DNA of 64,000 nt from Haloarcula marismortui ATCC 43049. GTDB lineage: Archaea > Halobacteriota > Halobacteria > Halobacteriales > Haloarculaceae. The notes beneath the pieces were generated by a model. The model did no database searches, was not told the origin of the DNA, and saw nothing but the letters and a program-made list of their open reading frames with translations. This document shows, piece by piece, positions 1 through 64,000 of the stretch. A program made the translations under genes and the position numbers. The first letter of the stretch is position 1; each line of letters opens with the position of its first letter. Location: the NCBI RefSeq assembly GCF_000011085.1, contig NC_006396.1, positions 372,001 to 436,000 on the forward strand. The letters run 5' to 3'.

Positions 1-67
1 CGAAACAGATGTCCAACGAAACCACGATGGTCCATCTTCGCTGAGACCGGACAAAACGGTTGTGACC

Positions 68-1402
68 TCAGGCGTAGCCCAGATCTTCGAGGCGCTCCAT
101 CACTGGGTCCGAGACATCGATGTCGTCGGCATCCTCCAGATATTCGAGATCATCGACTAGTTCGTCCATCCGGTTACGGGGAGCTTCAAGCAAGGCTGTC
201 CCGGATTCGACGAAACTCCCGTCGAAGTCCTCATACCCGTAATAGTTCTCGGCCGCAGCGATGCCATACAGCTCCCGGTCATACGTCGAGAACTCGTCGG
301 CTTTCCCGGCGGCCTCTAGCTTTTGTTCACGCCACATGTTTAGACCAAGATACTCAGTCAGCTGCGGTTCGTGATCTACCGGTGACCGGAGGTCTCGGCC
401 ACGACCCTCGTACCTGTCGTCCTCAACGCCAACCATCCCCAGTATCGTTCGGTGAACATCAATCAGGCTGACAATCTCTTCACGTGTCTCCACATCGTCC
501 ATCCCCCATATTGACAGTGGAACATGGGTCAGCTCCTGATATAGGCCCAGCCCGTGGCCCCATATCCCGTTTTCACCGAGGTTCTCTCCGTGGTCGGCCA
601 GTGTGATCACATAGTCAAACTCATCACGGAGTTCCGAAAATATAGCCTCGTACTTCTCGGAGAGATACCGTACCGAGTCGTCGTAGGCCTGTCTGATGGT
701 TTCAGCGTATGTTTCGTCGATTGGTTCCTCTTGGACAGACTCGGCAAAGCCAGGCATCTCATCGAAATCCACTGTTTGGTACTCCTCGGGTGGCCTGTAC
801 GGTCCATGAGCTTCCATTAGATTCATAAAAAGGAAGGCATCGTCTGCGAAGTCTGTCCCTCGAACATATGAAAGCCCCTCCTGTGCTCCGGAGTCGGACA
901 CCGTATGGGTCCGGTATTTGATTTCTAGCCCGTGTTTAAGACTGGGGATTGTGTCACAGTCGCCCGAAAGACACGACCACAGCGCCTTCAAATAGCGCTT
1001 TGGGCCCTCATCGCGGTGTTCCCGAATGAACGCGTTCCACTCGAAGATGTTGTCGGTCGCATTGGCGTGTTTGGAGTTCCAAGAGCCGCTGTAGCTGTCG
1101 AATCCCCAGTCCCAGCCAAACTGCCGTGAAATCTGGACGTTCGCACTGAAGGCGTGGGTTTCCAGTCCCTCGCCCTGAAGTCGGCGGGCAAGCGGGGGAC
1201 TGGGCGCGGTGAACTGGTGGGAATTGGCGTTTGTTCCCGTTTCACTCGGGTAAAGGCCAGTGAACAACGAGGCGTGTGATGGGACGGTGTAATGACTCGG
1301 TGCATAGGCGTTCTCGAAGTTGGTTCCCGGAAGCCACTGGAAGTGTTTGTCGAAGGCGTCTTTCCGGAGCGTATCCAGCACAATCAGGGCGACGCTGGTC
1401 AT
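68..1402 (-). CDS. Sulfatase-like hydrolase (alkaline phosphatase superfamily)
   Basis: 444-aa protein of the sulfatase/alkaline phosphatase fold. Metal-binding signatures are visible: the N-terminal IVLDTLRKD and the later ITLADHGENLGENG. The nucleophile segment reads HYTVPSHASLFTG, so the attacking residue is probably Thr39 (T-x-P-S), not the Cys/Ser of C/S-x-P-x-R sulfatases that is converted to formylglycine. It may therefore be a phosphatase, phosphodiesterase or phosphotransferase rather than a true sulfatase. No signal peptide or membrane segment is obvious, which suggests cytoplasmic action. It ends in LEDLGYA, a tail shared with four neighbours. A TATA-like box lies 22-31 nt before the start, so it is probably transcribed alone. 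The glycan-island context suggests surface polysaccharide or N-glycan modification; the substrate is unknown. Confidence 0.85.
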   Translation of the reverse strand: MTSVALIVLDTLRKDAFDKHFQWLPGTNFENAYAPSHYTVPSHASLFTGLYPSETGTNANSHQFTAPSPPLARRLQGEGLETHAFSANVQISRQFGWDWGFDSYSGSWNSKHANATDNIFEWNAFIREHRDEGPKRYLKALWSCLSGDCDTIPSLKHGLEIKYRTHTVSDSGAQEGLSYVRGTDFADDAFLFMNLMEAHGPYRPPEEYQTVDFDEMPGFAESVQEEPIDETYAETIRQAYDDSVRYLSEKYEAIFSELRDEFDYVITLADHGENLGENGIWGHGLGLYQELTHVPLSIWGMDDVETREEIVSLIDVHRTILGMVGVEDDRYEGRGRDLRSPVDHEPQLTEYLGLNMWREQKLEAAGKADEFSTYDRELYGIAAAENYYGYEDFDGSFVESGTALLEAPRNRMDELVDDLEYLEDADDIDVSDPVMERLEDLGYA

Positions 1403-1423
1403 ATCTAATCGGAATCACGTCGT

Positions 1424-1433
1424 CGGTATAAAT
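1424..1433 (-). promoter_or_regulatory. TATA-like box of the first sulfatase-like gene
   Basis: On the minus strand the sequence reads gatttatacc, 22-31 nt before the ATG at 1402, as expected for a short-leader or leaderless haloarchaeal promoter. Confidence 0.5.
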
Positions 1434-1447
1434 CTCACTACGATAGG

Positions 1448-2416
1448 TTACATGTACCCGAGGTCTTCGAGTTGTGATGTCACTGTGTCGTTCCCCTTTA
1501 TGCTGAGAGAATCGCTACTTGGGCCGCTGTGATCTCGGTGACGAAGTTCCGCCTCAATTGCTCCTCGAACATCGAGAACGCTATCTATCCCCTCAACGAG
1601 ACGCGGTGACGTGCCTGCCACCATCGCCTCGTGGGTGTGGACACCGTTCTGAAGCCCATGATCGCTCACGAGGAGGAGCTCATCGTCCTCGCGTAAGTCG
1701 CTGGCCACCTCGCCGACAAAATCATCGAGTTCACTGTAGGCCTGCATCTGGAGGTTAGGCTGGTCGTAGGTAACGTGTCCGATAAGATCAAGTCCGCTCG
1801 TGTAAGCGAATATGAGGCTCTCTCGACCACCTCGGAGTGCTCTTCGTGCTCGGGCGATCCGAACCATCGACATCTCCAGACATTGTTCATAAAACGCTGC
1901 CGGGTCGGATGATGTATGGCCACCCTGAGCGCTTCCGTCACGTTCGAACAGGTCTCCGAGGCTCCGCCGAAGGCTGTGTTCTCGGTCCTCATTTTCGGGA
2001 TCGACGACGTAATTCGGGATGCCAATGGTCGCCGCTTCACGCCCGTCGAATACCGTCGAGATCCCTTCTTTTTCGTAGTAGGTCGATGGAACACGAAACG
2101 CGTCTTCACCGGTATTGTTGAGCAGCCACGCACCAATGCTGGTTTGAATCCCGTCAGGCAGCAGGTAGCTCGCGGCCGCACTCCCGTACCGTAGCAAGGG
2201 ATTCTCCCATGCGACACCGTCTTCCAGTTTGAGTCCGTGTTCTTTGGGAGCAAGCCCAGTGATAATCGTTGGCCACAGTTCGTGGGTACTCGGCTCCCCC
2301 TCAACACTGTTTATTGTCTCTATGGACTGATAGGTATCGAGCGTGAGGTTTGGATGGTTCGCAGGGTCTACCAACTCCGGGTCCAGCGCGTCGATACCAA
2401 GAACGACCAGCACCAT
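1448..2416 (-). CDS. Type I phosphodiesterase/nucleotide pyrophosphatase-like protein
   Basis: 322 aa, alkaline phosphatase superfamily, closer to phosphodiesterases/NPPs than to sulfatases. The N-terminal metal motif is VVLGIDALDPELV. The nucleophile region reads STHELWPTIITG; by spacing to the TG pair the nucleophile is probably Thr44, with Thr50 as the alternative. A second metal motif is LLVSDHGLQNGVHTHEA. It ends in LEDLGYM like its neighbours. It has no membrane segment, so is probably cytosolic. It lies 45 bp upstream of the first hydrolase on the same strand, but both have their own TATA-like boxes. The substrate may be a nucleotide sugar, a polyprenyl-linked sugar phosphate or a glycan phosphate; the sequence does not decide. 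Confidence 0.82.
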   Translation of the reverse strand: MVLVVLGIDALDPELVDPANHPNLTLDTYQSIETINSVEGEPSTHELWPTIITGLAPKEHGLKLEDGVAWENPLLRYGSAAASYLLPDGIQTSIGAWLLNNTGEDAFRVPSTYYEKEGISTVFDGREAATIGIPNYVVDPENEDREHSLRRSLGDLFERDGSAQGGHTSSDPAAFYEQCLEMSMVRIARARRALRGGRESLIFAYTSGLDLIGHVTYDQPNLQMQAYSELDDFVGEVASDLREDDELLLVSDHGLQNGVHTHEAMVAGTSPRLVEGIDSVLDVRGAIEAELRHRDHSGPSSDSLSIKGNDTVTSQLEDLGYM

Positions 2417-2444
2417 GATTGTCTCAACTCGGCTACGTGCCCAT

Positions 2445-2453
2445 TTAACACTT
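2445..2453 (-). promoter_or_regulatory. TATA-like box of the phosphodiesterase-like gene
   Basis: Minus-strand gttaaatgg, 29-37 nt before the ATG at 2416. Confidence 0.45.
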
Positions 2454-2465
2454 TATTTACTCTGG

Positions 2466-3338
2466 CTATTCAGCATACCCCAAGGCCTCCAAGCGGTCTT
2501 TGACCGTCCCGTTGTCTACCGACTCAGGCTGAGAGGGTCCAAACTCGACCCATGGGACAGCCGTCAATGGTCTGATTCCCACCTTGCAAGGGTGTTCGTA
2601 CATTGTGGCCTCTGTGAGTCGTCCAAACACTTCACCGTGGTCGGCAGTGACAACGACACTGTGACCGTCTGCGACCCACGACTCGATGGCTGGAAGCAAC
2701 GTCCGCCAGATGCTCCGAACTGATGCGCGGTAGGCATTGTAGGCTCTTTCAACATCGATCTTTCCGCGGGCCATCGCAACTTGCATTCCGGCTATCTCCT
2801 CGTCACCATCCGTCCACGGACCGAGGTCGGGGTATGCGAGTTCCCAATTATCTTCGATCCGGGCGACGTAGGGCCAGTGAGGTTGCTGGAGGTGCGCGAT
2901 GACAGGTGGTCCGTCCCCGCTGACGTGTTCGGTAACTCTATCGAGAACTGGTTCAGGCAGCACGGTCTGGCGGCGCTCATCCCAGTGGCTCTGCCAGAAG
3001 TGTTCGAGTGAGTCAGCCTCAAATTCGAACTTTTTGTACTGCGGATTGGCAGTCAAAACTGTCTTGTCAGCAAACAGGTTCCGATCTCTAGCAGCTGCGA
3101 GCCAGTCTGGGGTACAGCTGGCTGGTGTGGTGACTTCTTGGACAGGCCAATCGACGGCGTCCCGACAGGTGTCAAGCCGACAGGCGTCAAGAATGATCAA
3201 GATGTCCCAGTCGTCCTCAGCGATTCGCTGGTGCTGATCAGCGCCGACCGTCGAGGTGGCATGCTGGAGCAACCATTTCCTGAGCCGGTATGAAAGCTGC
3301 TCGCTCGCGCTGGTTTCTGCCGTCGGGCTCTCTGGCAT
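2466..3338 (-). CDS. Sulfatase-like protein with a Cys at the nucleophile position
   Basis: 290 aa when started at MPESPTAETS; the frame is open a further 93 nt upstream, but a TATA-like box lies inside that stretch, which supports the shorter start. This is a compact alkaline-phosphatase-superfamily protein: DILIILDACRLDT supplies the first metal ligands and VVVTADHGEVFG the later ones. The nucleophile segment is ASCTPDWL, with Cys75 where the neighbours have Thr. C-T-P-D-W lacks the Arg of the formylglycine motif. It ends in LEALGYAE. It is divergent from the next hydrolase gene and probably acts in the same glycan island. Whether Cys75 is modified or directly catalytic cannot be read from the sequence. 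Confidence 0.8.
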   Translation of the reverse strand: MPESPTAETSASEQLSYRLRKWLLQHATSTVGADQHQRIAEDDWDILIILDACRLDTCRDAVDWPVQEVTTPASCTPDWLAAARDRNLFADKTVLTANPQYKKFEFEADSLEHFWQSHWDERRQTVLPEPVLDRVTEHVSGDGPPVIAHLQQPHWPYVARIEDNWELAYPDLGPWTDGDEEIAGMQVAMARGKIDVERAYNAYRASVRSIWRTLLPAIESWVADGHSVVVTADHGEVFGRLTEATMYEHPCKVGIRPLTAVPWVEFGPSQPESVDNGTVKDRLEALGYAE

Positions 3339-3360
3339 ATATTCGGCTCTCTCACAATGC

Positions 3361-3370
3361 GTGATAAATC
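3361..3370 (-). promoter_or_regulatory. TATA-like box for the gene at 2466-3338
   Basis: Minus-strand gatttatcac, 23-32 nt before the ATG at 3338. Confidence 0.45.
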
Positions 3371-3390
3371 GTCCTTCTCCGGCTGGAACC

Positions 3391-3402
3391 GGAATATAAA
3401 TT
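3391..3402 (+). promoter_or_regulatory. TATA-like box for the gene at 3435
   Basis: gaatataaatta lies 33-44 nt before the ATG at 3435, in the 96-bp gap between two divergent hydrolase genes. It lies inside a longer open frame that starts at 3357, which argues for the start at 3435. Confidence 0.45.
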
Positions 3403-3434
3403 ACCGGAGGAGAAATCAACAAATAGTACACTAC

Positions 3435-4820
3435 ATGTCGACGCCGAATATCGTCTGGATAACTCTCGACAGCCTCCGATCAGATCACACGACAATCGGG
3501 GGATACGAGCGCGACACGACCCCGGAGATGGCCGACATAGCTGATTCTGGCCACGGGTTCGATACGTGCATCGCCCACGGTAAATCCACACTACCCTCCA
3601 CTGGCGCAATCTTAACTGGCTACGCTCCGACCCACACGAATATCGGCATCGAAGGGAACGCAGTTCCAGACGGTATTACTACAGTCGCGGAGCGCTTCCG
3701 CGACGCTGGCTACCGGACGGCCTGCCTGTCCCGCAACTCGTATGTTAGCTCTGCGACCAATCTTGACCGCGGCTTCGATCGGTTTCAGTGGCTCGCATCA
3801 TCAACGATTCACCGGGCCGGTGCAAAGACCCTCGCCTCGTACCTCTGGAACATCCGGAGCCACTCAGCCGGGCTGACGACAGACACGGCGAAACACGCGT
3901 CGCCACTGCTGATGAACGGCGTCGCGAAGCGATGGCTGGGCGACTTCGAATCCGAGTCTGAGCCGTTCTTTTTCTATCTTCATTACAACGAACCCCACCG
4001 GCCCTACTACCCGCCGGGGAAATACCTCGATACATTCACCGACGATCTAGAGATGTCCGGGCGCGAGGCCGCCAAACGTGCGCTCGAGATCCACTACAGC
4101 CTCGATGAAATCGTCGCAAACGGCTGCGACCTGACCGATGAAGAGTGGGCCGCGCTGCGTGCGATGTATGACGCGGAGATCGCATACACAGACGAGATGG
4201 TTGGGCGGCTCGTCTCTCATTTGCGCTCGCTCGATCTCGGCGACACTGTCGTCGTGGTGACTGGGGACCACGGCGAACTGTTCGGCGAATGGGGATTGCT
4301 CTCGCACAGCTACGTCCTGAACGATGCCGTTACCCGCGTCCCGCTCGTCATTAACGGACTTGACGAGTCGCTAACCGTTGACGATAGCGACATCATCCAG
4401 CACAGCGACGTGATGCGGACGCTGCTCGAAGTCGCCGGCGTGGACGGGTCGGATACCATCGGAGTCGACCTCCGTGAGGAGGGCCGTGAATTCGCCGTCT
4501 CTCAGCGGGGCCCGAACACGTACGAGGAACTGCTCACACACAACCCTGACTTCGACTACTCGGCGTTCCACACCGGAACGCTGAACGCGCTCCGGACAGA
4601 GGAGTGGCGCTATCAGGAGAGTGGAGAGGGTGCGGAACTGTTCGATCTAGCCGATCAAGAGACAGACGTTCGCGAGGCGTACCCTGAGGTTGCCGAGTCG
4701 CTACAGTCCGACCTGACCGATTGGGTTGAGGCGAACGGCCAGCCGGTGTCTGAGGGCCAGCAGGAAGAGTTCTCCGGCACGGTCCAGCGCCAGCTCCGAG
4801 ACCTGGGCTACATGGAATGA
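3435..4820 (+). CDS. Sulfatase-like hydrolase
   Basis: 461 aa from MSTPNIVWITLDSLRSD; an upstream in-frame start at 3357 is rejected because the first 26 residues are unlike the family and cover the promoter. Metal motifs are ITLDSLRSD and VVVTGDHGELFGEWG. The nucleophile segment GKSTLPSTGAILTG puts Thr52 at the catalytic position (T-L-P-S). The pattern resembles lipid-/phosphoethanolamine-type transferases and phosphatases more than formylglycine sulfatases. A CARG-like signal is absent and no transmembrane helix is seen. It ends in LRDLGYME. Its stop overlaps the flippase start (ATGA), so the two are translationally coupled, which links this hydrolase to the lipid-linked glycan pathway. Confidence 0.87.
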   Translation: MSTPNIVWITLDSLRSDHTTIGGYERDTTPEMADIADSGHGFDTCIAHGKSTLPSTGAILTGYAPTHTNIGIEGNAVPDGITTVAERFRDAGYRTACLSRNSYVSSATNLDRGFDRFQWLASSTIHRAGAKTLASYLWNIRSHSAGLTTDTAKHASPLLMNGVAKRWLGDFESESEPFFFYLHYNEPHRPYYPPGKYLDTFTDDLEMSGREAAKRALEIHYSLDEIVANGCDLTDEEWAALRAMYDAEIAYTDEMVGRLVSHLRSLDLGDTVVVVTGDHGELFGEWGLLSHSYVLNDAVTRVPLVINGLDESLTVDDSDIIQHSDVMRTLLEVAGVDGSDTIGVDLREEGREFAVSQRGPNTYEELLTHNPDFDYSAFHTGTLNALRTEEWRYQESGEGAELFDLADQETDVREAYPEVAESLQSDLTDWVEANGQPVSEGQQEEFSGTVQRQLRDLGYME

Positions 4821-6259
4821 GGCTCGGTAAGACCGCCCTCTCACATTTCGTCTCGCAGGTGGTCGTTTCGCTGGCTGGCTTCGCTGCAACATGGCTCATC
4901 GCTGTCGTTCTGGGTGCAGACGGTCTTGGGCGGTATTCTGTTATCGTCTCGCTGGGCTTCTTTTGGCTGGTGATTCCGGGTAACGCTGTTGCGAACGCGA
5001 TGAAAAAGCGGATTAGCGAGGGTGACAGCCCTGCCGGTTTCATCGGCGGCGGTATCCTGCTCAACGCGGTTACGACTGCCGTACTCGGCGTCCTCATCTT
5101 GGCGGCCGGCGAACTCCTTGGTGGGATTGTCTCCCGTAACCGCGAGCTCATGCGGGTCCTCATCGATTACGACGTGGAGATCGTGGTGATGTTGGCCGCG
5201 GCAGTAGCATACCGGACGACACAGGGAAGCTTGCAGGGACAAAAACGAGTTGCCACGACGGGTTGGCTCAAGGCCGGCGAGCGCGTGATGCGAACCGCTC
5301 TACAGGTCGGGGCGCTTCTGGCGGCGATGGGCGTTGCCGGTATCGCGCTGGGCCACGCCTCATCCCTAGCCATTGCTGCTGGGGTCGCTTTCCTGCTGAG
5401 CGAACGGCGGCCGGCGCTGCCCACCGTCGACCAGCTCCGGAGCCTCGTCGACTACGCCAAGTACGCGTGGATGGGAGCGCTTCGAGGCCGGGTCTTCGGC
5501 TGGCTCGACACCATCTTTCTCTCGTTTTTTGTCAGTGCATCTCTCATCGGTATCTACGAGGCGGCGTGGGGCATCGCATCGATGCTCGCGATCGCGAGTT
5601 CTTCCATCAGCCAGACGCTTTTTCCCGAGGTCAGCGACCTGAGTACGGCGGACGGCTACGACCGTATTGTTCACTACCTCGACGAGGCACTGGCGTTCAG
5701 CAGTATCCTCGTCATTCCGGGACTCGTCGGCGCGGCCGTCATCGGCGACCGGGTCCTTCGGTTCTACCGCCCGGAGTTTGACCAAGGTGCGACAGTATTA
5801 CTCATCCTCATTGCGGCCTATCTTGCCGACGCGTTCGCCTCCCAGTTCACAAACGTCATCAACGGGGTCGACAGGCCTGACGCAGCATTCCGTGTCAACA
5901 TGGTTTTTATTGTCTCTAACGCGATCTTGAATGCAGTTCTCATCTGGCAACTCAGCTGGACAGGTGCGGCCATCGCCACCGCGCTGTCGTCACTACTTCG
6001 GGCGCTGATCGGGTACTGGGTGCTCGGGAACATCGTCGGATCCATCCACATTCCGTACCGGACACTCGGCACCCAGGTCGCCGCTGCCACGGTGATGGCC
6101 GCTGCAGTCTCCCCTGTCGCCATGCTGATGCCTCCGGGTCGGTTGGGGACGCTGCTGCTCGCTGGCTTCGGCGGGGTCGTCTACGCTGTCGTCCTAGTAA
6201 TCATTTCGGCGCGGGTCCGTGCGAAGGCCCGATTGGTTATGCCGGAAACGACACTATAG
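4817..6259 (+). CDS. Polysaccharide/oligosaccharide flippase (Wzx/AglR type)
   Basis: 480-aa polytopic membrane protein with about 12-14 hydrophobic helices, starting MRLGKTALSHFVSQ, the usual opening of the Wzx/MATE-like polysaccharide biosynthesis transporters. The family flips lipid-linked oligosaccharides across the membrane; in Haloferax volcanii AglR has been assigned a comparable role with dolichol-phosphate-bound sugar. Charged residues are confined to short loops (for example AMKKRISEGD). It overlaps the upstream sulfatase-like gene by 4 nt. AglB is 3.6 kb downstream, so the likely cargo is the N-glycan or its final sugar. The cargo assignment is inference. Confidence 0.85.
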   Translation: MRLGKTALSHFVSQVVVSLAGFAATWLIAVVLGADGLGRYSVIVSLGFFWLVIPGNAVANAMKKRISEGDSPAGFIGGGILLNAVTTAVLGVLILAAGELLGGIVSRNRELMRVLIDYDVEIVVMLAAAVAYRTTQGSLQGQKRVATTGWLKAGERVMRTALQVGALLAAMGVAGIALGHASSLAIAAGVAFLLSERRPALPTVDQLRSLVDYAKYAWMGALRGRVFGWLDTIFLSFFVSASLIGIYEAAWGIASMLAIASSSISQTLFPEVSDLSTADGYDRIVHYLDEALAFSSILVIPGLVGAAVIGDRVLRFYRPEFDQGATVLLILIAAYLADAFASQFTNVINGVDRPDAAFRVNMVFIVSNAILNAVLIWQLSWTGAAIATALSSLLRALIGYWVLGNIVGSIHIPYRTLGTQVAAATVMAAAVSPVAMLMPPGRLGTLLLAGFGGVVYAVVLVIISARVRAKARLVMPETTL

Positions 6260-6263
6260 CAAT

Positions 6264-6271
6264 CCTTAATT
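6264..6271 (+). promoter_or_regulatory. Weak TATA-like box
   Basis: ccttaatt lies 24-31 nt before the ATG at 6295 in a 35-nt gap after the flippase. It may give the following hydrolase its own promoter inside the operon. Confidence 0.35.
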
Positions 6272-6294
6272 GTGCCACTGGCGGACGCAGTAGC

Positions 6295-7650
6295 ATGAAC
6301 AACGTCCTCCTCGTTACTATCGATTCGCTACGAGCGGACCACGTGGGGTACCACGGATACGAGCGAAATACTACACCACAGATTGACACTTACGCGGAAG
6401 AAAGCAGTACGTTTCTGAACGCCTTCTCTCATGTCGGTGGCACCCGCTTTTCATTTCCCGGCATCCTCTCGGGCGTGACGCCGATGATGTACGGCGGTCA
6501 CGAACGGATTTCCGAGGAACAGACACTCATCTCGGAGGTATTCAACGACGCCGGCTACCGCACCGGCGGGTTTCACTCGAATCTCTACGTCTCTGGGAAG
6601 TTCGGCTACGACCGGGGGTGGGACGAGTTCTACGACTCGGCGCCCGATGAGTCGGCGACCTCGAAGCTCCGCAAGTGGGCCAAGACGAACCTCGACGGCA
6701 CACTGCTCTCCCTCCTGCGGCGGGGCTACGACTTCCTTGAGTCTTCACAGGGTATCAATGTCGGGTCCTATCACGTCCCGGCCGACGAAATCACAGACCG
6801 AGCGATCCAGTTCATCGAGGAGAGCGACGATGAGACGCCGACGTTCGTCTGGGCACACTACATGGACGTCCATCATCCGTTCCTCCCACCCGAGGAATAC
6901 CAGCGGAAGTTCCGGGATGAGCCAGTGTCCGACGACGAATCGATCCAACTTCGTCGCAAGTATATCGAGGAGCCCGAGGCAGTGACTCCGGAAGAGCACC
7001 AGACGTTCATCGACCTCTACGATGCGGAGATACGGTTCAACGACGCGGAGGTCGGTCGTCTCATGGACGCCGTCAAGTCAACGTGGGGAGACGACTACGT
7101 GATGGCGCTGACCGCGGACCACGGCGACCACTTCCTCGAACACGGTTACTTCGGCGGCGCCCGCCTCCTTGATGTGAAAAACCACGTCCCGCTCTTGATT
7201 AACGGCTGGGACGATACGGGAAGCTACGACGAGCTAGTCGGGCTGACCGACCTGCCCTGCACGCTCGTCGACACCGCTGGGCTCGATATTCCGAACAACT
7301 GGTTTGGACAGAGCCTCCGGCGACTCGCCTTCGACGGAGAGTGGGACCGCAACGAGATTCTGGGCGGCTACCGCGATAGCGACGGTTACGAACACCTCCG
7401 CATACGAGAGCCCGAGTGGAAGCTCATTGCCCACGAGGACGACGAGGATGACGAGCTATACGACCTGACAGCGGATCCTGAAGAGCAGGTGAACGTCATC
7501 GAGGAGCATCCATCTCGGGAACGGCGGCTGCGCAAACAGCTCGATGACCACCGGCAACTCGTTCGAGCAACGGAGGCTGACGATGTCGAGCGCCCGGATA
7601 TGGATGAGGATGTCAAGGAACGGCTCCGACGGCTGGGTTACGACGAGTAG
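6295..7650 (+). CDS. Sulfatase-like hydrolase with altered nucleophile motif
   Basis: 451 aa. Metal motifs are VTIDSLRADH near the N-terminus and MALTADHGDHFLEHG. The nucleophile region is GGTRFSFPGILSG. Aligned by distance to the final (T/S)-G pair, Thr50 is the nucleophile and the Pro of T-x-P-S is replaced by Phe52. It ends in LRRLGYDE, the shared tail. It follows the flippase by 35 nt on the same strand. Its last 13 nt overlap the end of the convergent GT4 gene. It is probably cytosolic and may act on glycan precursors or exported sugar derivatives; the substrate is not determinable. Confidence 0.85.
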   Translation: MNNVLLVTIDSLRADHVGYHGYERNTTPQIDTYAEESSTFLNAFSHVGGTRFSFPGILSGVTPMMYGGHERISEEQTLISEVFNDAGYRTGGFHSNLYVSGKFGYDRGWDEFYDSAPDESATSKLRKWAKTNLDGTLLSLLRRGYDFLESSQGINVGSYHVPADEITDRAIQFIEESDDETPTFVWAHYMDVHHPFLPPEEYQRKFRDEPVSDDESIQLRRKYIEEPEAVTPEEHQTFIDLYDAEIRFNDAEVGRLMDAVKSTWGDDYVMALTADHGDHFLEHGYFGGARLLDVKNHVPLLINGWDDTGSYDELVGLTDLPCTLVDTAGLDIPNNWFGQSLRRLAFDGEWDRNEILGGYRDSDGYEHLRIREPEWKLIAHEDDEDDELYDLTADPEEQVNVIEEHPSRERRLRKQLDDHRQLVRATEADDVERPDMDEDVKERLRRLGYDE

Positions 7651-8831
7651 CCGGCGACGGAACGAAGAATACCGCGGTATCGCTCACAGGCCGCGTCGAA
7701 ACTGTACTCGCGTTCGATCAGGGTGCGTCCGTTCTCGCTGATTGCTGCCAGATCGTTCCTGTCGAGAATCCGCTCGATACCCGCCGCCAGTGCCGTGGAT
7801 TCGCGCGAATCGATGGTGAAACCGGTCTCCTCGTCCCTGACCACGTCCGGGACACCTGAGACCGGACTGGCATATACCGGCGTTCCGCAAGCCAGCGCCT
7901 CCAGAATAGTCGTCGGGAGCCCTTCGGTCGGCTGGGAGGGCAGTATCAGGAGTTCGAGGTCATTCAGGGCGTGTGGGACCTTATCGTGGTCTACCCAGCC
8001 GGTCAGTTCCACGTGACCGGCCTCGATATCTGCGGCGAGGTCTTCTTCCAGCCACTCTCGGAGGTCGCCGTCCCCAACGAACCGGAAGGTGATGTCGTCG
8101 GGGAGTTGTGTGGCAACTGCAGCCAGTTCCCGGACACCTTTTTCTTCGTCGAGCCGTCCGAGGAACCCGACGACGCGGTCGCGGTCAGCGTAGGGTCGCT
8201 GGACGCAGAATTCGTTCGTCCGGACGTAGCGCGCCCCTGTCGGATATACGCTCGGAGATTCCGGATGCAGGTCCAGTTGGCGAGCCATCTCGGGCGTGTA
8301 GGTGATGACGCCGTGTGCCACGGCGAAGCCGGCTCGTTCGAGTGCACGGACGGCCCCAGCGAGGACAGCCGCCACCTGGTCAGGCAACTGCTGTTCCCAG
8401 TTCAACCGGAGCGTCAGCGGCACGTCGCCGCGGGGTTCGACGAGGACGGTCTTCCCCAGCAACCGAGTCACGACAATGGGTAGTAAGTACGACGTTGCGC
8501 CGAAAAACAGGACCACGTCCTCGTCCCGGCCAGCGATGACGCGACACATCCGGAGCTGGTTCAGCAGAAACCGGAACGCGGCGATGACAACGGAGTCACC
8601 CGCACCTTTCTGCGTGAGTTCGACGAGTTCGTGCCGGTCGCGGATCTCGGAATCAGCTGGCAGATCAGCTGTCACGAGCGCAACCGATGTGATCGCAGAG
8701 AGGATATCCAGCAGGCTCCGCGTGGCGTTCTCGCCGGCCGCGGCAAGCGGATGCGTGACGACACAGACGTTCGGCAGGTCCGCTTCCTGTGTTTCCGTTT
8801 CATGCTCTTGATGACGTGTTGGTTCCGTCAT
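7638..8831 (-). CDS. Glycosyltransferase family 4
   Basis: 397 aa, GT-B fold. The C-terminal half shows VVGFLGRLDEEKGV followed by the E-x7-E nucleotide-sugar motif PTEGLPTTILEALACG and YASPVSGVPDVV, typical of retaining GT4 enzymes. The N-terminal half has a hydrophobic acceptor-side segment around DVVLFFGATSYLLPIV. It starts 3 nt after the end of the upstream GT2 gene, so the two form a two-gene operon read away from aglB. The family transfers a sugar from an NDP-sugar to a lipid-linked or glycan acceptor at the cytosolic membrane face. The specific sugar is unknown. Confidence 0.88.
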   Translation of the reverse strand: MTEPTRHQEHETETQEADLPNVCVVTHPLAAAGENATRSLLDILSAITSVALVTADLPADSEIRDRHELVELTQKGAGDSVVIAAFRFLLNQLRMCRVIAGRDEDVVLFFGATSYLLPIVVTRLLGKTVLVEPRGDVPLTLRLNWEQQLPDQVAAVLAGAVRALERAGFAVAHGVITYTPEMARQLDLHPESPSVYPTGARYVRTNEFCVQRPYADRDRVVGFLGRLDEEKGVRELAAVATQLPDDITFRFVGDGDLREWLEEDLAADIEAGHVELTGWVDHDKVPHALNDLELLILPSQPTEGLPTTILEALACGTPVYASPVSGVPDVVRDEETGFTIDSRESTALAAGIERILDRNDLAAISENGRTLIEREYSFDAACERYRGILRSVAGYSS

Positions 8832-8834
8832 CTG

Positions 8835-9809
8835 TTACCCCCAGACAGTCATGCCGTACAAGTAGCCAAAGCCAACGAAGGCGGTGAGGGCAAACAGGAA
8901 CACGAACTGTAACACGCCGGCCACAGAGGGAGCGCGGACGAGGCCCCAGATCCTTTCGGGGGCAAACCGGAACAGGAGGTCGCTGAGGAAATCGGACTCC
9001 TCGCCGGTCGATTCCGGGACAAACACCTCCATACCGCGCTTCGAGTACCCCTGCCAGAACGCCCGGTCTAACAGCCAGCCGGGATCAGTCCGATAGTCGA
9101 ATATCTTGTGCGCGACAAGGGCCTCCGGGGTGTAGTACACCCCTTCGTCGTATTCAGTTCGTAGGCGCGCACAGAGTTCCGTCTCGCCGCCCTGCAGGTT
9201 CTTTTCACCCTGTCGACCGCCGATGTCATCGTCGAAGCCGCCTAGTTCGAGAAACACGTCCCGGTCGAAGGAGATGTTTGAGCCGAAGGTGTTGCGAACG
9301 ACGCCGGGTTCGTCGGGGTCGCCGTTCGGTCCGAACCCGCGGTGGGTGACACCGATGAGCCAGTAGAACTCCGCGGGGAGAAAGCTGGGTTTGCCGGCGA
9401 CCCACGCCGGCGTCATTCGGCCGCCGACCGCGAGCGCGTCCTGCTGTTCGTAGGCATCGACTAGCGCCGCGACCCACTCCTCGTCAGCGATCGCGTCGTC
9501 GTCGATGAACGCGACAACGTCTCCGGTAGCGACCTCGGCCCCGTTGTTCCGGCTCTCTAGCAGTCCGACGTTTGCATCGTTACAGTGCGTCAGGACATCG
9601 TCTCGGTTGCCGAAGTCAGATTGGTACTGCTTGTACACGTCCCGATTCCCATCTGAGACCAGTACGAGTTCCACGTCGTCGTAGGTCTGGGCTAAGACGC
9701 TCTCGGCCGCCGCTCGACAGTCGTCATATCGCTCCATCGTGTGCGTACAGAGCACGACCGAGACTCGCATGGTCGGTGGTGTGCCACCGGTGCTGTTAGG
9801 CGTTTCCAT
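8835..9809 (-). CDS. Glycosyltransferase family 2, AglG-like, membrane-anchored
   Basis: 324 aa. The GT-A domain starts at RVSVVLCTHTMERY and has the metal-binding Asp cluster VVAFIDDDAIADEEW and a later GGFDDDIGG. A C-terminal hydrophobic pair around VLQFVFLFALTAFVGFGYLYG anchors it in the membrane. The layout matches haloarchaeal AglG/AglE-type enzymes that extend dolichol-phosphate-linked N-glycan precursors; AglG of Haloferax adds a glucuronic acid. It is divergent from aglB across a 57-bp gap and leads into the GT4 gene. The role in the AglB pathway is well supported by context; the sugar added is not. Confidence 0.86.
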   Translation of the reverse strand: METPNSTGGTPPTMRVSVVLCTHTMERYDDCRAAAESVLAQTYDDVELVLVSDGNRDVYKQYQSDFGNRDDVLTHCNDANVGLLESRNNGAEVATGDVVAFIDDDAIADEEWVAALVDAYEQQDALAVGGRMTPAWVAGKPSFLPAEFYWLIGVTHRGFGPNGDPDEPGVVRNTFGSNISFDRDVFLELGGFDDDIGGRQGEKNLQGGETELCARLRTEYDEGVYYTPEALVAHKIFDYRTDPGWLLDRAFWQGYSKRGMEVFVPESTGEESDFLSDLLFRFAPERIWGLVRAPSVAGVLQFVFLFALTAFVGFGYLYGMTVWG

Positions 9810-9834
9810 CCTGCGCTCGCATAGAGGTCAAAAG

Positions 9835-9842
9835 GCTTATGC
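9835..9842 (+). promoter_or_regulatory. TATA-like box of aglB
   Basis: gcttatgc lies 25-32 nt before the ATG at 9867, so aglB probably has a leaderless or near-leaderless transcript. Confidence 0.4.
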
Positions 9843-9866
9843 GCGCCTTGGCAGTTTTTCCGTGCA

Positions 9867-12680
9867 ATGAGTCAATCACGGGGCTATCTTGACGACAACC
9901 CCGAACTCGAGTCCGCCCTGGAGTGGGCCGAGCGCTGGTACCACGTTCCGGTCCTCCTGGTACTGCTCGGGTTCATGCTGTGGAATCGCGTACGGAGTTG
10001 GGAGAACTTCATTGTTGACGGCGAGGTACTCTTCAGCGGAAACGACGCCTGGTATCACTACCGGTCGACCCAGTACGTCGTTAACAACTGGCCCGCGACG
10101 ATGCCGTTTGATCCCTGGACGTATTTCCCATACGGAACCAGCACGGGGCAGTTCGGAACGCTGCTCGATCAGATCGTCGCGACAGTTGCCCTGATTATCG
10201 GTCTGGGTTCGCCCAGTGAGCAGACTGTTGCGATGACACTCCTGTTTGCTCCAGCCGTGCTCGGGACGCTCGTTGCGGTTCCGACGTACCTTGTCGGACG
10301 GCGACTCGGCGGCCGCCTCGGCGGCGTAACTGCGGTTACTGTGATGGCATTCTCGACGGGGGGGCTCCTACAGCGGAGCCGCGTCGGGTTCTCTGACCAC
10401 CACGTCGCTGAAGCGCTCTTCCAGATTCTCGGTGTCCTCGGTGTCATGGTGGCTGTCAGCGTCGCCGCGCGGGACAAGCCGATCTATGAGCAGTTTATCG
10501 AACGAGATATAGACGCACTCCGGGATACCATCAGTTGGTCCATGCTGGCCGGTGTGGCAATTGCGATGTATCTCTGGGTCTGGCCGCCGGGTGTGCTCCT
10601 TCTCGGGATACTCGGTGTCTTCTTCCTGCTCCGACTGTGTCTTGAGTACGTTCACGACAGTAGCCCGGAACACACGGCCATCGCGGGCGCAATCACGATG
10701 GTGACTGCCGCTGTGGTGAGTGCATCGAGGATCAACGTTCTGGAAATTACAGCAACCGCTCAGTCGCTGCTACAGCCGGGGTTGGCGTTGGCCGTTGGCT
10801 TCGGTTGTGTGTTCATGGCGTGGCTAGCTCGATTCATGGAGCAGCGAGAGTACGGCCAGTACGTGTATCCGGCGACCGTGTTCGGAATCCTCGCGTTCGG
10901 GGCCGTTCTGATGGCAGTATTGACCCCTGACCTGTGGAGCTTCTTCACAAACAACGTGATGCGGATAATCGGACTCACAACCAGCGAAACGGCCAACACC
11001 GTCGGCGAAGCCTCGCCACTGCGGAACGCTGGCGTCTTGTTTGACCGGCACGGGTTCGCTGTCATCGTGGCGGGAATCGGCGGCCTCCTCCTGCTCGGAA
11101 AACAGTTCCTCTCCGACGACGCGCCTGCGGAAGAGATGCTCGTCGTAGTCTGGGCGGTATTCATTCTGCTGGCCACGTTCACCCAGCGACGGTTCGCCTA
11201 CTATCTCGTCGCACCGATTGCAGTGCTATCGGGAATGGTTGTCGGCCGATTCATCCGCTGGTTCGATTTCAGTGCCGACGATGGTATCGAGTACTATCAG
11301 GTCATGACAATTCTCACGGTACTTCTCGTCATCGTCGTCCCGCTGTTTGCGTTCGGCACGACGCCGGTTGAAGCCGGTTCGACCGGTCCCGGGCCGAGTA
11401 TTCAGGGCTGGGACGAGAGCCTGCAGTGGATGGAAGGCAACACACCTGCAGAGGGAGCCTACGGCTCCGGCGGTGACGCGACACTCGAGCACTACGGCAC
11501 CTATGAGCGACAAGAAGACTTCGACTACCAAGAGGGACAGTATGGTGTTCTGTCGTGGTGGGACTACGGGCACTGGATTACCACCAGAGCAGAGCGCGTG
11601 CCGAACGCGAACCCGTTCCAGCAGGGAACTGAGACAGTCGCCCCGTTCCTCGTCGCACAGAATGAAACGCAGGCGAACAACATCCTTGACAGTACAGATG
11701 AGGATGACGCGAAGACGCGGTACATCGCCGTCGACTGGAAGATGGCTGAAACCAACGGCAACCTCAATGGCAAGTTCTTCGCGCCAGCGACCTTCGCTGA
11801 TGGCGTGGAGCCGGGTGACTACTACAGCCGAATGTACATCCAGTCGCAGGACGGTGCCAGACAGATAACGTTCCAGCAACAGGCCTACTACGAGACGATG
11901 ACCGCTCGGCTGTACCGGTTCCACGGCAGCGCCGCAGAGCCACAACCAATTGTCGTTGACTGGGAGAACAAGCAGACAGGCCAGGGGGCCCAGTACCGCG
12001 GTGCGCCGACCAACGAGCAGGAACCAGAGGGCCAGCGACAGGGACAGATCGTCCGCCAGTTCGAGAGCATGGAACAGGCCCGTCAGTACGTCGAAGAAGA
12101 CGCGACCGCACAGATCGGTGGGTTCGGCGACAACCCATCTGAACGGGTTTCAGCAATGGAGCACTACCGCCTAGTCGGTTCCAGTGAGACTGAGGCGTTC
12201 CCGAACAACCCGCGGTATCAGTCCTCCGCCTGGGCAAAGATATTCGAGCGCGTCCCAGGGGCAACAATTGAAGGGACCGGACCGGCGAACGCGACAGTCC
12301 GGGCCGCCGTCCAGATGCGCAACCCGGCCACGAACAAGACGTTCGTCTACCGCCAGCGGACCCAGACAGATCAGAACGGGAACTTCGAGATGACCGTTCC
12401 CTACTCGACTACTGGGTACGACGACTGGGGTACTGACGAAGGCTACACGAACGTGAGCGTCCGTGCCGAGACTCAGTACCAGTTCACCGCAATCGGGGCC
12501 AACAACGGCAACCGAACCGGCTTTACCGGCGCGACCGAGGTCACTGAAGGACAGGTCATCGGCGAGGACGACGACGCCGCAACCGTCGAACTGGAACCGG
12601 TAACGATTCAGCAGGGCAATGGCACCAGCGGTGAATCTCGCACGCCAATGACTGAAGACGCAGCTGAAGCGGGCGCATAG
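9867..12680 (+). CDS. aglB: Dolichyl-phosphooligosaccharide-protein glycotransferase AglB
   Basis: 937 aa, STT3/AglB family. About the first 480 residues are polytopic membrane helices; the rest is a large extracellular domain. The first acidic motif is GNDAWYHYRS and the second VGFSDHHVAE. The catalytic WWDYG is at residues 564-568 (LSWWDYGHWI) and a DxxK-type motif follows in AVDWKMAE. AglB moves the oligosaccharide from dolichol (pyro)phosphate to Asn in N-x-S/T sequons of S-layer and other exported proteins on the outer face. Its neighbours are glycosyltransferases, a flippase and sulfatase-like enzymes, as in other haloarchaeal agl clusters. A strong hairpin follows the gene. Confidence 0.96.
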   Translation: MSQSRGYLDDNPELESALEWAERWYHVPVLLVLLGFMLWNRVRSWENFIVDGEVLFSGNDAWYHYRSTQYVVNNWPATMPFDPWTYFPYGTSTGQFGTLLDQIVATVALIIGLGSPSEQTVAMTLLFAPAVLGTLVAVPTYLVGRRLGGRLGGVTAVTVMAFSTGGLLQRSRVGFSDHHVAEALFQILGVLGVMVAVSVAARDKPIYEQFIERDIDALRDTISWSMLAGVAIAMYLWVWPPGVLLLGILGVFFLLRLCLEYVHDSSPEHTAIAGAITMVTAAVVSASRINVLEITATAQSLLQPGLALAVGFGCVFMAWLARFMEQREYGQYVYPATVFGILAFGAVLMAVLTPDLWSFFTNNVMRIIGLTTSETANTVGEASPLRNAGVLFDRHGFAVIVAGIGGLLLLGKQFLSDDAPAEEMLVVVWAVFILLATFTQRRFAYYLVAPIAVLSGMVVGRFIRWFDFSADDGIEYYQVMTILTVLLVIVVPLFAFGTTPVEAGSTGPGPSIQGWDESLQWMEGNTPAEGAYGSGGDATLEHYGTYERQEDFDYQEGQYGVLSWWDYGHWITTRAERVPNANPFQQGTETVAPFLVAQNETQANNILDSTDEDDAKTRYIAVDWKMAETNGNLNGKFFAPATFADGVEPGDYYSRMYIQSQDGARQITFQQQAYYETMTARLYRFHGSAAEPQPIVVDWENKQTGQGAQYRGAPTNEQEPEGQRQGQIVRQFESMEQARQYVEEDATAQIGGFGDNPSERVSAMEHYRLVGSSETEAFPNNPRYQSSAWAKIFERVPGATIEGTGPANATVRAAVQMRNPATNKTFVYRQRTQTDQNGNFEMTVPYSTTGYDDWGTDEGYTNVSVRAETQYQFTAIGANNGNRTGFTGATEVTEGQVIGEDDDAATVELEPVTIQQGNGTSGESRTPMTEDAAEAGA

Positions 12681-12690
12681 CGGAGTCCCA

Positions 12691-12713
12691 GCGGTCGGTC
12701 GCTGGCCGACCGC
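12691..12713 (+). terminator. Hairpin after aglB
   Basis: 8-bp inverted arms (gcggtcgg / ccgaccgc) around a 7-nt loop start 11 nt after the aglB stop, with T-rich sequence at about 12733-12738. Likely a transcription end signal. Confidence 0.5.
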
Positions 12714-12811
12714 CTGTTTGATCTACCTGAGATTTTTGCAGGGTTCCGTCAGCGGAGTACGTTCTAACGGTGACAGCCCTGTCAGTCAAAAAGGCGATAG
12801 CAGCGGAACGG

Positions 12812-12991
12812 TCACTCGGCCAGCGGATTGAACGTGCCGTTGATGTCCCACTCGTGGAGACAGTGTGGGTCGCCGGATTGTTTGGTTCCACTGTCGGTGA
12901 CGATACGCCAACTGTGTTGGTCCGGGTCCCACTCATCGACCCGCCCACACCGCTCACACTCGCGTTTGCGTGGGGTGACAATTTCAGCCAT
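12812..12991 (-). CDS. HEWD-type small zinc-ribbon protein
   Basis: 59 aa when started at MAEIVTPRKRECERCG; the frame is open 44 codons upstream, but that extension lacks the family's usual character. It has a CxxC pair (CERCG), a further Cys/His pair (PHCLHEW) and the HEWDINGTFNP tail that names this halophile-only family. Probably a zinc-stabilised cytosolic micro-protein. No experimental role is known to me. It is convergent with aglB and isolated by 130 bp. Confidence 0.75.
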   Translation of the reverse strand: MAEIVTPRKRECERCGRVDEWDPDQHSWRIVTDSGTKQSGDPHCLHEWDINGTFNPLAE

Positions 12992-13119
12992 ATCTGGTGC
13001 AAGCGCGTGGGTGATTATCAGGCTGCCGGTCCCTGACCGGTCCGACCGGAACGATTCACAGCCGACGACGTGAGAGTGCTGTACCGACGCTGACGCCGGT
13101 AGTGCAACCGCTGGCGTGT

Positions 13120-13575
13120 TCAAAAGTCCGGGAGGTCGTCCGCGTCAACCTCTTCGGCTTCCCAGTCGAGGTACTCATCGGCCAGCACCTCGCAGACGAC
13201 CTGTCCGAACTCGGTCAGTCCGGCGTTGATACCTGAAACAGTGCCCCAGGAGTCGATGTCCGGATGAATCTCCCGCTCGCGCCAGTCCTCGGGTAAGCCC
13301 GGAGCGTGGTAGCCGACGCGGCCCGCAAAGGAGTCCCAGAAGAAATCGAACTCTTCGATGAGCCCCAGATCCGTGACAATCTTCCACTGGTCGGCATCGA
13401 GCGACGCGTCCGTGGCCCATTCCTCGAAGGCGTCCGCCCACGCGCCGTCGTCCAGGGCCTCGGCGAGCTCCTCGCGCCGGTATTCGTCGCCCTGTACCTC
13501 CGCGTCATCGTACTCGTCGGCAGCGACGCCGGTGGACAGCTCCGGCCGCTCCGGCGTCTCAACATCGAGTGTCAT
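13120..13575 (-). CDS. Conserved haloarchaeal hypothetical protein
   Basis: 151 aa from MTLDVETPERP; the 20 extra upstream codons would cover the TATA-like box. Very acidic, no membrane segment, no recognised catalytic motif. It contains an aromatic-rich core (EEFDFFWDSFAGRVGYHAPG) and ends DADDLPDF. I do not recognise the family. It stands alone between the HEWD gene and the thioesterase on the same strand. Confidence 0.7.
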   Translation of the reverse strand: MTLDVETPERPELSTGVAADEYDDAEVQGDEYRREELAEALDDGAWADAFEEWATDASLDADQWKIVTDLGLIEEFDFFWDSFAGRVGYHAPGLPEDWREREIHPDIDSWGTVSGINAGLTEFGQVVCEVLADEYLDWEAEEVDADDLPDF

Positions 13576-13596
13576 AATCGTGGTACGTGGCGGAGC

Positions 13597-13606
13597 CGAA
13601 TAAAGC
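13597..13606 (-). promoter_or_regulatory. TATA-like box
   Basis: Minus-strand gctttattcg, 22-31 nt before the ATG at 13575; it fixes the start of the downstream acidic protein. Confidence 0.5.
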
Positions 13607-13686
13607 TCATACTGTTGGCTGTGCCTCCGTGACAATATGCGCCACTCCGCGGTGACAAATATTTCACGGGACTACAGCCAGCAGTA

Positions 13687-14130
13687 TCAGCGGTTCGCTT
13701 CCCCGTCAAGGGCGCGCTGTCGCAGTCGTTCACCGCGCTCAGTCTCGGTCGTCACGTCGGGAACGGGAACGGGGTTCCTGTCCTCGTCGACTGCGACGTA
13801 CACCGAGTACGACTCTGCCGTCGACTCAGTCTCACCAGTTCTGAGGTTCTCTCGGGCAACTTGGAGCCGGACTTTGACACTCGTTTCGCCAGTGTCGTAG
13901 ACAAACGCCTCAATGAGGGCCGTATCACCGACAGGTATCGGCCGCTTGAAATTCACCTGGTCCATCCGCGCGGTAACGCAGGTTTCGCCGGCAAAGCGCA
14001 TCGCCGACATCGCCCCGAGTTCGTCCATCCACTTCAGTACGTTTCCACCGTGGGTCGAGCCCAGGTGGTTCGAATGGTTGGGCTGGACCATCCAGCGGTT
14101 CTCGATATAGGTTTCCAGTACCGTTGGCAT
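13687..14130 (-). CDS. Acyl-CoA thioesterase, hotdog fold
   Basis: 147 aa, single hotdog domain. The N-terminal part NHLGSTHGGNVLKWMDE carries the helix and the Asp/Gly pattern of YciA/BFIT-type acyl-CoA hydrolases, and DQVNFKRPIPVGD is the usual strand that follows. The family hydrolyses acyl-CoA to free acid and CoA; haloarchaeal substrates are uncertain. It lies 57 bp downstream of the PadR gene on the same strand with no clear promoter between, so the two may be co-transcribed. Confidence 0.88.
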   Translation of the reverse strand: MPTVLETYIENRWMVQPNHSNHLGSTHGGNVLKWMDELGAMSAMRFAGETCVTARMDQVNFKRPIPVGDTALIEAFVYDTGETSVKVRLQVARENLRTGETESTAESYSVYVAVDEDRNPVPVPDVTTETERGERLRQRALDGEANR

Positions 14131-14187
14131 GGCGCGAGGTTGGCCAGCACCGGGGTTGAGTCTGTCGAACGGAGTTCGAAAAGGTGA

Positions 14188-14463
14188 CTATGCCGAAACG
14201 TACTGCGCTTCCCACTCCTTTCGGGCGTCGAGTTCGCGCTGGCCACGCTTGGTCAGCGTGTAAAAGTTCGTTCGGCGGTCGCGTTCGCCCTTCTCGATGA
14301 GTGCCTTCTCAACGAGCGTGTCAAGGTTCGGATACAGTCGGCCGTGGTTGACCTCGCTCTCGTAGTAGTTTTCGAGCTCTTCCTTGATTGCTAACCCGTG
14401 GGGCTCGTCAAGGCCTGCAATGACGTACAGCAGGTCCCGCTGGAATCCAGTCAGGTCATACAT
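14188..14463 (-). CDS. PadR family transcriptional regulator
   Basis: 91-aa winged-helix protein. LTGFQRDLLYVIAGLDEP, then the helix GLAIKEELENYY, then HGRLYPNLDTLVEKALIEKG and the wing DRRTNFYTLTKRGQREL are the complete PadR N-terminal domain; the C-terminal dimer domain is minimal. Such proteins usually repress and often autoregulate. A palindromic sequence sits directly before its start. It may control the thioesterase behind it. Confidence 0.88.
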   Translation of the reverse strand: MYDLTGFQRDLLYVIAGLDEPHGLAIKEELENYYESEVNHGRLYPNLDTLVEKALIEKGERDRRTNFYTLTKRGQRELDARKEWEAQYVSA

Positions 14464-14464
14464 C

Positions 14465-14477
14465 GTATATCCGATAC
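14465..14477. promoter_or_regulatory. Palindromic site before the PadR gene
   Basis: gtatatccgatac has GTAT/ATAC arms and ends 1 nt before the start codon. PadR-type proteins often bind ATAC/GTAT-like palindromes, so this is a candidate autoregulatory operator. Further AT-rich sequence around 14515-14535 may hold the promoter. Confidence 0.35.
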
Positions 14478-14710
14478 AGTTTGACCCCGTACATATCAGT
14501 CTTTTGAATCAGTAAATCTATTGTGTATTTACAAATCCCGCCCCCGTCCAGTAGTTACCACGGCATCTGTGGCTGTATTAACACAAGAGTGGGTAATAGC
14601 TTCGGCACGTATCGAGAACATACAACGCCGCGGACATGATTTTGGTCGCCGTTTCTCGGCGGTCACCCGGACCCGACAAGGGTAAAGGAAACGAATGTGT
14701 AACGCGGGTG

Positions 14711-16240
14711 ATGACCGAACACGCGGAGTCGGCGGCAGACGAGTTCCCGGAACCGTCAGGGGCGGGACGCGTCGATGTCGTCGGAACCGCTCACGTTTCC
14801 GAGCACAGCGTCACGGAAGTGGAATCAGCGATTGAAGAATCCGAACCCGATATCGTCGCCGTCGAACTCGACGAGGGCCGGTATCGCCAGATCAAGGGCG
14901 AAACACCTGATGACCTCGATGCGAGCGACCTCCTGCGCGGGAACACCGTCTTTCAGTTCCTCGCGTACTGGATGCTGTCGTACATCCAGACCCGGCTGGG
15001 CGACCGGTTCGACATCGAGCCGGGTGCGGATATGAAAGCGGGCATCGACACCGCCGAACGGCTCGGCCTCGGCGTTGCACTCGTCGACCGGGACATCCAG
15101 ACGACCGTCCAGCGGTTCTGGGCGCGGCTGACGGCCGTTGAGAAGCTCAAACTTGTCGGCAGTCTCGCAGCCGAGATGGGGCCGCCGTTGACCGTCGGAC
15201 TGACCATCGGTGCTGTCTTCGGCGGGCTGTTTGCAGTGGTCGCCGGAGCCTTCGGTGGTCCGTTTATTGTCCCGAGTGGAGCTCTTTCAGTTTTGCCGGG
15301 GGGTCTCGGCGGAACGGTTGAGGGCCTGCTCGATACGCTGTTGCTCATCTGTGTAGCCGCGGCCGGTATCGGAATCCCCATCGCCGCACTGCTGGTCCGG
15401 TTCCGCGGCGAGGCCGACGTGGAGGAGTTCGACATGGAGAAACTGACCGACACTGATGTCGTTAGCGCGATGATGGAGGAGTTCCGTCAGTTCTCCCCCG
15501 GCGGCGCGGAGGCACTCATTGACGAACGTGACGCGTTCATTGCTCACCGACTTATCGCCCTCCGTGAGGCCGGCTATCACGTCCTTGCCGTCGTCGGCGC
15601 GGGCCACCGCGAGGGGATTCAGGGCTATCTCGACAACCCGGAGACGCTCCCACCGATGGAGTCGCTCACCGGAACCGAGGGCGGGCGTCGCGTTTCGCTG
15701 TACAAACTCGTCGGCTACGGCTTTGGCGTCGTCTTTCTCGTCTTCTTCGGCCTGCTCATCCTCGGTGGCGCGAGTCAGGCCGTCCTACTGCAGCTGTTCG
15801 TCGCCTTAGTCGCCGTTAACGCCGTGCTAGCCGGCGGGCTAGCGAAGGTGGCCGGTGCACACTGGTCGAGTGCGGCCGCCGCCGGCGCGTTCGGCTGGCT
15901 GACGAGCCTGTTTCCGTTGCTCGCGGCCGGCTGGTTCGCGGGCTACGTCGAACTACGGTATATCTCCGTCAATATCAGCGATATCGCGACGCTCAATGAG
16001 ATACTCAACGACCAGGAATCACCGGTGATGGACCTCGTCAGCCGGATGCGTGCGGTGCCGTTGTTCCGCCTGATCCTCGTCGTCGCGCTGACGAACGTCG
16101 GCAGCGCAATCGCCTCCTACGTCGTGTTCCCGGTGCTGATTCCGTACATCTCCTCGGACATCGGCGGGATGCAAGGTGTCTCGCGCTTGCTCTGGCAGGG
16201 TGTCCGCGAAGGGACCCAGATACTCGTGGGGGTGCTCTGA
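14711..16240 (+). CDS. TraB family membrane protein
   Basis: 509 aa when started at MTEHAESAADE; an in-frame upstream start at 14636 would add 25 atypical basic residues. The N-terminal domain carries DVVGTAHVSEHSVTEV and DIVAVELDEGRYRQI, the paired GTAH and E-x-D/E motifs of the TraB/PrgY/GumN superfamily (Tiki-like putative metallohydrolases). A second conserved segment is AVVGAGHREGIQGYL. Around this are several hydrophobic helices, including six or so in the C-terminal third. In bacteria PrgY inhibits a peptide pheromone; the archaeal role is unknown. Its stop overlaps the next start (TGATG), coupling it to a membrane protease. Confidence 0.85.
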   Translation: MTEHAESAADEFPEPSGAGRVDVVGTAHVSEHSVTEVESAIEESEPDIVAVELDEGRYRQIKGETPDDLDASDLLRGNTVFQFLAYWMLSYIQTRLGDRFDIEPGADMKAGIDTAERLGLGVALVDRDIQTTVQRFWARLTAVEKLKLVGSLAAEMGPPLTVGLTIGAVFGGLFAVVAGAFGGPFIVPSGALSVLPGGLGGTVEGLLDTLLLICVAAAGIGIPIAALLVRFRGEADVEEFDMEKLTDTDVVSAMMEEFRQFSPGGAEALIDERDAFIAHRLIALREAGYHVLAVVGAGHREGIQGYLDNPETLPPMESLTGTEGGRRVSLYKLVGYGFGVVFLVFFGLLILGGASQAVLLQLFVALVAVNAVLAGGLAKVAGAHWSSAAAAGAFGWLTSLFPLLAAGWFAGYVELRYISVNISDIATLNEILNDQESPVMDLVSRMRAVPLFRLILVVALTNVGSAIASYVVFPVLIPYISSDIGGMQGVSRLLWQGVREGTQILVGVL

Positions 16241-16914
16241 TGGCGGGTCGACGACGGCGACCCACCACGGACCGAACTATCGGTGGCCTCAGCTTCAGCC
16301 AGCGCGAACTCCGGGACCTCCTCGTCGCCTGGCTCGCGCTCGGACTGGCGTTTACCTTCTTCCTCGAACGGGAGTTCCGCCGCATCGTCTTCGGCCAGTT
16401 CGGCGGCCTCTCGGGTGCCGAAATCGCCAGCACGTTCGCGGTCAGCCTGCTGACGGTCGGCGTCGGCTTCCTGCTACACGAACTGGCTCACAAGGTTGTC
16501 GCCGTCCGCTTCGGTCAGATTGCCGCATTCAAGGCCGATTACCGGATGCTCGGATTTGCAGTTCTGGGCGGCCTCGTCGGCTTCCTGTTTGCCGCGCCGG
16601 GGGCGGTCGTCCACCGTGGCCGACTCACAGCGAAGCAACACGGCCTCATCGCCGTCGCTGGGCCGGTAACGAACCTCGCACTCGCTGTTGTGTTTCTCGT
16701 TCCGTTCTTTCTCACCGCATCTATGGGCATCGGAGGATTTCTCCGGGAACTCACAGAGATGGGCCTGCAGATCAATCTCCTGCTCGCCGGCTTCAATATG
16801 CTGCCCTTTGGCCCGCTCGACGGTCGAACGGTTCGAGAGTGGAGCACGCCGGTGTTTCTTGCCGTTGCGGTGCCGTCGATTCTGCTCGGGGTCGGCGCGC
16901 TGTTCGTCCTCTGA
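16240..16914 (+). CDS. Site-2-type (M50) intramembrane metalloprotease
   Basis: 224 aa, about six membrane helices. The zinc site is LLHELAHKVVAVRFG (HExxH) and the third ligand lies in NMLPFGPLDGRTV (NxxPxxPLDG). The family cleaves membrane-embedded substrates such as anti-sigma-like or membrane-tethered regulators. No PDZ domain is present, which is common for archaeal short forms. Translational overlap with the TraB-like gene suggests that the two membrane proteins act together. The substrate is unknown. Confidence 0.88.
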   Translation: MAGRRRRPTTDRTIGGLSFSQRELRDLLVAWLALGLAFTFFLEREFRRIVFGQFGGLSGAEIASTFAVSLLTVGVGFLLHELAHKVVAVRFGQIAAFKADYRMLGFAVLGGLVGFLFAAPGAVVHRGRLTAKQHGLIAVAGPVTNLALAVVFLVPFFLTASMGIGGFLRELTEMGLQINLLLAGFNMLPFGPLDGRTVREWSTPVFLAVAVPSILLGVGALFVL

Positions 16915-16974
16915 GCAGTCGGAGCGCTCCGGCGGAACGACGCTCTTTTGCCCCCGCCACGCACGCTCTCGGGT

Positions 16975-17985
16975 ATGACCGACAGTGAGTCCGAGGCCGA
17001 CGACGCCGACAGCGAGGAGGGACTGACCTACGCAGAAACCGGTGTGGACATCGACGCCAGCGAGGCGGCCACGAAGGCGCTCATCGGCGCGGCCGGCGAG
17101 TTCAAGGGCGACTACGCGGGACTGGTAGACATCGGCGACCAGTACCTCGCGCTCGCGACGGACGGCGTCGGAACGAAGCTCCTCGTCGCCGAGGCCGTCG
17201 ACGACTACTCGACTATCGGCATCGACTGCATCGCGATGAACGCCAACGACCTCATCGCGACTGGTGTCGAGCCGGTCGCCTTCGTCGATTACCTCGCAGT
17301 CGAAACGCCCGACGAGAAGACGAGCGAGGACATCGGCGCAGGGCTCCGGACAGGGGCCGAGCGAGCCGACGTGGCGCTCGTGGGTGGCGAAACCGCCGTG
17401 ATGCCGGATGTCATCAAGGGGCTGGACATCGCCGGGACCTGCGCCGGACTGGCACCGAAAGACGCCGTCTTCCCCGGTGAGGCCGAGGCCGGTGACGCTA
17501 TCGTCGGCTGGCCGTCCTCAGGCATCCACTCCAACGGACTCACGCTCGCTCGTGAGGCGGTCACGCAGGACCACGAGTACACCGACCCGTTCCCGCCGAA
17601 CCCTGACACGACCATCGCCGAGGCACTGTTGACGCCAACGCGGATCTACAGCGAGGTGCTTGCGCCGCTTCGGGCCAGCGAGACCCACGCAGCCGCGCAC
17701 GTCACCGGCGGCGGCTGGACAAATCTCACGCGGATGGGGAGCTATCGGTACGAGATTACCGACCCCTTCGAGGCCCAGCCCGTCTTCGAGTTCGTTCAGG
17801 CGGAAGGCGAGGTCTCTGACGAGGAGATGCACCGGACGTTCAATATGGGGACCGGGTTCGTCGCTGCGGTCCCCGAGGCCGACGCTGCGGAGATTGTCGC
17901 CGACAGCGAGGACGCTCGCGTGATCGGGGAAGTGGCTGACGGAGACGAGGCGGTTGCGATTCGCAACCTCGAACTCACCGAGTAA
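16975..17985 (+). CDS. purM: Phosphoribosylformylglycinamidine cyclo-ligase PurM
   Basis: 336 aa from MTDSESEADD. Catalyses ATP-dependent closure of FGAM to AIR, step 5 of purine synthesis. The acidic N-terminus is followed by LTYAETGVDIDAS, then DGVGTKLLVAEA and DCIAMNANDLIATG, both hallmarks of PurM, and HVTGGGWTNLTRMG further on. Length matches archaeal PurM. It stands as a single gene, 60 nt after the protease. Confidence 0.96.
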   Translation: MTDSESEADDADSEEGLTYAETGVDIDASEAATKALIGAAGEFKGDYAGLVDIGDQYLALATDGVGTKLLVAEAVDDYSTIGIDCIAMNANDLIATGVEPVAFVDYLAVETPDEKTSEDIGAGLRTGAERADVALVGGETAVMPDVIKGLDIAGTCAGLAPKDAVFPGEAEAGDAIVGWPSSGIHSNGLTLAREAVTQDHEYTDPFPPNPDTTIAEALLTPTRIYSEVLAPLRASETHAAAHVTGGGWTNLTRMGSYRYEITDPFEAQPVFEFVQAEGEVSDEEMHRTFNMGTGFVAAVPEADAAEIVADSEDARVIGEVADGDEAVAIRNLELTE

Positions 17986-18012
17986 CCGATTTGGGGCGCT
18001 GACAGAAGCCGA

Positions 18013-18159
18013 TCAGGCGGACAGGATGTCTTTGCCGGCGGTTTCCTCCGCAATCCGAATCTGGAGTGCCTGTCGGATGTGGTATCTGGCCGCTTCACTT
18101 TCGGCGGTTTCGAGGGCCTTTTCGAGTTCGGTATACAGTGGGTCGCTGGGATTGGCCAT
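18013..18159 (-). CDS. Small hypothetical protein, 48 aa
   Basis: A short open frame, MANPSDPLYTELEKALETAE onward, ending GKDILSA. It is predicted almost fully helical and amphipathic, rich in Glu/Ala (AESEAARYHIRQALQIRIAEE), and has an acidic halophilic composition. It lies in the 290-bp gap between purM and the CBS regulator and ends 27 nt from the purM stop, convergent with it. Codon use looks like its neighbours. Likely real, function unknown. Confidence 0.6.
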   Translation of the reverse strand: MANPSDPLYTELEKALETAESEAARYHIRQALQIRIAEETAGKDILSA

Positions 18160-18278
18160 ATGCGTACGTCTCTCGTTAGTGAGAATAGACATATACCCCT
18201 GACACTGTTTTCGGTATTAAGTCCCTCCTACGGGGAGTACGGACCCACTATCCCTATTTGCGTTTGTGAGAATTGGAG

Positions 18279-18821
18279 TTAGCTGACCGTACGCGCGAGG
18301 TCCGCTTCGGTTATGACACCGATAGTTTCCCCACCTTCGACAACCATCACAGCGGCATTGTGGTTCAAGTAAGCGTCGACTTCGTCGATAGGAGCGTCGG
18401 GCTCAACGGTTGCGATAGATTCGTTCATTACTTCAGCCACGGGGAGGTCGCCGACGTTTTCCTCGGGGCGCTGTCGGATGTCGGAGTTCCCGATGAGTCC
18501 CTGCGGTGCCCCGTCACGGATGACGGGGACTTGCGAGTACCCTTTCTCGTCCATCAGGTCCTTCGTCTGGTGGACGGAATCGTCGGGTGCGACGCCAACA
18601 ACGGGAGAGTTCATCAGGTCGCGGGCCTTGATGATACCGCCTTCGGCCTCTTCGAGGGCGGTCACGATCCGACGGAGTGTCGACAGCCGCGGGTCCACGT
18701 CGCCACCTTCGATACGAGCGATAAGGGGCTGAGAGACGTCAGCCCGTTCCGCCAGTTCGCTCTGAGTTAGCCCGAGTTCGTTGCGGCGCTCCCGCAGATC
18801 CTGTGGCGTCGGTAAGTCCAT
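18279..18821 (-). CDS. XRE-type regulator with paired CBS domains
   Basis: 180 aa. Residues 5-60 form an XRE helix-turn-helix (LGLTQSELAERADVSQPLIA). Residues 65-178 form two CBS motifs (DLMNSPVVGVAPDDSVHQTK; VAEVMNESIATVEPDAPIDE), a pair that usually binds adenine nucleotides or SAM. It probably couples transcription to cellular energy or a related metabolite. A perfect 6-3-6 palindrome lies 9-23 nt before the start, overlapping its TATA region, which suggests autoregulation. Targets other than itself are unknown. Confidence 0.9.
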   Translation of the reverse strand: MDLPTPQDLRERRNELGLTQSELAERADVSQPLIARIEGGDVDPRLSTLRRIVTALEEAEGGIIKARDLMNSPVVGVAPDDSVHQTKDLMDEKGYSQVPVIRDGAPQGLIGNSDIRQRPEENVGDLPVAEVMNESIATVEPDAPIDEVDAYLNHNAAVMVVEGGETIGVITEADLARTVS

Positions 18822-18829
18822 ATCCGCTA

Positions 18830-18844
18830 ATTACCAGAGGTAAT
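18830..18844. promoter_or_regulatory. Perfect palindrome at the CBS-XRE promoter
   Basis: attacc-aga-ggtaat overlaps the gene-proximal edge of the TATA-like box at 18842-18852 and the expected transcription start. A dimeric XRE protein bound here would block transcription. Confidence 0.5.
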
Positions 18845-18852
18845 ATAAAAAG
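18842..18852 (-). promoter_or_regulatory. TATA-like box of the CBS-XRE gene
   Basis: Minus-strand ctttttatatta region, 21-31 nt before the ATG at 18821; one of the best TATA matches in the window. Confidence 0.6.
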
Positions 18853-18891
18853 CCCACGGCTACTGCGGCGGGCGAATCAAGTGGAGCGCGA

Positions 18892-19263
18892 CTATGCTTC
18901 GGCTTCGGCTTCGTCCTCGTCGGCTTCGGTCTCGAACACCTCAACGACTTTCAGCGGGACGTCCCGAAGTGCGCCGCCGATTTCGCTTTTGGCGATCCGC
19001 TGTGCGTGTTCGGGGGATTCGGCGTTGAACACATCCATCTCAAGTACCAGTCCGACGAGCGCCGTGTCGGCCGCGATGAACGCCGAGTCGAACGGTTCGC
19101 CACAGGCCGGACAGCCGGTCGCACCGACTTCGACCTCAACGTAGTCCATCTCGGCTTCGTTGAGTCGCTTCCCCGCTTCGCTCACTGCTACACCGATAGC
19201 GTCGTCGATGTCGTCTACGTCACGAACCAGCCAGGCTGCTTCCATCGCCACGAGGTAGTTCAT
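18892..19263 (-). CDS. UPF0212 (DUF555) family protein
   Basis: 123 aa. [22 protein letters not shown] is the typical UPF0212 N-terminus, followed by [16 protein letters not shown] with one CxxC that may bind zinc together with another subunit. The C-terminus is a halophilic acidic tail ([11 protein letters not shown]). The family is archaea-wide and of unknown function. It lies 70 bp upstream of the CBS-XRE gene on the same strand. Confidence 0.85.
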
Positions 19264-19500
19264 ACACGAACTCTCGTGGTCCGACTATTCGATAGTTTTG
19301 ATTCGCCGCTGTTGCGCACGTCACCATTACCATCTCTATAACTTATGCGAACCAGCTATCTGACTCATACTCCCATTATGTCTAATCGGGAGATCAGTCG
19401 AGTAACAGTCCTGTCTTTCATGCATCTCAGCAAACCGCAAGACAGCGGCCCATTAGTTCATCATAATCAATACTGCGCAACTGAAATTCGGCAACAAAGC

Positions 19501-19510
19501 TTATATACTA
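19501..19510 (+). promoter_or_regulatory. TATA-like box of the small membrane protein
   Basis: ttatatacta, 27-36 nt before the ATG at 19537. It argues against the longer in-frame starts at 19345 or 19378. The rest of 19264-19536 shows no gene. Confidence 0.6.
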
Positions 19511-19536
19511 GACTCACTCTGGAACGACCGAGGAAG

Positions 19537-19707
19537 ATGGTAGCTCGACTGTACTCCGCAACGCTGTTCGCACTGTACCAACTCACCCTGCTGCTGGGCA
19601 TCATGCTGCTGCCGGTGGCAATGCTCACAGAGCAGTTCGGACTCCGGCTGCCGATGGACCGGGCCGTGTCGGGACTCAACGAGGCCTACGACCAGGCGAG
19701 CGCGTAA
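19537..19707 (+). CDS. Small membrane protein, 56 aa
   Basis: MVARLYSATLFALYQLTLLL onward: one hydrophobic helix up to about residue 29, then a short soluble tail (GLRLPMDRAVSGLNEAYDQASA). Start chosen by the strong TATA-like box. It precedes psmB by 95 bp but psmB has its own promoter. Function unknown. Confidence 0.65.
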   Translation: MVARLYSATLFALYQLTLLLGIMLLPVAMLTEQFGLRLPMDRAVSGLNEAYDQASA

Positions 19708-19769
19708 GACGAAGCAGCCGACTGAAGACCTGCCCGCAGTGGATGCCGTCAGGTCTATCAGGAAAAGAG

Positions 19770-19778
19770 GTTTTATCA
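19770..19778 (+). promoter_or_regulatory. TATA-like box of psmB
   Basis: gttttatca, 25-33 nt before the ATG at 19803, giving a leaderless or very short-leader mRNA. Confidence 0.5.
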
Positions 19779-19802
19779 GCACCCGACTAGTATCCCACAG
19801 TA

Positions 19803-20525
19803 ATGCGAGATATGACTCCGGGGCCGGACCTTTCTGGACCCCAGGCTGCCGACGAGTTCCAGAGTGACCCGTACGCGCCCGAAGTCGGCGAGCTCCCTGA
19901 ACAGTCCGCACAGGATTCGGAGAAGGTCAACAAGACCGGGACGACCACCATCGGCATCAGTACGTCCGACGGCGTCGTCATCGCGACGGACATGCGTGCC
20001 TCACTTGGCGGTCGCTTCGTCTCGAATAAGAACGTTCAAAAGGTCGAGGAGATTCACCCCACGGCGGCGCTAACCCTCGTCGGAAGCGTCGGCGGCGCAC
20101 AGTCATTCATCCGGACGCTTCGTGCGGAGGTCAACCTCTATGAAGCTCGGCGCGGCGAGGACATCAGTATGAAAGCCCTCTCGACGCTGGCCGGCAACTT
20201 CGCTCGCGGCGGTCCCTTCTTTGCGATCAACCCCATCCTCGGCGGCGTCGACGACGACGGCCACCACGTCTACTCCATCGACCCGGCTGGCGGGGTCATG
20301 AAAGACGACTACACTGTCACCGGCTCCGGGCTCACCGTCGCGTACGGGACCCTCGAAGACCGCTACGAGGAAGACATGACCAACGAGGAGGCAAAAGAGG
20401 TCGCTGCTGCCTCCATCAAGGCCGCCGCCGAGCGTGACACCGGCTCCGGTAACGGCATCTACCTCGCCGATGTCACTGCCGACGGCGTCGATATCAACGG
20501 CTACGACTTCGACGAACTGCTGTAG
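19803..20525 (+). CDS. psmB: 20S proteasome beta subunit
   Basis: 240 aa. A long propeptide of 46 residues is removed autocatalytically between Gly46 and Thr47 (NKTG|TTTIGI), exposing the N-terminal Thr nucleophile. The mature domain has VVIATDMRASLGGRFVSN and later SGNGIYLADVTADG. It is the protease subunit of the archaeal 20S core, with alpha subunits encoded elsewhere. An alternative ATG at codon 4 is possible. The acidic propeptide is typical of haloarchaea. Confidence 0.96.
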   Translation: MRDMTPGPDLSGPQAADEFQSDPYAPEVGELPEQSAQDSEKVNKTGTTTIGISTSDGVVIATDMRASLGGRFVSNKNVQKVEEIHPTAALTLVGSVGGAQSFIRTLRAEVNLYEARRGEDISMKALSTLAGNFARGGPFFAINPILGGVDDDGHHVYSIDPAGGVMKDDYTVTGSGLTVAYGTLEDRYEEDMTNEEAKEVAAASIKAAAERDTGSGNGIYLADVTADGVDINGYDFDELL

Positions 20526-20693
20526 CGGCACGCGACATAATTGTTGCAGTCAAGTCTCGTCTCCGACCCTGTTTTCACTGCCGAAGTCTGCGATATTTTA
20601 GCAGTTCGACCAGAGAGTCTGAACGGCAGGCGGACGCACCGTCGTGTGACCTGAGTGGAACTGTGGAAGCGCGTGAAATAACCATTAATCGAC

Positions 20694-20702
20694 AAGTATA
20701 GG
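20694..20702 (+). promoter_or_regulatory. TATA-like box of the FkbM gene
   Basis: aagtatagg, 26-34 nt before the ATG at 20728, at the end of a 202-bp AT-richer gap with no gene. Confidence 0.4.
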
Positions 20703-20727
20703 TAGGTGGTCTTAATAATGTTTCCAA

Positions 20728-21528
20728 ATGACACTTTCCGATGTAGCTGTTCACCTTGCATCTCAGGCTGGAGTTAAACCGCTTCTCGGTACCCTCTACA
20801 GCCGGTATCGCAACTTCTCCTATCGGATTGCTGGTGAGACGTACGCAGTTACGGTCGGCGATGTCAGCACAGAGTTTCTGATACCGACCTACAACGAATT
20901 TACCGACCTCTGGAAGATAGATGAACGGCCGGTACTCGCCGATCTACTGGGGGAACTTCGGCCCGACGACGTGTTCTACGATATTGGAGCTAATATCGGC
21001 CTGTATGCCTGTCTGGCATCACAGGTGACCGACAGTCCGGTGATCGCATTCGAACCACACCCTGACAACGCCGAGCGGTTGCGACAGAATATGCAACACA
21101 ACCGGACCGATATCTCGCTATTCGAACACGCACTGGTCGATGAAAACGGTGAGGCAGAACTCTCCATTACGCTCGAAAAAGTCGGTTCAGCCGGGCATTC
21201 ACTGGTGACGACAGCCAACACGCACGAGACAATCACAATTAGCAAGCGACACGGCGACGAGTTCATCGCCGACAACCAACTGCCGACACCAACCGCAATT
21301 AAAATCGATGTCGAAGGAACGGAGGGCGCTGTTCTCAATGGTCTCTCGACGACGCTTGACCAGCCCTCGTGCCGACTCGTCTACTGTGAAGTCCACGGAA
21401 ACCGACTCGAAGCCAATGGCCACTCCGTCGCTGGCATCCGGAGCCAACTGGAGGGCCATGGTTTTGCTGTGGCCGAACGGGTCATCCGTGACGGCAAGGG
21501 CGACACATTCCTCATCGGGAAGAAGTGA
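20728..21528 (+). CDS. FkbM family methyltransferase
   Basis: 266 aa. The SAM-binding core starts at DVFYDIGANIGLYACLAS and continues VIAFEPHPDNAERLRQN; KIDVEGTEGAVLNGL is the FkbM signature late in the fold. The family O-methylates sugars and other small molecules, and in haloarchaea is often tied to surface glycans. It shares no operon with the agl island, and its AT content is a little higher than that of its neighbours. It starts 202 bp after psmB. Confidence 0.88.
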   Translation: MTLSDVAVHLASQAGVKPLLGTLYSRYRNFSYRIAGETYAVTVGDVSTEFLIPTYNEFTDLWKIDERPVLADLLGELRPDDVFYDIGANIGLYACLASQVTDSPVIAFEPHPDNAERLRQNMQHNRTDISLFEHALVDENGEAELSITLEKVGSAGHSLVTTANTHETITISKRHGDEFIADNQLPTPTAIKIDVEGTEGAVLNGLSTTLDQPSCRLVYCEVHGNRLEANGHSVAGIRSQLEGHGFAVAERVIRDGKGDTFLIGKK

Positions 21529-21540
21529 GGGCCGAACGAG

Positions 21541-21550
21541 AGAATTATAC
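21541..21550 (+). promoter_or_regulatory. TATA-like box of the hexomutase gene
   Basis: agaattatac, 23-32 nt before the ATG at 21573; it supports that start over an in-frame codon at 21525. Confidence 0.5.
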
Positions 21551-21572
21551 GGTCGGCTTCCGCATCGCCGGT

Positions 21573-22940
21573 ATGGAACTGTTCGGGACCGCGGGAATCC
21601 GCGGTGATGTCGTATCGAAGGTGACGCCGGACCTTGCACTGCGAGTTGGACAGGCGACTGGCCGAGACGGCGAGACGTTCGTGCTGGGGTACGACGGGCG
21701 CGTAACCTCGCCAGCACTCGCTGATGCGATGGCCGCGGGACTGCAAAGCGCCGGCGCGCGCGTCGTCAGAATCGGCCGCGTACCGACGCCGACGCTGGCG
21801 TACGCCTCGCAGGGCCGACACGGCGTGATGATTACCGCAAGCCACAACCCACCGACCGACAACGGCATCAAGCTGTTTGCAGACGGCACCGAGTACGGCG
21901 ACGACGACGAGACGCGCATCGAAGGGCGAATCGAGGGCGGTTCGACGCCGACAGCCTGGCGCGACTGGGGCGACACGGAGTCGGTCGACTACCTCGACGA
22001 GTATCGAGGCGCTGTCGCCGACTACGCCGAGTCGCTCGGTGGCGACCCGTCGAGGCTGACAGTCGCCGTTGACTGCGGGAACGGCATGGCCAGCGTGGCG
22101 ACGCCGCAGGTCCTCCGAGAACTGGGTGCCGACGTGCTGGCGACGGAGGCGAACGTCGACGGAACCTTCCCCGGCCGTGAGAGCAAGCCGACGCCGGAGA
22201 CACTGGCCGATTTCCGCGAGTTCGTCGCCGAATCCGACGCCGACTTCGGGTTCGGCCACGACGGCGACGCTGACCGTATCGTCGTCGTTGATGCCGACGG
22301 TGATGTCATCCACGAGGATACGATACTCGCGATGCTCGCCGAACACTACACGCGTACTGCGGACGTTTCGGACCCTGTGGTCGTAACGACGCCCAACGCC
22401 TCTGGCCGCATCGATGAACGGGTCGAAGCCGCCGGCGGCCGTGTCGAACGTATCCACCTCGGCTCGCTCCACGTCGGAATCGCCGACGTTCGCGCGGACG
22501 CGACCGACGAAACTGAGGTCGTCTTTGCCGCAGAACCCTGGAAGCATATCCACACCGCCTTCGGGGGCTGGATCGACGGCGTTGCTAGCGCAGCCGTGCT
22601 GACGCGCCTGTTCGCCGGAGAGAGTGTGGGCGACAGGCGGGCTGTCATCTCCGAGCGACCCTATGAGAAAGTAAGTGTGGAGTGCCCCGACGACGCCAAA
22701 GCCGAAACGATGGAGCGACTGGAATCCGACCTGCCGGACGCGTTCCCCGAGGCCGACGTCTCGACCGAGTACGGCGTCCGACTCTCCTTCGACGACGGGT
22801 CGTGGACGCTCGTCCGGCCGAGTGGCACCGAGCCGTACGTCCGGGTGTACGCAGAGAGCGACGACATCGACGCGCTGGTCGCGGACACCACACAGGCGGT
22901 CCGTGACGCCGTCGCGGTCGTCAGTGCCGCTGACGCCTGA
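21573..22940 (+). CDS. glmM: Phosphopentomutase/phosphoglucosamine mutase (phosphohexomutase superfamily)
   Basis: 455 aa from MELFGTAGIRGDV. Four landmarks of the alpha-D-phosphohexomutase superfamily are present: the phosphoserine loop MITASHNPPTDNGIK, the metal loop GHDGDADR, the sugar-binding PWKHIHTAFGG region and the phosphate-binding RPSGTEPYVRVYAE. Archaeal members act on glucosamine-, mannose- or pentose-phosphates. It is followed at 64 and then -4 nt by cytidine deaminase and uridine phosphorylase, so conversion of ribose-1-phosphate to ribose-5-phosphate is a good alternative to GlmM. The gene symbol is therefore tentative. Confidence 0.85.
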   Translation: MELFGTAGIRGDVVSKVTPDLALRVGQATGRDGETFVLGYDGRVTSPALADAMAAGLQSAGARVVRIGRVPTPTLAYASQGRHGVMITASHNPPTDNGIKLFADGTEYGDDDETRIEGRIEGGSTPTAWRDWGDTESVDYLDEYRGAVADYAESLGGDPSRLTVAVDCGNGMASVATPQVLRELGADVLATEANVDGTFPGRESKPTPETLADFREFVAESDADFGFGHDGDADRIVVVDADGDVIHEDTILAMLAEHYTRTADVSDPVVVTTPNASGRIDERVEAAGGRVERIHLGSLHVGIADVRADATDETEVVFAAEPWKHIHTAFGGWIDGVASAAVLTRLFAGESVGDRRAVISERPYEKVSVECPDDAKAETMERLESDLPDAFPEADVSTEYGVRLSFDDGSWTLVRPSGTEPYVRVYAESDDIDALVADTTQAVRDAVAVVSAADA

Positions 22941-22970
22941 CGCCCGAGCACCGACTGCTACCGAGACCGA

Positions 22971-22980
22971 TAGAATTTCT
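22971..22980 (+). promoter_or_regulatory. Possible TATA-like box of cdd
   Basis: tagaatttct, 25-34 nt before the ATG at 23005. Confidence 0.35.
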
Positions 22981-23004
22981 ACACGGCCCTTCGACGCCCA
23001 GTGC

Positions 23005-23391
23005 ATGGAGGACCTCCTCGACGCAGCGAGAGACGCCATTGACGAGGCGTACGCGCCGTACTCGGAGTACACGGTCGGCGCGGCGCTCGAAACGAGTGAT
23101 GGAAGCGTCTACACCGGTTGTAACATCGAAAACGCCAACTACAGCAACAGCTTGCACGCCGAGGAAGTGGCCATCGGTGCGGCTGTCAGCGACGGGCACC
23201 GGTCGTTCGAACGCGTCGCTGTCACCTCTGGCAAGCGAGACGGCGTCACTCCCTGTGGGATGTGCCGCCAGACGTTTAGCGAGTTCTGTGACGAGTCGTT
23301 CGAAATCATCACTGACGGCGACGAGCCGACGGTGTACGAGCTCGGGGAGCTTCTGCCGACGACAATCACCAGCGACCATCTCGACAAATGA
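23005..23391 (+). CDS. cdd: Cytidine deaminase
   Basis: 128 aa. Zinc-site motifs SLHAEEVAIGAAVS (HAE) and VTPCGMCRQTFSEFC (PCxxC) are complete, and YAPYSEYTVGAAL and TGCNIENANYSNS give the substrate pocket. Deaminates cytidine and deoxycytidine to uridine and deoxyuridine. Length fits the tetrameric short form. Its stop overlaps the start of udp (ATGA), so the product passes to the next enzyme. Confidence 0.95.
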   Translation: MEDLLDAARDAIDEAYAPYSEYTVGAALETSDGSVYTGCNIENANYSNSLHAEEVAIGAAVSDGHRSFERVAVTSGKRDGVTPCGMCRQTFSEFCDESFEIITDGDEPTVYELGELLPTTITSDHLDK

Positions 23392-24212
23392 CAAGCGATA
23401 GTGAAGATCCGAACGACGACGTACAGTACCATCTGGAAGTAGGCGAGGACGACGTGGCCGACAGCGTTCTGCTGCCGGGGAACCCGGAGCGTGTCGAAAA
23501 GGTCGTCGACTACTGGGACGACCACGACATCGTGGCCGAACACCGCGAGTACCGCACAGCAACGGGCAATCACGACGGCACGCCAATCTCCGTGACCTCA
23601 ACCGGTATCGGCGGTCCGTCGGCCGCTATCGCGCTCGAAGAACTGGCCCGCGTCGGCGCTGACTCCTTTATTCGGGTCGGCTCTTGTGGCGCAATCCAGG
23701 AGGAAGCCAGCATCGGCGACCTCGTCATCACGACCGGCGCAGTACGACAGGAGGGGACCAGCAAGGAGTACGTCCGCGAGGACTATCCCGCCAGCGCCGA
23801 CCATCGGATCGTTTCGGCGCTCGTCGCCGCCGCCGAGGAACTCGGCTACGACTACCACCTCGGCGTCACCTGCTCGACGGATAGTTTCTACGCCGGACAG
23901 TCACGCCCGGGGTTCGAGGACTTCGAGGCCAGCGGCAGCGACGAACGCATCGCGGCGCTTCAGGAGGCCGGCGTCCTCAACTTCGAAATGGAGGCCGCGA
24001 CGATTCTCACGCTCGCGAACCTGTACGGCCTGCGGGCCGGCGCTGTCTGTACGGTGTACGCCAACCGCGTTACCGGCGAGTTCCGCACCGAAGGGGAGCG
24101 CAAAGCGGCCAAATGTGCCAGCCTCGCCGTTTCGTATCTGGCGGAGATGGACGCGGCTGTCGAGGAAGCTGACGCCGATGGGTGGCACGCCGGCCTGTCT
24201 ATCGACCGCTAG
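23388..24212 (+). CDS. udp: Uridine phosphorylase (PNP/UDP family)
   Basis: 274 aa. DSVLLPGNPERVEKVV is the phosphate-binding start of the family; SVTSTGIGGPSAAIALEEL and FIRVGSCGAIQE follow, and NFEMEAATILTLA carries the ribose-binding Glu-Met-Glu. Splits uridine with phosphate into uracil and ribose-1-phosphate. It is translationally coupled to cdd and downstream of a phosphomutase, forming a pyrimidine nucleoside breakdown unit that could feed the archaeal pentose bisphosphate route. Other nucleosides are possible substrates. Confidence 0.92.
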   Translation: MTSDSEDPNDDVQYHLEVGEDDVADSVLLPGNPERVEKVVDYWDDHDIVAEHREYRTATGNHDGTPISVTSTGIGGPSAAIALEELARVGADSFIRVGSCGAIQEEASIGDLVITTGAVRQEGTSKEYVREDYPASADHRIVSALVAAAEELGYDYHLGVTCSTDSFYAGQSRPGFEDFEASGSDERIAALQEAGVLNFEMEAATILTLANLYGLRAGAVCTVYANRVTGEFRTEGERKAAKCASLAVSYLAEMDAAVEEADADGWHAGLSIDR

Positions 24213-24265
24213 GCTTCTCAACACCCGATAGCCGCGAGCGGCCGCTGTTGCAGTATAGAAGTAGT

Positions 24266-24327
24266 GCGGTAGCGGACGCTGTGCAGTCGCGGCGCGGTAA
24301 CGGACGCCGTGTAGTCGCGGCGCGGTA
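24266..24327. repeat. 28-bp tandem repeat, two units plus a partial third
   Basis: Units at 24266-24293 and 24294-24321 match at 25 of 28 positions, and a third begins gcggta at 24322. Each contains gcggta, cggacgc and agtcgcggc. It lies in the 264-bp gap between udp and the convergent flavoprotein gene. Confidence 0.75.
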
Positions 24328-24338
24328 GGAGACAGCAT

Positions 24339-24361
24339 ACCGCTCGCCAGTGGCGAGCGGT
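24339..24361. terminator. Perfect 11-bp-arm hairpin
   Basis: accgctcgcca and its exact complement around one central base. A second hairpin with 8-bp arms (cttctcgc / gcgagaag) follows at 24366-24392 before a T-run at 24396-24401. Together they probably end the udp transcript. Confidence 0.55.
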
Positions 24362-24409
24362 TTCACTTCTCGCGACCAGCGGGAGCGAGAAGGTCGTTTT
24401 TAGCGTAGA

Positions 24410-24468
24410 TTTTTACGAACCCGCTCCCCGCAGCGCCGGAGGCGCGAGGAGAGGAGGTGACGTAAAAA
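24410..24468. terminator. Bidirectional hairpin with T-run arms and GGA loop
   Basis: Outer arms tttttacg (24410-24417) and cgtaaaaa (24461-24468), inner arms gcgcc (24433-24437) and ggcgc (24441-24445) around a gga loop. The A/T-run arms would act in either direction between the convergent udp and flavoprotein genes. Confidence 0.5.
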
Positions 24469-24476
24469 GGTACTCG

Positions 24477-25646
24477 CTACATGTCAGGCCAAGCCTTGGC
24501 GGCCCGACCGACACCGGTCATGTCGTTGATCCAGCGGGCGGCAATCGCTTTCTTCAGCAGTTTCGCGGGCATCCCGCCAAACGTCTCGATAGGCATATTC
24601 ACCACGTCGTGGGCGACGGCTTTCTCGCCGACCGAAACAACCGTCCCCTTGTCCTTGTGGGTCCACGTCTTCAGCGGCTGGCCGCGAACCGCACGAGCGA
24701 GGTTCTCACCGGCGACTTCGGCGGCCTGCCAGGCGGCCTGCGCGGTCGGCGGGGCGGGCTGGTCGCCCGGCTGGTCGATCAGCGCCGAGTCGCCGATTGC
24801 GAAGACGTGTTCGTCCTCGGTCTGGAAGTTCCCTTCGGCGTGGACGCGGTGGTTGCGCTCGTCCTTGTCCAGATCGACGTCTTGCATACAATCGCGGCCG
24901 GTGATGCCGCCCGTCCAGACCAGTACGTCGTAATCCAGTTCGTCCTCGTCGCCGATGTAGACCGTCTCCTCGTCGACTTCGCCGATGAACTCCCCGCACT
25001 TGATGTTCACGTCGGCGGCTTCCAGACGCTTGCGCAGGGCACCCTGCAGTTCCGGGTCGCTGTTGGGCAGGACCTGGTCGAGGCCTTCGACGAGGTGGAT
25101 GTCGATTGGCGCGTTGTGTTCGTCGCGGAATTCGGCGACCTCGCCGGCGGTCTGAATGCCGGAGAGGCCAGCGCCGCCGATGACGACCTGTGCTGGGTCG
25201 TTTGTGGAGGCTTCGCGGGCCGCTTGCTGAACCTTGTCGTGGATTTCAAGCGCGTCGTCGAGGCTCTTGAGCGTCAGAGCGTGCTCTTTGAGGCCCTCGA
25301 TGCCGAAGAAGGCCGTCTGGGAGCCCAGCCCAACGAGCAAGTAGTCGTACTCGACGGTGTCGGAGTCGGCGAGGTCTACTTCCTGAGCATCGGTGTCGAT
25401 GCCGACGACCTCGTCCTGAATGAATGATGTCGACGGCTGCTTGATTTCGTGGACAGGGATGGCGATGTTCTCCTGCACGCTCGGGTCCCGGATGCAACGG
25501 TGGGACTCGTGCAAGACCAGATGATAGTCCGTCTCAGAAATCCAGGTGACATCAACGTCCGTCTGGCCATCTAACTCGTCCTCGAAACTCTTTATTGCCC
25601 CCGCGCCGGCGTACCCCGAACCGAGCACCACTACGTTCTCTGTCAT
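24477..25646 (-). CDS. FAD-dependent oxidoreductase, type II NADH dehydrogenase-like
   Basis: 389 aa, two dinucleotide folds. FAD site: NVVVLGSGYAGAGAIKS at the N-terminus; NAD(P) site: AQVVIGGAGLSGIQTAGE; closing FAD motif: EHVFAIGDSALID. The family moves electrons from NADH, or from sulfide in SQR relatives, to quinone at the inner membrane face. The C-terminus has an amphipathic stretch (PAKLLKKAIAARWIND) that could touch the membrane. No conserved SQR cysteine trio was found, so NDH-2 is favoured. Haloarchaea usually lack a normal NADH-input module of complex I, and such enzymes fill that role. Confidence 0.85.
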   Translation of the reverse strand: MTENVVVLGSGYAGAGAIKSFEDELDGQTDVDVTWISETDYHLVLHESHRCIRDPSVQENIAIPVHEIKQPSTSFIQDEVVGIDTDAQEVDLADSDTVEYDYLLVGLGSQTAFFGIEGLKEHALTLKSLDDALEIHDKVQQAAREASTNDPAQVVIGGAGLSGIQTAGEVAEFRDEHNAPIDIHLVEGLDQVLPNSDPELQGALRKRLEAADVNIKCGEFIGEVDEETVYIGDEDELDYDVLVWTGGITGRDCMQDVDLDKDERNHRVHAEGNFQTEDEHVFAIGDSALIDQPGDQPAPPTAQAAWQAAEVAGENLARAVRGQPLKTWTHKDKGTVVSVGEKAVAHDVVNMPIETFGGMPAKLLKKAIAARWINDMTGVGRAAKAWPDM

Positions 25647-25790
25647 ATCGCAGACTCCGCAACCGACTGATACAAACCCTTTGAAATCCCTCTCAGCGGG
25701 GGAACAATTCCACAGCGCTGCTCATCGTCAGAGCGGTACGATGCGGCCCCGGTGACCGCAAAAAACAATTCAAAAGACCAGTGAGACGTA

Positions 25791-26324
25791 CTAGTGTTCC
25801 GGCTCGCCCGCCGGTGCCCGCATATCATCGATAGCGAGAATGAGTTTGTTGTTGGTGTCGTCCTTGCCTTCGAGGGTCCCGATAATCTGGAGCTTCGACA
25901 GCGGTGTCGGTCCGACTGTCACCGAGTCGCCCTCGTGGAATTCGGACATCGTGCCCTGAAGCTGAATCTCGGCGCGGCACTCCTCGGGGTGGTGGACGCT
26001 GGTCAGGTCGATCTCCTCGACGTTTGAGTGTTCGACAAGCTCGCCGTTGTGGCGTAGCGGGACTTCGGCGGCCTGGTCCATGTCCTGAATCTGGAGCGCG
26101 TCGTAGGCGTTGGCGGTGGGCTTGTACCCACCTTTGGGGCCAGGGACGCCCTCGACCAGCTGCAGGGCTTTGAGGCTCTGCATCTGGTTTCGAATCGTGC
26201 CGGGGTTCCGGTCGACTTTCTCGGCAATGTCCTCGCCTTTGACAGCGCTTTCACTTTCCCGATAGAGATTTACCAGTTCCTGCAGAATGTTCTTTTGACT
26301 GGGTGTCAGTTCGATAGATGACAT
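25791..26324 (-). CDS. Winged-helix transcriptional regulator (Rrf2-like)
   Basis: 177 aa. N-terminal wHTH: LTPSQKNILQELVNLYRESE, then GEDIAEKVDRNPGTIRNQMQ and the Rrf2/BirA-like wing GVPGPKGGYKPTA. The C-terminal half (ECRAEIQLQGTMSEFHEGD onward) is a small beta-rich domain of unknown ligand, common in haloarchaeal versions. It is divergent from the epimerase gene, with a perfect palindrome between them next to its own TATA-like box. It may regulate both. Confidence 0.8.
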   Translation of the reverse strand: MSSIELTPSQKNILQELVNLYRESESAVKGEDIAEKVDRNPGTIRNQMQSLKALQLVEGVPGPKGGYKPTANAYDALQIQDMDQAAEVPLRHNGELVEHSNVEEIDLTSVHHPEECRAEIQLQGTMSEFHEGDSVTVGPTPLSKLQIIGTLEGKDDTNNKLILAIDDMRAPAGEPEH

Positions 26325-26348
26325 AATCTCTTGTTCGGTACAGCCGTC

Positions 26349-26357
26349 CTTAAATGC
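26349..26357 (-). promoter_or_regulatory. TATA-like box of the winged-helix regulator
   Basis: Minus-strand catttaagg, 25-33 nt before the ATG at 26324; its upstream edge abuts the palindrome at 26358-26371. Confidence 0.5.
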
Positions 26358-26371
26358 GACGGTAAACCGTC
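26358..26371. promoter_or_regulatory. Palindromic operator candidate
   Basis: gacggt-aa-accgtc, followed by a third half-site accgtc at 26376-26381. It lies at the upstream edge of the regulator's TATA-like box and about 35 nt from that of the epimerase, so it could serve both divergent promoters. Confidence 0.4.
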
Positions 26372-26403
26372 TGGAACCGTCTTAGAATCGCGGAAAACGT
26401 TAG

Positions 26404-26413
26404 TACTTTATTC
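26404..26413 (+). promoter_or_regulatory. TATA-like box of the epimerase gene
   Basis: tactttattc, 22-31 nt before the ATG at 26435. Confidence 0.5.
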
Positions 26414-26434
26414 CAGCGCTGACCTGACACAGAT

Positions 26435-27352
26435 ATGGAAAATCAGCGCGTTCTGGTGACTGGCGGTGGGGGGTTTATCGGGGCAAACCTCGCAAACAAA
26501 CTGGCCGAGAACAACGATGTCGTCGCCCTGGATGACGGCTATCTTGGCACGCCTGAGAACGTATCAGAAGACGTAGAGTACGTCGAACAGAGTGTCCTCG
26601 ACGACGACCTGCCGACTGACGTGGACGTGGTGTTTCACCTCGCGGCACTCTCCTCCTACGCGATGCACGAGGACAATCCGACCCACGGCGCTCGCGTGAA
26701 CGTCGAGGGGTTCGTCAACACGGTCGAGCAGGCCCGGGACGACGGCTGTGACACCATCGTCTACGCCTCGACGTCCTCAATCTACGGCAGTCGGACCGAG
26801 CCCTCGCCGGAAGACATGGACGTGACGGTCAACACCGGCTACGAGGCCTCGAAGATGGCCCGGGAGACGTACGCGGAGTACTTCCAGAACCACTACGACC
26901 TTACGCTGGCCGGGATGCGCTTCTTTTCGGTGTATCAGGGCTACGGCGGCGCGGAGGAACACAAAGGCGAGTACGCTAACGTCATCGCCCAGTTCGCCGA
27001 CGACCTTGCCAGCGGCGACGCGCCGAAGCTGTACGGCAACGGCGAGCAGACCCGCGATTTCACCCACGTCGACGACATCGTCCGCGGGCTCGTCCTGGCC
27101 GCCGAACACGAACTGAACGACGTGTACAACCTCGGTACCGGCGAGGCCTACGACTTCAACACCGTCGTGGAGATGCTGAACGACGAGCTCGGAACGGACA
27201 TCGAGCCGGAGTACATCGAGAACCCGATCCCCGAGGACGTGTACGTCCACGACACCTGTGCCGACTTCTCGAAGATGCACGAGGCGACGGGCTGGGAACC
27301 GGAGACCAGCTTCGAAGAGGGCATCGAGCTGGTCTGTGCGCCGTATACGTAG
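26435..27352 (+). CDS. NAD-dependent sugar epimerase/dehydratase (extended SDR)
   Basis: 305 aa. Rossmann motif VTGGGGFIGANLANKL, the catalytic Ser region YASTSSIYG and the YxxxK pair in TGYEASKMARETYAEYF are intact. Closest in style to archaeal UDP-glucose 4-epimerase (GalE)-type enzymes; the exact nucleotide sugar is not readable. It has its own promoter. It could supply sugars for the N-glycan island about 14 kb upstream. Confidence 0.87.
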   Translation: MENQRVLVTGGGGFIGANLANKLAENNDVVALDDGYLGTPENVSEDVEYVEQSVLDDDLPTDVDVVFHLAALSSYAMHEDNPTHGARVNVEGFVNTVEQARDDGCDTIVYASTSSIYGSRTEPSPEDMDVTVNTGYEASKMARETYAEYFQNHYDLTLAGMRFFSVYQGYGGAEEHKGEYANVIAQFADDLASGDAPKLYGNGEQTRDFTHVDDIVRGLVLAAEHELNDVYNLGTGEAYDFNTVVEMLNDELGTDIEPEYIENPIPEDVYVHDTCADFSKMHEATGWEPETSFEEGIELVCAPYT

Positions 27353-27385
27353 GCGATAACTGACTGCCGTCGGCTCAACGCTGGG

Positions 27386-27395
27386 TCTTTATTCG
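27386..27395 (+). promoter_or_regulatory. TATA-like box of the arginase gene
   Basis: tctttattcg, 21-30 nt before the ATG at 27416. Confidence 0.5.
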
Positions 27396-27415
27396 CCGCC
27401 CGTGGAGGCGACAGT

Positions 27416-28330
27416 ATGCAAGAACAGGTTCGTGTTCTCGGCGTGCCGATGGACCTCGGCGCTGACCGGCGCGGCGTCGACATGGGACCGTCAGCAATAC
27501 GGTACGGCGGCCTCGCCGACCAGTTGTCGGATATTGGTATCGACTGCATCGACGGCGGCGACATCGCTGTGCCGCGACCGGAGGAGCGCGACCCCGATGC
27601 CGGTGGTCTGGACAGTGGGCGCGCGAAGTTCTTCAGAGAGACAAAAGAGGTCTGTGAGGACGTGACGACGGCGGTCGACGCGACCCTCCGGGAGGGACGG
27701 TTCCCGCTCGTTCTGGGTGGCGACCACTCTATCGGCATTGGAACCGTCGCCGGTGCAGCCCGCGAGGACGAAGAGCTGGGCGTCATCTGGTTCGACGCGC
27801 ACGGCGATTTCAACACGCCGGCGACGACACCCAGCGGGAACATCCACGGGATGTCGCTGGCGGCTGTCCTCGGTCTCGGTGCGTTCTCCGACCATGCGTG
27901 GGCGCACACACCAGCGGTAAGCGAAGAAAACGTCGTCATCGTTGGGCTGCGAGACGTGGACGACGGGGAACGCCGGCTGATCGAAGAAAGCGATATCACG
28001 GCATACACGATGTCGGATATCGACGCCCGGAGCGCGCCGGCAGTCGTCGATGAGGCGCTGGATATCGCAACAGACGGGACGGACGGGATACACGTCTCGC
28101 TCGACCTCGACTGGCTCGACCCGACGGAGGCCCCCGGCGTCGGGACACCGGTTCGTGGCGGCGTCTCCTACCGCGAGGCCCACATCGCAATGGAGTACGT
28201 CGCCGAACAGCACGACCAGCTGCGCTCTATGGAACTGGTCGAAGTGAACCCGATTCTCGACGAACACAACCGCACTGCCGAACTGGCCTGTGAACTCGTC
28301 GCCAGTGCCTTCGGCAAGCGCGTACTGTAA
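27416..28330 (+). CDS. rocF: Arginase (ureohydrolase family)
   Basis: 304 aa. Mn-site motifs: LGGDHSIGIGT, WFDAHGDFNTP and SLDLDWLDPTEAPG; MDLGADRRGVDMGPSAIR is the arginase N-terminus and SGNIHGMSLA contacts substrate. The family splits arginine (arginase) or agmatine (agmatinase); the GADRRGVDMGPSA opening favours arginase. The haloarchaeal product ornithine would link to the arginine deiminase/urea routes. It ends facing gyrA, with a duplicated gyrA tail and hairpins in between. Confidence 0.87.
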   Translation: MQEQVRVLGVPMDLGADRRGVDMGPSAIRYGGLADQLSDIGIDCIDGGDIAVPRPEERDPDAGGLDSGRAKFFRETKEVCEDVTTAVDATLREGRFPLVLGGDHSIGIGTVAGAAREDEELGVIWFDAHGDFNTPATTPSGNIHGMSLAAVLGLGAFSDHAWAHTPAVSEENVVIVGLRDVDDGERRLIEESDITAYTMSDIDARSAPAVVDEALDIATDGTDGIHVSLDLDWLDPTEAPGVGTPVRGGVSYREAHIAMEYVAEQHDQLRSMELVEVNPILDEHNRTAELACELVASAFGKRVL

Positions 28331-28396
28331 CTGTTTAGACGGCAAGAAGGCAATCCAAACCGCGCGACCGGGAATCGGGCCGTATTCGTCGGTGAC

Positions 28397-28456
28397 GGCT
28401 GGCACGACTGTCACGCTCGCCACGCGATCGTCGTCTTCGAGTCCCATAATCGTCAC
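28397..28456 (-). pseudogene. Relict of a gyrA 3' end
   Basis: These 60 nt match 28562-28621, the last coding part of gyrA, at 53 of 60 positions. Read on the minus strand they give [20 protein letters not shown] against [20 protein letters not shown] in gyrA. Six of the seven changes are synonymous and one is Asp/Glu. There is no stop where gyrA ends; the frame runs on. It is probably a remnant of another gyrA allele or copy. Confidence 0.75.
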
Positions 28457-28464
28457 CCCGCTTC

Positions 28465-28516
28465 CACGTTTTTCCCGCTCGGGTGGCCGGAGGCCACCAC
28501 TCGCGGCAAAAACGTG
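28465..28516. terminator. Long hairpin with T-run arms and GGA loop
   Basis: Outer arms cacgttttt and aaaaacgtg, inner arms gtggcc and ggccac, loop gga, with a few mismatches between. Its plan is like the hairpin at 24410-24468, and both sit at convergent junctions. It lies between the relict and the real gyrA end. Confidence 0.5.
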
Positions 28517-28520
28517 GGCG

Positions 28521-28547
28521 AAAAAGGCCGCTCGCTTCGCTCGCGGC
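28521..28547 (-). terminator. gyrA terminator
   Basis: On the minus strand a stem with gccgc/gcggc arms begins 3 nt after the gyrA stop and is followed by cttttt: a simple stem plus T-run. Confidence 0.55.
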
Positions 28548-28549
28548 TG

Positions 28550-32925
<4,376 letters not shown>

Positions 32926-32949
32926 TTACCAGTCCTAATAGAGGGGGAC

Positions 32950-32957
32950 GTATAAAG
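32950..32957 (-). promoter_or_regulatory. TATA-like box of gyrBA
   Basis: Minus-strand ctttatac, 31-38 nt before the gyrB ATG. A GC-rich palindrome (tcccgc...gcggga, 32959-32976) lies directly upstream of it, in the divergent gap. Confidence 0.5.
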
Positions 32958-33020
32958 CTCCCGCACGCGCGCGGGACTGCGATTTTGAAGCGAAGGTTTA
33001 CTTTCACTCCGGTGGCGATT

Positions 33021-33030
33021 ACCTTTTAAC
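33021..33030 (+). promoter_or_regulatory. TATA-like box of top6BA
   Basis: accttttaac, 28-37 nt before the ATG at 33058. Confidence 0.5.
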
Positions 33031-33057
33031 CCCGACGCGGGTACGTACCGCACGACA

Positions 33058-35448
33058 ATGACCTCGTATCAGTCGCAACTCGGCGAGGGCGAGGGGATCG
33101 CCGAGGAGTTGGCCGAATCCCAGCGGGCCATCTCCATCGCCGAGTTCTTCGAGAAGAACAAGCATATGCTGGGCTTCGACTCGGAGGCCCGGGCGCTCGT
33201 TACGGCCGTCAAAGAAGCCGTCGACAACGCGCTCGACGCCTGCGAGGAAGCCGGTATTCTCCCCGATATCTACGTCGAGATTCAGGAGTCCGGGGACTAC
33301 TACAAGCTGGTCGTTGAGGACAACGGCCCCGGGATTACGAAGGAACAAGCGCCGAAGATCTTCGGGAAGCTCCTCTACGGGTCCCGATTCCACGCCAGAG
33401 AGCAAAACCGCGGCCAGCAGGGGATCGGTATCTCCGCGGCCGTGCTCTACTCACAGCTGACTTCCGGCAAGCCCGCAAAAATAACGTCCCGGCCGAAGGG
33501 GCAGGACGAGGCGCAGTACTTCGAACTCATCGTCGACACGGACACTAACGAACCCGAGATTAGCGTCGACGAGACAACGACGTGGGAGCGACCCCACGGG
33601 ACGCGAATCGAACTGGAGATGGAGGCCAACATGCGAGCCCGGTCGACGCTGCGGGACTACATTCAGGACACCGCTGTTGTCAACCCTCACGCCCGCGTCG
33701 AGTTCGACGAACCGGGGCTGGACGAGTCCCTGAAGTTCGAGCGGGCCGAGCGCGCGGAGCTCCCCGACGAGACCGAAGAGATCCGCCCGCACCCCCACGG
33801 CGTCGAGTTGGGGACGCTCCTGAAGATGCTCGAAGCGACAGATTCGTACTCCGTATCCGGCTTCATGCAGGAGGAGTTCACCCGCGTCGGCGGGAAGACC
33901 GCCGACAGCGTCATCGCGAACTTCAACGACCGGCACTACGGCCGCGGCATGGCCTGGCAGCCGCCGAAAGTCAACGAGGACGCCGATATCGAGCGCGCTG
34001 TCGAGGACGCCGTGGCGAACAAGGGCGCTGAAACCACTGCGACGTTCGCAGCCGCCGTCTCCGATGCTATCCACGACCGCGACCGGGTCGCGTACCACGA
34101 GGTCGAATCCATCGTCGATTCGGCGGCCGAAGACGCCGAAGCGGACGGCGACACGACGTTCGGCGCGACAGTTCGAGAAAACGCCGTCGACGCGGCCTGG
34201 AACGCCGTCAGCGACAACTTGTCGAGTGACCTCTACGCCCTCGTCGACGACGTGACGACGAAACGCAAGGACGACGCCGCAGTCGAGGGGCTGGCGAGCC
34301 GACTGGCCGACAAGTTCGACGACGACGGCCGCCACCGGCTGACCCGCGACGAACTCCGGGGCTACATCGACCGCGCGGCCGACATGACCGAGGAGCAAGA
34401 CGACGCCACCTTCGGCGAGACGGCCCGTGAGAACGTGCTAGAGGCGCTCTGGACGGCCGCAGAGGGCGTCCGGGAGGAGCCGCCGAAGGTCTCCGACATC
34501 GCCGACGACCGCGATACGGCGAGTCAGTTGCTGTCGGCGATGCGCGAGACGGACATCATCGCGCCGCCGACGGACTGTCTCTCCCCCATCAGCGCGGAAC
34601 TCGTCGAGGAAGGACTCCGGAAAGAGTTCGATGCGGACTTCTACGCCGCGTCGACGCGAGACGCGTCGGTCCACGGCGGCGACCCGTTCATCGTCGAGGC
34701 CGGTATCGCCTACGGCGGTGAACTCGAAAGCGAGGGGACAGTCGACGTGATGCGATTCGCCAACCGGGTCCCGCTGGTGTACCAGCGCGGGGCCTGTGCG
34801 ACGACTGACGTTGTGAAGTCCATCCGCTGGCGCAACTACAACCTCGACCAGCCCGGCGGCTCGGGCATCCCGAAGGGGCCGGCCGTCATCATGGTCCACG
34901 TCGCCTCGACGAACGTGCCCTTCACCAGCGAGTCAAAGGACGCCATCGCCAACGTCCCCGAGATGGAAGACGAAATCGAACTCGCCATCCGGGAGGCTGC
35001 TCGCGAACTCAAGAGCTACCTGAACAAGCGTCGCTCGATGCAACAGCGCCGCGAGAAGCAGGACAAGCTGGCGACTATCCTGCCCGAGATGGCCGAAAAG
35101 CTCACCGAAGTCACGGACAACGACGAGCTACACATTGATGACTCGCTGGCCCGCATCATGAACAACGTCCTCGTCGAGCGCGAGGTCGAGGACGACACGG
35201 TCCGGGTCCGTATCGAGAACAACGACGACACGAACGCGGACGTGGAACTGACCGACATCGTCACCGCCGAACCGCAGGTCACCAACGGCGCGACGGTCGT
35301 CGAGATGGACGGCGAGTGGTTCGTCAAGTGGTCCCCGACTGTCGGGGCCGGTGAAACCGCCGTCCTCGAATACAGCGTGACCGACGAGGCCGAGTTCACC
35401 GTCTCGGTCGACGGCATCGAAGAGGAGAAACTCACGGTGAACGCCTGA
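33058..35448 (+). CDS. top6B: DNA topoisomerase VI subunit B
   Basis: 796 aa, longer than the usual 530-600. GHKL ATPase: [29 protein letters not shown] and [16 protein letters not shown]. The transducer domain follows from about residue 510. Between them, around residues 306-475, is an acidic insertion with two related segments (341-385 and 425-469) sharing TFG-T-REN and A-W patterns. PPKV occurs at both edges (302-305 and 475-478). The C-terminus carries an extra beta-rich domain (about 720-796). Subunit B binds ATP and gates strand passage by the A subunit. Confidence 0.96.
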
Positions 35449-35449
35449 T

Positions 35450-36556
35450 ATGAGCACCGACTCAGACACCACACCCGACACCGAGGAAGCGCGCGAGCAA
35501 CTCATCGACCTCGCGGCGGACTTCTACGACCAGTTCGCCGACGGCGAGGTGCCGACGATGACCATCCCGACCCGGACCAAGTCCAACATCGTCTTCGACG
35601 AGGACGAGCAGGTCTGGGTGTACGGCGACCGGAACTCCACGCGGTCGGCCAAGACGATATCCGGGGCCGAGAAGATCCTGAAGGCCGTCTACACTATCGA
35701 TTTCCTCTCCCAGCAACTAGAGGAGGACCGCTCATCGACCCTGCGTGAACTGTACTACCTCTCGGAGTCCTGGGACCTCGACGAGGCCCAGTTCAACACG
35801 CAAGACGAGTCGAACAACCTCATCGAAGATCTGGAAATCGTCTCCGATGTCAAGCGCGAGGACTTCCATATGCGTCCGGAGGAGTCTGGTGCGAAGGTGA
35901 TGGGACCGCTGCTCCTCCGCGAGCAGACCAACCGCGGGGACCGCGAAATCCACTGTCAGGACGACGTGGGCCAGGGCGGTTACCAGATTCCGAACAATCC
36001 TGACACCATCGAGTTCCTCGACAACGACGCGAAGTTCGTCCTCTGCGTGGAGACTGGTGGCATGCGCGACCGACTCGTCGAGAACGGCTTCGACGACGAG
36101 TACGACGCGCTGGTGGTCCACCTCGGCGGTCAGCCCGCGCGGGCGACTCGGCGGCTCATCAAGCGCCTCCACGACGAACTCGACCTTCCGGTCACGGTAT
36201 TCACTGACGGTGACCCGTGGTCGTACCGCATCTTCGGGTCGGTCTCCTACGGCTCCATCAAGAGCGCGCACCTCTCGGAGTATCTGGCGACGCCTGAAGC
36301 GCAGTTCATCGGCATCCGCCCGGAGGACATCGTCGAGTACGAACTGCCGACGGACCCCCTGTCGGACTCCGACGTCAACGCCTTAGAGAGCGAACTTGAG
36401 GACCCGCGTTTCCAGACTGACTTCTGGGAGGAGCAGATCGAACTCCAGCTTGATATCAACAAGAAAGCTGAGCAGCAGGCGCTCGCTTCTCGGGGGCTTG
36501 ACTTCGTGACGGAGACGTACCTGCCCGAACGGCTGGACGAGATGGGCATACTGTAG
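35450..36556 (+). CDS. top6A: DNA topoisomerase VI subunit A
   Basis: 368 aa, Spo11 homologue. The 5Y-CAP domain carries [13 protein letters not shown], with catalytic Tyr at 102/103; the Toprim domain has [17 protein letters not shown] and [15 protein letters not shown]. It makes the double-strand break and covalent 5'-phosphotyrosine intermediate. It starts 1 nt after the top6B stop, so they are one operon. It is convergent with the PQQ-propeller gene. Confidence 0.97.
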
Positions 36557-36582
36557 GCACGGCATCGACAGAGCGTTCTCGA

Positions 36583-37866
36583 TTATTCCAGCGCGTACAC
36601 GGTATCGGCAGCGGCGACATAGGCCCCATTTTCGTCGACGGACAGATCGGTCAGATTGCTCCCGACATCGAACGCCCACCGTTTCGTTTCGGCCGTCGTA
36701 TCGACCGCGAACTTGAATCGGTTCCGCGGGTCGCCGTCCGTCCACGAGTCCACGTACAGGGTGTCGGAAACGACCGCTGCCGGCACCACCCCTTCAACGT
36801 CTACGTTGGGCTCCCACGTCCATCTCTGTTCGCCGTCGCTACTGTCGTAGCTGCGTATCTTGTCACCGCCTGCATAGAGGACGCCGTTCTGAACCGGGGC
36901 TTGTTGGACGTAGCCCGACTGCTCCGCTTGCCACTGTTGCTCACCACTCTCGGGGTCGAGCGCAGTGACGTGTGTGCCACCGACGTAGAGCGTTCCATCG
37001 TGTAGCGTCGTCGATGTCACGAACCCGTCGTCGTAGCTCCAGATGGTCTCCCCAGTGTCGGAATCCACGCCGACTAGCGTACCGCGGGTCTCGTCCACGT
37101 CGGCGGCATAACAGAGCGTGTCGTCGTCGGCGACCATCGTCTGGGAGTAGTAGTCGGAAACGTCAGTGACCCATTGTTGCTCACCGCTTTCAGCGTCGTA
37201 CGCATAGAACCGACCGTACGACGCCACGTATATCGCCCCGTTGCGCACCGCTCCCTCGTACTGGTCCCCGATTTCCCCGGACCATTGCACCGACCCGTCA
37301 GAAACAGCGAGCGCGTAGAGCGTCCGTCCCTGCTTCGACGGGGCGTCGGTGTTCGTCCCGACGTACACCATCTCATCGGTCGCGCCGAGCAACTCAAGCC
37401 ACCACTCTCCGGGCGAGAACGTCCACTGCTTTGCACCGCTTTCGGCGTCGAGTGCCACGACGATGTGGTCCTCGTACAACCCTTCTTTCCCGCTTACGAC
37501 GAAGACGGTGTTTCCGACGCATCTCGGCTGCGCGCGGATGGGGTCGCTCGCATCGTACATCCACTGTTGGCTCCCGTCAGCAGTTGCAAATGATTTGACC
37601 GTTCCCGACTCAGTCCCGACGTACAGACCGCTCCCCGTACTAATTGGCGGGGCAGTGATCGGTGAACCGAGTGATTGCTGCCAGGCGACGAACGGTTCCG
37701 TTTCCCTGCTCTGCTTGTGGGCGGCCGCCCCAGCCTCTAATTCTGGTGTCGTCTCAGTTCCAATCGGTGAAGTCTCTATGTACCCGTTCGAACCGAGACA
37801 GCCAGCGGACGCCAGTCCGAGGGTCGCCACACAGCCACGAAGGTATCGCCGACGGGAGGAGGGCAT
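36583..37866 (-). CDS. PQQ-type beta-propeller Tat lipoprotein
   Basis: 427 aa from MPSSRRRYLRG; a frame extension of 27 codons upstream would cross the promoter. The N-terminus has a twin-arginine signal (SRRRYLRG) and a lipobox (LASAGC, Cys23), so it is exported folded and lipid-anchored outside. The rest is repeated PQQ-like blades of the DGSxQW type, seen as SGEQQW, DGSQQW and SGAKQW. It may be a BamB-like scaffold or a dehydrogenase subunit; catalytic residues for quinoprotein activity are not apparent. Single gene with its own promoter. Confidence 0.85.
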   Translation of the reverse strand: MPSSRRRYLRGCVATLGLASAGCLGSNGYIETSPIGTETTPELEAGAAAHKQSRETEPFVAWQQSLGSPITAPPISTGSGLYVGTESGTVKSFATADGSQQWMYDASDPIRAQPRCVGNTVFVVSGKEGLYEDHIVVALDAESGAKQWTFSPGEWWLELLGATDEMVYVGTNTDAPSKQGRTLYALAVSDGSVQWSGEIGDQYEGAVRNGAIYVASYGRFYAYDAESGEQQWVTDVSDYYSQTMVADDDTLCYAADVDETRGTLVGVDSDTGETIWSYDDGFVTSTTLHDGTLYVGGTHVTALDPESGEQQWQAEQSGYVQQAPVQNGVLYAGGDKIRSYDSSDGEQRWTWEPNVDVEGVVPAAVVSDTLYVDSWTDGDPRNRFKFAVDTTAETKRWAFDVGSNLTDLSVDENGAYVAAADTVYALE

Positions 37867-37888
37867 TAGGAGTCCATCTCCTATCACT

Positions 37889-37897
37889 CGGTAAATG
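37889..37897 (-). promoter_or_regulatory. TATA-like box of the PQQ-propeller gene
   Basis: Minus-strand catttaccg, 23-31 nt before the ATG at 37866. Confidence 0.45.
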
Positions 37898-38011
37898 TTT
37901 TCTGTCGAGTGGAAAACGGGAACAGTCGTGGTGAGACCAGTGCGCAATTAGTGTACTACCCGGAACGACTGACCGGCAAAACGAATCCGCGTTTGCTCGG
38001 TCGAGAATCCA

Positions 38012-38491
38012 TCAGTCGTGATCGACTGACCGGTCTTGTGGCGGTAGTTTCAGCAGAGAGCGGACATGTCGCCGGAACCAGTTCCGTATGTTCGCACCGA
38101 CCGGGGTGAACACCAGCGTCGCGGCGAGACAGATAGACACGAGTTGGACAGCAATCGTAACCCACGGTGTAAAGGTCGGAACGAAGACCGTAACGACCCC
38201 GACAGCCAAGACCAGATAGATACTCAGTTCCGCGACAAAATAGCCGAAACTGGCCCTGAGTGAGGGCTGAAAGCCGGCGGTCCAGAACGACACGACGACT
38301 ATCGTTCCGAACAGCAGGCCGGCTCCCATCGTCGACAGCGGCAGTTCGGCCTGAATCGCATCGGCCACGGCAGAACCAAGGGACCACAGCGACGGCCCGA
38401 CGAGGAGCCAGACGAGCAGTAGGTGACCGAACGAGGGCGTTCGTTCGGCTGGGGAACGTGTTTCCCCTGTTCGGTCACTGGCGCGTTCCAT
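38012..38491 (-). CDS. Hypothetical membrane protein, four helices
   Basis: 159 aa. Soluble basic/acidic N-terminus (about 20 residues), then four hydrophobic segments around LLLVWLLVGPSLWSLG, GAGLLFGTIVVVSFW, LSIYLVLAVGVVTVF and VQLVSICLAATLVFT, and a short basic C-terminal tail. I do not recognise a family. It is isolated, with its own TATA-like box, 90 bp from the MBL gene. Confidence 0.7.
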   Translation of the reverse strand: MERASDRTGETRSPAERTPSFGHLLLVWLLVGPSLWSLGSAVADAIQAELPLSTMGAGLLFGTIVVVSFWTAGFQPSLRASFGYFVAELSIYLVLAVGVVTVFVPTFTPWVTIAVQLVSICLAATLVFTPVGANIRNWFRRHVRSLLKLPPQDRSVDHD

Positions 38492-38515
38492 GTCGGTGGT
38501 GTTCTGCTGAATCCT

Positions 38516-38524
38516 TCAATATTG
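38516..38524 (-). promoter_or_regulatory. TATA-like box of the four-helix membrane protein
   Basis: Minus-strand caatattga, 25-33 nt before the ATG at 38491. Confidence 0.45.
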
Positions 38525-38581
38525 TTTTGACTGACAGATAGACCGTCTGCTGTCTCGGGTCGCCGAAGACGGGTTCGCCAG

Positions 38582-39328
38582 TCAGTTCTCGTCCAACACG
38601 ACCGGAACGCCGCGTTTTGCGACATCCTCGGCGAACGCACCCGAGTCGGCTTCGAGCAACTCGAACGTGTTGTAGTGCATCGGGAGCACGAGGTCCGGGT
38701 CCATCGCCTCGGCCAGATCGGCGGCCTCGTGGCGGTTCATGGTGTAGTTCTTGGCGATAGAGGGGACGAACAGCGAGACGTCGAGTTCGGCGTGGCCGTC
38801 CAGCACGTCGGTGTCGCCGGGCCAGAACACGCGGGTGTCGTCGATGGCGACGAGGAAGCCACAGCCGATACCTTTCGGGTGAATCGGGCTGCCGTCGTCC
38901 TTCAGGTTCCGGCCGTCCTCGTGGTTGTACGCCGGCATGGTCCAGATCGGGACGTCGTCGACCAGCACGTCGGCCTCCATCGACACCTTGCGGACCTCGT
39001 AGTCGAGGTCGGCGAGGCGGTCGAGGTCGCGGTCGGTCGCGTGGACGTTGATACCCTCGAACGCGACGACGGTGGCGTCCTCGCTTGCGACACGGCGGAT
39101 GCCGTCGGGGTCGTAGTGATGAATGTGGGTCACACAGACGATATCCCCGTCTTTCGGGGCGTAGTCCTGCGTCGGCGGATGGCCGATACCGGGCGTGTCC
39201 GGTTCCCACTCGCCGGTCAGGACGCCGTACCGGCCGGGGTCGAAGTAGACGACTGTGTCCTCGCCTTCCAGTCGGAGCGTCGCGTAGCCGAGCCACTCCG
39301 CGGTGATGCCGTCGTGTCTGACTGTCAT
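38582..39328 (-). CDS. MBL-fold metallo-hydrolase
   Basis: 248 aa. Metallo-beta-lactamase fold with TVVYFDPGRYG and the metal motif CVTHIHHYDPDG, a spacing variant of HxHxDH. Later ligands lie in FWPGDTDVLDG and the terminal LPMHYNTFE. The PMHYNTF end and short length resemble UlaG-like metal-dependent hydrolases. Substrate unknown. It lies 63 bp downstream of the DNA ligase gene on the same strand and could be co-transcribed. Confidence 0.83.
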   Translation of the reverse strand: MTVRHDGITAEWLGYATLRLEGEDTVVYFDPGRYGVLTGEWEPDTPGIGHPPTQDYAPKDGDIVCVTHIHHYDPDGIRRVASEDATVVAFEGINVHATDRDLDRLADLDYEVRKVSMEADVLVDDVPIWTMPAYNHEDGRNLKDDGSPIHPKGIGCGFLVAIDDTRVFWPGDTDVLDGHAELDVSLFVPSIAKNYTMNRHEAADLAEAMDPDLVLPMHYNTFELLEADSGAFAEDVAKRGVPVVLDEN

Positions 39329-39391
39329 GTGCAGGTGTTCTCGGAGACGCCCATTACGCGTGTCGGTCCGTCTCGAAACGGCCCAGCGGCG

Positions 39392-41056
39392 CTACTGTGA
39401 CTCGGCCAGTCGCTCGACGCGCGCAAGCGAGTCAGCGCTGTCAGGCGTCTTGTCCTCGCGGACCGAGAGGAACCGGGGGAACCGAAGCGCGTAGCCCGAG
39501 GCGTAGGACTGGGAAGCCTGTATCTCCTCGTAGCCGACTTCGAAGACAACGGCCGGGTCGAGCACTACGTCGCGGCCGTCCTCGCTCCGGATGTACGGTT
39601 CGAACCGCTCGGTCAGGTCGTCCAGTTCCTCGTCGGTGATGCCAGTCGCGACGTTCCCGACGGTGGCGTAGCCGTCGTCGGTTCGGACAGAAAGTTCGAA
39701 CGAGCCGAGCACGTTCGCCCGGCGGCCCTCACCCCACTCCGCGCCGGTGACGACGCAATCCAGCGTCTCTACGTCGGGTTTGCGCTTGCGCCAGTGCTTG
39801 CCCCGCTTTCCGGGGGAGTATGCTGCAGTCGGGTCTTTCAGCATGATCCCCTCCTGTCCGGCGGCGAGGGCCTCAGCCTCCAGACTTTCAATTTCCTCGG
39901 CGTCGTCGGACAGCCACATCTGCGAGAAAACGTCGCTGTCAGCCGGGAACAGTGATTCGAGACGGTCGTGGCGCGTTTCCAGCGCGGCGTCGAGCAGGTC
40001 CTCACCGGCGGCGTGCAGACAGTCGAATGCGTGTAGCCGGACGGCCACGTCTTCGCGTGCCGCGGCCACGTCGTGTTTCCGGCGAAAGCGCCGCAAGACC
40101 TCCTGAAACGGGAGCGGGTCGCCGCCGTCGTCGACCGCGACCACCTCACCGTCGAGGATTGCCGGTGCGTCCAGCGTCGACTCCACGGTCTCGACAACCT
40201 CCGGGAGCGGGTCGGTGACTTCCTCCATGTTCCGGGAGAACAGCCGCGCGTCCTCGCCGTCGAAGTGGACCTGCACGCGAGCGCCGTCGTACTTCCACTC
40301 GACCGCGGCGCGGTCCCAGTCTTCGAGCGCGCCAGCGACCGTGCCCGCCTGTGCCAGCATCGCCTGAACGGGGCGGCCGATTTCGAGGGTGACGGTTGCC
40401 AGTCCGGACTCCCCCTCGTCGCGGGCCACTTCGGCAACCATACCGTAGTCGTTCGACACCTGCACGGCCCGTTCGACGGCCTCGACCGGCACGTCGAAAG
40501 CGGCCGCGGCGGCGTCCCGGACCGTCCCCTCGCCGACGCCGATACGCATCTCTGAGAGGACGAGGCGGGCGAGGTAGCCGGCTTCCGTCGACGAACACCG
40601 CGAGAACAGGCCAAAGAGGATATCGACTTTCGTCCCTTGGCTCCCACTGCCGTCGACAGCCGCCAGGTTCCGTAGCTCGTCGTCGAGTTCCGCGACGGTC
40701 AGCGCGTCGTCCCCTCCACCACCAGCACCGAACGCGGCGAGGCCCTGCTGACCACCGAGGTCGTAGCTGGCCGCGACGGCCCCGATTTCGCCCAGGTCCG
40801 CGAGGCGCTGCTCTACGTCGTCGGCACTGACGTTCTGGCCGGCCGCCCGAGCAATCGCCTCGTAGCACAGCCGCGGCCCGATGTCGAGCGTGCGGGATTC
40901 ATAGGCCGGAAACACTCGACCTTGAACGAAGCGAGCAAGCGTCGAGAGGTCCGAACCGGATGCTCGGAACAGGTCGGTCACCGCCTCCGTAATCGCGGTA
41001 TCGGCACTCTCAGATTCTATTGCTTCGGCGCGGTCGGCGAAGGCGGCAAACTCCAT
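39392..41056 (-). CDS. lig: ATP-dependent DNA ligase
   Basis: 554 aa. An N-terminal all-helical DNA-binding domain precedes the adenylation motif EWKYDGARVQVHFDG, whose Lys takes AMP. Further nucleotidyltransferase motifs: ILDGEVVAVDDGG, EGIMLKDPTAAYSPGKRG and HWRKRKPDVE. The OB domain closes the protein. This is the main replicative and repair nick-sealing enzyme in archaea and works with PCNA. It follows the pilus platform gene by 38 bp on the same strand, which looks fortuitous. Confidence 0.96.
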   Translation of the reverse strand: MEFAAFADRAEAIESESADTAITEAVTDLFRASGSDLSTLARFVQGRVFPAYESRTLDIGPRLCYEAIARAAGQNVSADDVEQRLADLGEIGAVAASYDLGGQQGLAAFGAGGGGDDALTVAELDDELRNLAAVDGSGSQGTKVDILFGLFSRCSSTEAGYLARLVLSEMRIGVGEGTVRDAAAAAFDVPVEAVERAVQVSNDYGMVAEVARDEGESGLATVTLEIGRPVQAMLAQAGTVAGALEDWDRAAVEWKYDGARVQVHFDGEDARLFSRNMEEVTDPLPEVVETVESTLDAPAILDGEVVAVDDGGDPLPFQEVLRRFRRKHDVAAAREDVAVRLHAFDCLHAAGEDLLDAALETRHDRLESLFPADSDVFSQMWLSDDAEEIESLEAEALAAGQEGIMLKDPTAAYSPGKRGKHWRKRKPDVETLDCVVTGAEWGEGRRANVLGSFELSVRTDDGYATVGNVATGITDEELDDLTERFEPYIRSEDGRDVVLDPAVVFEVGYEEIQASQSYASGYALRFPRFLSVREDKTPDSADSLARVERLAESQ

Positions 41057-41094
41057 CAGCGCCTCCTACCCGATTGTGAACCGTAAATCCAGCG

Positions 41095-43542
41095 TCACTC
41101 GACCGTGTACTCGACGGTGACGTTCTCGCCAGCCGTCGACGACGAATACGGCTGGTCCGGGGTCCCTGAATTACTGTCGAAGGGGTAGTCGAGTTGCTGG
41201 TTCCCGTTGGTGTCCTGATGGGCGACGAGTACGAGCGACTGGCCAGTCGACGGCGGCCTGTCAAGCGTTATCTGTACGTCGCCGTGGGACCCTGAAGAAA
41301 GGTACTCGGAGGTCCCGAGCACTCTGCCGTCCTCCTCGAACTCCCGGACAACAATGAACCCTCCCTCCGAAAGAGACGCTGATTCGACCGTTATCTGGTC
41401 GCCGGACACGGCGGGGCTGGTGACCGTCATCGACGCGACCGGCGAGGACAGCAAGATGAACGCGACGTACGCGACGCCCAGCAGAATCGCAGCGTGTTTC
41501 GCGCCGTCCTTGAGCGTTCCTTCCCCGAGTTGGCCGCCGATGAAGCCGGTCAGGACCGCCTGAATCAGCGCAGTGTGGAAGAAGACCAGCGTGTACGCGG
41601 CCTTGTCGACGCGCCCAAAGCGAGCGAACTGGTCGACGCCAACACCGAGGCGGTTCGACTCGCCGGCCGGCGTCGGTACGCTGGATGGCAGGCTCGGGAC
41701 GAGCACTTCCTGCACGGCGACGATGATGACCAGAAACACCAGGAAGGCGACGTAGATGACGACGAGGTAGGTAAGCATCTGCTGGCGTCGCCGCCGTTTC
41801 AGCCGGAGGTCGGCCCGTGACTGGGTCGCCGCGATGCGGAACACCGGGCCGAGCTGGCCCGAGGCGTGCATCGCGTGTGTCAGTAGCGTTACGATACGCG
41901 TTACCGCCGTGGTCTGGACCCGGCGGCCAAACCGGACGAGCGCGTCGTCGACGTTCGCGCCCATCCTGATGTCGGCCCAGATACGGTGCATCTCCTCTGT
42001 GAGTACGCCGATGTCACTGCCGCGGACCCGACGGAGGCTCTCGACGACAGTCATCCCGGCCTCGTTCAGGCTTGCCAACCGTTCGAGCAGGTCCGGCGTC
42101 GCGTCCTCAATGCGGGACAGCCGCTGCGTGTAGATGAACCGAACCAGCGCGAACGGCCCCAGAATCAGCAGGACTGACTGGATGACGAGGTCGTCGAGGA
42201 GACGGATGTTGACCGTCGATGCCTGGAACGCAGGTGGGGCACGGACGAGCAACAGCACTACCGCGACGGGCACGGTGAGATAGAGGACGTACACCGGGTT
42301 CCAGACCAGCGACTGAATCGGGGAGCTGAGCAGTTCCCGAAGCGATTTCACGCGGTCGTGGAACCTGAGCCGGTCCCAGTTCGCCTCGTCGGCCGGGACG
42401 ACGCCGCCATCAGGCAGGCCGAGAGGGCCAGACCCCAGACTGGGTTTCCCCAGCGTCGCCGTTTCGTACCGGTCCAGAATGTCTGTCGTCCCGCCGTTCC
42501 CGATACCAAGCGACTGGAGCTTGCTATCGAGATATACCATGAACCCGACGTTAGCCAGCGGGATGACGAGATATGCCATCATCTGTAACAGCCAGAGCGT
42601 GTCCGTCGTCGTCAGGCCGAACACGAGGAGAATCGTCATCAAGAAGAGCACGGCGGCGACGAACACGGTGACGTACGCCTCGGCGACCGTGGCCAGCCGT
42701 TCCAGCAGGTCCTCCTGACGCTCGGCGGCTTCCTCCTGATGGCGCTCGTACTGCTCGCGGAGGAACGGGGCCAGCGACTGGCCGCTCTGGAGGACGCTGG
42801 AGAGGTTCTCAATAAACGTCTTGAATTGTTCGCTGGGGGTCCGCCGGGAGACGTGTTCGAGCGCCGTAATCATGTCCCGGCCGAACAGGTCCATCTCCCT
42901 GACAGCGACGCCGACCTCTCTGGCTGTGTCACCGTAGATTTCTTGATTCCGGGCCAGTACACGCATCACGTCCGAGAAGGACATCCCACCGCGGGAGAGC
43001 GCGTACATGAAGGCAATGGTGCGGGCCATCCCCTCGTCGATGTTCCGGCTTCGCACGTCTGCCTGATTCTTGAGCCGTTCCCAGCGGTAGAGGTACGTGA
43101 GGCCGGCCGTCGCCGCGCCCGAGAGCACGCCGCCGCCGATGAGGATGTAGAGCGTCTGCGTCGGCGTCAACACGAGTTCGAACGTTCGCAGGCCGAAGGC
43201 GGTCACCATCGTCGAGGGGAGCCCCTGTGCAAGGTTCACTAGCGCCGGTAGCACAAGCAGAAAGCCGCCGATGGCGTACGCGCCGGTGATAGCGCCGGCG
43301 ACAGCCCCCACACAGGCGTACACCAGCGTTCTGGCGGCGTAGCCGCGGTACGTCTCGTCGATGTAGGCGGCTTCGAGCTGTCGTTCGCGTTTTGGCGACT
43401 GGCCTACGTACCGGCCGAAGAGCCGTCGGGACAGCCGCGTGACGTTGCGGTCGAAGCGCTCGTTGACGGTGCTGTAGCCGATAAGCCCGAGAATCCCGAC
43501 GACGACGGCGAGCGGAGCCAGACCGAGCGGGTTCAGCGCCAT
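41095..43542 (-). CDS. Type II/IV secretion membrane platform protein (TadC/PilC-like) with C-terminal DUF7282 domain
   Basis: 815 aa. Two T2SF domains: one around residues 170-290 (ARTIAFMYALSRGGMSFSDV) and one around 450-560 (LASLNEAGMTVVESLRRV), each followed by membrane helices; several more helices flank them. It is the membrane anchor that works with the ATPase encoded just upstream. The last 105-110 residues (from about 41430 down) differ: TVESASLSEGGFIVVREFE, GTSEYLSSGSH and LVAHQDTNGNQQLDYPFD match the halophile extracellular DUF7282 domain as I remember it. Placing that domain on the platform suggests an exposed part. Related genes in haloarchaea drive archaellin-like pili. Confidence 0.87.
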   Translation of the reverse strand: MALNPLGLAPLAVVVGILGLIGYSTVNERFDRNVTRLSRRLFGRYVGQSPKRERQLEAAYIDETYRGYAARTLVYACVGAVAGAITGAYAIGGFLLVLPALVNLAQGLPSTMVTAFGLRTFELVLTPTQTLYILIGGGVLSGAATAGLTYLYRWERLKNQADVRSRNIDEGMARTIAFMYALSRGGMSFSDVMRVLARNQEIYGDTAREVGVAVREMDLFGRDMITALEHVSRRTPSEQFKTFIENLSSVLQSGQSLAPFLREQYERHQEEAAERQEDLLERLATVAEAYVTVFVAAVLFLMTILLVFGLTTTDTLWLLQMMAYLVIPLANVGFMVYLDSKLQSLGIGNGGTTDILDRYETATLGKPSLGSGPLGLPDGGVVPADEANWDRLRFHDRVKSLRELLSSPIQSLVWNPVYVLYLTVPVAVVLLLVRAPPAFQASTVNIRLLDDLVIQSVLLILGPFALVRFIYTQRLSRIEDATPDLLERLASLNEAGMTVVESLRRVRGSDIGVLTEEMHRIWADIRMGANVDDALVRFGRRVQTTAVTRIVTLLTHAMHASGQLGPVFRIAATQSRADLRLKRRRRQQMLTYLVVIYVAFLVFLVIIVAVQEVLVPSLPSSVPTPAGESNRLGVGVDQFARFGRVDKAAYTLVFFHTALIQAVLTGFIGGQLGEGTLKDGAKHAAILLGVAYVAFILLSSPVASMTVTSPAVSGDQITVESASLSEGGFIVVREFEEDGRVLGTSEYLSSGSHGDVQITLDRPPSTGQSLVLVAHQDTNGNQQLDYPFDSNSGTPDQPYSSSTAGENVTVEYTVE

Positions 43543-43543
43543 G

Positions 43544-45163
43544 TCAGGCTATCGCATCGTCGATGTTCGCTATGACCTGTTCCTTGTCCGCGTAGTACTT
43601 GTTGACCATCGCCGTGAACTTCCGGTAGTCGGTGATGCCCTCGGACTGGAGGTAGCGGAGGAACCGCTGGCGGTTACGGAGTTCGGTCAGCAGTTCTGAC
43701 TGACTCCAGCCGCGTTCCTCGCGGATTTCGTCCAGTAGCTCGCTGTTGTTCTCGGAGAAACGGTCCTCGGTGGCCCGCCAGTTGTATGTCGTCGAGTAGT
43801 CCAGTTCGCCGGTTCGCTGGTCGATGCCCTCGATTTCGGCGAGCGTTTTGGCACGGCGGACGCGCTCGTCACCCGAGCGGGCCAGCACCTGCACACAGAG
43901 GATATCGAGGCTCTGAACCATCGGCCGCGGGACGTTGATTGGCTCGTTCTCCAGCCGGTTAATGACGGTCTGGACCGAGTCCGCGTGCATCGTCGAGAAC
44001 GTCGTGTGCCCGGTGTTCATCGCCTGGAACAGCGTGATAGCTTCCTCACCACGAACCTCGCCGACGATGATGTACTCGGGGCGGTGCCGGAGCGCGGACC
44101 GCAGCAGGTCGTACATCGTGATGTCCGAATCGTCCAGTCGCTCGCGGGTGACTGAGGAGAGCCAGTTGTCGTGATACAGGGATAGCTCGCGGGTGTCCTC
44201 AATTGAGAGTACCTTCGACCGGGGCGGGAGGAACATCGCCAGCGCGTTCATCGACGTGGTCTTGCCGGCCGCCGTTCCGCCGGCGAAGATGAGCGACTTG
44301 TTGGACTCGATTGCCAGCCAGAGGTAAGCCAGCATCTCGACGGAGAACGTGCCGTACTCCAGCAGTTCGATAGGCGTGAACGGCTCGTCGGCGTACTTCC
44401 GGATCGTGAACGCGGAGCCGCGTGGGGTCACTTCCTCGCCGAGCGCCAGTTCAATACGGGAGCCGCCCGGGAGCGTCGTCGAGACGACAGGGTCAGAGAC
44501 GGAGACGTGCCGACCGGAACGCTGGGCTAGCTGGATGACGAAGTCGTTCAGTTCGTCGGCGTCGTAGGTGATGTTCGTCTCGATGTCCGTGTAGCCGTCG
44601 TGGTAGACGAAGATGGGGAGGTTCGCCCCGTCACAGGAGATGTCCTCGATGTCCGGGTCGTGCATCAGAGGGTCGATGTGACCGTAGCCCTGGAAGGAGC
44701 GATGCAGGTAATAAAACAGGCGGTAGAACGTCTCGGGTTCGATGACGACGCCGTACTCCTCAAGCCTGGCTTCGAGTTCTTCGGCGAGGACGCGCTCCGG
44801 GTCGGTGTCGACGTCGTCGCGGTAGATGAGCGGGATGCGGATGTCCTCGAACAGACGGTCGAGCAGTTCTCGCTCGATGTCGGTCAGCGACGGCTCGACG
44901 ACCTGATACAGGTGCTCGTCGCGGTCCGGGTCGTGGTTGATAGAGGCGAAGGCGAAGGGGGCGTTCAGCCAGTAGCGTTCGACCTCGTTGTAGCCGTCCA
45001 GGCCGTCGAACTCGACCAGCGTCCCGTGGCGGCTGGGGTCGTAGTTCGCCGTCGGAACCGCCGACCCGCTCAACACCGTTGCAGTCCGCGAGAGCCACGA
45101 CTGGATGTGGCCGAGCGGGTCCGAAACGAAGTCACCGGGTTCGGGGGTTTCTGGGTTCGACAT
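43544..45163 (-). CDS. Type II/IV secretion system ATPase (TadA/PilB-like)
   Basis: 539 aa from MSNPETPEPGD; a GTG 20 codons upstream would place the start on an AT-rich promoter stretch (the exact base of the chosen ATG is uncertain by 1). The Walker A is FAGGTAAGKTTSMN, the Walker B region HRPEYIIVGEVRGEEA, and the Asp/His boxes include NTGHTTFSTMHADS. It powers pilus assembly or secretion through the platform protein whose start is 1 nt after its stop. No pilin gene with a class III signal is seen in the window, so the cargo is encoded elsewhere. Confidence 0.92.
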   Translation of the reverse strand: MSNPETPEPGDFVSDPLGHIQSWLSRTATVLSGSAVPTANYDPSRHGTLVEFDGLDGYNEVERYWLNAPFAFASINHDPDRDEHLYQVVEPSLTDIERELLDRLFEDIRIPLIYRDDVDTDPERVLAEELEARLEEYGVVIEPETFYRLFYYLHRSFQGYGHIDPLMHDPDIEDISCDGANLPIFVYHDGYTDIETNITYDADELNDFVIQLAQRSGRHVSVSDPVVSTTLPGGSRIELALGEEVTPRGSAFTIRKYADEPFTPIELLEYGTFSVEMLAYLWLAIESNKSLIFAGGTAAGKTTSMNALAMFLPPRSKVLSIEDTRELSLYHDNWLSSVTRERLDDSDITMYDLLRSALRHRPEYIIVGEVRGEEAITLFQAMNTGHTTFSTMHADSVQTVINRLENEPINVPRPMVQSLDILCVQVLARSGDERVRRAKTLAEIEGIDQRTGELDYSTTYNWRATEDRFSENNSELLDEIREERGWSQSELLTELRNRQRFLRYLQSEGITDYRKFTAMVNKYYADKEQVIANIDDAIA

Positions 45164-45296
45164 CGATGGTTCAGTTGGGAGCCCACGGTGCTCCGCGGAA
45201 TATACCTCTGCTATCGTATCCACCTACTTAAATTCGCTCGCCAAATTATCAGGAGTATAATCGCCAGCGGTCGAACGAACGAGACGGCACTGCCCG

Positions 45297-45797
45297 TCAG
45301 GCTCGGTCGACGGTCAACAGGAGATAGGCGAACACGAGCGCGACGAGCGCGCCGATGGGAACGGTGACGCCGGGAAACGACGTGATGAACAGCCCGCTGG
45401 CCGCGAGCGTGAGGACGCCGACGAGTCCAAGCAGCCCGCCGAACAGTCGCACTGGGTCCATAGGGAGAACCGCTTCAACGCGGTCCTCCGCGGCGTAGTA
45501 GTAGAGGCTGAGGCCGAGCGGGAACAGGAAGCCGACCAGGGCCGCGACCCCGAGTGTCCCGGCGAGCGCAAGCGGCTCCGACTCCTGGAACGCGGCGACC
45601 TGCCACGCCCAGAGAAACGGCCGCTCTCCGGGGAGCGTCGCTCCGAAGATGAACTGGAACCGGAACGGAAGAAAGCGAAGCCCGACGACAGTCACCCCCT
45701 CAATCTCGAACAGCGACACCGACCACGGGGCCAGCCCCACGAGCCACGTCGCAAGCACCGCGAACTCGCCCGCGTACTCTGATTTCACCCATGCCAT
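45297..45797 (-). CDS. Haloarchaeal membrane protein (TIGR04206-like)
   Basis: 166 aa from MAWVKSEYAGEF; the frame is open 129 codons upstream but overlaps the divergent DUF5793 gene and has an un-halophilic composition. Four or five hydrophobic helices; the opening LATWLVGLAPWSVSLF resembles the halophile family I know as TIGR04206. Function unknown. It lies between the pilus ATPase and DUF5793. Confidence 0.7.
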   Translation of the reverse strand: MAWVKSEYAGEFAVLATWLVGLAPWSVSLFEIEGVTVVGLRFLPFRFQFIFGATLPGERPFLWAWQVAAFQESEPLALAGTLGVAALVGFLFPLGLSLYYYAAEDRVEAVLPMDPVRLFGGLLGLVGVLTLAASGLFITSFPGVTVPIGALVALVFAYLLLTVDRA

Positions 45798-45899
45798 ACT
45801 ACTGTCAGAGGGTGGGCCGGTCCGGTAAAAGCTACCGATACCGACAGTCGGTGCGCCGTTACGTTCATTTGGCCAGGCCACGTACCTGTAAACACCGGA

Positions 45900-46325
45900 A
45901 TGAGGCGTGATTACTTCACCGTCGACATCCAGGCTTCGGCCACCGACAACGACGACCCGACGATCGCGATTGTATACGATGGGCCGACAGGAGAGCTCCG
46001 CGAGCGCCTCAGTAAAGTAGACGGCGGCACACTCGATGGCGAGGAGATCGACGTGACCTTCCGCCGCCAGCCCGAAAGCGACGGGGTGCTTTCGCTGACG
46101 AACCGCCTCACCGGTGAGTACATCTTTGAGGCGACAGCACCGACAGCGGACATCGACGCGCTCGTTTCCGCGGCGGACGCTCAAGAAGACCCACAGTTTA
46201 CAGTCCGTCTCACCGACGGCGAGGGCGAGTCACGAACCTACGAGCTACGGACGCTGCTCGTCTACGACCACGACGGGAGCCTCCTGCGCGGGCAGAGCCT
46301 GATTCCCGGCGGCGTCGAGTTGTAA
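45900..46325 (+). CDS. DUF5793 family protein
   Basis: 141 aa. Starts MRRDYFTVDI, ends LLRGQSLIPGGVEL, and has LTNRLTGEYIFEA in the middle: the halophile DUF5793 pattern as I remember it. Soluble, acidic, probably all-beta. Function unknown. It is convergent with the Sir2 gene, 4 nt between stops. Confidence 0.75.
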   Translation: MRRDYFTVDIQASATDNDDPTIAIVYDGPTGELRERLSKVDGGTLDGEEIDVTFRRQPESDGVLSLTNRLTGEYIFEATAPTADIDALVSAADAQEDPQFTVRLTDGEGESRTYELRTLLVYDHDGSLLRGQSLIPGGVEL

Positions 46326-46329
46326 CCCG

Positions 46330-47112
46330 CTACAGCCGCTCGACAATCGCCGGGAGCACCTGCGTGACATCCGCACGGAGCACATGGGCCGCACTCGCGT
46401 CACGCGGCGTCTCCTCGTAGTTTACCACGACCAGCGTACTGTCTCCCTCAGCCGCGATTTTCGGCAGGAGCGACGCCGGCTGGACCGACAACGACGAGCC
46501 AACCGCCAGAAACACGTCACTGTCCCGTGCGAGACGCTGGGCCTCGTTCATCGCCACGTCGGGCATTGGTTCGCCGAACAGCACCACATCGGGCCGGTAG
46601 ACGCCGCCGCAGTCACAGCGTGGCGGCAAGTCGCTGCTTTCGGCGGCCTGTTCGAATACCACTTCCGCGTCCCGGCGGTGACCGCAGTCATCACAGACCA
46701 CGCGCCGATGGGTTCCGTGCAGTTCGACGACCCGGTCCGTCCCGGCGGCGTCGTGCAGCCCGTCGATGTTCTGCGTGAGCACGGCGTCGAGGTGGCCGTC
46801 CGCTTCAAGCGCCGCCAGCGCCTCGTGGGCGGCGTTGGGTTCGGGGTCGATGTCGCCGTAGATAGCCTCTCGAAGCGAGAGCCGATCCGCCCAGAAGCCC
46901 GCTGGGTCGGCGTCGAGCCGACGGCGGTGGAAGTCCGCGGGGTCGTGGCGTTCCCAGATACCGTCGTCGCCGCGAAAGGAGGGGATGCCCGATGCGGTCG
47001 AGACGCCTGCGCCGGTGAGCGCGACAGCAGTTTCGGCGGTGCGAAGCGCCTCGGCCACCGCATCGAGCGTTTCGCCGTCAATATCGTCGATCCCGTGCCT
47101 GTCGTCGGCCAT
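46330..47112 (-). CDS. cobB: NAD-dependent protein deacylase, Sir2 family
   Basis: 260 aa. NAD site: TGAGVSTASGIPSFRGDDG and LTQNIDGLHDAAG; the catalytic His is in VVELHGTHRRVVC. Four zinc cysteines: CDDCGH and RCDCGG; VLFGEPMPDVAMNEAQ follows. It removes acyl groups from lysines using NAD. Class III-type sirtuins prefer succinyl or malonyl groups; the typical Tyr/Arg pair for that was not clearly seen. Single gene. Confidence 0.94.
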   Translation of the reverse strand: MADDRHGIDDIDGETLDAVAEALRTAETAVALTGAGVSTASGIPSFRGDDGIWERHDPADFHRRRLDADPAGFWADRLSLREAIYGDIDPEPNAAHEALAALEADGHLDAVLTQNIDGLHDAAGTDRVVELHGTHRRVVCDDCGHRRDAEVVFEQAAESSDLPPRCDCGGVYRPDVVLFGEPMPDVAMNEAQRLARDSDVFLAVGSSLSVQPASLLPKIAAEGDSTLVVVNYEETPRDASAAHVLRADVTQVLPAIVERL

Positions 47113-47232
47113 ACGCTTGCTTCGGAGTCCAGCGCTGTGGGTCTATCGGATTGAACGGGACAGCAGGGACGACCGTGGATGCGCCTTCGTGTTTCGAGCC
47201 TCTATACTGCAACTGGATACCACCGCGTGCGT

Positions 47233-47318
47233 CTATAGTAACAATTGAAACGGTTTACACACTAATCGCACTGCTGTCGTGCGATCAGGTGTGCATTGAT
47301 TTTCAATAGCTACTATAG
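47233..47318. repeat. 86-bp interrupted palindrome, MITE-like
   Basis: Outer 18-bp arms (47233-47250 and 47301-47318) match at 16 of 18 positions and start ctatagta / end tactatag. An inner hairpin has perfect atcgcac / gtgcgat arms (47265-47271 and 47279-47285), and cacac/gtgtg arms lie between. Folded, most of it forms one long stem. It looks like a mobile or repeated palindromic element; no transposase is nearby. Confidence 0.65.
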
Positions 47319-47380
47319 CTCGCTCTCGCTACCCACAGTAAACTGGGACTACCTGCTTGGTCGCAAGAAGAGAAACGGAC

Positions 47381-47391
47381 GGATTTAAATC
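47381..47391 (+). promoter_or_regulatory. TATA-like box of sucCD
   Basis: ggatttaaatc, 26-36 nt before the ATG at 47417; strong match. Confidence 0.6.
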
Positions 47392-47416
47392 GCCACCGCT
47401 CGCCTTTCTGCATGAC

Positions 47417-48565
47417 ATGCGCTTGCACGAATACCAGGCGAAGCAAGTCTTCGCTGACGCGGGCATCCCGACGCCCGCCTCGCAGCTGGCCGAGACAGTA
47501 GATGAGGCCGTCGACGCGGCCGAGGAAATCGGATATCCGGTCGCCATCAAAGCACAGGTCCACGTGGGCGGCCGCGGTAAGGCCGGCGGCATCAAACTCG
47601 TCGAGTCCAAGGAGGAGGCCCGCGAGGCCGCCGAGGACATCATCGGGATGGACCTCAAGGGCTACCACGTCTCGAAGGTGCTTGTCGAGGAAGCCGTCGA
47701 CTTCGTCAACGAGCTGTACGTCGGCGTGACGATGGACCGCGGCGAGGGCCGCCCCGTCGCAATGGTGTCCACCAAAGGCGGCGTCAACATCGAGGAGGTC
47801 GCCGAGGAGGACCCCGACGCCATCGCCCGCGAGCACATCGACCCGGCCTTCGGGATGCACCCGTTCCAGGCCCGGAAAGTCGTCTACGAGGCCGGTGTCG
47901 ACCGCGAGGTCGCAAACGACGTGGCGAGCGTCCTCACGACGCTGTACCAGCTCTGGGACGACCGCGACGGCGCTGACACGGAAATCAATCCGCTGATGAT
48001 TACCAGCGATGACGAGGTCATCGCGGCCGACGCCGTCATGAACGTCGACGGTGACGCCCTGTTCCGCCAGCCCGAAATCGCGGAGATGGGCGAGGAAGCG
48101 GCGGAAGGCGATGAACTCGAACAGAAGGCCGACGAGTACGGCTTCGATTACGTCCGACTCGACGGCAACGTCGGCATCATCGGTAACGGTGCGGGCCTCG
48201 TGATGACGACGCTGGACCTCGTTGATTACTACGACGGCGAGCCCGCCAACTTCCTCGATGTCGGTGGCGGCGCGAAGGCCGACCGTATCGCAAACGCGCT
48301 CGATATGGTGTTCTCCGACGAGAATGTTGATTCGGTCGTGTTCAACATCTTCGGCGGTATCACCCGTGGTGACGAGGTCGCCAACGGCATCAATCAGGCG
48401 CTGGAGCAGTTCGACGAGATCCCGAAGCCGGTCACCGTCCGACTCGCAGGGACCAACGCAGAGGAGGGGATGGAAATCCTGAACGAGGATCTGGTGACGG
48501 TCGAGCACACGCTGGAGGACGCCGTCCAGCGTGCGGTTGAGTACGCAAAGGAGGTGGAAGCATGA
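47417..48565 (+). CDS. sucC: Succinate-CoA ligase (ADP-forming) beta subunit
   Basis: 382 aa from [18 protein letters not shown], the standard SucC start; an in-frame codon 20 residues earlier is inside the leader. ATP-grasp domain: [19 protein letters not shown]; the CoA-ligase part has [14 protein letters not shown] and [14 protein letters not shown]. It performs the substrate-level phosphorylation step of the TCA cycle. The stop overlaps sucD (ATGA). Confidence 0.97.
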
Positions 48566-49434
48566 GTGTTCTAGTCGACGAAGACACGCGCGTCGTTGTA
48601 CAGGGAATTACCGGCGGTGAAGGGAAGTTCCACACCGAGCAGATGCTGGAGTACGGCACGAACGTCGTCGCCGGCGCAGTGCCCGGCCGCGGCGGACAGG
48701 AAGTCGCCGGTGTGCCGGTGTTCGACACCGTGCAGGGCGCGGCCCGTGAGGCCGATGCGAACGCTGCCGTCGTGTTCGTGCCGCCGGCCTTCGCTGGTGA
48801 CGCCTGCTTCGAGGCGCTTGATGCGAAGGGTATCGACCTCGTTGTCGCCATCACCGAGGGCATTCCGACCCAGGACATGGCCCGGGTCTACCGCAAACTG
48901 CAGGAGACCGACACGCATCTCGTCGGTCCGAACTGCCCCGGTGTCATCACGCCCGGCGTCGCCAAGCTCGGCATCCTCCCGGGGAACATCTTCTCGTCCG
49001 GGAACGTCGGTCTCGTCTCCCGCTCGGGGACGCTGACCTACCAGGTCGTCGACAACCTCACTAACCGCGGCATCGGCCAGTCGACGGCCATCGGCATCGG
49101 CGGCGACCCCATTATCGGGACGGACTTCATCGGCGCGCTCGAACAGTTCGAGGCCGACCCCGACACCCACGCCGTCGTGATGTGCGGCGAAATCGGCGGT
49201 GAAGACGAGGAGGAGGCCGCGCGCTTCATTGGCGAGCACATGGACACGCCGGTCGCCGGCTTCATCGCCGGTCGGACCGCACCGCCCGGAAAGCGCATGG
49301 GCCACGCCGGCGCTATCGTCTCCGGCTCCGGTACCGGGACCGCGCAGTCGAAGATTACCGCGCTAGAGGACAACGGCGTCCCTGTCGGTGACACGCCGGA
49401 AGAAGTCGCCGACCACGTCGAAGACCTACTGTAG
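48562..49434 (+). CDS. sucD: Succinate-CoA ligase alpha subunit
   Basis: 290 aa. CoA-binding Rossmann part: [27 protein letters not shown] and [14 protein letters not shown] follow; the phosphohistidine is in [13 protein letters not shown]. It carries the phosphate to and from SucC and binds CoA. Length is typical. Confidence 0.97.
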
Positions 49435-49477
49435 GGCACCGTCGGTTTCTTACCGCCTGTTTTCGTAGTAGCACGGG

Positions 49478-50470
49478 ATGACGCCTGCTCGTGGCACCGT
49501 CTATCTCGTGGCCGGTACCGAAGCGACTGACCTGGCTAAGGCACTCTCCGAAGCACTGACGACGGACGAGACAACCGCCGAGGCAGTCCCAGACACGAGC
49601 ACCGTACAGGACCGGCTGAACGACGGGGACGTCAGGGGTGTCGTTCTCGGTGACGACGGTGAGTACAACGGGGTTGCGGCATTCGAGGAACTGCGGGCAG
49701 GCGGGGCTGAGATTCCGATTGTGCTTGTCGGGACCAACCCCGAACCGGACCGGGTCACCGAGGCGCTCCGGGCCGGCGTCACCGAGTATGTGACCGCAGA
49801 AACGCCGGCATCCCTGCTGGCCGCGAAGCTCGACGCGTACGCGACCCGGTGGCCGACTGACTGGCGGGTCGGTGCCAGACAGTGGGACGAGATTTCGAGC
49901 GGCGTCTCCCACGACGCGAAGAACCCGCTGAACGTCGTCATGGGCCGGTTAGAGCTACTGGACATCGGTGAGCCCCACGAAGATGCCCTGTTTCGGTCCG
50001 TCGACCGAGTCGAGTCGCTGCTGACCGACCTCTCTCGCATCGGAAGCACCGCATGTCCTGTCTCGGAAACCGATTCACTTGCACTGGCTGACGTAGCCAC
50101 TGAGGTCTGGGCCGCAGCAAGCTACGAGGACGCGACGCTCGAAGTACAGACGGACGCGGCTATTGACGCCGAACACGACCGACTGCAGTTGCTCCTCCGC
50201 GAACTGTTCGACAACGCGGTCGCACACAGCGAGGGACCGGTAACCGTCACCGTCGGTGACACTGATTCGGGATTCTACGTGGCCGATGACGGCCCGGGAA
50301 TTCCCGAAGCGGACCGCGACAAGGTGTTTGAACAGGGCTTTGGGACAACGCGGGAGGGTGAGGGGTACGGACTGTTCCTTGTCGACACCGCGGCGAGAGC
50401 CCACAGGTGGACCGTGTCGGTCGATGAGAGCGAATCTGGCGGCACGCGGATCGACGTGACGACGGGCTAG
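49478..50470 (+). CDS. Histidine kinase with a degenerate receiver domain
   Basis: 330 aa, soluble. Residues 1-120 have a receiver-like fold (VYLVAGTEA...EIPIVLVGTNPEP...VTEYVTAETP) but the acceptor-Asp position reads GVVLGDDG, so phosphotransfer is doubtful. The H-box is GVSHDAKNPLNVV, with Lys where Arg is usual, the N-box LLRELFDNAVAHS and the G-box VADDGPGIPEADRDK. No cognate regulator lies beside it. It follows sucD by 43 nt and might be read through from it. It shares the HDxxNPLNV style with two further kinases in the window. Confidence 0.85.
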   Translation: MTPARGTVYLVAGTEATDLAKALSEALTTDETTAEAVPDTSTVQDRLNDGDVRGVVLGDDGEYNGVAAFEELRAGGAEIPIVLVGTNPEPDRVTEALRAGVTEYVTAETPASLLAAKLDAYATRWPTDWRVGARQWDEISSGVSHDAKNPLNVVMGRLELLDIGEPHEDALFRSVDRVESLLTDLSRIGSTACPVSETDSLALADVATEVWAAASYEDATLEVQTDAAIDAEHDRLQLLLRELFDNAVAHSEGPVTVTVGDTDSGFYVADDGPGIPEADRDKVFEQGFGTTREGEGYGLFLVDTAARAHRWTVSVDESESGGTRIDVTTG

Positions 50471-50687
50471 CGATTTTGTCACATATAGCAGAGTGGTGAG
50501 TCGGAGACACAGTGGCCGAAGTATCTGGCCCCGAACTGGCCTTTGCCGGGATGTGTACATGGATAGTCAGCTCTGCCACGCTTTACTGTCCGAGATGTGA
50601 GATGTATGTGACACCGAAAACCGACGGACGGCAGCCGACCGGTACCTTCCGTCAACGGAAAGAAGCGGCCGTGAACGTTCCGGTATC

Positions 50688-50697
50688 GCTATAAGGG
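50688..50697 (+). promoter_or_regulatory. TATA-like box of the zinc-finger gene
   Basis: cgctataagg, 21-30 nt before the ATG at 50718. A palindrome ttccgt-ca-acggaa (50647-50660) lies 28 nt further upstream. The rest of 50471-50717 shows no gene. Confidence 0.45.
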
Positions 50698-50717
50698 ATG
50701 AATCTGTATTTTCGAAT

Positions 50718-50954
50718 ATGCCTCATATTTGTCGGAACTGCAAGCGGACCTTTGGCACAGAGCTCGAACTCGAACTCCACCGCGACACGTGTTCGGACGG
50801 GCAGCTCTACTGTGACGAATGTGGCGACCGGTTTACCGAACGAGCGGCCACAGAAGATGGCTGGCACTATCGATGTCCGAACGATGACTGCGACGGCACC
50901 GGCATTGACGACGACATCCACAAAGTATCGGACGCACGCGTAACCAAGCAGTAG
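50718..50954 (+). CDS. Small C2HC/zinc-ribbon protein, 78 aa
   Basis: MPHICRNCKRTFGTELELEL opens a classical-like finger (C-x2-C ... H-x4-C), followed by a second site CDECGDRF and RCPNDDCDGTG. Two zinc ions are likely. Such micro-proteins are common in haloarchaea and may bind nucleic acid or protein; no role is assigned here. Own promoter. Confidence 0.75.
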   Translation: MPHICRNCKRTFGTELELELHRDTCSDGQLYCDECGDRFTERAATEDGWHYRCPNDDCDGTGIDDDIHKVSDARVTKQ

Positions 50955-51044
50955 CTGGTAGAAAGAACAGACCGGGACGGTAGCTGTCGGACGACAACGA
51001 TTGGACATATGTCGCTCGCCTGTTCAGTTGGCCAGTAGCGGTAA

Positions 51045-52289
51045 ATGCGCGTATCACAAACAAATGCGGAAGTGACACACCCAGATCGCCGCTCAGACCG
51101 CCTGCCAGCCCTTATTCAGGGAGTCGGGTTTTTCCTCCTCCTCGGAGGTGTGGGTAACTATTTTTATTTTTCTGACGCTGGACTGCCAGCCCTTTTGACG
51201 GCAGATTTCGTAGTCAGTATGCTGGCAGTTGTGCCGTTTGCAGCAGCGATCATCGTCGGCGGGTTCTGGCTCGACAACTCGAAGATTGACCCGGACCAGT
51301 ATCGGCGTATCGGGGTCTGGTTCGCTGGCGGACTGGTCGCTTTTCTGCTGTTGAATGTGGTGATGATTTTCACCTGGCCGACGGGGTCGCTGGGTGAAGA
51401 CATCGGCTGGGCACTGTTCGCGGCTGTCGTCGGCGGCGCTGGCGGCCTTGTGATGGGTATCTTCGAGGCACGTGCGATATCCCGGGCTGTCGAGGCCGAG
51501 CGGCAGCGACTCCAACGGGAGGCCATCGAGCAGCGCAACGAACGGCTTGACGAATTCGCCGCCGTTGTGGCACACGACCTCCGGAACCCGCTCAACGTCG
51601 CGTCTGGGCAGGTCGAACTCGAACGAATGGACCGCGACTCGAAGCACCTGCAGGCGGCTGCAACAGCGATGGACCGGATGGAAACGCTCATTGACCGGAC
51701 GCTAACGTTGGCCCGGAGCGGGCACGTCATCAGCGATACGGAGACCGTTGCTCTCGCAGAACTGGTCGACGGCTGCTGGGAGGCCGTGCCGACGATGGAT
51801 GGGACGCTAGAAAACGAGGTAACAGCCGTCATCGACGCTGACCCGGATCGGCTCCGTCACCTGTTCGAGAACCTGTTTCGGAACGCCGTGGAACATGGTT
51901 CCACAGGCAGTCAGACGGAGTCCGACGACAGTGTCGAGCACGGGTCCACGGGCAGGCAGTCACCGTCAGCGGACACTCTCGAACGTGGCAGTGTTGACCT
52001 GACGGTCCGTGTCGGCGAGATGGCTGGTGGGTTTTACGTCGCCGATAACGGCTCCGGAATCCCGCCCGCCAAGCGTGATGCAGTGCTTGACGACGGCTAC
52101 ACCACCACTGACGGCGAAGGCGGGCTCGGACTGGCAATCGTCCAGCGCATCGTCGAAGCCCACGGCTGGGAAATCGACATAACTGAAAGCGACGAGGGCG
52201 GGACACGCTTTGAAATCACGAACGTCACGAAAACACCTCGCTCCGACGAAGACACCGACACGCGCTCGAAGACACCGATTCAGCCCTGA
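51045..52289 (+). CDS. Membrane histidine kinase with tandem N-box repeat
   Basis: 414 aa. Four N-terminal helices (ALIQGVGFFLLLGGVG; VSMLAVVPFAAAIIVGG; GLVAFLLLNVVMIF; LFAAVVGGAGGLVMGIF) form a small sensor. A linker coiled coil (EAERQRLQREAIEQRNERLD) leads to the H-box FAAVVAHDLRNPLNV. The N-box NLFRNAVEHG is followed by a 15-residue tandem repeat (VEHGSTGSQTESDDS then VEHGSTGRQSPSADT) that duplicates the VEHG of the N-box. The G-boxes are VADNGSGIPPAK and GLGLAIVQRIVE. No response regulator is adjacent. The signal sensed is unknown. Confidence 0.88.
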   Translation: MRVSQTNAEVTHPDRRSDRLPALIQGVGFFLLLGGVGNYFYFSDAGLPALLTADFVVSMLAVVPFAAAIIVGGFWLDNSKIDPDQYRRIGVWFAGGLVAFLLLNVVMIFTWPTGSLGEDIGWALFAAVVGGAGGLVMGIFEARAISRAVEAERQRLQREAIEQRNERLDEFAAVVAHDLRNPLNVASGQVELERMDRDSKHLQAAATAMDRMETLIDRTLTLARSGHVISDTETVALAELVDGCWEAVPTMDGTLENEVTAVIDADPDRLRHLFENLFRNAVEHGSTGSQTESDDSVEHGSTGRQSPSADTLERGSVDLTVRVGEMAGGFYVADNGSGIPPAKRDAVLDDGYTTTDGEGGLGLAIVQRIVEAHGWEIDITESDEGGTRFEITNVTKTPRSDEDTDTRSKTPIQP

Positions 52290-52308
52290 TGCTCGGCGCG
52301 GTCGCTGC

Positions 52309-52740
52309 TTACGCGTCGCGTTGTTGTGCCAGAGTGGCGATCCGCTGGCACGCTCGGGCACACACCGGGGCGTAGCCAGTTGCCAGCGGGGGAATTTCGA
52401 ACCCGACGACGGAGCCACCGGCCCGTTCTTCGACGAAGTGTCCAGTCGCCGGAAGCCGTGCGACGGTCCACGTCCAGCGGTACGGCGTACATGCTGTCAC
52501 TTCAAACGGGAGCCACACCGCACCAGCAACGCAAACGCGGCCGGTCGTCCCGTCGTCGATATACCGAGTCGCTGTTTCGACGGCTGTGACAGACGGCCCC
52601 CAGTCTGCCCAGCAGTCGGTGTCGGTCAGGATATTCCACACGGTGTCGACCGACGTGTCGGCGCCGTGCCGGACGACCAGCCGCCGTCCGTCCGGTGTTT
52701 TTTCAAGCGAAACGCTGCTCGTTCCCAGTTCGAGTGCCAT
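52309..52740 (-). CDS. SRPBCC (START-like) family protein
   Basis: 143 aa from MALELGTSSVS; a codon 4 residues earlier is possible but the ATG here is exactly 29 nt from a shared TATA-like core. The START-like fold is indicated by VDTVWNILTDTDCWADWGPS and YRWTWTVARLPATGH. The family binds hydrophobic ligands in a central cavity; the ligand is unknown. The C-terminus has two Cys (VCARACQRI). It is divergent from the ABC exporter operon. Confidence 0.8.
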   Translation of the reverse strand: MALELGTSSVSLEKTPDGRRLVVRHGADTSVDTVWNILTDTDCWADWGPSVTAVETATRYIDDGTTGRVCVAGAVWLPFEVTACTPYRWTWTVARLPATGHFVEERAGGSVVGFEIPPLATGYAPVCARACQRIATLAQQRDA

Positions 52741-52765
52741 TATCAGAAGCAATAGACCGGAGCCA

Positions 52766-52775
52766 AGGTATAGGT
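52766..52775. promoter_or_regulatory. Single TATA-like core between divergent genes
   Basis: The tata core at 52769-52772 lies 29-32 nt from the ATG at 52801 on the plus strand and equally far from the ATG at 52740 on the minus strand. One site may serve both. Confidence 0.4.
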
Positions 52776-52800
52776 TAGTTCACTCGTAATCAATCGGCAG

Positions 52801-53703
52801 ATGATTGACGCCCGTGATATTCGGAAGGAGTACGGCGGTTTCGTCGCTGTACAGGGCAGTTCGTTTTCGGTCGACCGCGGCGAAGTGTTCGGTATCATCG
52901 GGCCAAACGGGGCCGGCAAGACAACGACGCTAAAGATGCTTGCGGGCCTGCTGGAGCCGACGAGCGGCTCCGCCGAGATAGCGGGACTCGATACCGAAAC
53001 CGCGGAGATGCGACAGCAGCTGGGCTTTCTGCCCGAGGAATCGCCGCTGTACGAGGAGATGACGCCGATCTCCTACCTGAAATTCTTCGCCGACCTCTAC
53101 GACGTGGACCCGGACGTGGCCGAGGAACGGATGCACGACACGCTGGACGAACTCGAACTCGAACACCGCGACCGAAAGCTCGGCGATATGTCCAAAGGGA
53201 TGAAACGGAAGGTCGCCATCGCTCGCTCCCTTATCAATGACCCTGACGTGCTCATCTACGACGAGCCGGCGTCGGGGCTGGACCCGTTGACGACGAACTA
53301 CGTCATCGAGTTCACTGAGCAGTTAGCAAAGGAAGGCAAGACCATCGTCTTCTCGGCGCACAACCTCTTTCACGTCGAATCTATTTGTGACCGGGTCGTC
53401 ATCATGAACGAGGGCGAAATCGTCGCCCGCGGCGACCTCGAAGAACTCCAGGCCGAGTACGGCCACACGCGGTATCACGTCTACACGACAGTCGACGTGC
53501 CCGACGCAGTACAGGAGAACGGGTCGTACAAGCGGGTCGTCGAGAGCATGGACGCCGTCGAAGCGACGCGAGAACAGGCGGAGGCAAACGGCGGTGACGT
53601 GGTCGACATACGGACGGAGGAGTCCAGCCTAGAGGAGGTGTTCCTCAACGTCGCTGAGGCCGGCACTCGCGGCACGCGGTACGTCGAGGAGGACGCGGAG
53701 TAG
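52801..53703 (+). CDS. ABC transporter ATP-binding protein
   Basis: 300 aa. Walker A GPNGAGKTTTLKML, Q-loop region GFLPEESPLYEEM, signature MSKGMKRKVAIA (a variant seen in ABC-2-type exporters), Walker B VLIYDEPASGLDP and the H-loop FSAHNLFHVESICD. The C-terminal 80 residues form a regulatory extension typical of natA/ccmA-like ATPases. It energises the two permeases that follow; a sodium/drug or lipid exporter type is likely. Stop and next start are contiguous. Confidence 0.94.
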   Translation: MIDARDIRKEYGGFVAVQGSSFSVDRGEVFGIIGPNGAGKTTTLKMLAGLLEPTSGSAEIAGLDTETAEMRQQLGFLPEESPLYEEMTPISYLKFFADLYDVDPDVAEERMHDTLDELELEHRDRKLGDMSKGMKRKVAIARSLINDPDVLIYDEPASGLDPLTTNYVIEFTEQLAKEGKTIVFSAHNLFHVESICDRVVIMNEGEIVARGDLEELQAEYGHTRYHVYTTVDVPDAVQENGSYKRVVESMDAVEATREQAEANGGDVVDIRTEESSLEEVFLNVAEAGTRGTRYVEEDAE

Positions 53704-55713
53704 ATGCAACTGGATAAGCTCCTGCGCGTCGCGAAGTGGGAGGTGACAAAAAACGCTGGCGGTGTCGACAAGCGGACCATCGTCGTGATGGCGCTGTCCC
53801 TCGTTGCGATGGGCGCGGTCGCCGCGATAGCCGTCAGTGGCGGCACCGGTGCGGGGATGGACGACGGCATCTACCGGATCGGCGTCGACGAGAGCAGTCC
53901 CTACTACGGCGTCGCGGCCGATGATTCGACCTTCGATATCCGTGAGCCGGACCCAGCAGCCATCGAACGACGCCAACAGGAACTCCTGTATCGGGGGATA
54001 CGGCTTCAGAACGTGCCACAGACAGCCAAAGAGCGGGCTGCGCTTACCGAACTCCGCGACAGCACGGCGCAGTACAACGACCGGACGCTCGCTCGGGACG
54101 ACAACCAGACCGCCGCGTTCCCCGTTTCTGTGACGCTTGTCTACGAGCAACAGTCGGGGGGCAGCCAACTCGACCCCCGGAGCGGCGACAGCAGTGACGG
54201 GTCTGGCTCCTCGGACGGCGGCACCAGTGTCGCCGATGAGGGAGAGACGAGTGCTCCGAGCGGGAGCGATTCGGACACCAGTGGCAGTACTGGAACGGGC
54301 GACGGCAGCAGCGATGATAGCGACGGAAGCAATGGCGATAGCTCGGCAACGGGCGATGACAGCGATAGCAGCGGTAGCAGCCAAGAGACCGTCGACAGCA
54401 ATGTGAGCACCAGCGGCTCGGTCGCGAGCGGTGACGGCGGAACCGCCGGTGGCAGCGGCGCAAACCTCGGCGCTATCGGCGCGCGGCTGACCGGCGACGT
54501 ACAGGGTGGCACCCCGTCGGACATCTCGCCGCCGTTCCCCTTCGAGTCGCTCGTGCTTGCCTTCCTCTACATCGTGCCGATGAACTTCGTTATTCAGGCC
54601 TACGGCTCGTCGATGCTCTCGGAACGCTTGAACCGCCGCGGTGAACTCCTGCTGGTGACGCCGGCCTCGCGGGGCGACATCATCGGCGGAAAGACACTCC
54701 CGTACCTCGCGGGCGCTGTCGGCGTGGCGGCGCTCATCACCGCGGCGCTACGGTTCGGGAACATCGCGCCAGCGGGGAGTTACGTCGCGGTGCTGGCGGT
54801 GGTCCCGCTCGTCGTGCTCTTCCTCTCGGCGACGTTCTGCGGGGCGATGTTCGCCCGCTCGTTCAAGGAACTCACCTTCGTGACGGTGACCATTACGGTG
54901 ACGCTGACCTCCTACGCGTTCGTTCCGGCCATCTTCACCGACGTGACGCCGATTGCGCTCATCTCGCCGCTGACGCTGGTCGTGCTCGACCTGACTGGCC
55001 AGTCCGTCGGGCTCTCGTCGTTCGTCTTCTCGACGACACCGCCGCTCCTGACCGGACTGGTGTTGTTCGGTCTGGGGGCCGGTCTCTACCGAGAAGAAGA
55101 TATGTTCACTCAGCGGCCGATTCCGCTGAAGGTGCTCGATGCGCTGGCTGGTGGTATCAACTCCCGCCGGAGCGCGTTAAAGATGAGTATCGTCCTGTTG
55201 CCGCTGGTCATCGTCGCCGAACTGGCGGCCATCGCGTTCCTGTTCGTCCTCGACTCGGTGTCGCTGAACGTCTTCGGGACCAATCAGTCGCTCGGCATCG
55301 TGCTCGTGCTCGGCGTCATCGTCGTCATAGAGGAACTGGCAAAGAGCCTGCACGTCTACGCCGGCTACGAGCACGCCCGCTACGAGCGGACGCTCCGGTC
55401 GGCGCTCGGCATCGGTGCGCTCTCCGGACTCGGCTTCTTTATCGGGGAGAAAGGGCTGCTTATCGCCAGGCTGTCAGACCTTGAGAGCCTGCCTATCGGC
55501 GAAGCTGCCCTGCAGGGCGCAACGTTGCCCGCCGGCCTGCCGCTGTGGGTTGCAGGGCTCCTGTTCTTGCTCCCGCTGGCGCTGCACACGGTGACAGCAG
55601 CCATCTCATCGGTTGGCGCGAGCCGCGGGCGACGGGCCTACGTCGCTGCGCTAACTGTGGCTATCGTCGTCCACTTCGCCTACAACTTCACGGTGGTGAG
55701 CACCCTTGTCTGA
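53704..55713 (+). CDS. ABC-2 permease fused to a PrsW-like intramembrane protease
   Basis: 669 aa. One N-terminal helix (MALSLVAMGAVAAIAVS), an outside segment, then a low-complexity Ser/Gly/Asp linker at residues about 152-262, then the ABC-2 helices (VLAFLYIVPMNFVIQAY onward). The last 180 residues are distinct: EELAKSLHVYAGYEHARYER with Glu543/Glu544 and Lys547, GLGFFIGEKGLL, His628 in LALHTVTAA and His657-x3-Asn661 in VHFAYNFT. These match the PrsW/CAAX-protease-related pattern EE...H...HxxxN. Proteolysis of a membrane substrate coupled to export is possible but unproven. It overlaps the next gene by 8 nt. Confidence 0.85.
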   Translation: MQLDKLLRVAKWEVTKNAGGVDKRTIVVMALSLVAMGAVAAIAVSGGTGAGMDDGIYRIGVDESSPYYGVAADDSTFDIREPDPAAIERRQQELLYRGIRLQNVPQTAKERAALTELRDSTAQYNDRTLARDDNQTAAFPVSVTLVYEQQSGGSQLDPRSGDSSDGSGSSDGGTSVADEGETSAPSGSDSDTSGSTGTGDGSSDDSDGSNGDSSATGDDSDSSGSSQETVDSNVSTSGSVASGDGGTAGGSGANLGAIGARLTGDVQGGTPSDISPPFPFESLVLAFLYIVPMNFVIQAYGSSMLSERLNRRGELLLVTPASRGDIIGGKTLPYLAGAVGVAALITAALRFGNIAPAGSYVAVLAVVPLVVLFLSATFCGAMFARSFKELTFVTVTITVTLTSYAFVPAIFTDVTPIALISPLTLVVLDLTGQSVGLSSFVFSTTPPLLTGLVLFGLGAGLYREEDMFTQRPIPLKVLDALAGGINSRRSALKMSIVLLPLVIVAELAAIAFLFVLDSVSLNVFGTNQSLGIVLVLGVIVVIEELAKSLHVYAGYEHARYERTLRSALGIGALSGLGFFIGEKGLLIARLSDLESLPIGEAALQGATLPAGLPLWVAGLLFLLPLALHTVTAAISSVGASRGRRAYVAALTVAIVVHFAYNFTVVSTLV

Positions 55714-56794
55714 GGACCGCCCCCTCTGGCGCGACCCGCGGGTCGTCATAGCCCGGCGGGACATCCGGTCGCTCTCCCGCGAGAAGACTATCGTGCTGGC
55801 GTTGCTCATTCAGCTGTTCGTCGCGGGGTTCTCCTCGTTCCTCGTCGTCGGCCTCACGTCGCTGTACGACCCCAGCTCGGTCGCAGCCGGCGAGGTGGAG
55901 ATGGCCGTCACCGGCGACGCCCGCGAGGAGCTGGAGGCCGCGGCCGCTGAACAGGACGGGACCAGCGTCACCGCCTTCGAGAACGAGGCCGCCGCACAGC
56001 GGGCGTTCGACCAGCGACGGGTAGATGCGATATTGCGCGGCCAGTACGTGCCGTCGACGAGCGGGCCGGGGGAGCAGATAGCAGTCACTGCCACCGTCCC
56101 CGAAGGGAGCATCCGGTCGACGCTTATTGTCGTCGAAGTGCGCCGGGTCCTCAGCGCCCTAGAGCGCCAGGAGCGACTGGAGCGGACGCCGTATCTCAAC
56201 CAGCCGCCCGTGCCGCTCCCGGACACCGTCAGCGCGAGCCAGTACTTCGGGTTCACCTACACCATTCTGATTCCGCTGCTCCTGTTCCTCCCGCCGTTCA
56301 TCAGCGGCTCGGTGGCCGTCGACACCGTTACCGAGGAACTCGAACGTGGGACGATGGAACTGCTCCGTGTGGCCCCGGTGTCGCTGCTCGACATCATTGA
56401 CGGAAAGGCGCTCGGGATGGTGTTGCTTGCCCCTGCACAGGCTCTCATGTGGCTTGCGCTGCTGTCGACGAACGGCATCGCCGTTTCGAACCCGGCGGCG
56501 ATTCTGCTGTTCATCACCGCAGTCACCGTCGTTGTCGTGACGCTCGGGGTCGTGCTGGGCATCACGCTCCAGAACCGTCGCCCGGCGCAGTTACTGTTCT
56601 CCGTGCTCACGCTCGTGCTCTTTGGCGGAGCCGTACTCCTCCCGGAACACCCGGCAACGACGGTGGCGAAGCTTGCGGTCGATAGTCCAACCCTACTGAC
56701 CTACAGCCACGTCGGCGGGGCGGTCCTGCTGGCGGTTGCCGGCTACGCCGTCGCCAGAGTGTACATCGGGCGAGTCGCAGCCGAATCACTGTAA
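55706..56794 (+). CDS. ABC-2 type permease
   Basis: 362 aa with a TTG start (MSEDRPLWRDPR); an in-frame TGA at 55697-55699 leaves no room upstream, so this weak start is probably real and coupled to the 8-nt overlap with the fused permease. One N-terminal helix, a large outside domain (about residues 50-170; GTSVTAFENEAAAQRAFDQR), and five or six C-terminal helices: the NatB/ABC-2 layout. VTEELERGTMELLRVAPVS is the conserved loop of ABC-2 exporters. It forms the transporter with the ATPase and the fused permease. Confidence 0.9.
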   Translation: MSEDRPLWRDPRVVIARRDIRSLSREKTIVLALLIQLFVAGFSSFLVVGLTSLYDPSSVAAGEVEMAVTGDAREELEAAAAEQDGTSVTAFENEAAAQRAFDQRRVDAILRGQYVPSTSGPGEQIAVTATVPEGSIRSTLIVVEVRRVLSALERQERLERTPYLNQPPVPLPDTVSASQYFGFTYTILIPLLLFLPPFISGSVAVDTVTEELERGTMELLRVAPVSLLDIIDGKALGMVLLAPAQALMWLALLSTNGIAVSNPAAILLFITAVTVVVVTLGVVLGITLQNRRPAQLLFSVLTLVLFGGAVLLPEHPATTVAKLAVDSPTLLTYSHVGGAVLLAVAGYAVARVYIGRVAAESL

Positions 56795-56799
56795 CCGAC

Positions 56800-56816
56800 G
56801 GCGAACTTTTTTCGCC
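56800..56816 (+). terminator. Hairpin with internal T-run after the ABC operon
   Basis: ggcgaa ... ttcgcc arms around a T-rich loop, 6 nt after the stop and 22 nt before the next gene. Confidence 0.45.
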
Positions 56817-56837
56817 AGCGCGGACGCGAGTCCGAGC

Positions 56838-57815
56838 ATGGAGTACACGACACTCGGGTCGACTGGCATGGAGGTCAGCCGGCTCTGCCTGGGCTGTATG
56901 AGTTTCGGCACCTCAGAGTGGCGCGACTGGGTGCTCGACGAGGACGAGAGCCGCGAGGTCATCGAGCGGGCCATCGACCTCGGCATCAACTTCTTCGATT
57001 CGGCCAACATGTACTCGATGGGCGAGTCTGAGCGCGTCCTCGGGACCGTTCTCGATGACTACGACCGCGACGGGCAGGTCGTGGCGACGAAGGGGTACTT
57101 CCAGATGGACGAGGACAACCCTAACTCCGGCGGGCTCTCGCGGAAGGCCATCGAGCAGGAACTGTCGAACTCGCTTTCCCGGCTCGGGATGGACACCGTC
57201 GACCTCTATCAGACCCACCGCTGGGATTACGACACACCCATCGAGCAGACGCTCCGGGCGCTGGACGACGCCGTCCGGCGGGGACAGGCGCGGCACGTCG
57301 GCGCGTCGTCGATGTGGACCCACCAGTTCGCCGATGCGCTCCGGACGAGCGAGCGCGAGGGGCTGGAGCGGTTCGAGACGATGCAGAACCACTACAATCT
57401 GCTGTACCGCGAGGAGGAACGCGAGATGCTGCCGCTGTGTGACAAAGAGAACGTCGGCGTCATCCCGTGGAGTCCGCTGGCCCGGGGCTATCTCACCCGG
57501 CCGCACGAGCAGGTCGAGGAGACGGTCCGGGGCGAGACGGACGACTACGCCCGCGAACACCCCTACTACGAGGGCAACGGCCGCGAGGTCAACGAGCGCG
57601 TACAAGAGTTGGCCGACGAGTACGACGCCTCAATGGCACAGATAGCGCTGGCATGGGTGCTCGACAAGGAGTGGGTCGACGCACCGATTATCGGGACAAG
57701 TAGCCTCGAACACCTCGAAGAAGCGGTTGCAGCGCTCGAAATCGACCTCTCAGAGAGCGACGTGGAGTGGCTGGAGGCCCCCTACGAGCCGGTTCGGGTG
57801 TCAGGCCACGAATAA
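56838..57815 (+). CDS. Aldo/keto reductase
   Basis: 325 aa from MEYTTLGSTGMEVSRLCLG. AKR barrel: the catalytic Asp/Tyr in FFDSANMYSMGESE, the Lys in VVATKGYFQMDED and the Trp/His region in YQTHRWDYDTPIEQT. The NADPH site is in APIIGTSSLEHLEEAV. It reduces aldehydes or ketones with NADPH; substrate unknown. The frame is open upstream into the ABC gene, but the aldo/keto reductase N-terminus fixes the start. Confidence 0.9.
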   Translation: MEYTTLGSTGMEVSRLCLGCMSFGTSEWRDWVLDEDESREVIERAIDLGINFFDSANMYSMGESERVLGTVLDDYDRDGQVVATKGYFQMDEDNPNSGGLSRKAIEQELSNSLSRLGMDTVDLYQTHRWDYDTPIEQTLRALDDAVRRGQARHVGASSMWTHQFADALRTSEREGLERFETMQNHYNLLYREEEREMLPLCDKENVGVIPWSPLARGYLTRPHEQVEETVRGETDDYAREHPYYEGNGREVNERVQELADEYDASMAQIALAWVLDKEWVDAPIIGTSSLEHLEEAVAALEIDLSESDVEWLEAPYEPVRVSGHE

Positions 57816-57947
57816 TACTGTCGGCTGTCCGCCCGTGGGAGTTTCGCCGCCCCAAGCGAGTGTCCTGAAACGGGTACAGACAGCGGTTTATCCCGGCGAA
57901 ATTGTTAAGATACAGTAAAATCAAACCTAGCATGAGGAAAGGTAACA

Positions 57948-58241
57948 ATGACCAACGCTCGGGGGCCGAGCAGCGAGACACTCGAGGAAACGGCGGGCGG
58001 TGACGCCTGCGTTTGCTCGATAGGCAATGCAGCCGAACACTACATGACCGGGATACTGGGGCTCGTCGCGACGCTCATCGTCGGTCTGCAGGCCTATCCG
58101 TGGCTACAGTCTGTCGCCGATACCACGTCGTATCTCGGGCCGACGTGGCTGGTGTTTAGCTTCGCCGCGATATGGCTCGTCTGCTGGATCGCACTGGAAG
58201 TCGCCTGGGAGTGGCGTGCTGGGCGCGTCCACCTGTTGTGA
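57948..58241 (+). CDS. Small two-helix membrane protein
   Basis: 97 aa. Soluble N-terminus with a Cys pair (DACVCSIGN), then helices around YMTGILGLVATLIVGLQ and PTWLVFSFAAIWLVCWIAL, ending EWRAGRVHLL. Not recognised. The 132-bp gap before it holds AT-rich sequence at about 57900-57920 that may be its promoter. Confidence 0.65.
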   Translation: MTNARGPSSETLEETAGGDACVCSIGNAAEHYMTGILGLVATLIVGLQAYPWLQSVADTTSYLGPTWLVFSFAAIWLVCWIALEVAWEWRAGRVHLL

Positions 58242-58248
58242 CAGACAG

Positions 58249-58749
58249 TCAGTTGCGAACGCCAGCCGCGACGCGTTGCATCCCTTCGAAGTCGTCGTCG
58301 GAGTAGGCGATGAGTCGCACGTCTGTCAAGGATTCGGGCTGATACTCCTCGATGACAGCACAGATGATTCTGATACCCTCCTCGAAATCGAACCCAGCGA
58401 TGCCACAGCCGATGGCCGGGAAAACGACTGATTCACAGTTTAGCGCGTCTGCTTCAGCCAGTGCGTTTCGGGTTGCGTTGCGGATGCTTTCAGCGGTTGA
58501 CTGACCACCCGGTGGCATCGCGGCGGCGTGGATAACGTACTCGGCGTCGAGGTCGTAGGCGTCGGTCGTGGCGACACCGCCGAGGTCGACCGGGCCTTTC
58601 GCGACGGCCTCGTCGTTCAGGCCCGACCCGGCCGCACGCTTGAGCGCCCCCGCGACGCCGGAGCCCATCCGCAGACTCGTGTTCGCCGCGTTGACCAGTG
58701 CGTCCGCCGACTGTGCAGCGATGTCGCCCTGGATTACCTCGAACTCCAT
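58249..58749 (-). CDS. Macro-domain (ADP-ribose-binding) protein
   Basis: 166 aa from MEFEVIQGDIAAQSADALVN, the usual macro-domain start; an upstream in-frame codon adds 28 atypical residues. NAANTSLRMGSGVAGALK and the late AIGCGIAGFDFEEG loops make the ADP-ribose pocket. Related proteins hydrolyse ADP-ribose-1''-phosphate, O-acetyl-ADP-ribose (a Sir2 by-product) or ADP-ribosylated substrates. A sirtuin gene is 11 kb away, but not linked. TATA-like cactaaaac at 58778-58786 on the minus strand. Confidence 0.9.
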   Translation of the reverse strand: MEFEVIQGDIAAQSADALVNAANTSLRMGSGVAGALKRAAGSGLNDEAVAKGPVDLGGVATTDAYDLDAEYVIHAAAMPPGGQSTAESIRNATRNALAEADALNCESVVFPAIGCGIAGFDFEEGIRIICAVIEEYQPESLTDVRLIAYSDDDFEGMQRVAAGVRN

Positions 58750-58867
58750 ATGCGATGCTGGGAGCGGCACTGACAAAGTTTTAGTGCTGACACGACCGGC
58801 CGCTCTTATGCTGTCTGTCACCGCGCCCCACAACAGGCAGAAACCCGTCTAGTTCCTATGGACAGGT

Positions 58868-59572
58868 ATGGACCTGCTGACGATGACGTGGCGGGACGTG
58901 GGGTTCATGCACTGGCCAGTCGAGCCTGACAGTGTCCAGACGACACTGCCGGACGGGCTCGATGTCGACACGTACGACGGGCAGGCATGGCTCAGTGTGG
59001 TCCCGTTCCAGATGGCGGACATCAGACCGCGCGGCAGTCCAATCGGGCGGTCCTTCGGCGAGCTAAACCTCCGGACCTACGTGGTCGCCGACGGGACGCC
59101 AGGGGTGTACTTCTACAACCTCGACGCCGACGACCGGCTCAGCGTGACGCTGGCCCGACAGCTGTTCCAGCTGTCCTATTATCAGGCGTCGATGCAGGTC
59201 CGGACCGACGGCGACAGCGTCGAGTTCCGGAGCCGGCGGACCAGTTCGCGGGCCCCACCGGCGGATTTCCACGCCACCTACGAGCCGACTGAGCCGCCGT
59301 CGACACCCGAACCGGGCTCGGTGGAGTCGTTCCTGGTGGAGCGGTACCGCTTCTATGCCGCGAGCGACGACGGGACGGTGTACTACGCCGACATCGACCA
59401 CGAGCCGTGGCCGCTTCAGCGCGGGCAGGCAGATATTCGGACGAACGGCCTGTTCGCCGCGTCGGGGTTCGACAGGCCCGACGGCGACCCGCTCGTTCAC
59501 TACTGCGCCGAGATACCGGTGACTGCGGGGCGGCTCCACCGGCTCGACGGGGTCGCCCAGTACACTGATTAG
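58868..59572 (+). CDS. DUF2071 family protein, first copy
   Basis: 234 aa. Starts MDLLTMTWRDVGFMHWPVEP; DVDTYDGQAWLSVVPFQMAD and NLRTYVVADGTPGVYFYNLD are the DUF2071 (YqjF-like) core with an acetoacetate-decarboxylase-like fold. Activity unknown. It ends 21 nt before a paralogue. Confidence 0.85.
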   Translation: MDLLTMTWRDVGFMHWPVEPDSVQTTLPDGLDVDTYDGQAWLSVVPFQMADIRPRGSPIGRSFGELNLRTYVVADGTPGVYFYNLDADDRLSVTLARQLFQLSYYQASMQVRTDGDSVEFRSRRTSSRAPPADFHATYEPTEPPSTPEPGSVESFLVERYRFYAASDDGTVYYADIDHEPWPLQRGQADIRTNGLFAASGFDRPDGDPLVHYCAEIPVTAGRLHRLDGVAQYTD

Positions 59573-59593
59573 CGTGTCGCCCCCAATGACTGT

Positions 59594-60268
59594 GTGGTCG
59601 CCCTCCGTCCGCTGCAGGTCACGTTAGACGACGTGTGCTTCTGTCACTGGCCGGTCTCCGAGGCAGCGGTACGAGCGGCAGTTCCCGACTGGCTTACCGT
59701 CGAGACGGCCGATGGCGACGCCTGGGTGTCGGCCGTCGTGGCGACTGTCGACCGCGTCGAGACGTTTGGTATCGAGGTCGCCGGGCCGTCTGAGTTGCTC
59801 ACGGTTCGGACCTACGTCCGCGGCCCAACCGGTCAGCGCGGGGTTTGCGTGCTCGGGCTGTTCGGTGACGACAGGCGGACGGCGACAGCGGTCTCCGAAC
59901 TGTTTCGTATCACAGTGGGAGATGCCGTCCCGCGGATGCTCTCAACGGCTGACCGTCGCCGGGTCCTTGATGCCGGCAACAGGCGGCTGTTCGAGTGCCG
60001 GTACACAGCCGGTGGTGACCCAGTGGCTATCCCGCCGGACTCGCTGGCCTCGTTCCTCGTCGACCGGCAGCGTTACTTCACAACGGGACGCTTTGGGACA
60101 CGGCTCGTCGGCAGCGTCGGCCACGACCCGTGGCGACTCGACCGCGTTGACGCTACTGTGACCGGGTCTGTACTCTCACTAGTTGACATATCGGCCCGTA
60201 ACTCGGACCCACTGGTTCATCACAGTCCTGCGCTTCGAGTGTCAATTGCCCCACCGGTACCGCCATAG
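59594..60268 (+). CDS. DUF2071 family protein, second copy
   Basis: 224 aa with a GTG start (MVALRPLQVTLDD). CFCHWPVSEAAVRAAVPDWL and DAWVSAVVATVDRV align with HWPVEPDSVQTTLPDGL and QAWLSVVPFQMAD of the first copy. The middle has diverged (GQRGVCVLGLFGDDRR). A tandem duplication followed by divergence. No other start fits. Confidence 0.8.
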   Translation: MVALRPLQVTLDDVCFCHWPVSEAAVRAAVPDWLTVETADGDAWVSAVVATVDRVETFGIEVAGPSELLTVRTYVRGPTGQRGVCVLGLFGDDRRTATAVSELFRITVGDAVPRMLSTADRRRVLDAGNRRLFECRYTAGGDPVAIPPDSLASFLVDRQRYFTTGRFGTRLVGSVGHDPWRLDRVDATVTGSVLSLVDISARNSDPLVHHSPALRVSIAPPVPP

Positions 60269-60297
60269 CCGGGACCAGCGGGCAACCTGGCTCCCTT

Positions 60298-60307
60298 GAA
60301 ATATAAG
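60298..60307 (+). promoter_or_regulatory. TATA-like box of the hybrid kinase
   Basis: gaaatataag, 43-52 nt before the ATG at 60350, suggesting a short 5' leader; an in-frame start at 60296 would overlap it. Confidence 0.45.
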
Positions 60308-60349
60308 TACGGACAGACCGTTGGGGGGGATAAGGACCTTGCCGCCCAT

Positions 60350-61735
60350 ATGACATCTGAAACTAATATACGGACGCTTGTTGTTGACGATAGCGATTTT
60401 TTCGCAGAGATGACCGCTGATACGCTCACGCAACAACACGACATTGAGTCCGTCGCTGCAAACAGCGCTGCGGAAGCGCTGGAACGGCTCGAGGGGGGCG
60501 GGTTCGACTGCGTCGTCAGTGACTACGAAATGCCCGAAATGGACGGGCTGGAGCTCCTTGAGGCGATCAGAGAGACAAACCCGTCTATCCCATTCATTCT
60601 CCTGACCGGGCGAGGAGACGAGGAGACAGCGAGCGCGGCTATCGCGGCGGGCGTCGCCGACTACCTCCTGAAACTCGAAGTCGTCGAAGACAAACAGTAC
60701 GGTCGGCTGGCAAACCGGATCGAGAACGTCGTCTCACAGGAGCGAACCCGCAAGAAGTTCGAATCGCTTGTGTCGGACTCACCAGACGGTATTGTCCACC
60801 TGACGACTAACGGAACCATCCTCTCAGTGAACCCTTCGATGGCAGGCAGGCTGGGTGCTGACCCCGATACGCTCGTCGGCCAGCAACTGAGTGCGGTGAT
60901 GGACAGCGAGGCGGCCAACCAGCGTCTCGAAGCCGGGAAAAGCGCGGTCGAAAACGGGACTGCGACACGCTCCGAGGACGCTGTCGGAGGCCGACATTAC
61001 CACAACCAGTATATCCCTGTCGACAGCCATCGCAAGTCAGATACCTTCCAGCTGGTCTCACGCGATATCACTGAACGTGTCGAGCGTCAGCGCGAACTGG
61101 AGCGCCAGAACGACCGACTCGAGGAGTTCGCCAGCGTCGTCAGCCACGACTTGCGGAACCCGCTGAATGTCGCTCAGGGCGCGGTCGACTTGCTCGGGGA
61201 GCCCGCCGATAGCAAGGAGGCCGAACTGGTCGCCAAGATCGACCGGTCGCTGGACCGGATGGGCTGTATCATCGAGGACGTACTCACACTGGCGCGGCAA
61301 GGCCAGACCGTCAGTGATCCGCAGGAGACGGAGCTATCGACGCTGGCGTCGACCGCGTGGACCTGGATCGAGGCCGAACAGGCATCCATGTCGGTCGCGT
61401 CGAGCACGAAACTCGCCGCCGACAGTGGGCGTGCGCAGGACCTGCTGGCGAACCTGTTCCGGAACGCCATCGAACACAACGACGGCGACGTCGAAATCGA
61501 GATCGGATTACTGGAGTCCAACGACGGCTTCTACATCGCAGACAACGGCGAAGGTGTCGAAGGCGACGCCGAGGACGTGTTCGAGATGGGCTATTCCTCG
61601 ACGAAGGACGGAACCGGGTTCGGCCTGGCTATCGTCGAACAGGTCGCTGAGGCCCACGGCTGGGAAGTGTCACTGACCGAGAGCGACAGCGGCGGGGCGC
61701 GTTTTGAGGTGTCGAGCGTCGAACTACACGACTGA
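60350..61735 (+). CDS. Receiver-PAS-histidine kinase
   Basis: 461 aa, soluble. Receiver (1-125): acidic pair in TLVVDDSDFF, phospho-acceptor Asp58 in VVSDYEMPEMDG and Lys in DYLLKLEV. PAS (about 135-250): PDGIVHLTTNGTILSVNPSM. H-box with His266 in FASVVSHDLRNPLNVAQG, N-box NLFRNAIEHND, G-box IADNGEGVEG. It lacks the VEHG repeat of the kinase at 51045. No adjacent regulator. The layout suggests a phosphorelay input. Confidence 0.9.
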   Translation: MTSETNIRTLVVDDSDFFAEMTADTLTQQHDIESVAANSAAEALERLEGGGFDCVVSDYEMPEMDGLELLEAIRETNPSIPFILLTGRGDEETASAAIAAGVADYLLKLEVVEDKQYGRLANRIENVVSQERTRKKFESLVSDSPDGIVHLTTNGTILSVNPSMAGRLGADPDTLVGQQLSAVMDSEAANQRLEAGKSAVENGTATRSEDAVGGRHYHNQYIPVDSHRKSDTFQLVSRDITERVERQRELERQNDRLEEFASVVSHDLRNPLNVAQGAVDLLGEPADSKEAELVAKIDRSLDRMGCIIEDVLTLARQGQTVSDPQETELSTLASTAWTWIEAEQASMSVASSTKLAADSGRAQDLLANLFRNAIEHNDGDVEIEIGLLESNDGFYIADNGEGVEGDAEDVFEMGYSSTKDGTGFGLAIVEQVAEAHGWEVSLTESDSGGARFEVSSVELHD

Positions 61736-61771
61736 GACGGACTTTTTACTGCCGGGTCCCCAGTAGTGGTA

Positions 61772-62566
61772 ATGACAGTTGCGGGGGCTATCATCGACCT
61801 GGACGGAACGGTGTACCACGGAGACACGCTGTTGCCGGGCGCGGCGTCGGCAATTGATGTGTTCAGAGAGCGTGGCCTGGGAATCTGCTTTTTTTCGAAC
61901 AACCCCATCCACGACGGAAGCGAGTACGTCGAGCGATTGCGTGGACTGGGTGTCGACGCCCGTGAGGGTGAGGCCTGTTCCTCTGGCGTCGTCACCCGCG
62001 AGTACCTCAACGGGTCCCATGCGGGTGACGACGTGTTCGTCATCGGGAGTGACCCGCTCCGCAGTATGGTCACGGGGACAGAGGCACGGCTGGTCGAGGA
62101 CCCCGCTGAGACCGACGTGTTGCTGGCCTCCTGGACGGATGGCTTCCACTACCACGACATGGTTGACGCGCTCCGGGCCATCGACGAGGAAACCGTCTTC
62201 CTCGGGACTGACCCGGACCGGACGTTCCCCGGTGAGGACGGCGACCCGGTCCCCGGTTCCGGGGCGATAATCAACGCCGTTGCCGGCGTCATCGAGCGGG
62301 ATCCGGACCGGATACTCGGCAAGCCATCGGAGATTGCCGTTCAGGCGGCGCTGGAACGGCTGGACTGTGCCCCAACAGAGTGTGTTATTATCGGCGACCG
62401 ACTGGAGACAGACATCGCGATGGGCGAGCGGAACGGCATGACGACCGTTCTCGTCCGGACCGGCGTGTCCAACGAGCGGTCACTGGAACGGAGCGCCGTA
62501 ACGCCCGACTACGTCATCGACTCGCTGGGAGACATCGAAGAAGTGCTGACGTCGCTCGACGTGTGA
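61772..62566 (+). CDS. HAD-IIA family phosphatase (NagD-like)
   Basis: 264 aa from MTVAGAIIDLDGTVYHGDT; a GTG two codons earlier is possible. Motif I AIIDLDGTVY (Asp nucleophile and acid), motif II region FFSNNPIHD, motif III KPSEIAVQAALE and motif IV IIGDRLETDIAMGERNG. The C2 cap of the NagD class is between. Substrates of this class include nucleotides, 4-nitrophenyl phosphate and phosphoglycolate; no choice is possible here. Confidence 0.9.
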   Translation: MTVAGAIIDLDGTVYHGDTLLPGAASAIDVFRERGLGICFFSNNPIHDGSEYVERLRGLGVDAREGEACSSGVVTREYLNGSHAGDDVFVIGSDPLRSMVTGTEARLVEDPAETDVLLASWTDGFHYHDMVDALRAIDEETVFLGTDPDRTFPGEDGDPVPGSGAIINAVAGVIERDPDRILGKPSEIAVQAALERLDCAPTECVIIGDRLETDIAMGERNGMTTVLVRTGVSNERSLERSAVTPDYVIDSLGDIEEVLTSLDV

Positions 62567-62632
62567 CACAGAGCTGGTAATTCACCTGCGACTTTATTTT
62601 GACGGCGGCCGTACCTTGCAGTGGTGTTTCCA

Positions 62633-63223
62633 ATGGGCAAAGACATCCTCATGATCGCCGGTGACTTCGTCGAAGACTACGAAATAATGGTGCCGTTTCA
62701 GGCACTACAGATGGTTGGCCACGAGGTCGACGCGGTGTGTCCCGACAAAGCGGCCGAGGAGACAGTCAAGACAGCGATACACGATTTCCGCGGCGACCAG
62801 ACCTACATGGAGTCCCGCGGCCACGACTTCGTCCTGAACGCGACGATGGCCGACGTAAATCCCAGTGACTACGACGCACTCGTCGTTCCCGGCGGGCGTG
62901 CCCCCGAATATCTCCGGACGTACGACGAGGTGCTGGATGCAGTACAGCACTTCTTCGAGGAGGACAAGCCGGTCGCAGCGCTGTGTCACGGTCCGCAGAT
63001 TCTCGCCGCCGCCGACGTGCTCGACGGCTACGAGATGACGTCGTACCCGGCCTGTCGCGCCGAGTGTGAGGCCGCCGGGTGTTCGTGGGTCGACGAAGTG
63101 GTCACCGACGGCAACCTCGTCACCGGGCAGGCCTGGCCCGACCATCCCGAGTGGCTCGCACAGTTCATGACGCTCCTTGGCGACGACGTGTCCCACGGCG
63201 AGCCGATTCCCGCTGACGACTGA
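62633..63223 (+). CDS. DJ-1/PfpI family protein
   Basis: 196 aa from [17 protein letters not shown]. Nucleophile elbow [20 protein letters not shown] with Cys118, the conserved Glu in DFVEDYEIM and a late H/W region. The family includes the PfpI protease, glyoxalase III-like deglycases and chaperones. GSR-type CGH is replaced by CHG as in PfpI. Additional Cys in [14 protein letters not shown] could bind metal or form disulfides. Confidence 0.9.
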
Positions 63224-63282
63224 GGCCACAGAAGTTTGGTGGGATTCATAACAAACAAATAACGTGGGCGTTTCCCTCCGTT

Positions 63283-63334
63283 GAGGCGGGTGGGAACTGG
63301 CATAGTGCACCATTACGTTCGCCCGCCTCGTTTT
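63283..63334 (+). terminator. Stem-loop with T-run
   Basis: gaggcggg (63283-63290) and cccgcctc (63322-63329) followed by gtttt, 60 nt after the DJ-1 gene. The loop is long (31 nt). Confidence 0.4.
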
Positions 63335-63417
63335 CAGCGCTTATAGAATATGATAGATACTAGTAACTGGTTGTGACGACTGGCAGGGAGCCACGGACGT
63401 GTCACAGTGGCACCAGA

Positions 63418-63426
63418 TTTGTTATG
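63418..63426 (+). promoter_or_regulatory. TATA-like box of the zinc-ribbon gene
   Basis: tttgttatg, 25-33 nt before the ATG at 63451. Confidence 0.4.
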
Positions 63427-63450
63427 CTGGGGAGAGAACAGTTGCGTGTA

Positions 63451-63675
63451 ATGCCCTCCGACACACATTCCACTGATGACCGCGGCTGTCCGAAGTGTGG
63501 TCACACCGGCACTGACGTGGGTAGCATCTCGACCACGGGCGGCGGCCTCTCGAAGATGTTCGATATTCAGACCAACCAGTTTCAGGTCGTCACGTGTACA
63601 AACTGCGGCTACTCGGAGCTGTACCGTGACACCGGGTCTGGCGGGAGCGACCTGGCAGACATCTTCCTCGGCTAA
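63451..63675 (+). CDS. Small zinc-ribbon protein, 74 aa
   Basis: MPSDTHSTDDRGCPKCGHTG and VVTCTNCGYSELYRD give two CxxC knuckles, one zinc ribbon in all, with GGGLSKMFDIQTNQFQ between. It resembles the archaeal zinc-ribbon nucleic-acid-binding family. The start follows the promoter; the upstream frame is atypical. It is followed by a small membrane protein 2 nt after its stop. Confidence 0.75.
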   Translation: MPSDTHSTDDRGCPKCGHTGTDVGSISTTGGGLSKMFDIQTNQFQVVTCTNCGYSELYRDTGSGGSDLADIFLG

Positions 63676-63677
63676 CG

Positions 63678-63848
63678 ATGCCTGCCATGACCGGGCTGTT
63701 CCTCGTGGTCGTGTTGCTCGCGGTGGCCGCACCGCTGGCCCTGTACGCGCTGGTTCGAAGCGAGCACGACCAACGCGTCGAGACGGACCGTGAGACCGCC
63801 GAACGGCTTGCTCGGCGCGATACAGACGACGAAAGTCGCGTCCGGTGA
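63678..63848 (+). CDS. Small membrane protein, 56 aa
   Basis: MPAMTGLFLVVVLLAVAAPL opens a single N-terminal helix up to about residue 22, followed by a charged tail (SEHDQRVETDRETAERLARR). It starts 2 nt after the zinc-ribbon stop, so they are probably co-transcribed and perhaps work together. Function unknown. Confidence 0.6.
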   Translation: MPAMTGLFLVVVLLAVAAPLALYALVRSEHDQRVETDRETAERLARRDTDDESRVR

Positions 63849-63976
63849 GTACTCGGGATATCCCATCGACTGTAGGCGTGGGTTGTTCAGACATCGGGAC
63901 TGTACCACGAGGGTCCAGAACGTCGCAGGCCTCGAATAAACTCCAAACAATGGGAAAGTGTACCGATGTCGAACCT

Positions 63977-63992
63977 TTTATCATAATACTCC
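63977..63992. promoter_or_regulatory. AT-rich promoter-like stretch at the window end
   Basis: ccttttatcataatac could be the promoter of a gene beyond the window. No gene is seen in 63849-64000. Confidence 0.3.
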
Positions 63993-64000
63993 CACAACGT

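Follow-up and report, generated by a model that had tools for sequence, protein, structure and literature searches.

Two proteins of the aglB cluster of Halobacterium salinarum, VNG1056C (Agl30) and VNG1057C (Agl31), sulfate the N-glycan, as deletion, mass spectrometry and heterologous expression showed (PMC11980604). Deleting VNG1056C or VNG1057C lowered the di-sulfated glycan 250-fold and over 50-fold, respectively, and expression of Agl30/Agl31 in Haloferax volcanii led to sulfation of the host's normally unsulfated glycan (PMC11980604). Deletion of VNG1063H, a third alkaline-phosphatase (AP)-superfamily protein of that cluster, left sulfation unaffected, and VNG1056C, which was found in membranes, has no InterPro family and a predicted transmembrane segment at residues 21-39 (PMC11980604). 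The paper names neither a nucleophile nor a sulfate donor, nor, in the parts consulted, the C-terminal tail described below. In Haloferax volcanii, Agl7 contributes to sulfating a dolichol-phosphate-linked sugar (PMC3871713), a role like the one proposed for the proteins considered here.

We analyzed a window of 64,000 nucleotides from Haloarcula marismortui ATCC 43049 (NC_006396.1), in which five AP-superfamily open reading frames lie at positions 68-7650 near AglB, as the preliminary description had reported. On the minus strand are the sulfatase-like W1 (68..1402; 444 aa; PF00884, 1e-23), the phosphodiesterase-type W2 (1448..2416; 322 aa; PF01663, 7e-10) and W3 (2466..3338, open frame to 3431; 290 aa), for which Pfam and NCBIfam profile searches gave no match and whose superfamily membership comes from an AlphaFold model match. 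The W2 match to PF01663 (39.4 bits, cut-off 23) spans the second metal site alone. On the plus strand lie the sulfatase-like W4 (3435..4820, open frame from 3357; 461 aa; PF00884, 8e-41), a polysaccharide/oligosaccharide flippase (4817..6259; PF01943, 1e-7; MurJ, 5e-6) and the sulfatase-like W6 (6295..7650; 451 aa; PF00884, 1e-37; SGSH_C, 4e-13). A family-4-type glycosyltransferase (GT4; 7638..8831, minus; PF00534, 1e-30), a family-2 glycosyltransferase (GT2; 8835..9809, minus; PF00535, 5e-20) and the AglB oligosaccharyltransferase (9867..12680, plus; TIGR04154, 932 bits) complete the arrangement. The likely start of W3 is at 3338 rather than 3431 and that of W4 at 3435 rather than 3357, and the two genes therefore do not overlap. 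The stop of W4 overlaps the start of the flippase (ATGA, 4817-4820), in agreement with the earlier statement that one enzyme is coupled to the flippase.

No hydrophobic segment, signal peptide or transmembrane helix was seen in W1-W4 or W6. The locus has these features of the Agl30/Agl31 type: an aglB-anchored glycan cluster and an AP-superfamily core without a signal peptide. Agl30 and Agl31 resemble the proteins here in superfamily, in an aglB-anchored N-glycan cluster, in being cytosolic or membrane-associated and in their sulfatase-like annotation; here five members lie within 7.6 kb, and the likeness rests on family and context. W3 and VNG1056C are both without a family, but a transmembrane segment is predicted for VNG1056C and none was seen in W3. 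The order W2-W4-flippase-W6-GT4-GT2 is retained in three relatives, with AglB next in two of them (the stretch compared in the third does not show AglB), and W2, W4, GT2, GT4 and AglB remain grouped in two further relatives. W2 adjoins W4 in five relatives. The grouping exceeds chance: synteny with AglB is conserved across relatives, and W1 and W3 are accessory members of the locus. None of the 80 relatives' loci listed is from Halobacterium salinarum.

A motif scan found the C/S-x-P-x-R motif in none of the five proteins, and the full motif occurs in 0 of 147 relatives. A profile search of the genome, limited among maturases to the FGE family (PF03781), gave no match. These results support the earlier view that the five are not formylglycine sulfatases, and they are probably not desulfating enzymes. 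Thr occupies the nucleophile position in all five: by motif within YTVPSHASLFTG in W1, within GGTRFSFPGILSG in W6 and likely within STHELWPTIITG in W2, whose register was compared with TFPNHYTLVTG of NPPs. The T-x-x-S pattern pointed out previously is genuine; of the 55 aligned relatives from Archaea and Bacteria, 49 have Thr and 6 have Ser in the nucleophile column, and none has the sulfatase Arg at +4. In W3, the Cys of C-T-P-D-W had been taken as the nucleophile, which the alignments do not bear out, as this column is variable (S, T, R, H, N, D, A, Q and W among others). The conserved position is the adjacent Thr76 (ASCTPDW), which is Thr or Ser across all aligned homologues and directly precedes a helix in the AlphaFold model, like T52 in W4. 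The metal-ligand motifs D51, DHG and EHP are kept in W3, and the metal ligands D12, D278 and H279 of W4 are conserved.

Structure comparison set the two modeled proteins apart. The W4 model (AlphaFold, pLDDT 93.9) was nearest to sulfatases and phosphonate monoester hydrolases, its first Foldseek matches, while that of W3 first matched the phosphoglycerol and phosphoethanolamine transferases GacH, EptC, MCR-1 and LtaS, with TM-scores of only 0.4-0.5 and E about 1e-5 from a modest model. Type I formylglycine sulfatases and phosphonate monoester hydrolases (4uph, 6fny) share with the proteins here the fold, the metal-ligand motifs and a nucleophile at a helix start; the proteins here differ from them in having Thr/Ser for the formylglycine Cys, no Arg after it and no FGE in the genome.

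We also surveyed sulfate activation in 117 genomes of the order Halobacteriales. A divergent CysD-like protein was present in 112 of the 117, Sat in 3 (114 without) and APS kinase above cut-off in 6 (111 without a recognizable one); Sulfotransfer_3 (PF13469) was present in 3 genomes, all within the 6 having APS kinase (P = 8e-5). Two of the three Sat genomes are without the CysD-like protein, which scores at best 79 bits against NCBIfam CysD, below the cut-off of 195, and aligns full-length to E. coli CysD with the C-terminus in common. The Haloarcula marismortui genome has CysD, and searches for Sat, APS kinase and Sulfotransfer_3 found none there; its APS_kinase match is FtsY. PAPS-dependent sulfotransferases (PF00685/PF13469) give the same kind of product, a sulfated glycan, but have an unrelated fold, and a profile search found no Sulfotransfer Pfam domain with a PAPS loop in the five proteins. 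The genome search, made for PF13469, found no such protein here, and PF13469 is restricted to genomes with APS kinase. Few APS kinases and Sat, widespread CysD and Sulfotransfer_3 only beside APS kinase together suggest that adenosine 5'-phosphosulfate (APS) may be the sulfate donor; no paper on APS as donor to enzymes of this kind came up in a literature search. The absence of APS kinase was judged by known models, and a non-homologous PAPS-forming kinase in these genomes is possible.

The preliminary description did not mention a C-terminal tail, L-x-x-L-G-Y-x(0-3), which terminates all five proteins, nine further relatives in the genome, and CysD. It reads RLEDLGYA in W1 (L-E-D-L-G-Y-A-stop at 68..91, minus), QLEDLGYM in W2 (L-E-D-L-G-Y-M-stop at 1448..1471, minus), RLEALGYAE in W3 (L-E-A-L-G-Y-A-E-stop at 2466..2492, minus), QLRDLGYME in W4 (L-R-D-L-G-Y-M-E-stop at 4794..4820, plus) and RLRRLGYDE in W6 (L-R-R-L-G-Y-D-E-stop at 7624..7650, plus). 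Among 363 gene-like open reading frames, with tail counts taken from pattern searches and selected stretches, 24 bear the tail, and all 24 are AP-superfamily or CysD. The 30 closest homologues of W4 all end in it (30/30), and Tyr459 of W4 is among nine invariant columns of the 55-row alignment, whose rows were picked by similarity score and are nearly all tail-bearing. One viral contig carries a CysD ending in LRALGYL; AP relatives on viral contigs are few and distant. Our literature search found nothing on the tail.

The best-supported reading of the five proteins is that they would act as cytosolic glycan sulfotransferases. The fold, the Thr/Ser position, the metal-ligand motifs, the lack of signal peptides and transmembrane segments, the gene linkage, the lack of a recognizable PAPS route and the shared tail are observed in sequences and models; the activity found in Halobacterium, a covalent Thr-sulfate and APS as donor are inferred for the proteins here. 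We consider it rather probable, by analogy, that the set includes several APS-using cytosolic sulfotransferases of the Agl30/Agl31 kind, with W4 and W3 the likeliest candidates and W1 and W6 plausible ones; W2 may be a phosphodiesterase or an additional transferase. A CysD-type ATP sulfurylase would make APS, and the Thr (or Ser) standing in for formylglycine, activated by two metal ions, would receive the sulfuryl group from it. The Thr-sulfate would then hand the sulfuryl group on to a hydroxyl of the sugar, since the elimination by which a formylglycine hydrate lets sulfate go is closed to a plain hydroxyl. Sugars on the dolichol-phosphate-linked glycan would be sulfated first, after which the flippase would move the glycan and AglB would transfer it to protein.

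Other activities have to be weighed against this one. Although the fold is the sulfatase fold, it is highly improbable that these are conventional sulfatases whose nucleophile is unusual or stays unmodified: both the C/S-x-P-x-R motif and an FGE-family protein are absent, aglB-cluster relatives attach sulfate, and Thr, to our knowledge, cannot be turned into formylglycine. LtaS, EptA and MCR-1 use a Thr nucleophile, and the proteins here could likewise pass phosphoglycerol or a similar group from a donor to the glycan through a covalent Thr-phosphate. The Thr at the nucleophile position, the first matches of the W3 model, which make LtaS, GacH and EptA/MCR-1 the nearest folds to W3, and the PF01663 membership of W2 all point this way. 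However, known enzymes of the LtaS/GacH/EptA type work outside the membrane and have N-terminal transmembrane helices or signal peptides, whereas the proteins here appear cytosolic, with neither a membrane bundle nor a signal peptide; the first matches of W4 are sulfatases and phosphonate monoester hydrolases, and Halobacterium cluster members sulfate. We regard phosphotransfer as unlikely for the set. Hydrolysis of sugar phosphates, nucleotides or failed lipid-linked intermediates by phosphatases or phosphodiesterases is less probable still; the AP superfamily is catalytically promiscuous and W2 is similar to PF01663, but the presence of multiple paralogues in each glycan island, like the phenotypes in Halobacterium, better fits transfer onto glycan positions. 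Of the earlier proposal, surface-glycan-editing transferases are supported by gene context and the Halobacterium work, while phosphatases or phosphotransferases are less likely than sulfotransferases because AP-superfamily proteins of the Halobacterium salinarum aglB cluster sulfate the N-glycan (PMC11980604). W2, which is of phosphodiesterase type, and W3, whose closest folds are phosphotransferases, may instead carry out phosphotransfer.

The tail calls for a separate weighing, and we put at about even the chance that it arose long ago within the AP class for self-docking or oligomer formation, with convergence accounting for the similar ends of CysD and APS kinase and no link to sulfation; this concerns the tail alone and is compatible with any activity. 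The tail also ends bacterial relatives, including exported and transmembrane-anchored ones that cannot meet a cytosolic CysD, and the C-terminus of E. coli CysD, ELKKRQGYF, is an older form of it. However, AlphaFold gives no confident tail docking (pLDDT about 50-78 in W4 and W3), the APS kinase of one genome without a CysD-like protein carries the tail as an added end, and separate small tail-bearing proteins are encoded before tail-less AP relatives. The bacterial relatives rule out a haloarchaea-only sorting signal, and a solely CysD-docking motif is untenable for the exported bacterial enzymes. As regards a fixed structural element, the W4 and W3 models place the tail weakly.

What is new here is the rarity of APS kinase and Sat against the common divergent CysD, and the shared tail. 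Tentatively, and with low confidence, these could be joined in a PAPS-free haloarchaeal sulfation in which a CysD-type enzyme makes APS, AP-fold enzymes with a Thr nucleophile use it directly and the tail joins maker and user; the tail would be transferable, as to APS kinase and small adaptor-like proteins, and its tyrosine would perhaps take part in the reaction. If the haloarchaeal proteins add sulfate, biological sulfation without PAPS could be put to the test in an archaeon amenable to genetics. The tail is a simple sequence mark of the class and offers a concrete hypothesis for coupling sulfate activation to transfer. Numerous archaeal and bacterial 'sulfatases' combine Thr at the formylglycine position with an L-x-x-L-G-Y tail, and if the haloarchaeal members do add sulfate, the annotation of the whole class would be due for review.

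We analyzed the five alkaline phosphatase (AP)-superfamily proteins, W1, W2, W3, W4 and W6, encoded at 68-7650 beside AglB (9867-12680). All five open reading frames reported in this 7.6-kb stretch were present and their superfamily membership was borne out: a Pfam profile search assigned PF00884 to W1, W4 and W6 and PF01663 to W2, and W3, for which profile searching found no family by sequence, yielded AP-superfamily transferases as the first structural matches to its predicted model. The AlphaFold model of W4 was of high confidence (pLDDT 93.9), and Thr52 of this protein begins a helix in the predicted model, positioned as elsewhere in the superfamily. When relatives from Archaea and Bacteria were aligned, the nucleophile column held Thr in 49/55 and Ser in 6/55 sequences, and the sulfatase Arg was found in 0/55. 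As the preliminary description had stated, the C/S-x-P-x-R motif was absent from all five proteins; its proposal that the Cys of C-T-P-D-W marks the nucleophile site of W3, however, had to be revised, as the Cys column was variable in the alignments and the invariant Thr/Ser corresponds to Thr76 of ASCTPDW. A search of the organism's own genome for the formylglycine-generating family PF03781 found no such protein. To the extent that sequence can decide, the five are not ordinary sulfatases.

A group of comparable proteins has been studied in Halobacterium salinarum, where the aglB cluster encodes three AP-superfamily proteins (PMC11980604). Deletion of VNG1056C (Agl30) or VNG1057C (Agl31) strongly reduced N-glycan sulfation, and expression of either VNG1056C or VNG1057C led to sulfation of the Haloferax volcanii glycan, whereas deletion of VNG1063H had no effect on sulfation (PMC11980604). 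VNG1056C has a predicted transmembrane segment at residues 21-39 and was detected in membranes; that report makes no mention of a nucleophile, formylglycine or the sulfate donor (PMC11980604). Given these sulfation phenotypes, the activity with the best support for several of the proteins studied here is sulfotransfer, and that several of them are sulfotransferases is the most likely reading, which we hold with moderate confidence. The main rival, that they are phosphotransferases, is less likely when set against the Halobacterium phenotypes. Sulfotransferases of this kind have been known since 2025.

The gene order W2-W4-flippase-W6-GT4-GT2, in which the last two are family-4-type and family-2 glycosyltransferase genes, was found again in three relatives; AglB then follows GT2 in two of the three, and the stretch fetched from the third shows no AglB. 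In two further relatives W2 is adjacent to W4, with AglB, GT2 and GT4 close by. W1 and W3 are accessory. Where translational coupling had been noted earlier between the flippase (4817-6259) and one of the enzymes, the W4 stop was confirmed to overlap the flippase start as ATGA. A check of all five sequences found no hydrophobic segment in W1-W4 or W6; their site of action is therefore probably cytosolic, on the face of the membrane at which lipid-linked glycans are assembled. GC content is 55-57% at 1-4000 compared with 58-66% over the remaining window, suggesting recent exchange of this surface-glycan region.

All five proteins, together with nine other AP-superfamily proteins found in the same genome, terminate in L-x-x-L-G-Y-x(0-3), a C-terminal tail that is mostly preceded by a variable linker. 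Searching the whole genome for the tail by codon pattern returned one in-frame non-AP gene, CysD. The genome's CysD-like protein, a divergent ATP sulfurylase homologue (L025:1501-2478, equivalent to 566204-567181 of contig C8), ends in MERLRDLGYM, as in the AP proteins; the C-terminus of E. coli CysD is ELKKRQGYF. Among 363 gene-like ORFs in 22 fetched stretches, 24 bore the tail and 24/24 were AP or CysD, including one (L220:2677-4137) that is AP-like at 27% identity. Most of the 80 pattern matches surveyed in 13 relatives were AP proteins; three were CysD, and eight were small, at 69-78 residues. A test of one of these eight gave a weak RHH_1 match. The tail Tyr was kept in 104/106 AP tails and replaced by Phe in none. 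The tail was weakly placed in the AlphaFold models of both W4 and W3.

In five cases a small tail gene lies directly 5' of a phosphodiesterase-type AP gene that itself lacks the tail; these encode proteins of about 75 residues ending RLEQLGYLEK, and overlap or touch the start of the AP gene (L201:6505-6732, L202:6707-6991, L203:6034-6255, L209:5998-6222 and L210:6618-6848). L204:6159-6368 and L205:6406-6642 each encode a small protein of RHH type with the C-terminus QLRELGYLE or QLRDLGYLR, and the gene in L205 adjoins an AglB-like gene. Furthermore, one relative (G011) without a CysD-like protein encodes the ATP sulfurylase Sat and an APS kinase inside a glycan island (L221:4000-18000) that also holds genes for two P-loop sulfotransferases and a pair of AP genes bearing the tail, and its APS kinase carries an additional C-terminal stretch, ending ERLKNLGYL, that E. 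coli CysC lacks. On a viral contig (L313:3909-6816), an AP-superfamily-like gene without the tail is followed 1.2 kb further by a CysD ending MEQLRALGYL.

Many bacterial AP relatives with signal peptides or transmembrane bundles also have the tail at their C-terminus, and it therefore cannot serve solely as a link to cytosolic CysD. The tail may instead be a self-docking element that sulfate-activating enzymes came to mimic later, or a common helix-capping sequence may have arisen convergently. Judged by the literature searched, the tail is new.

A CysD-like protein is near-universal in the Halobacteriales (112/117 genomes; full-length matches 56-99% identical), and in several genomes second tail-bearing copies adjoin its gene. 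Sat was found in 3/117 genomes and APS kinase above the curated cut-off in 6/117. The CysD-like protein is absent from two of the three Sat genomes, as expected if CysD usually serves as ATP sulfurylase. Sulfotransfer_3 proteins occur in 3/117 genomes, all within the six having APS kinase (chance 8e-5). A cassette that recurs in five haloarchaeal genomes (loci L224-L229) combines an APS kinase gene with one for a P-loop sulfotransferase-like product, whose C-terminus reads ELEYTEESEWI or KLGYTEESEWI, and with another conserved gene. Profile searches of the H. marismortui genome, which encodes the CysD-like protein, found no Sat, APS kinase or Sulfotransfer_3. This gene content makes it reasonable to infer that APS would be the direct sulfate donor, a PAPS-free reading that, judged by the literature searched, has not been put forward before.
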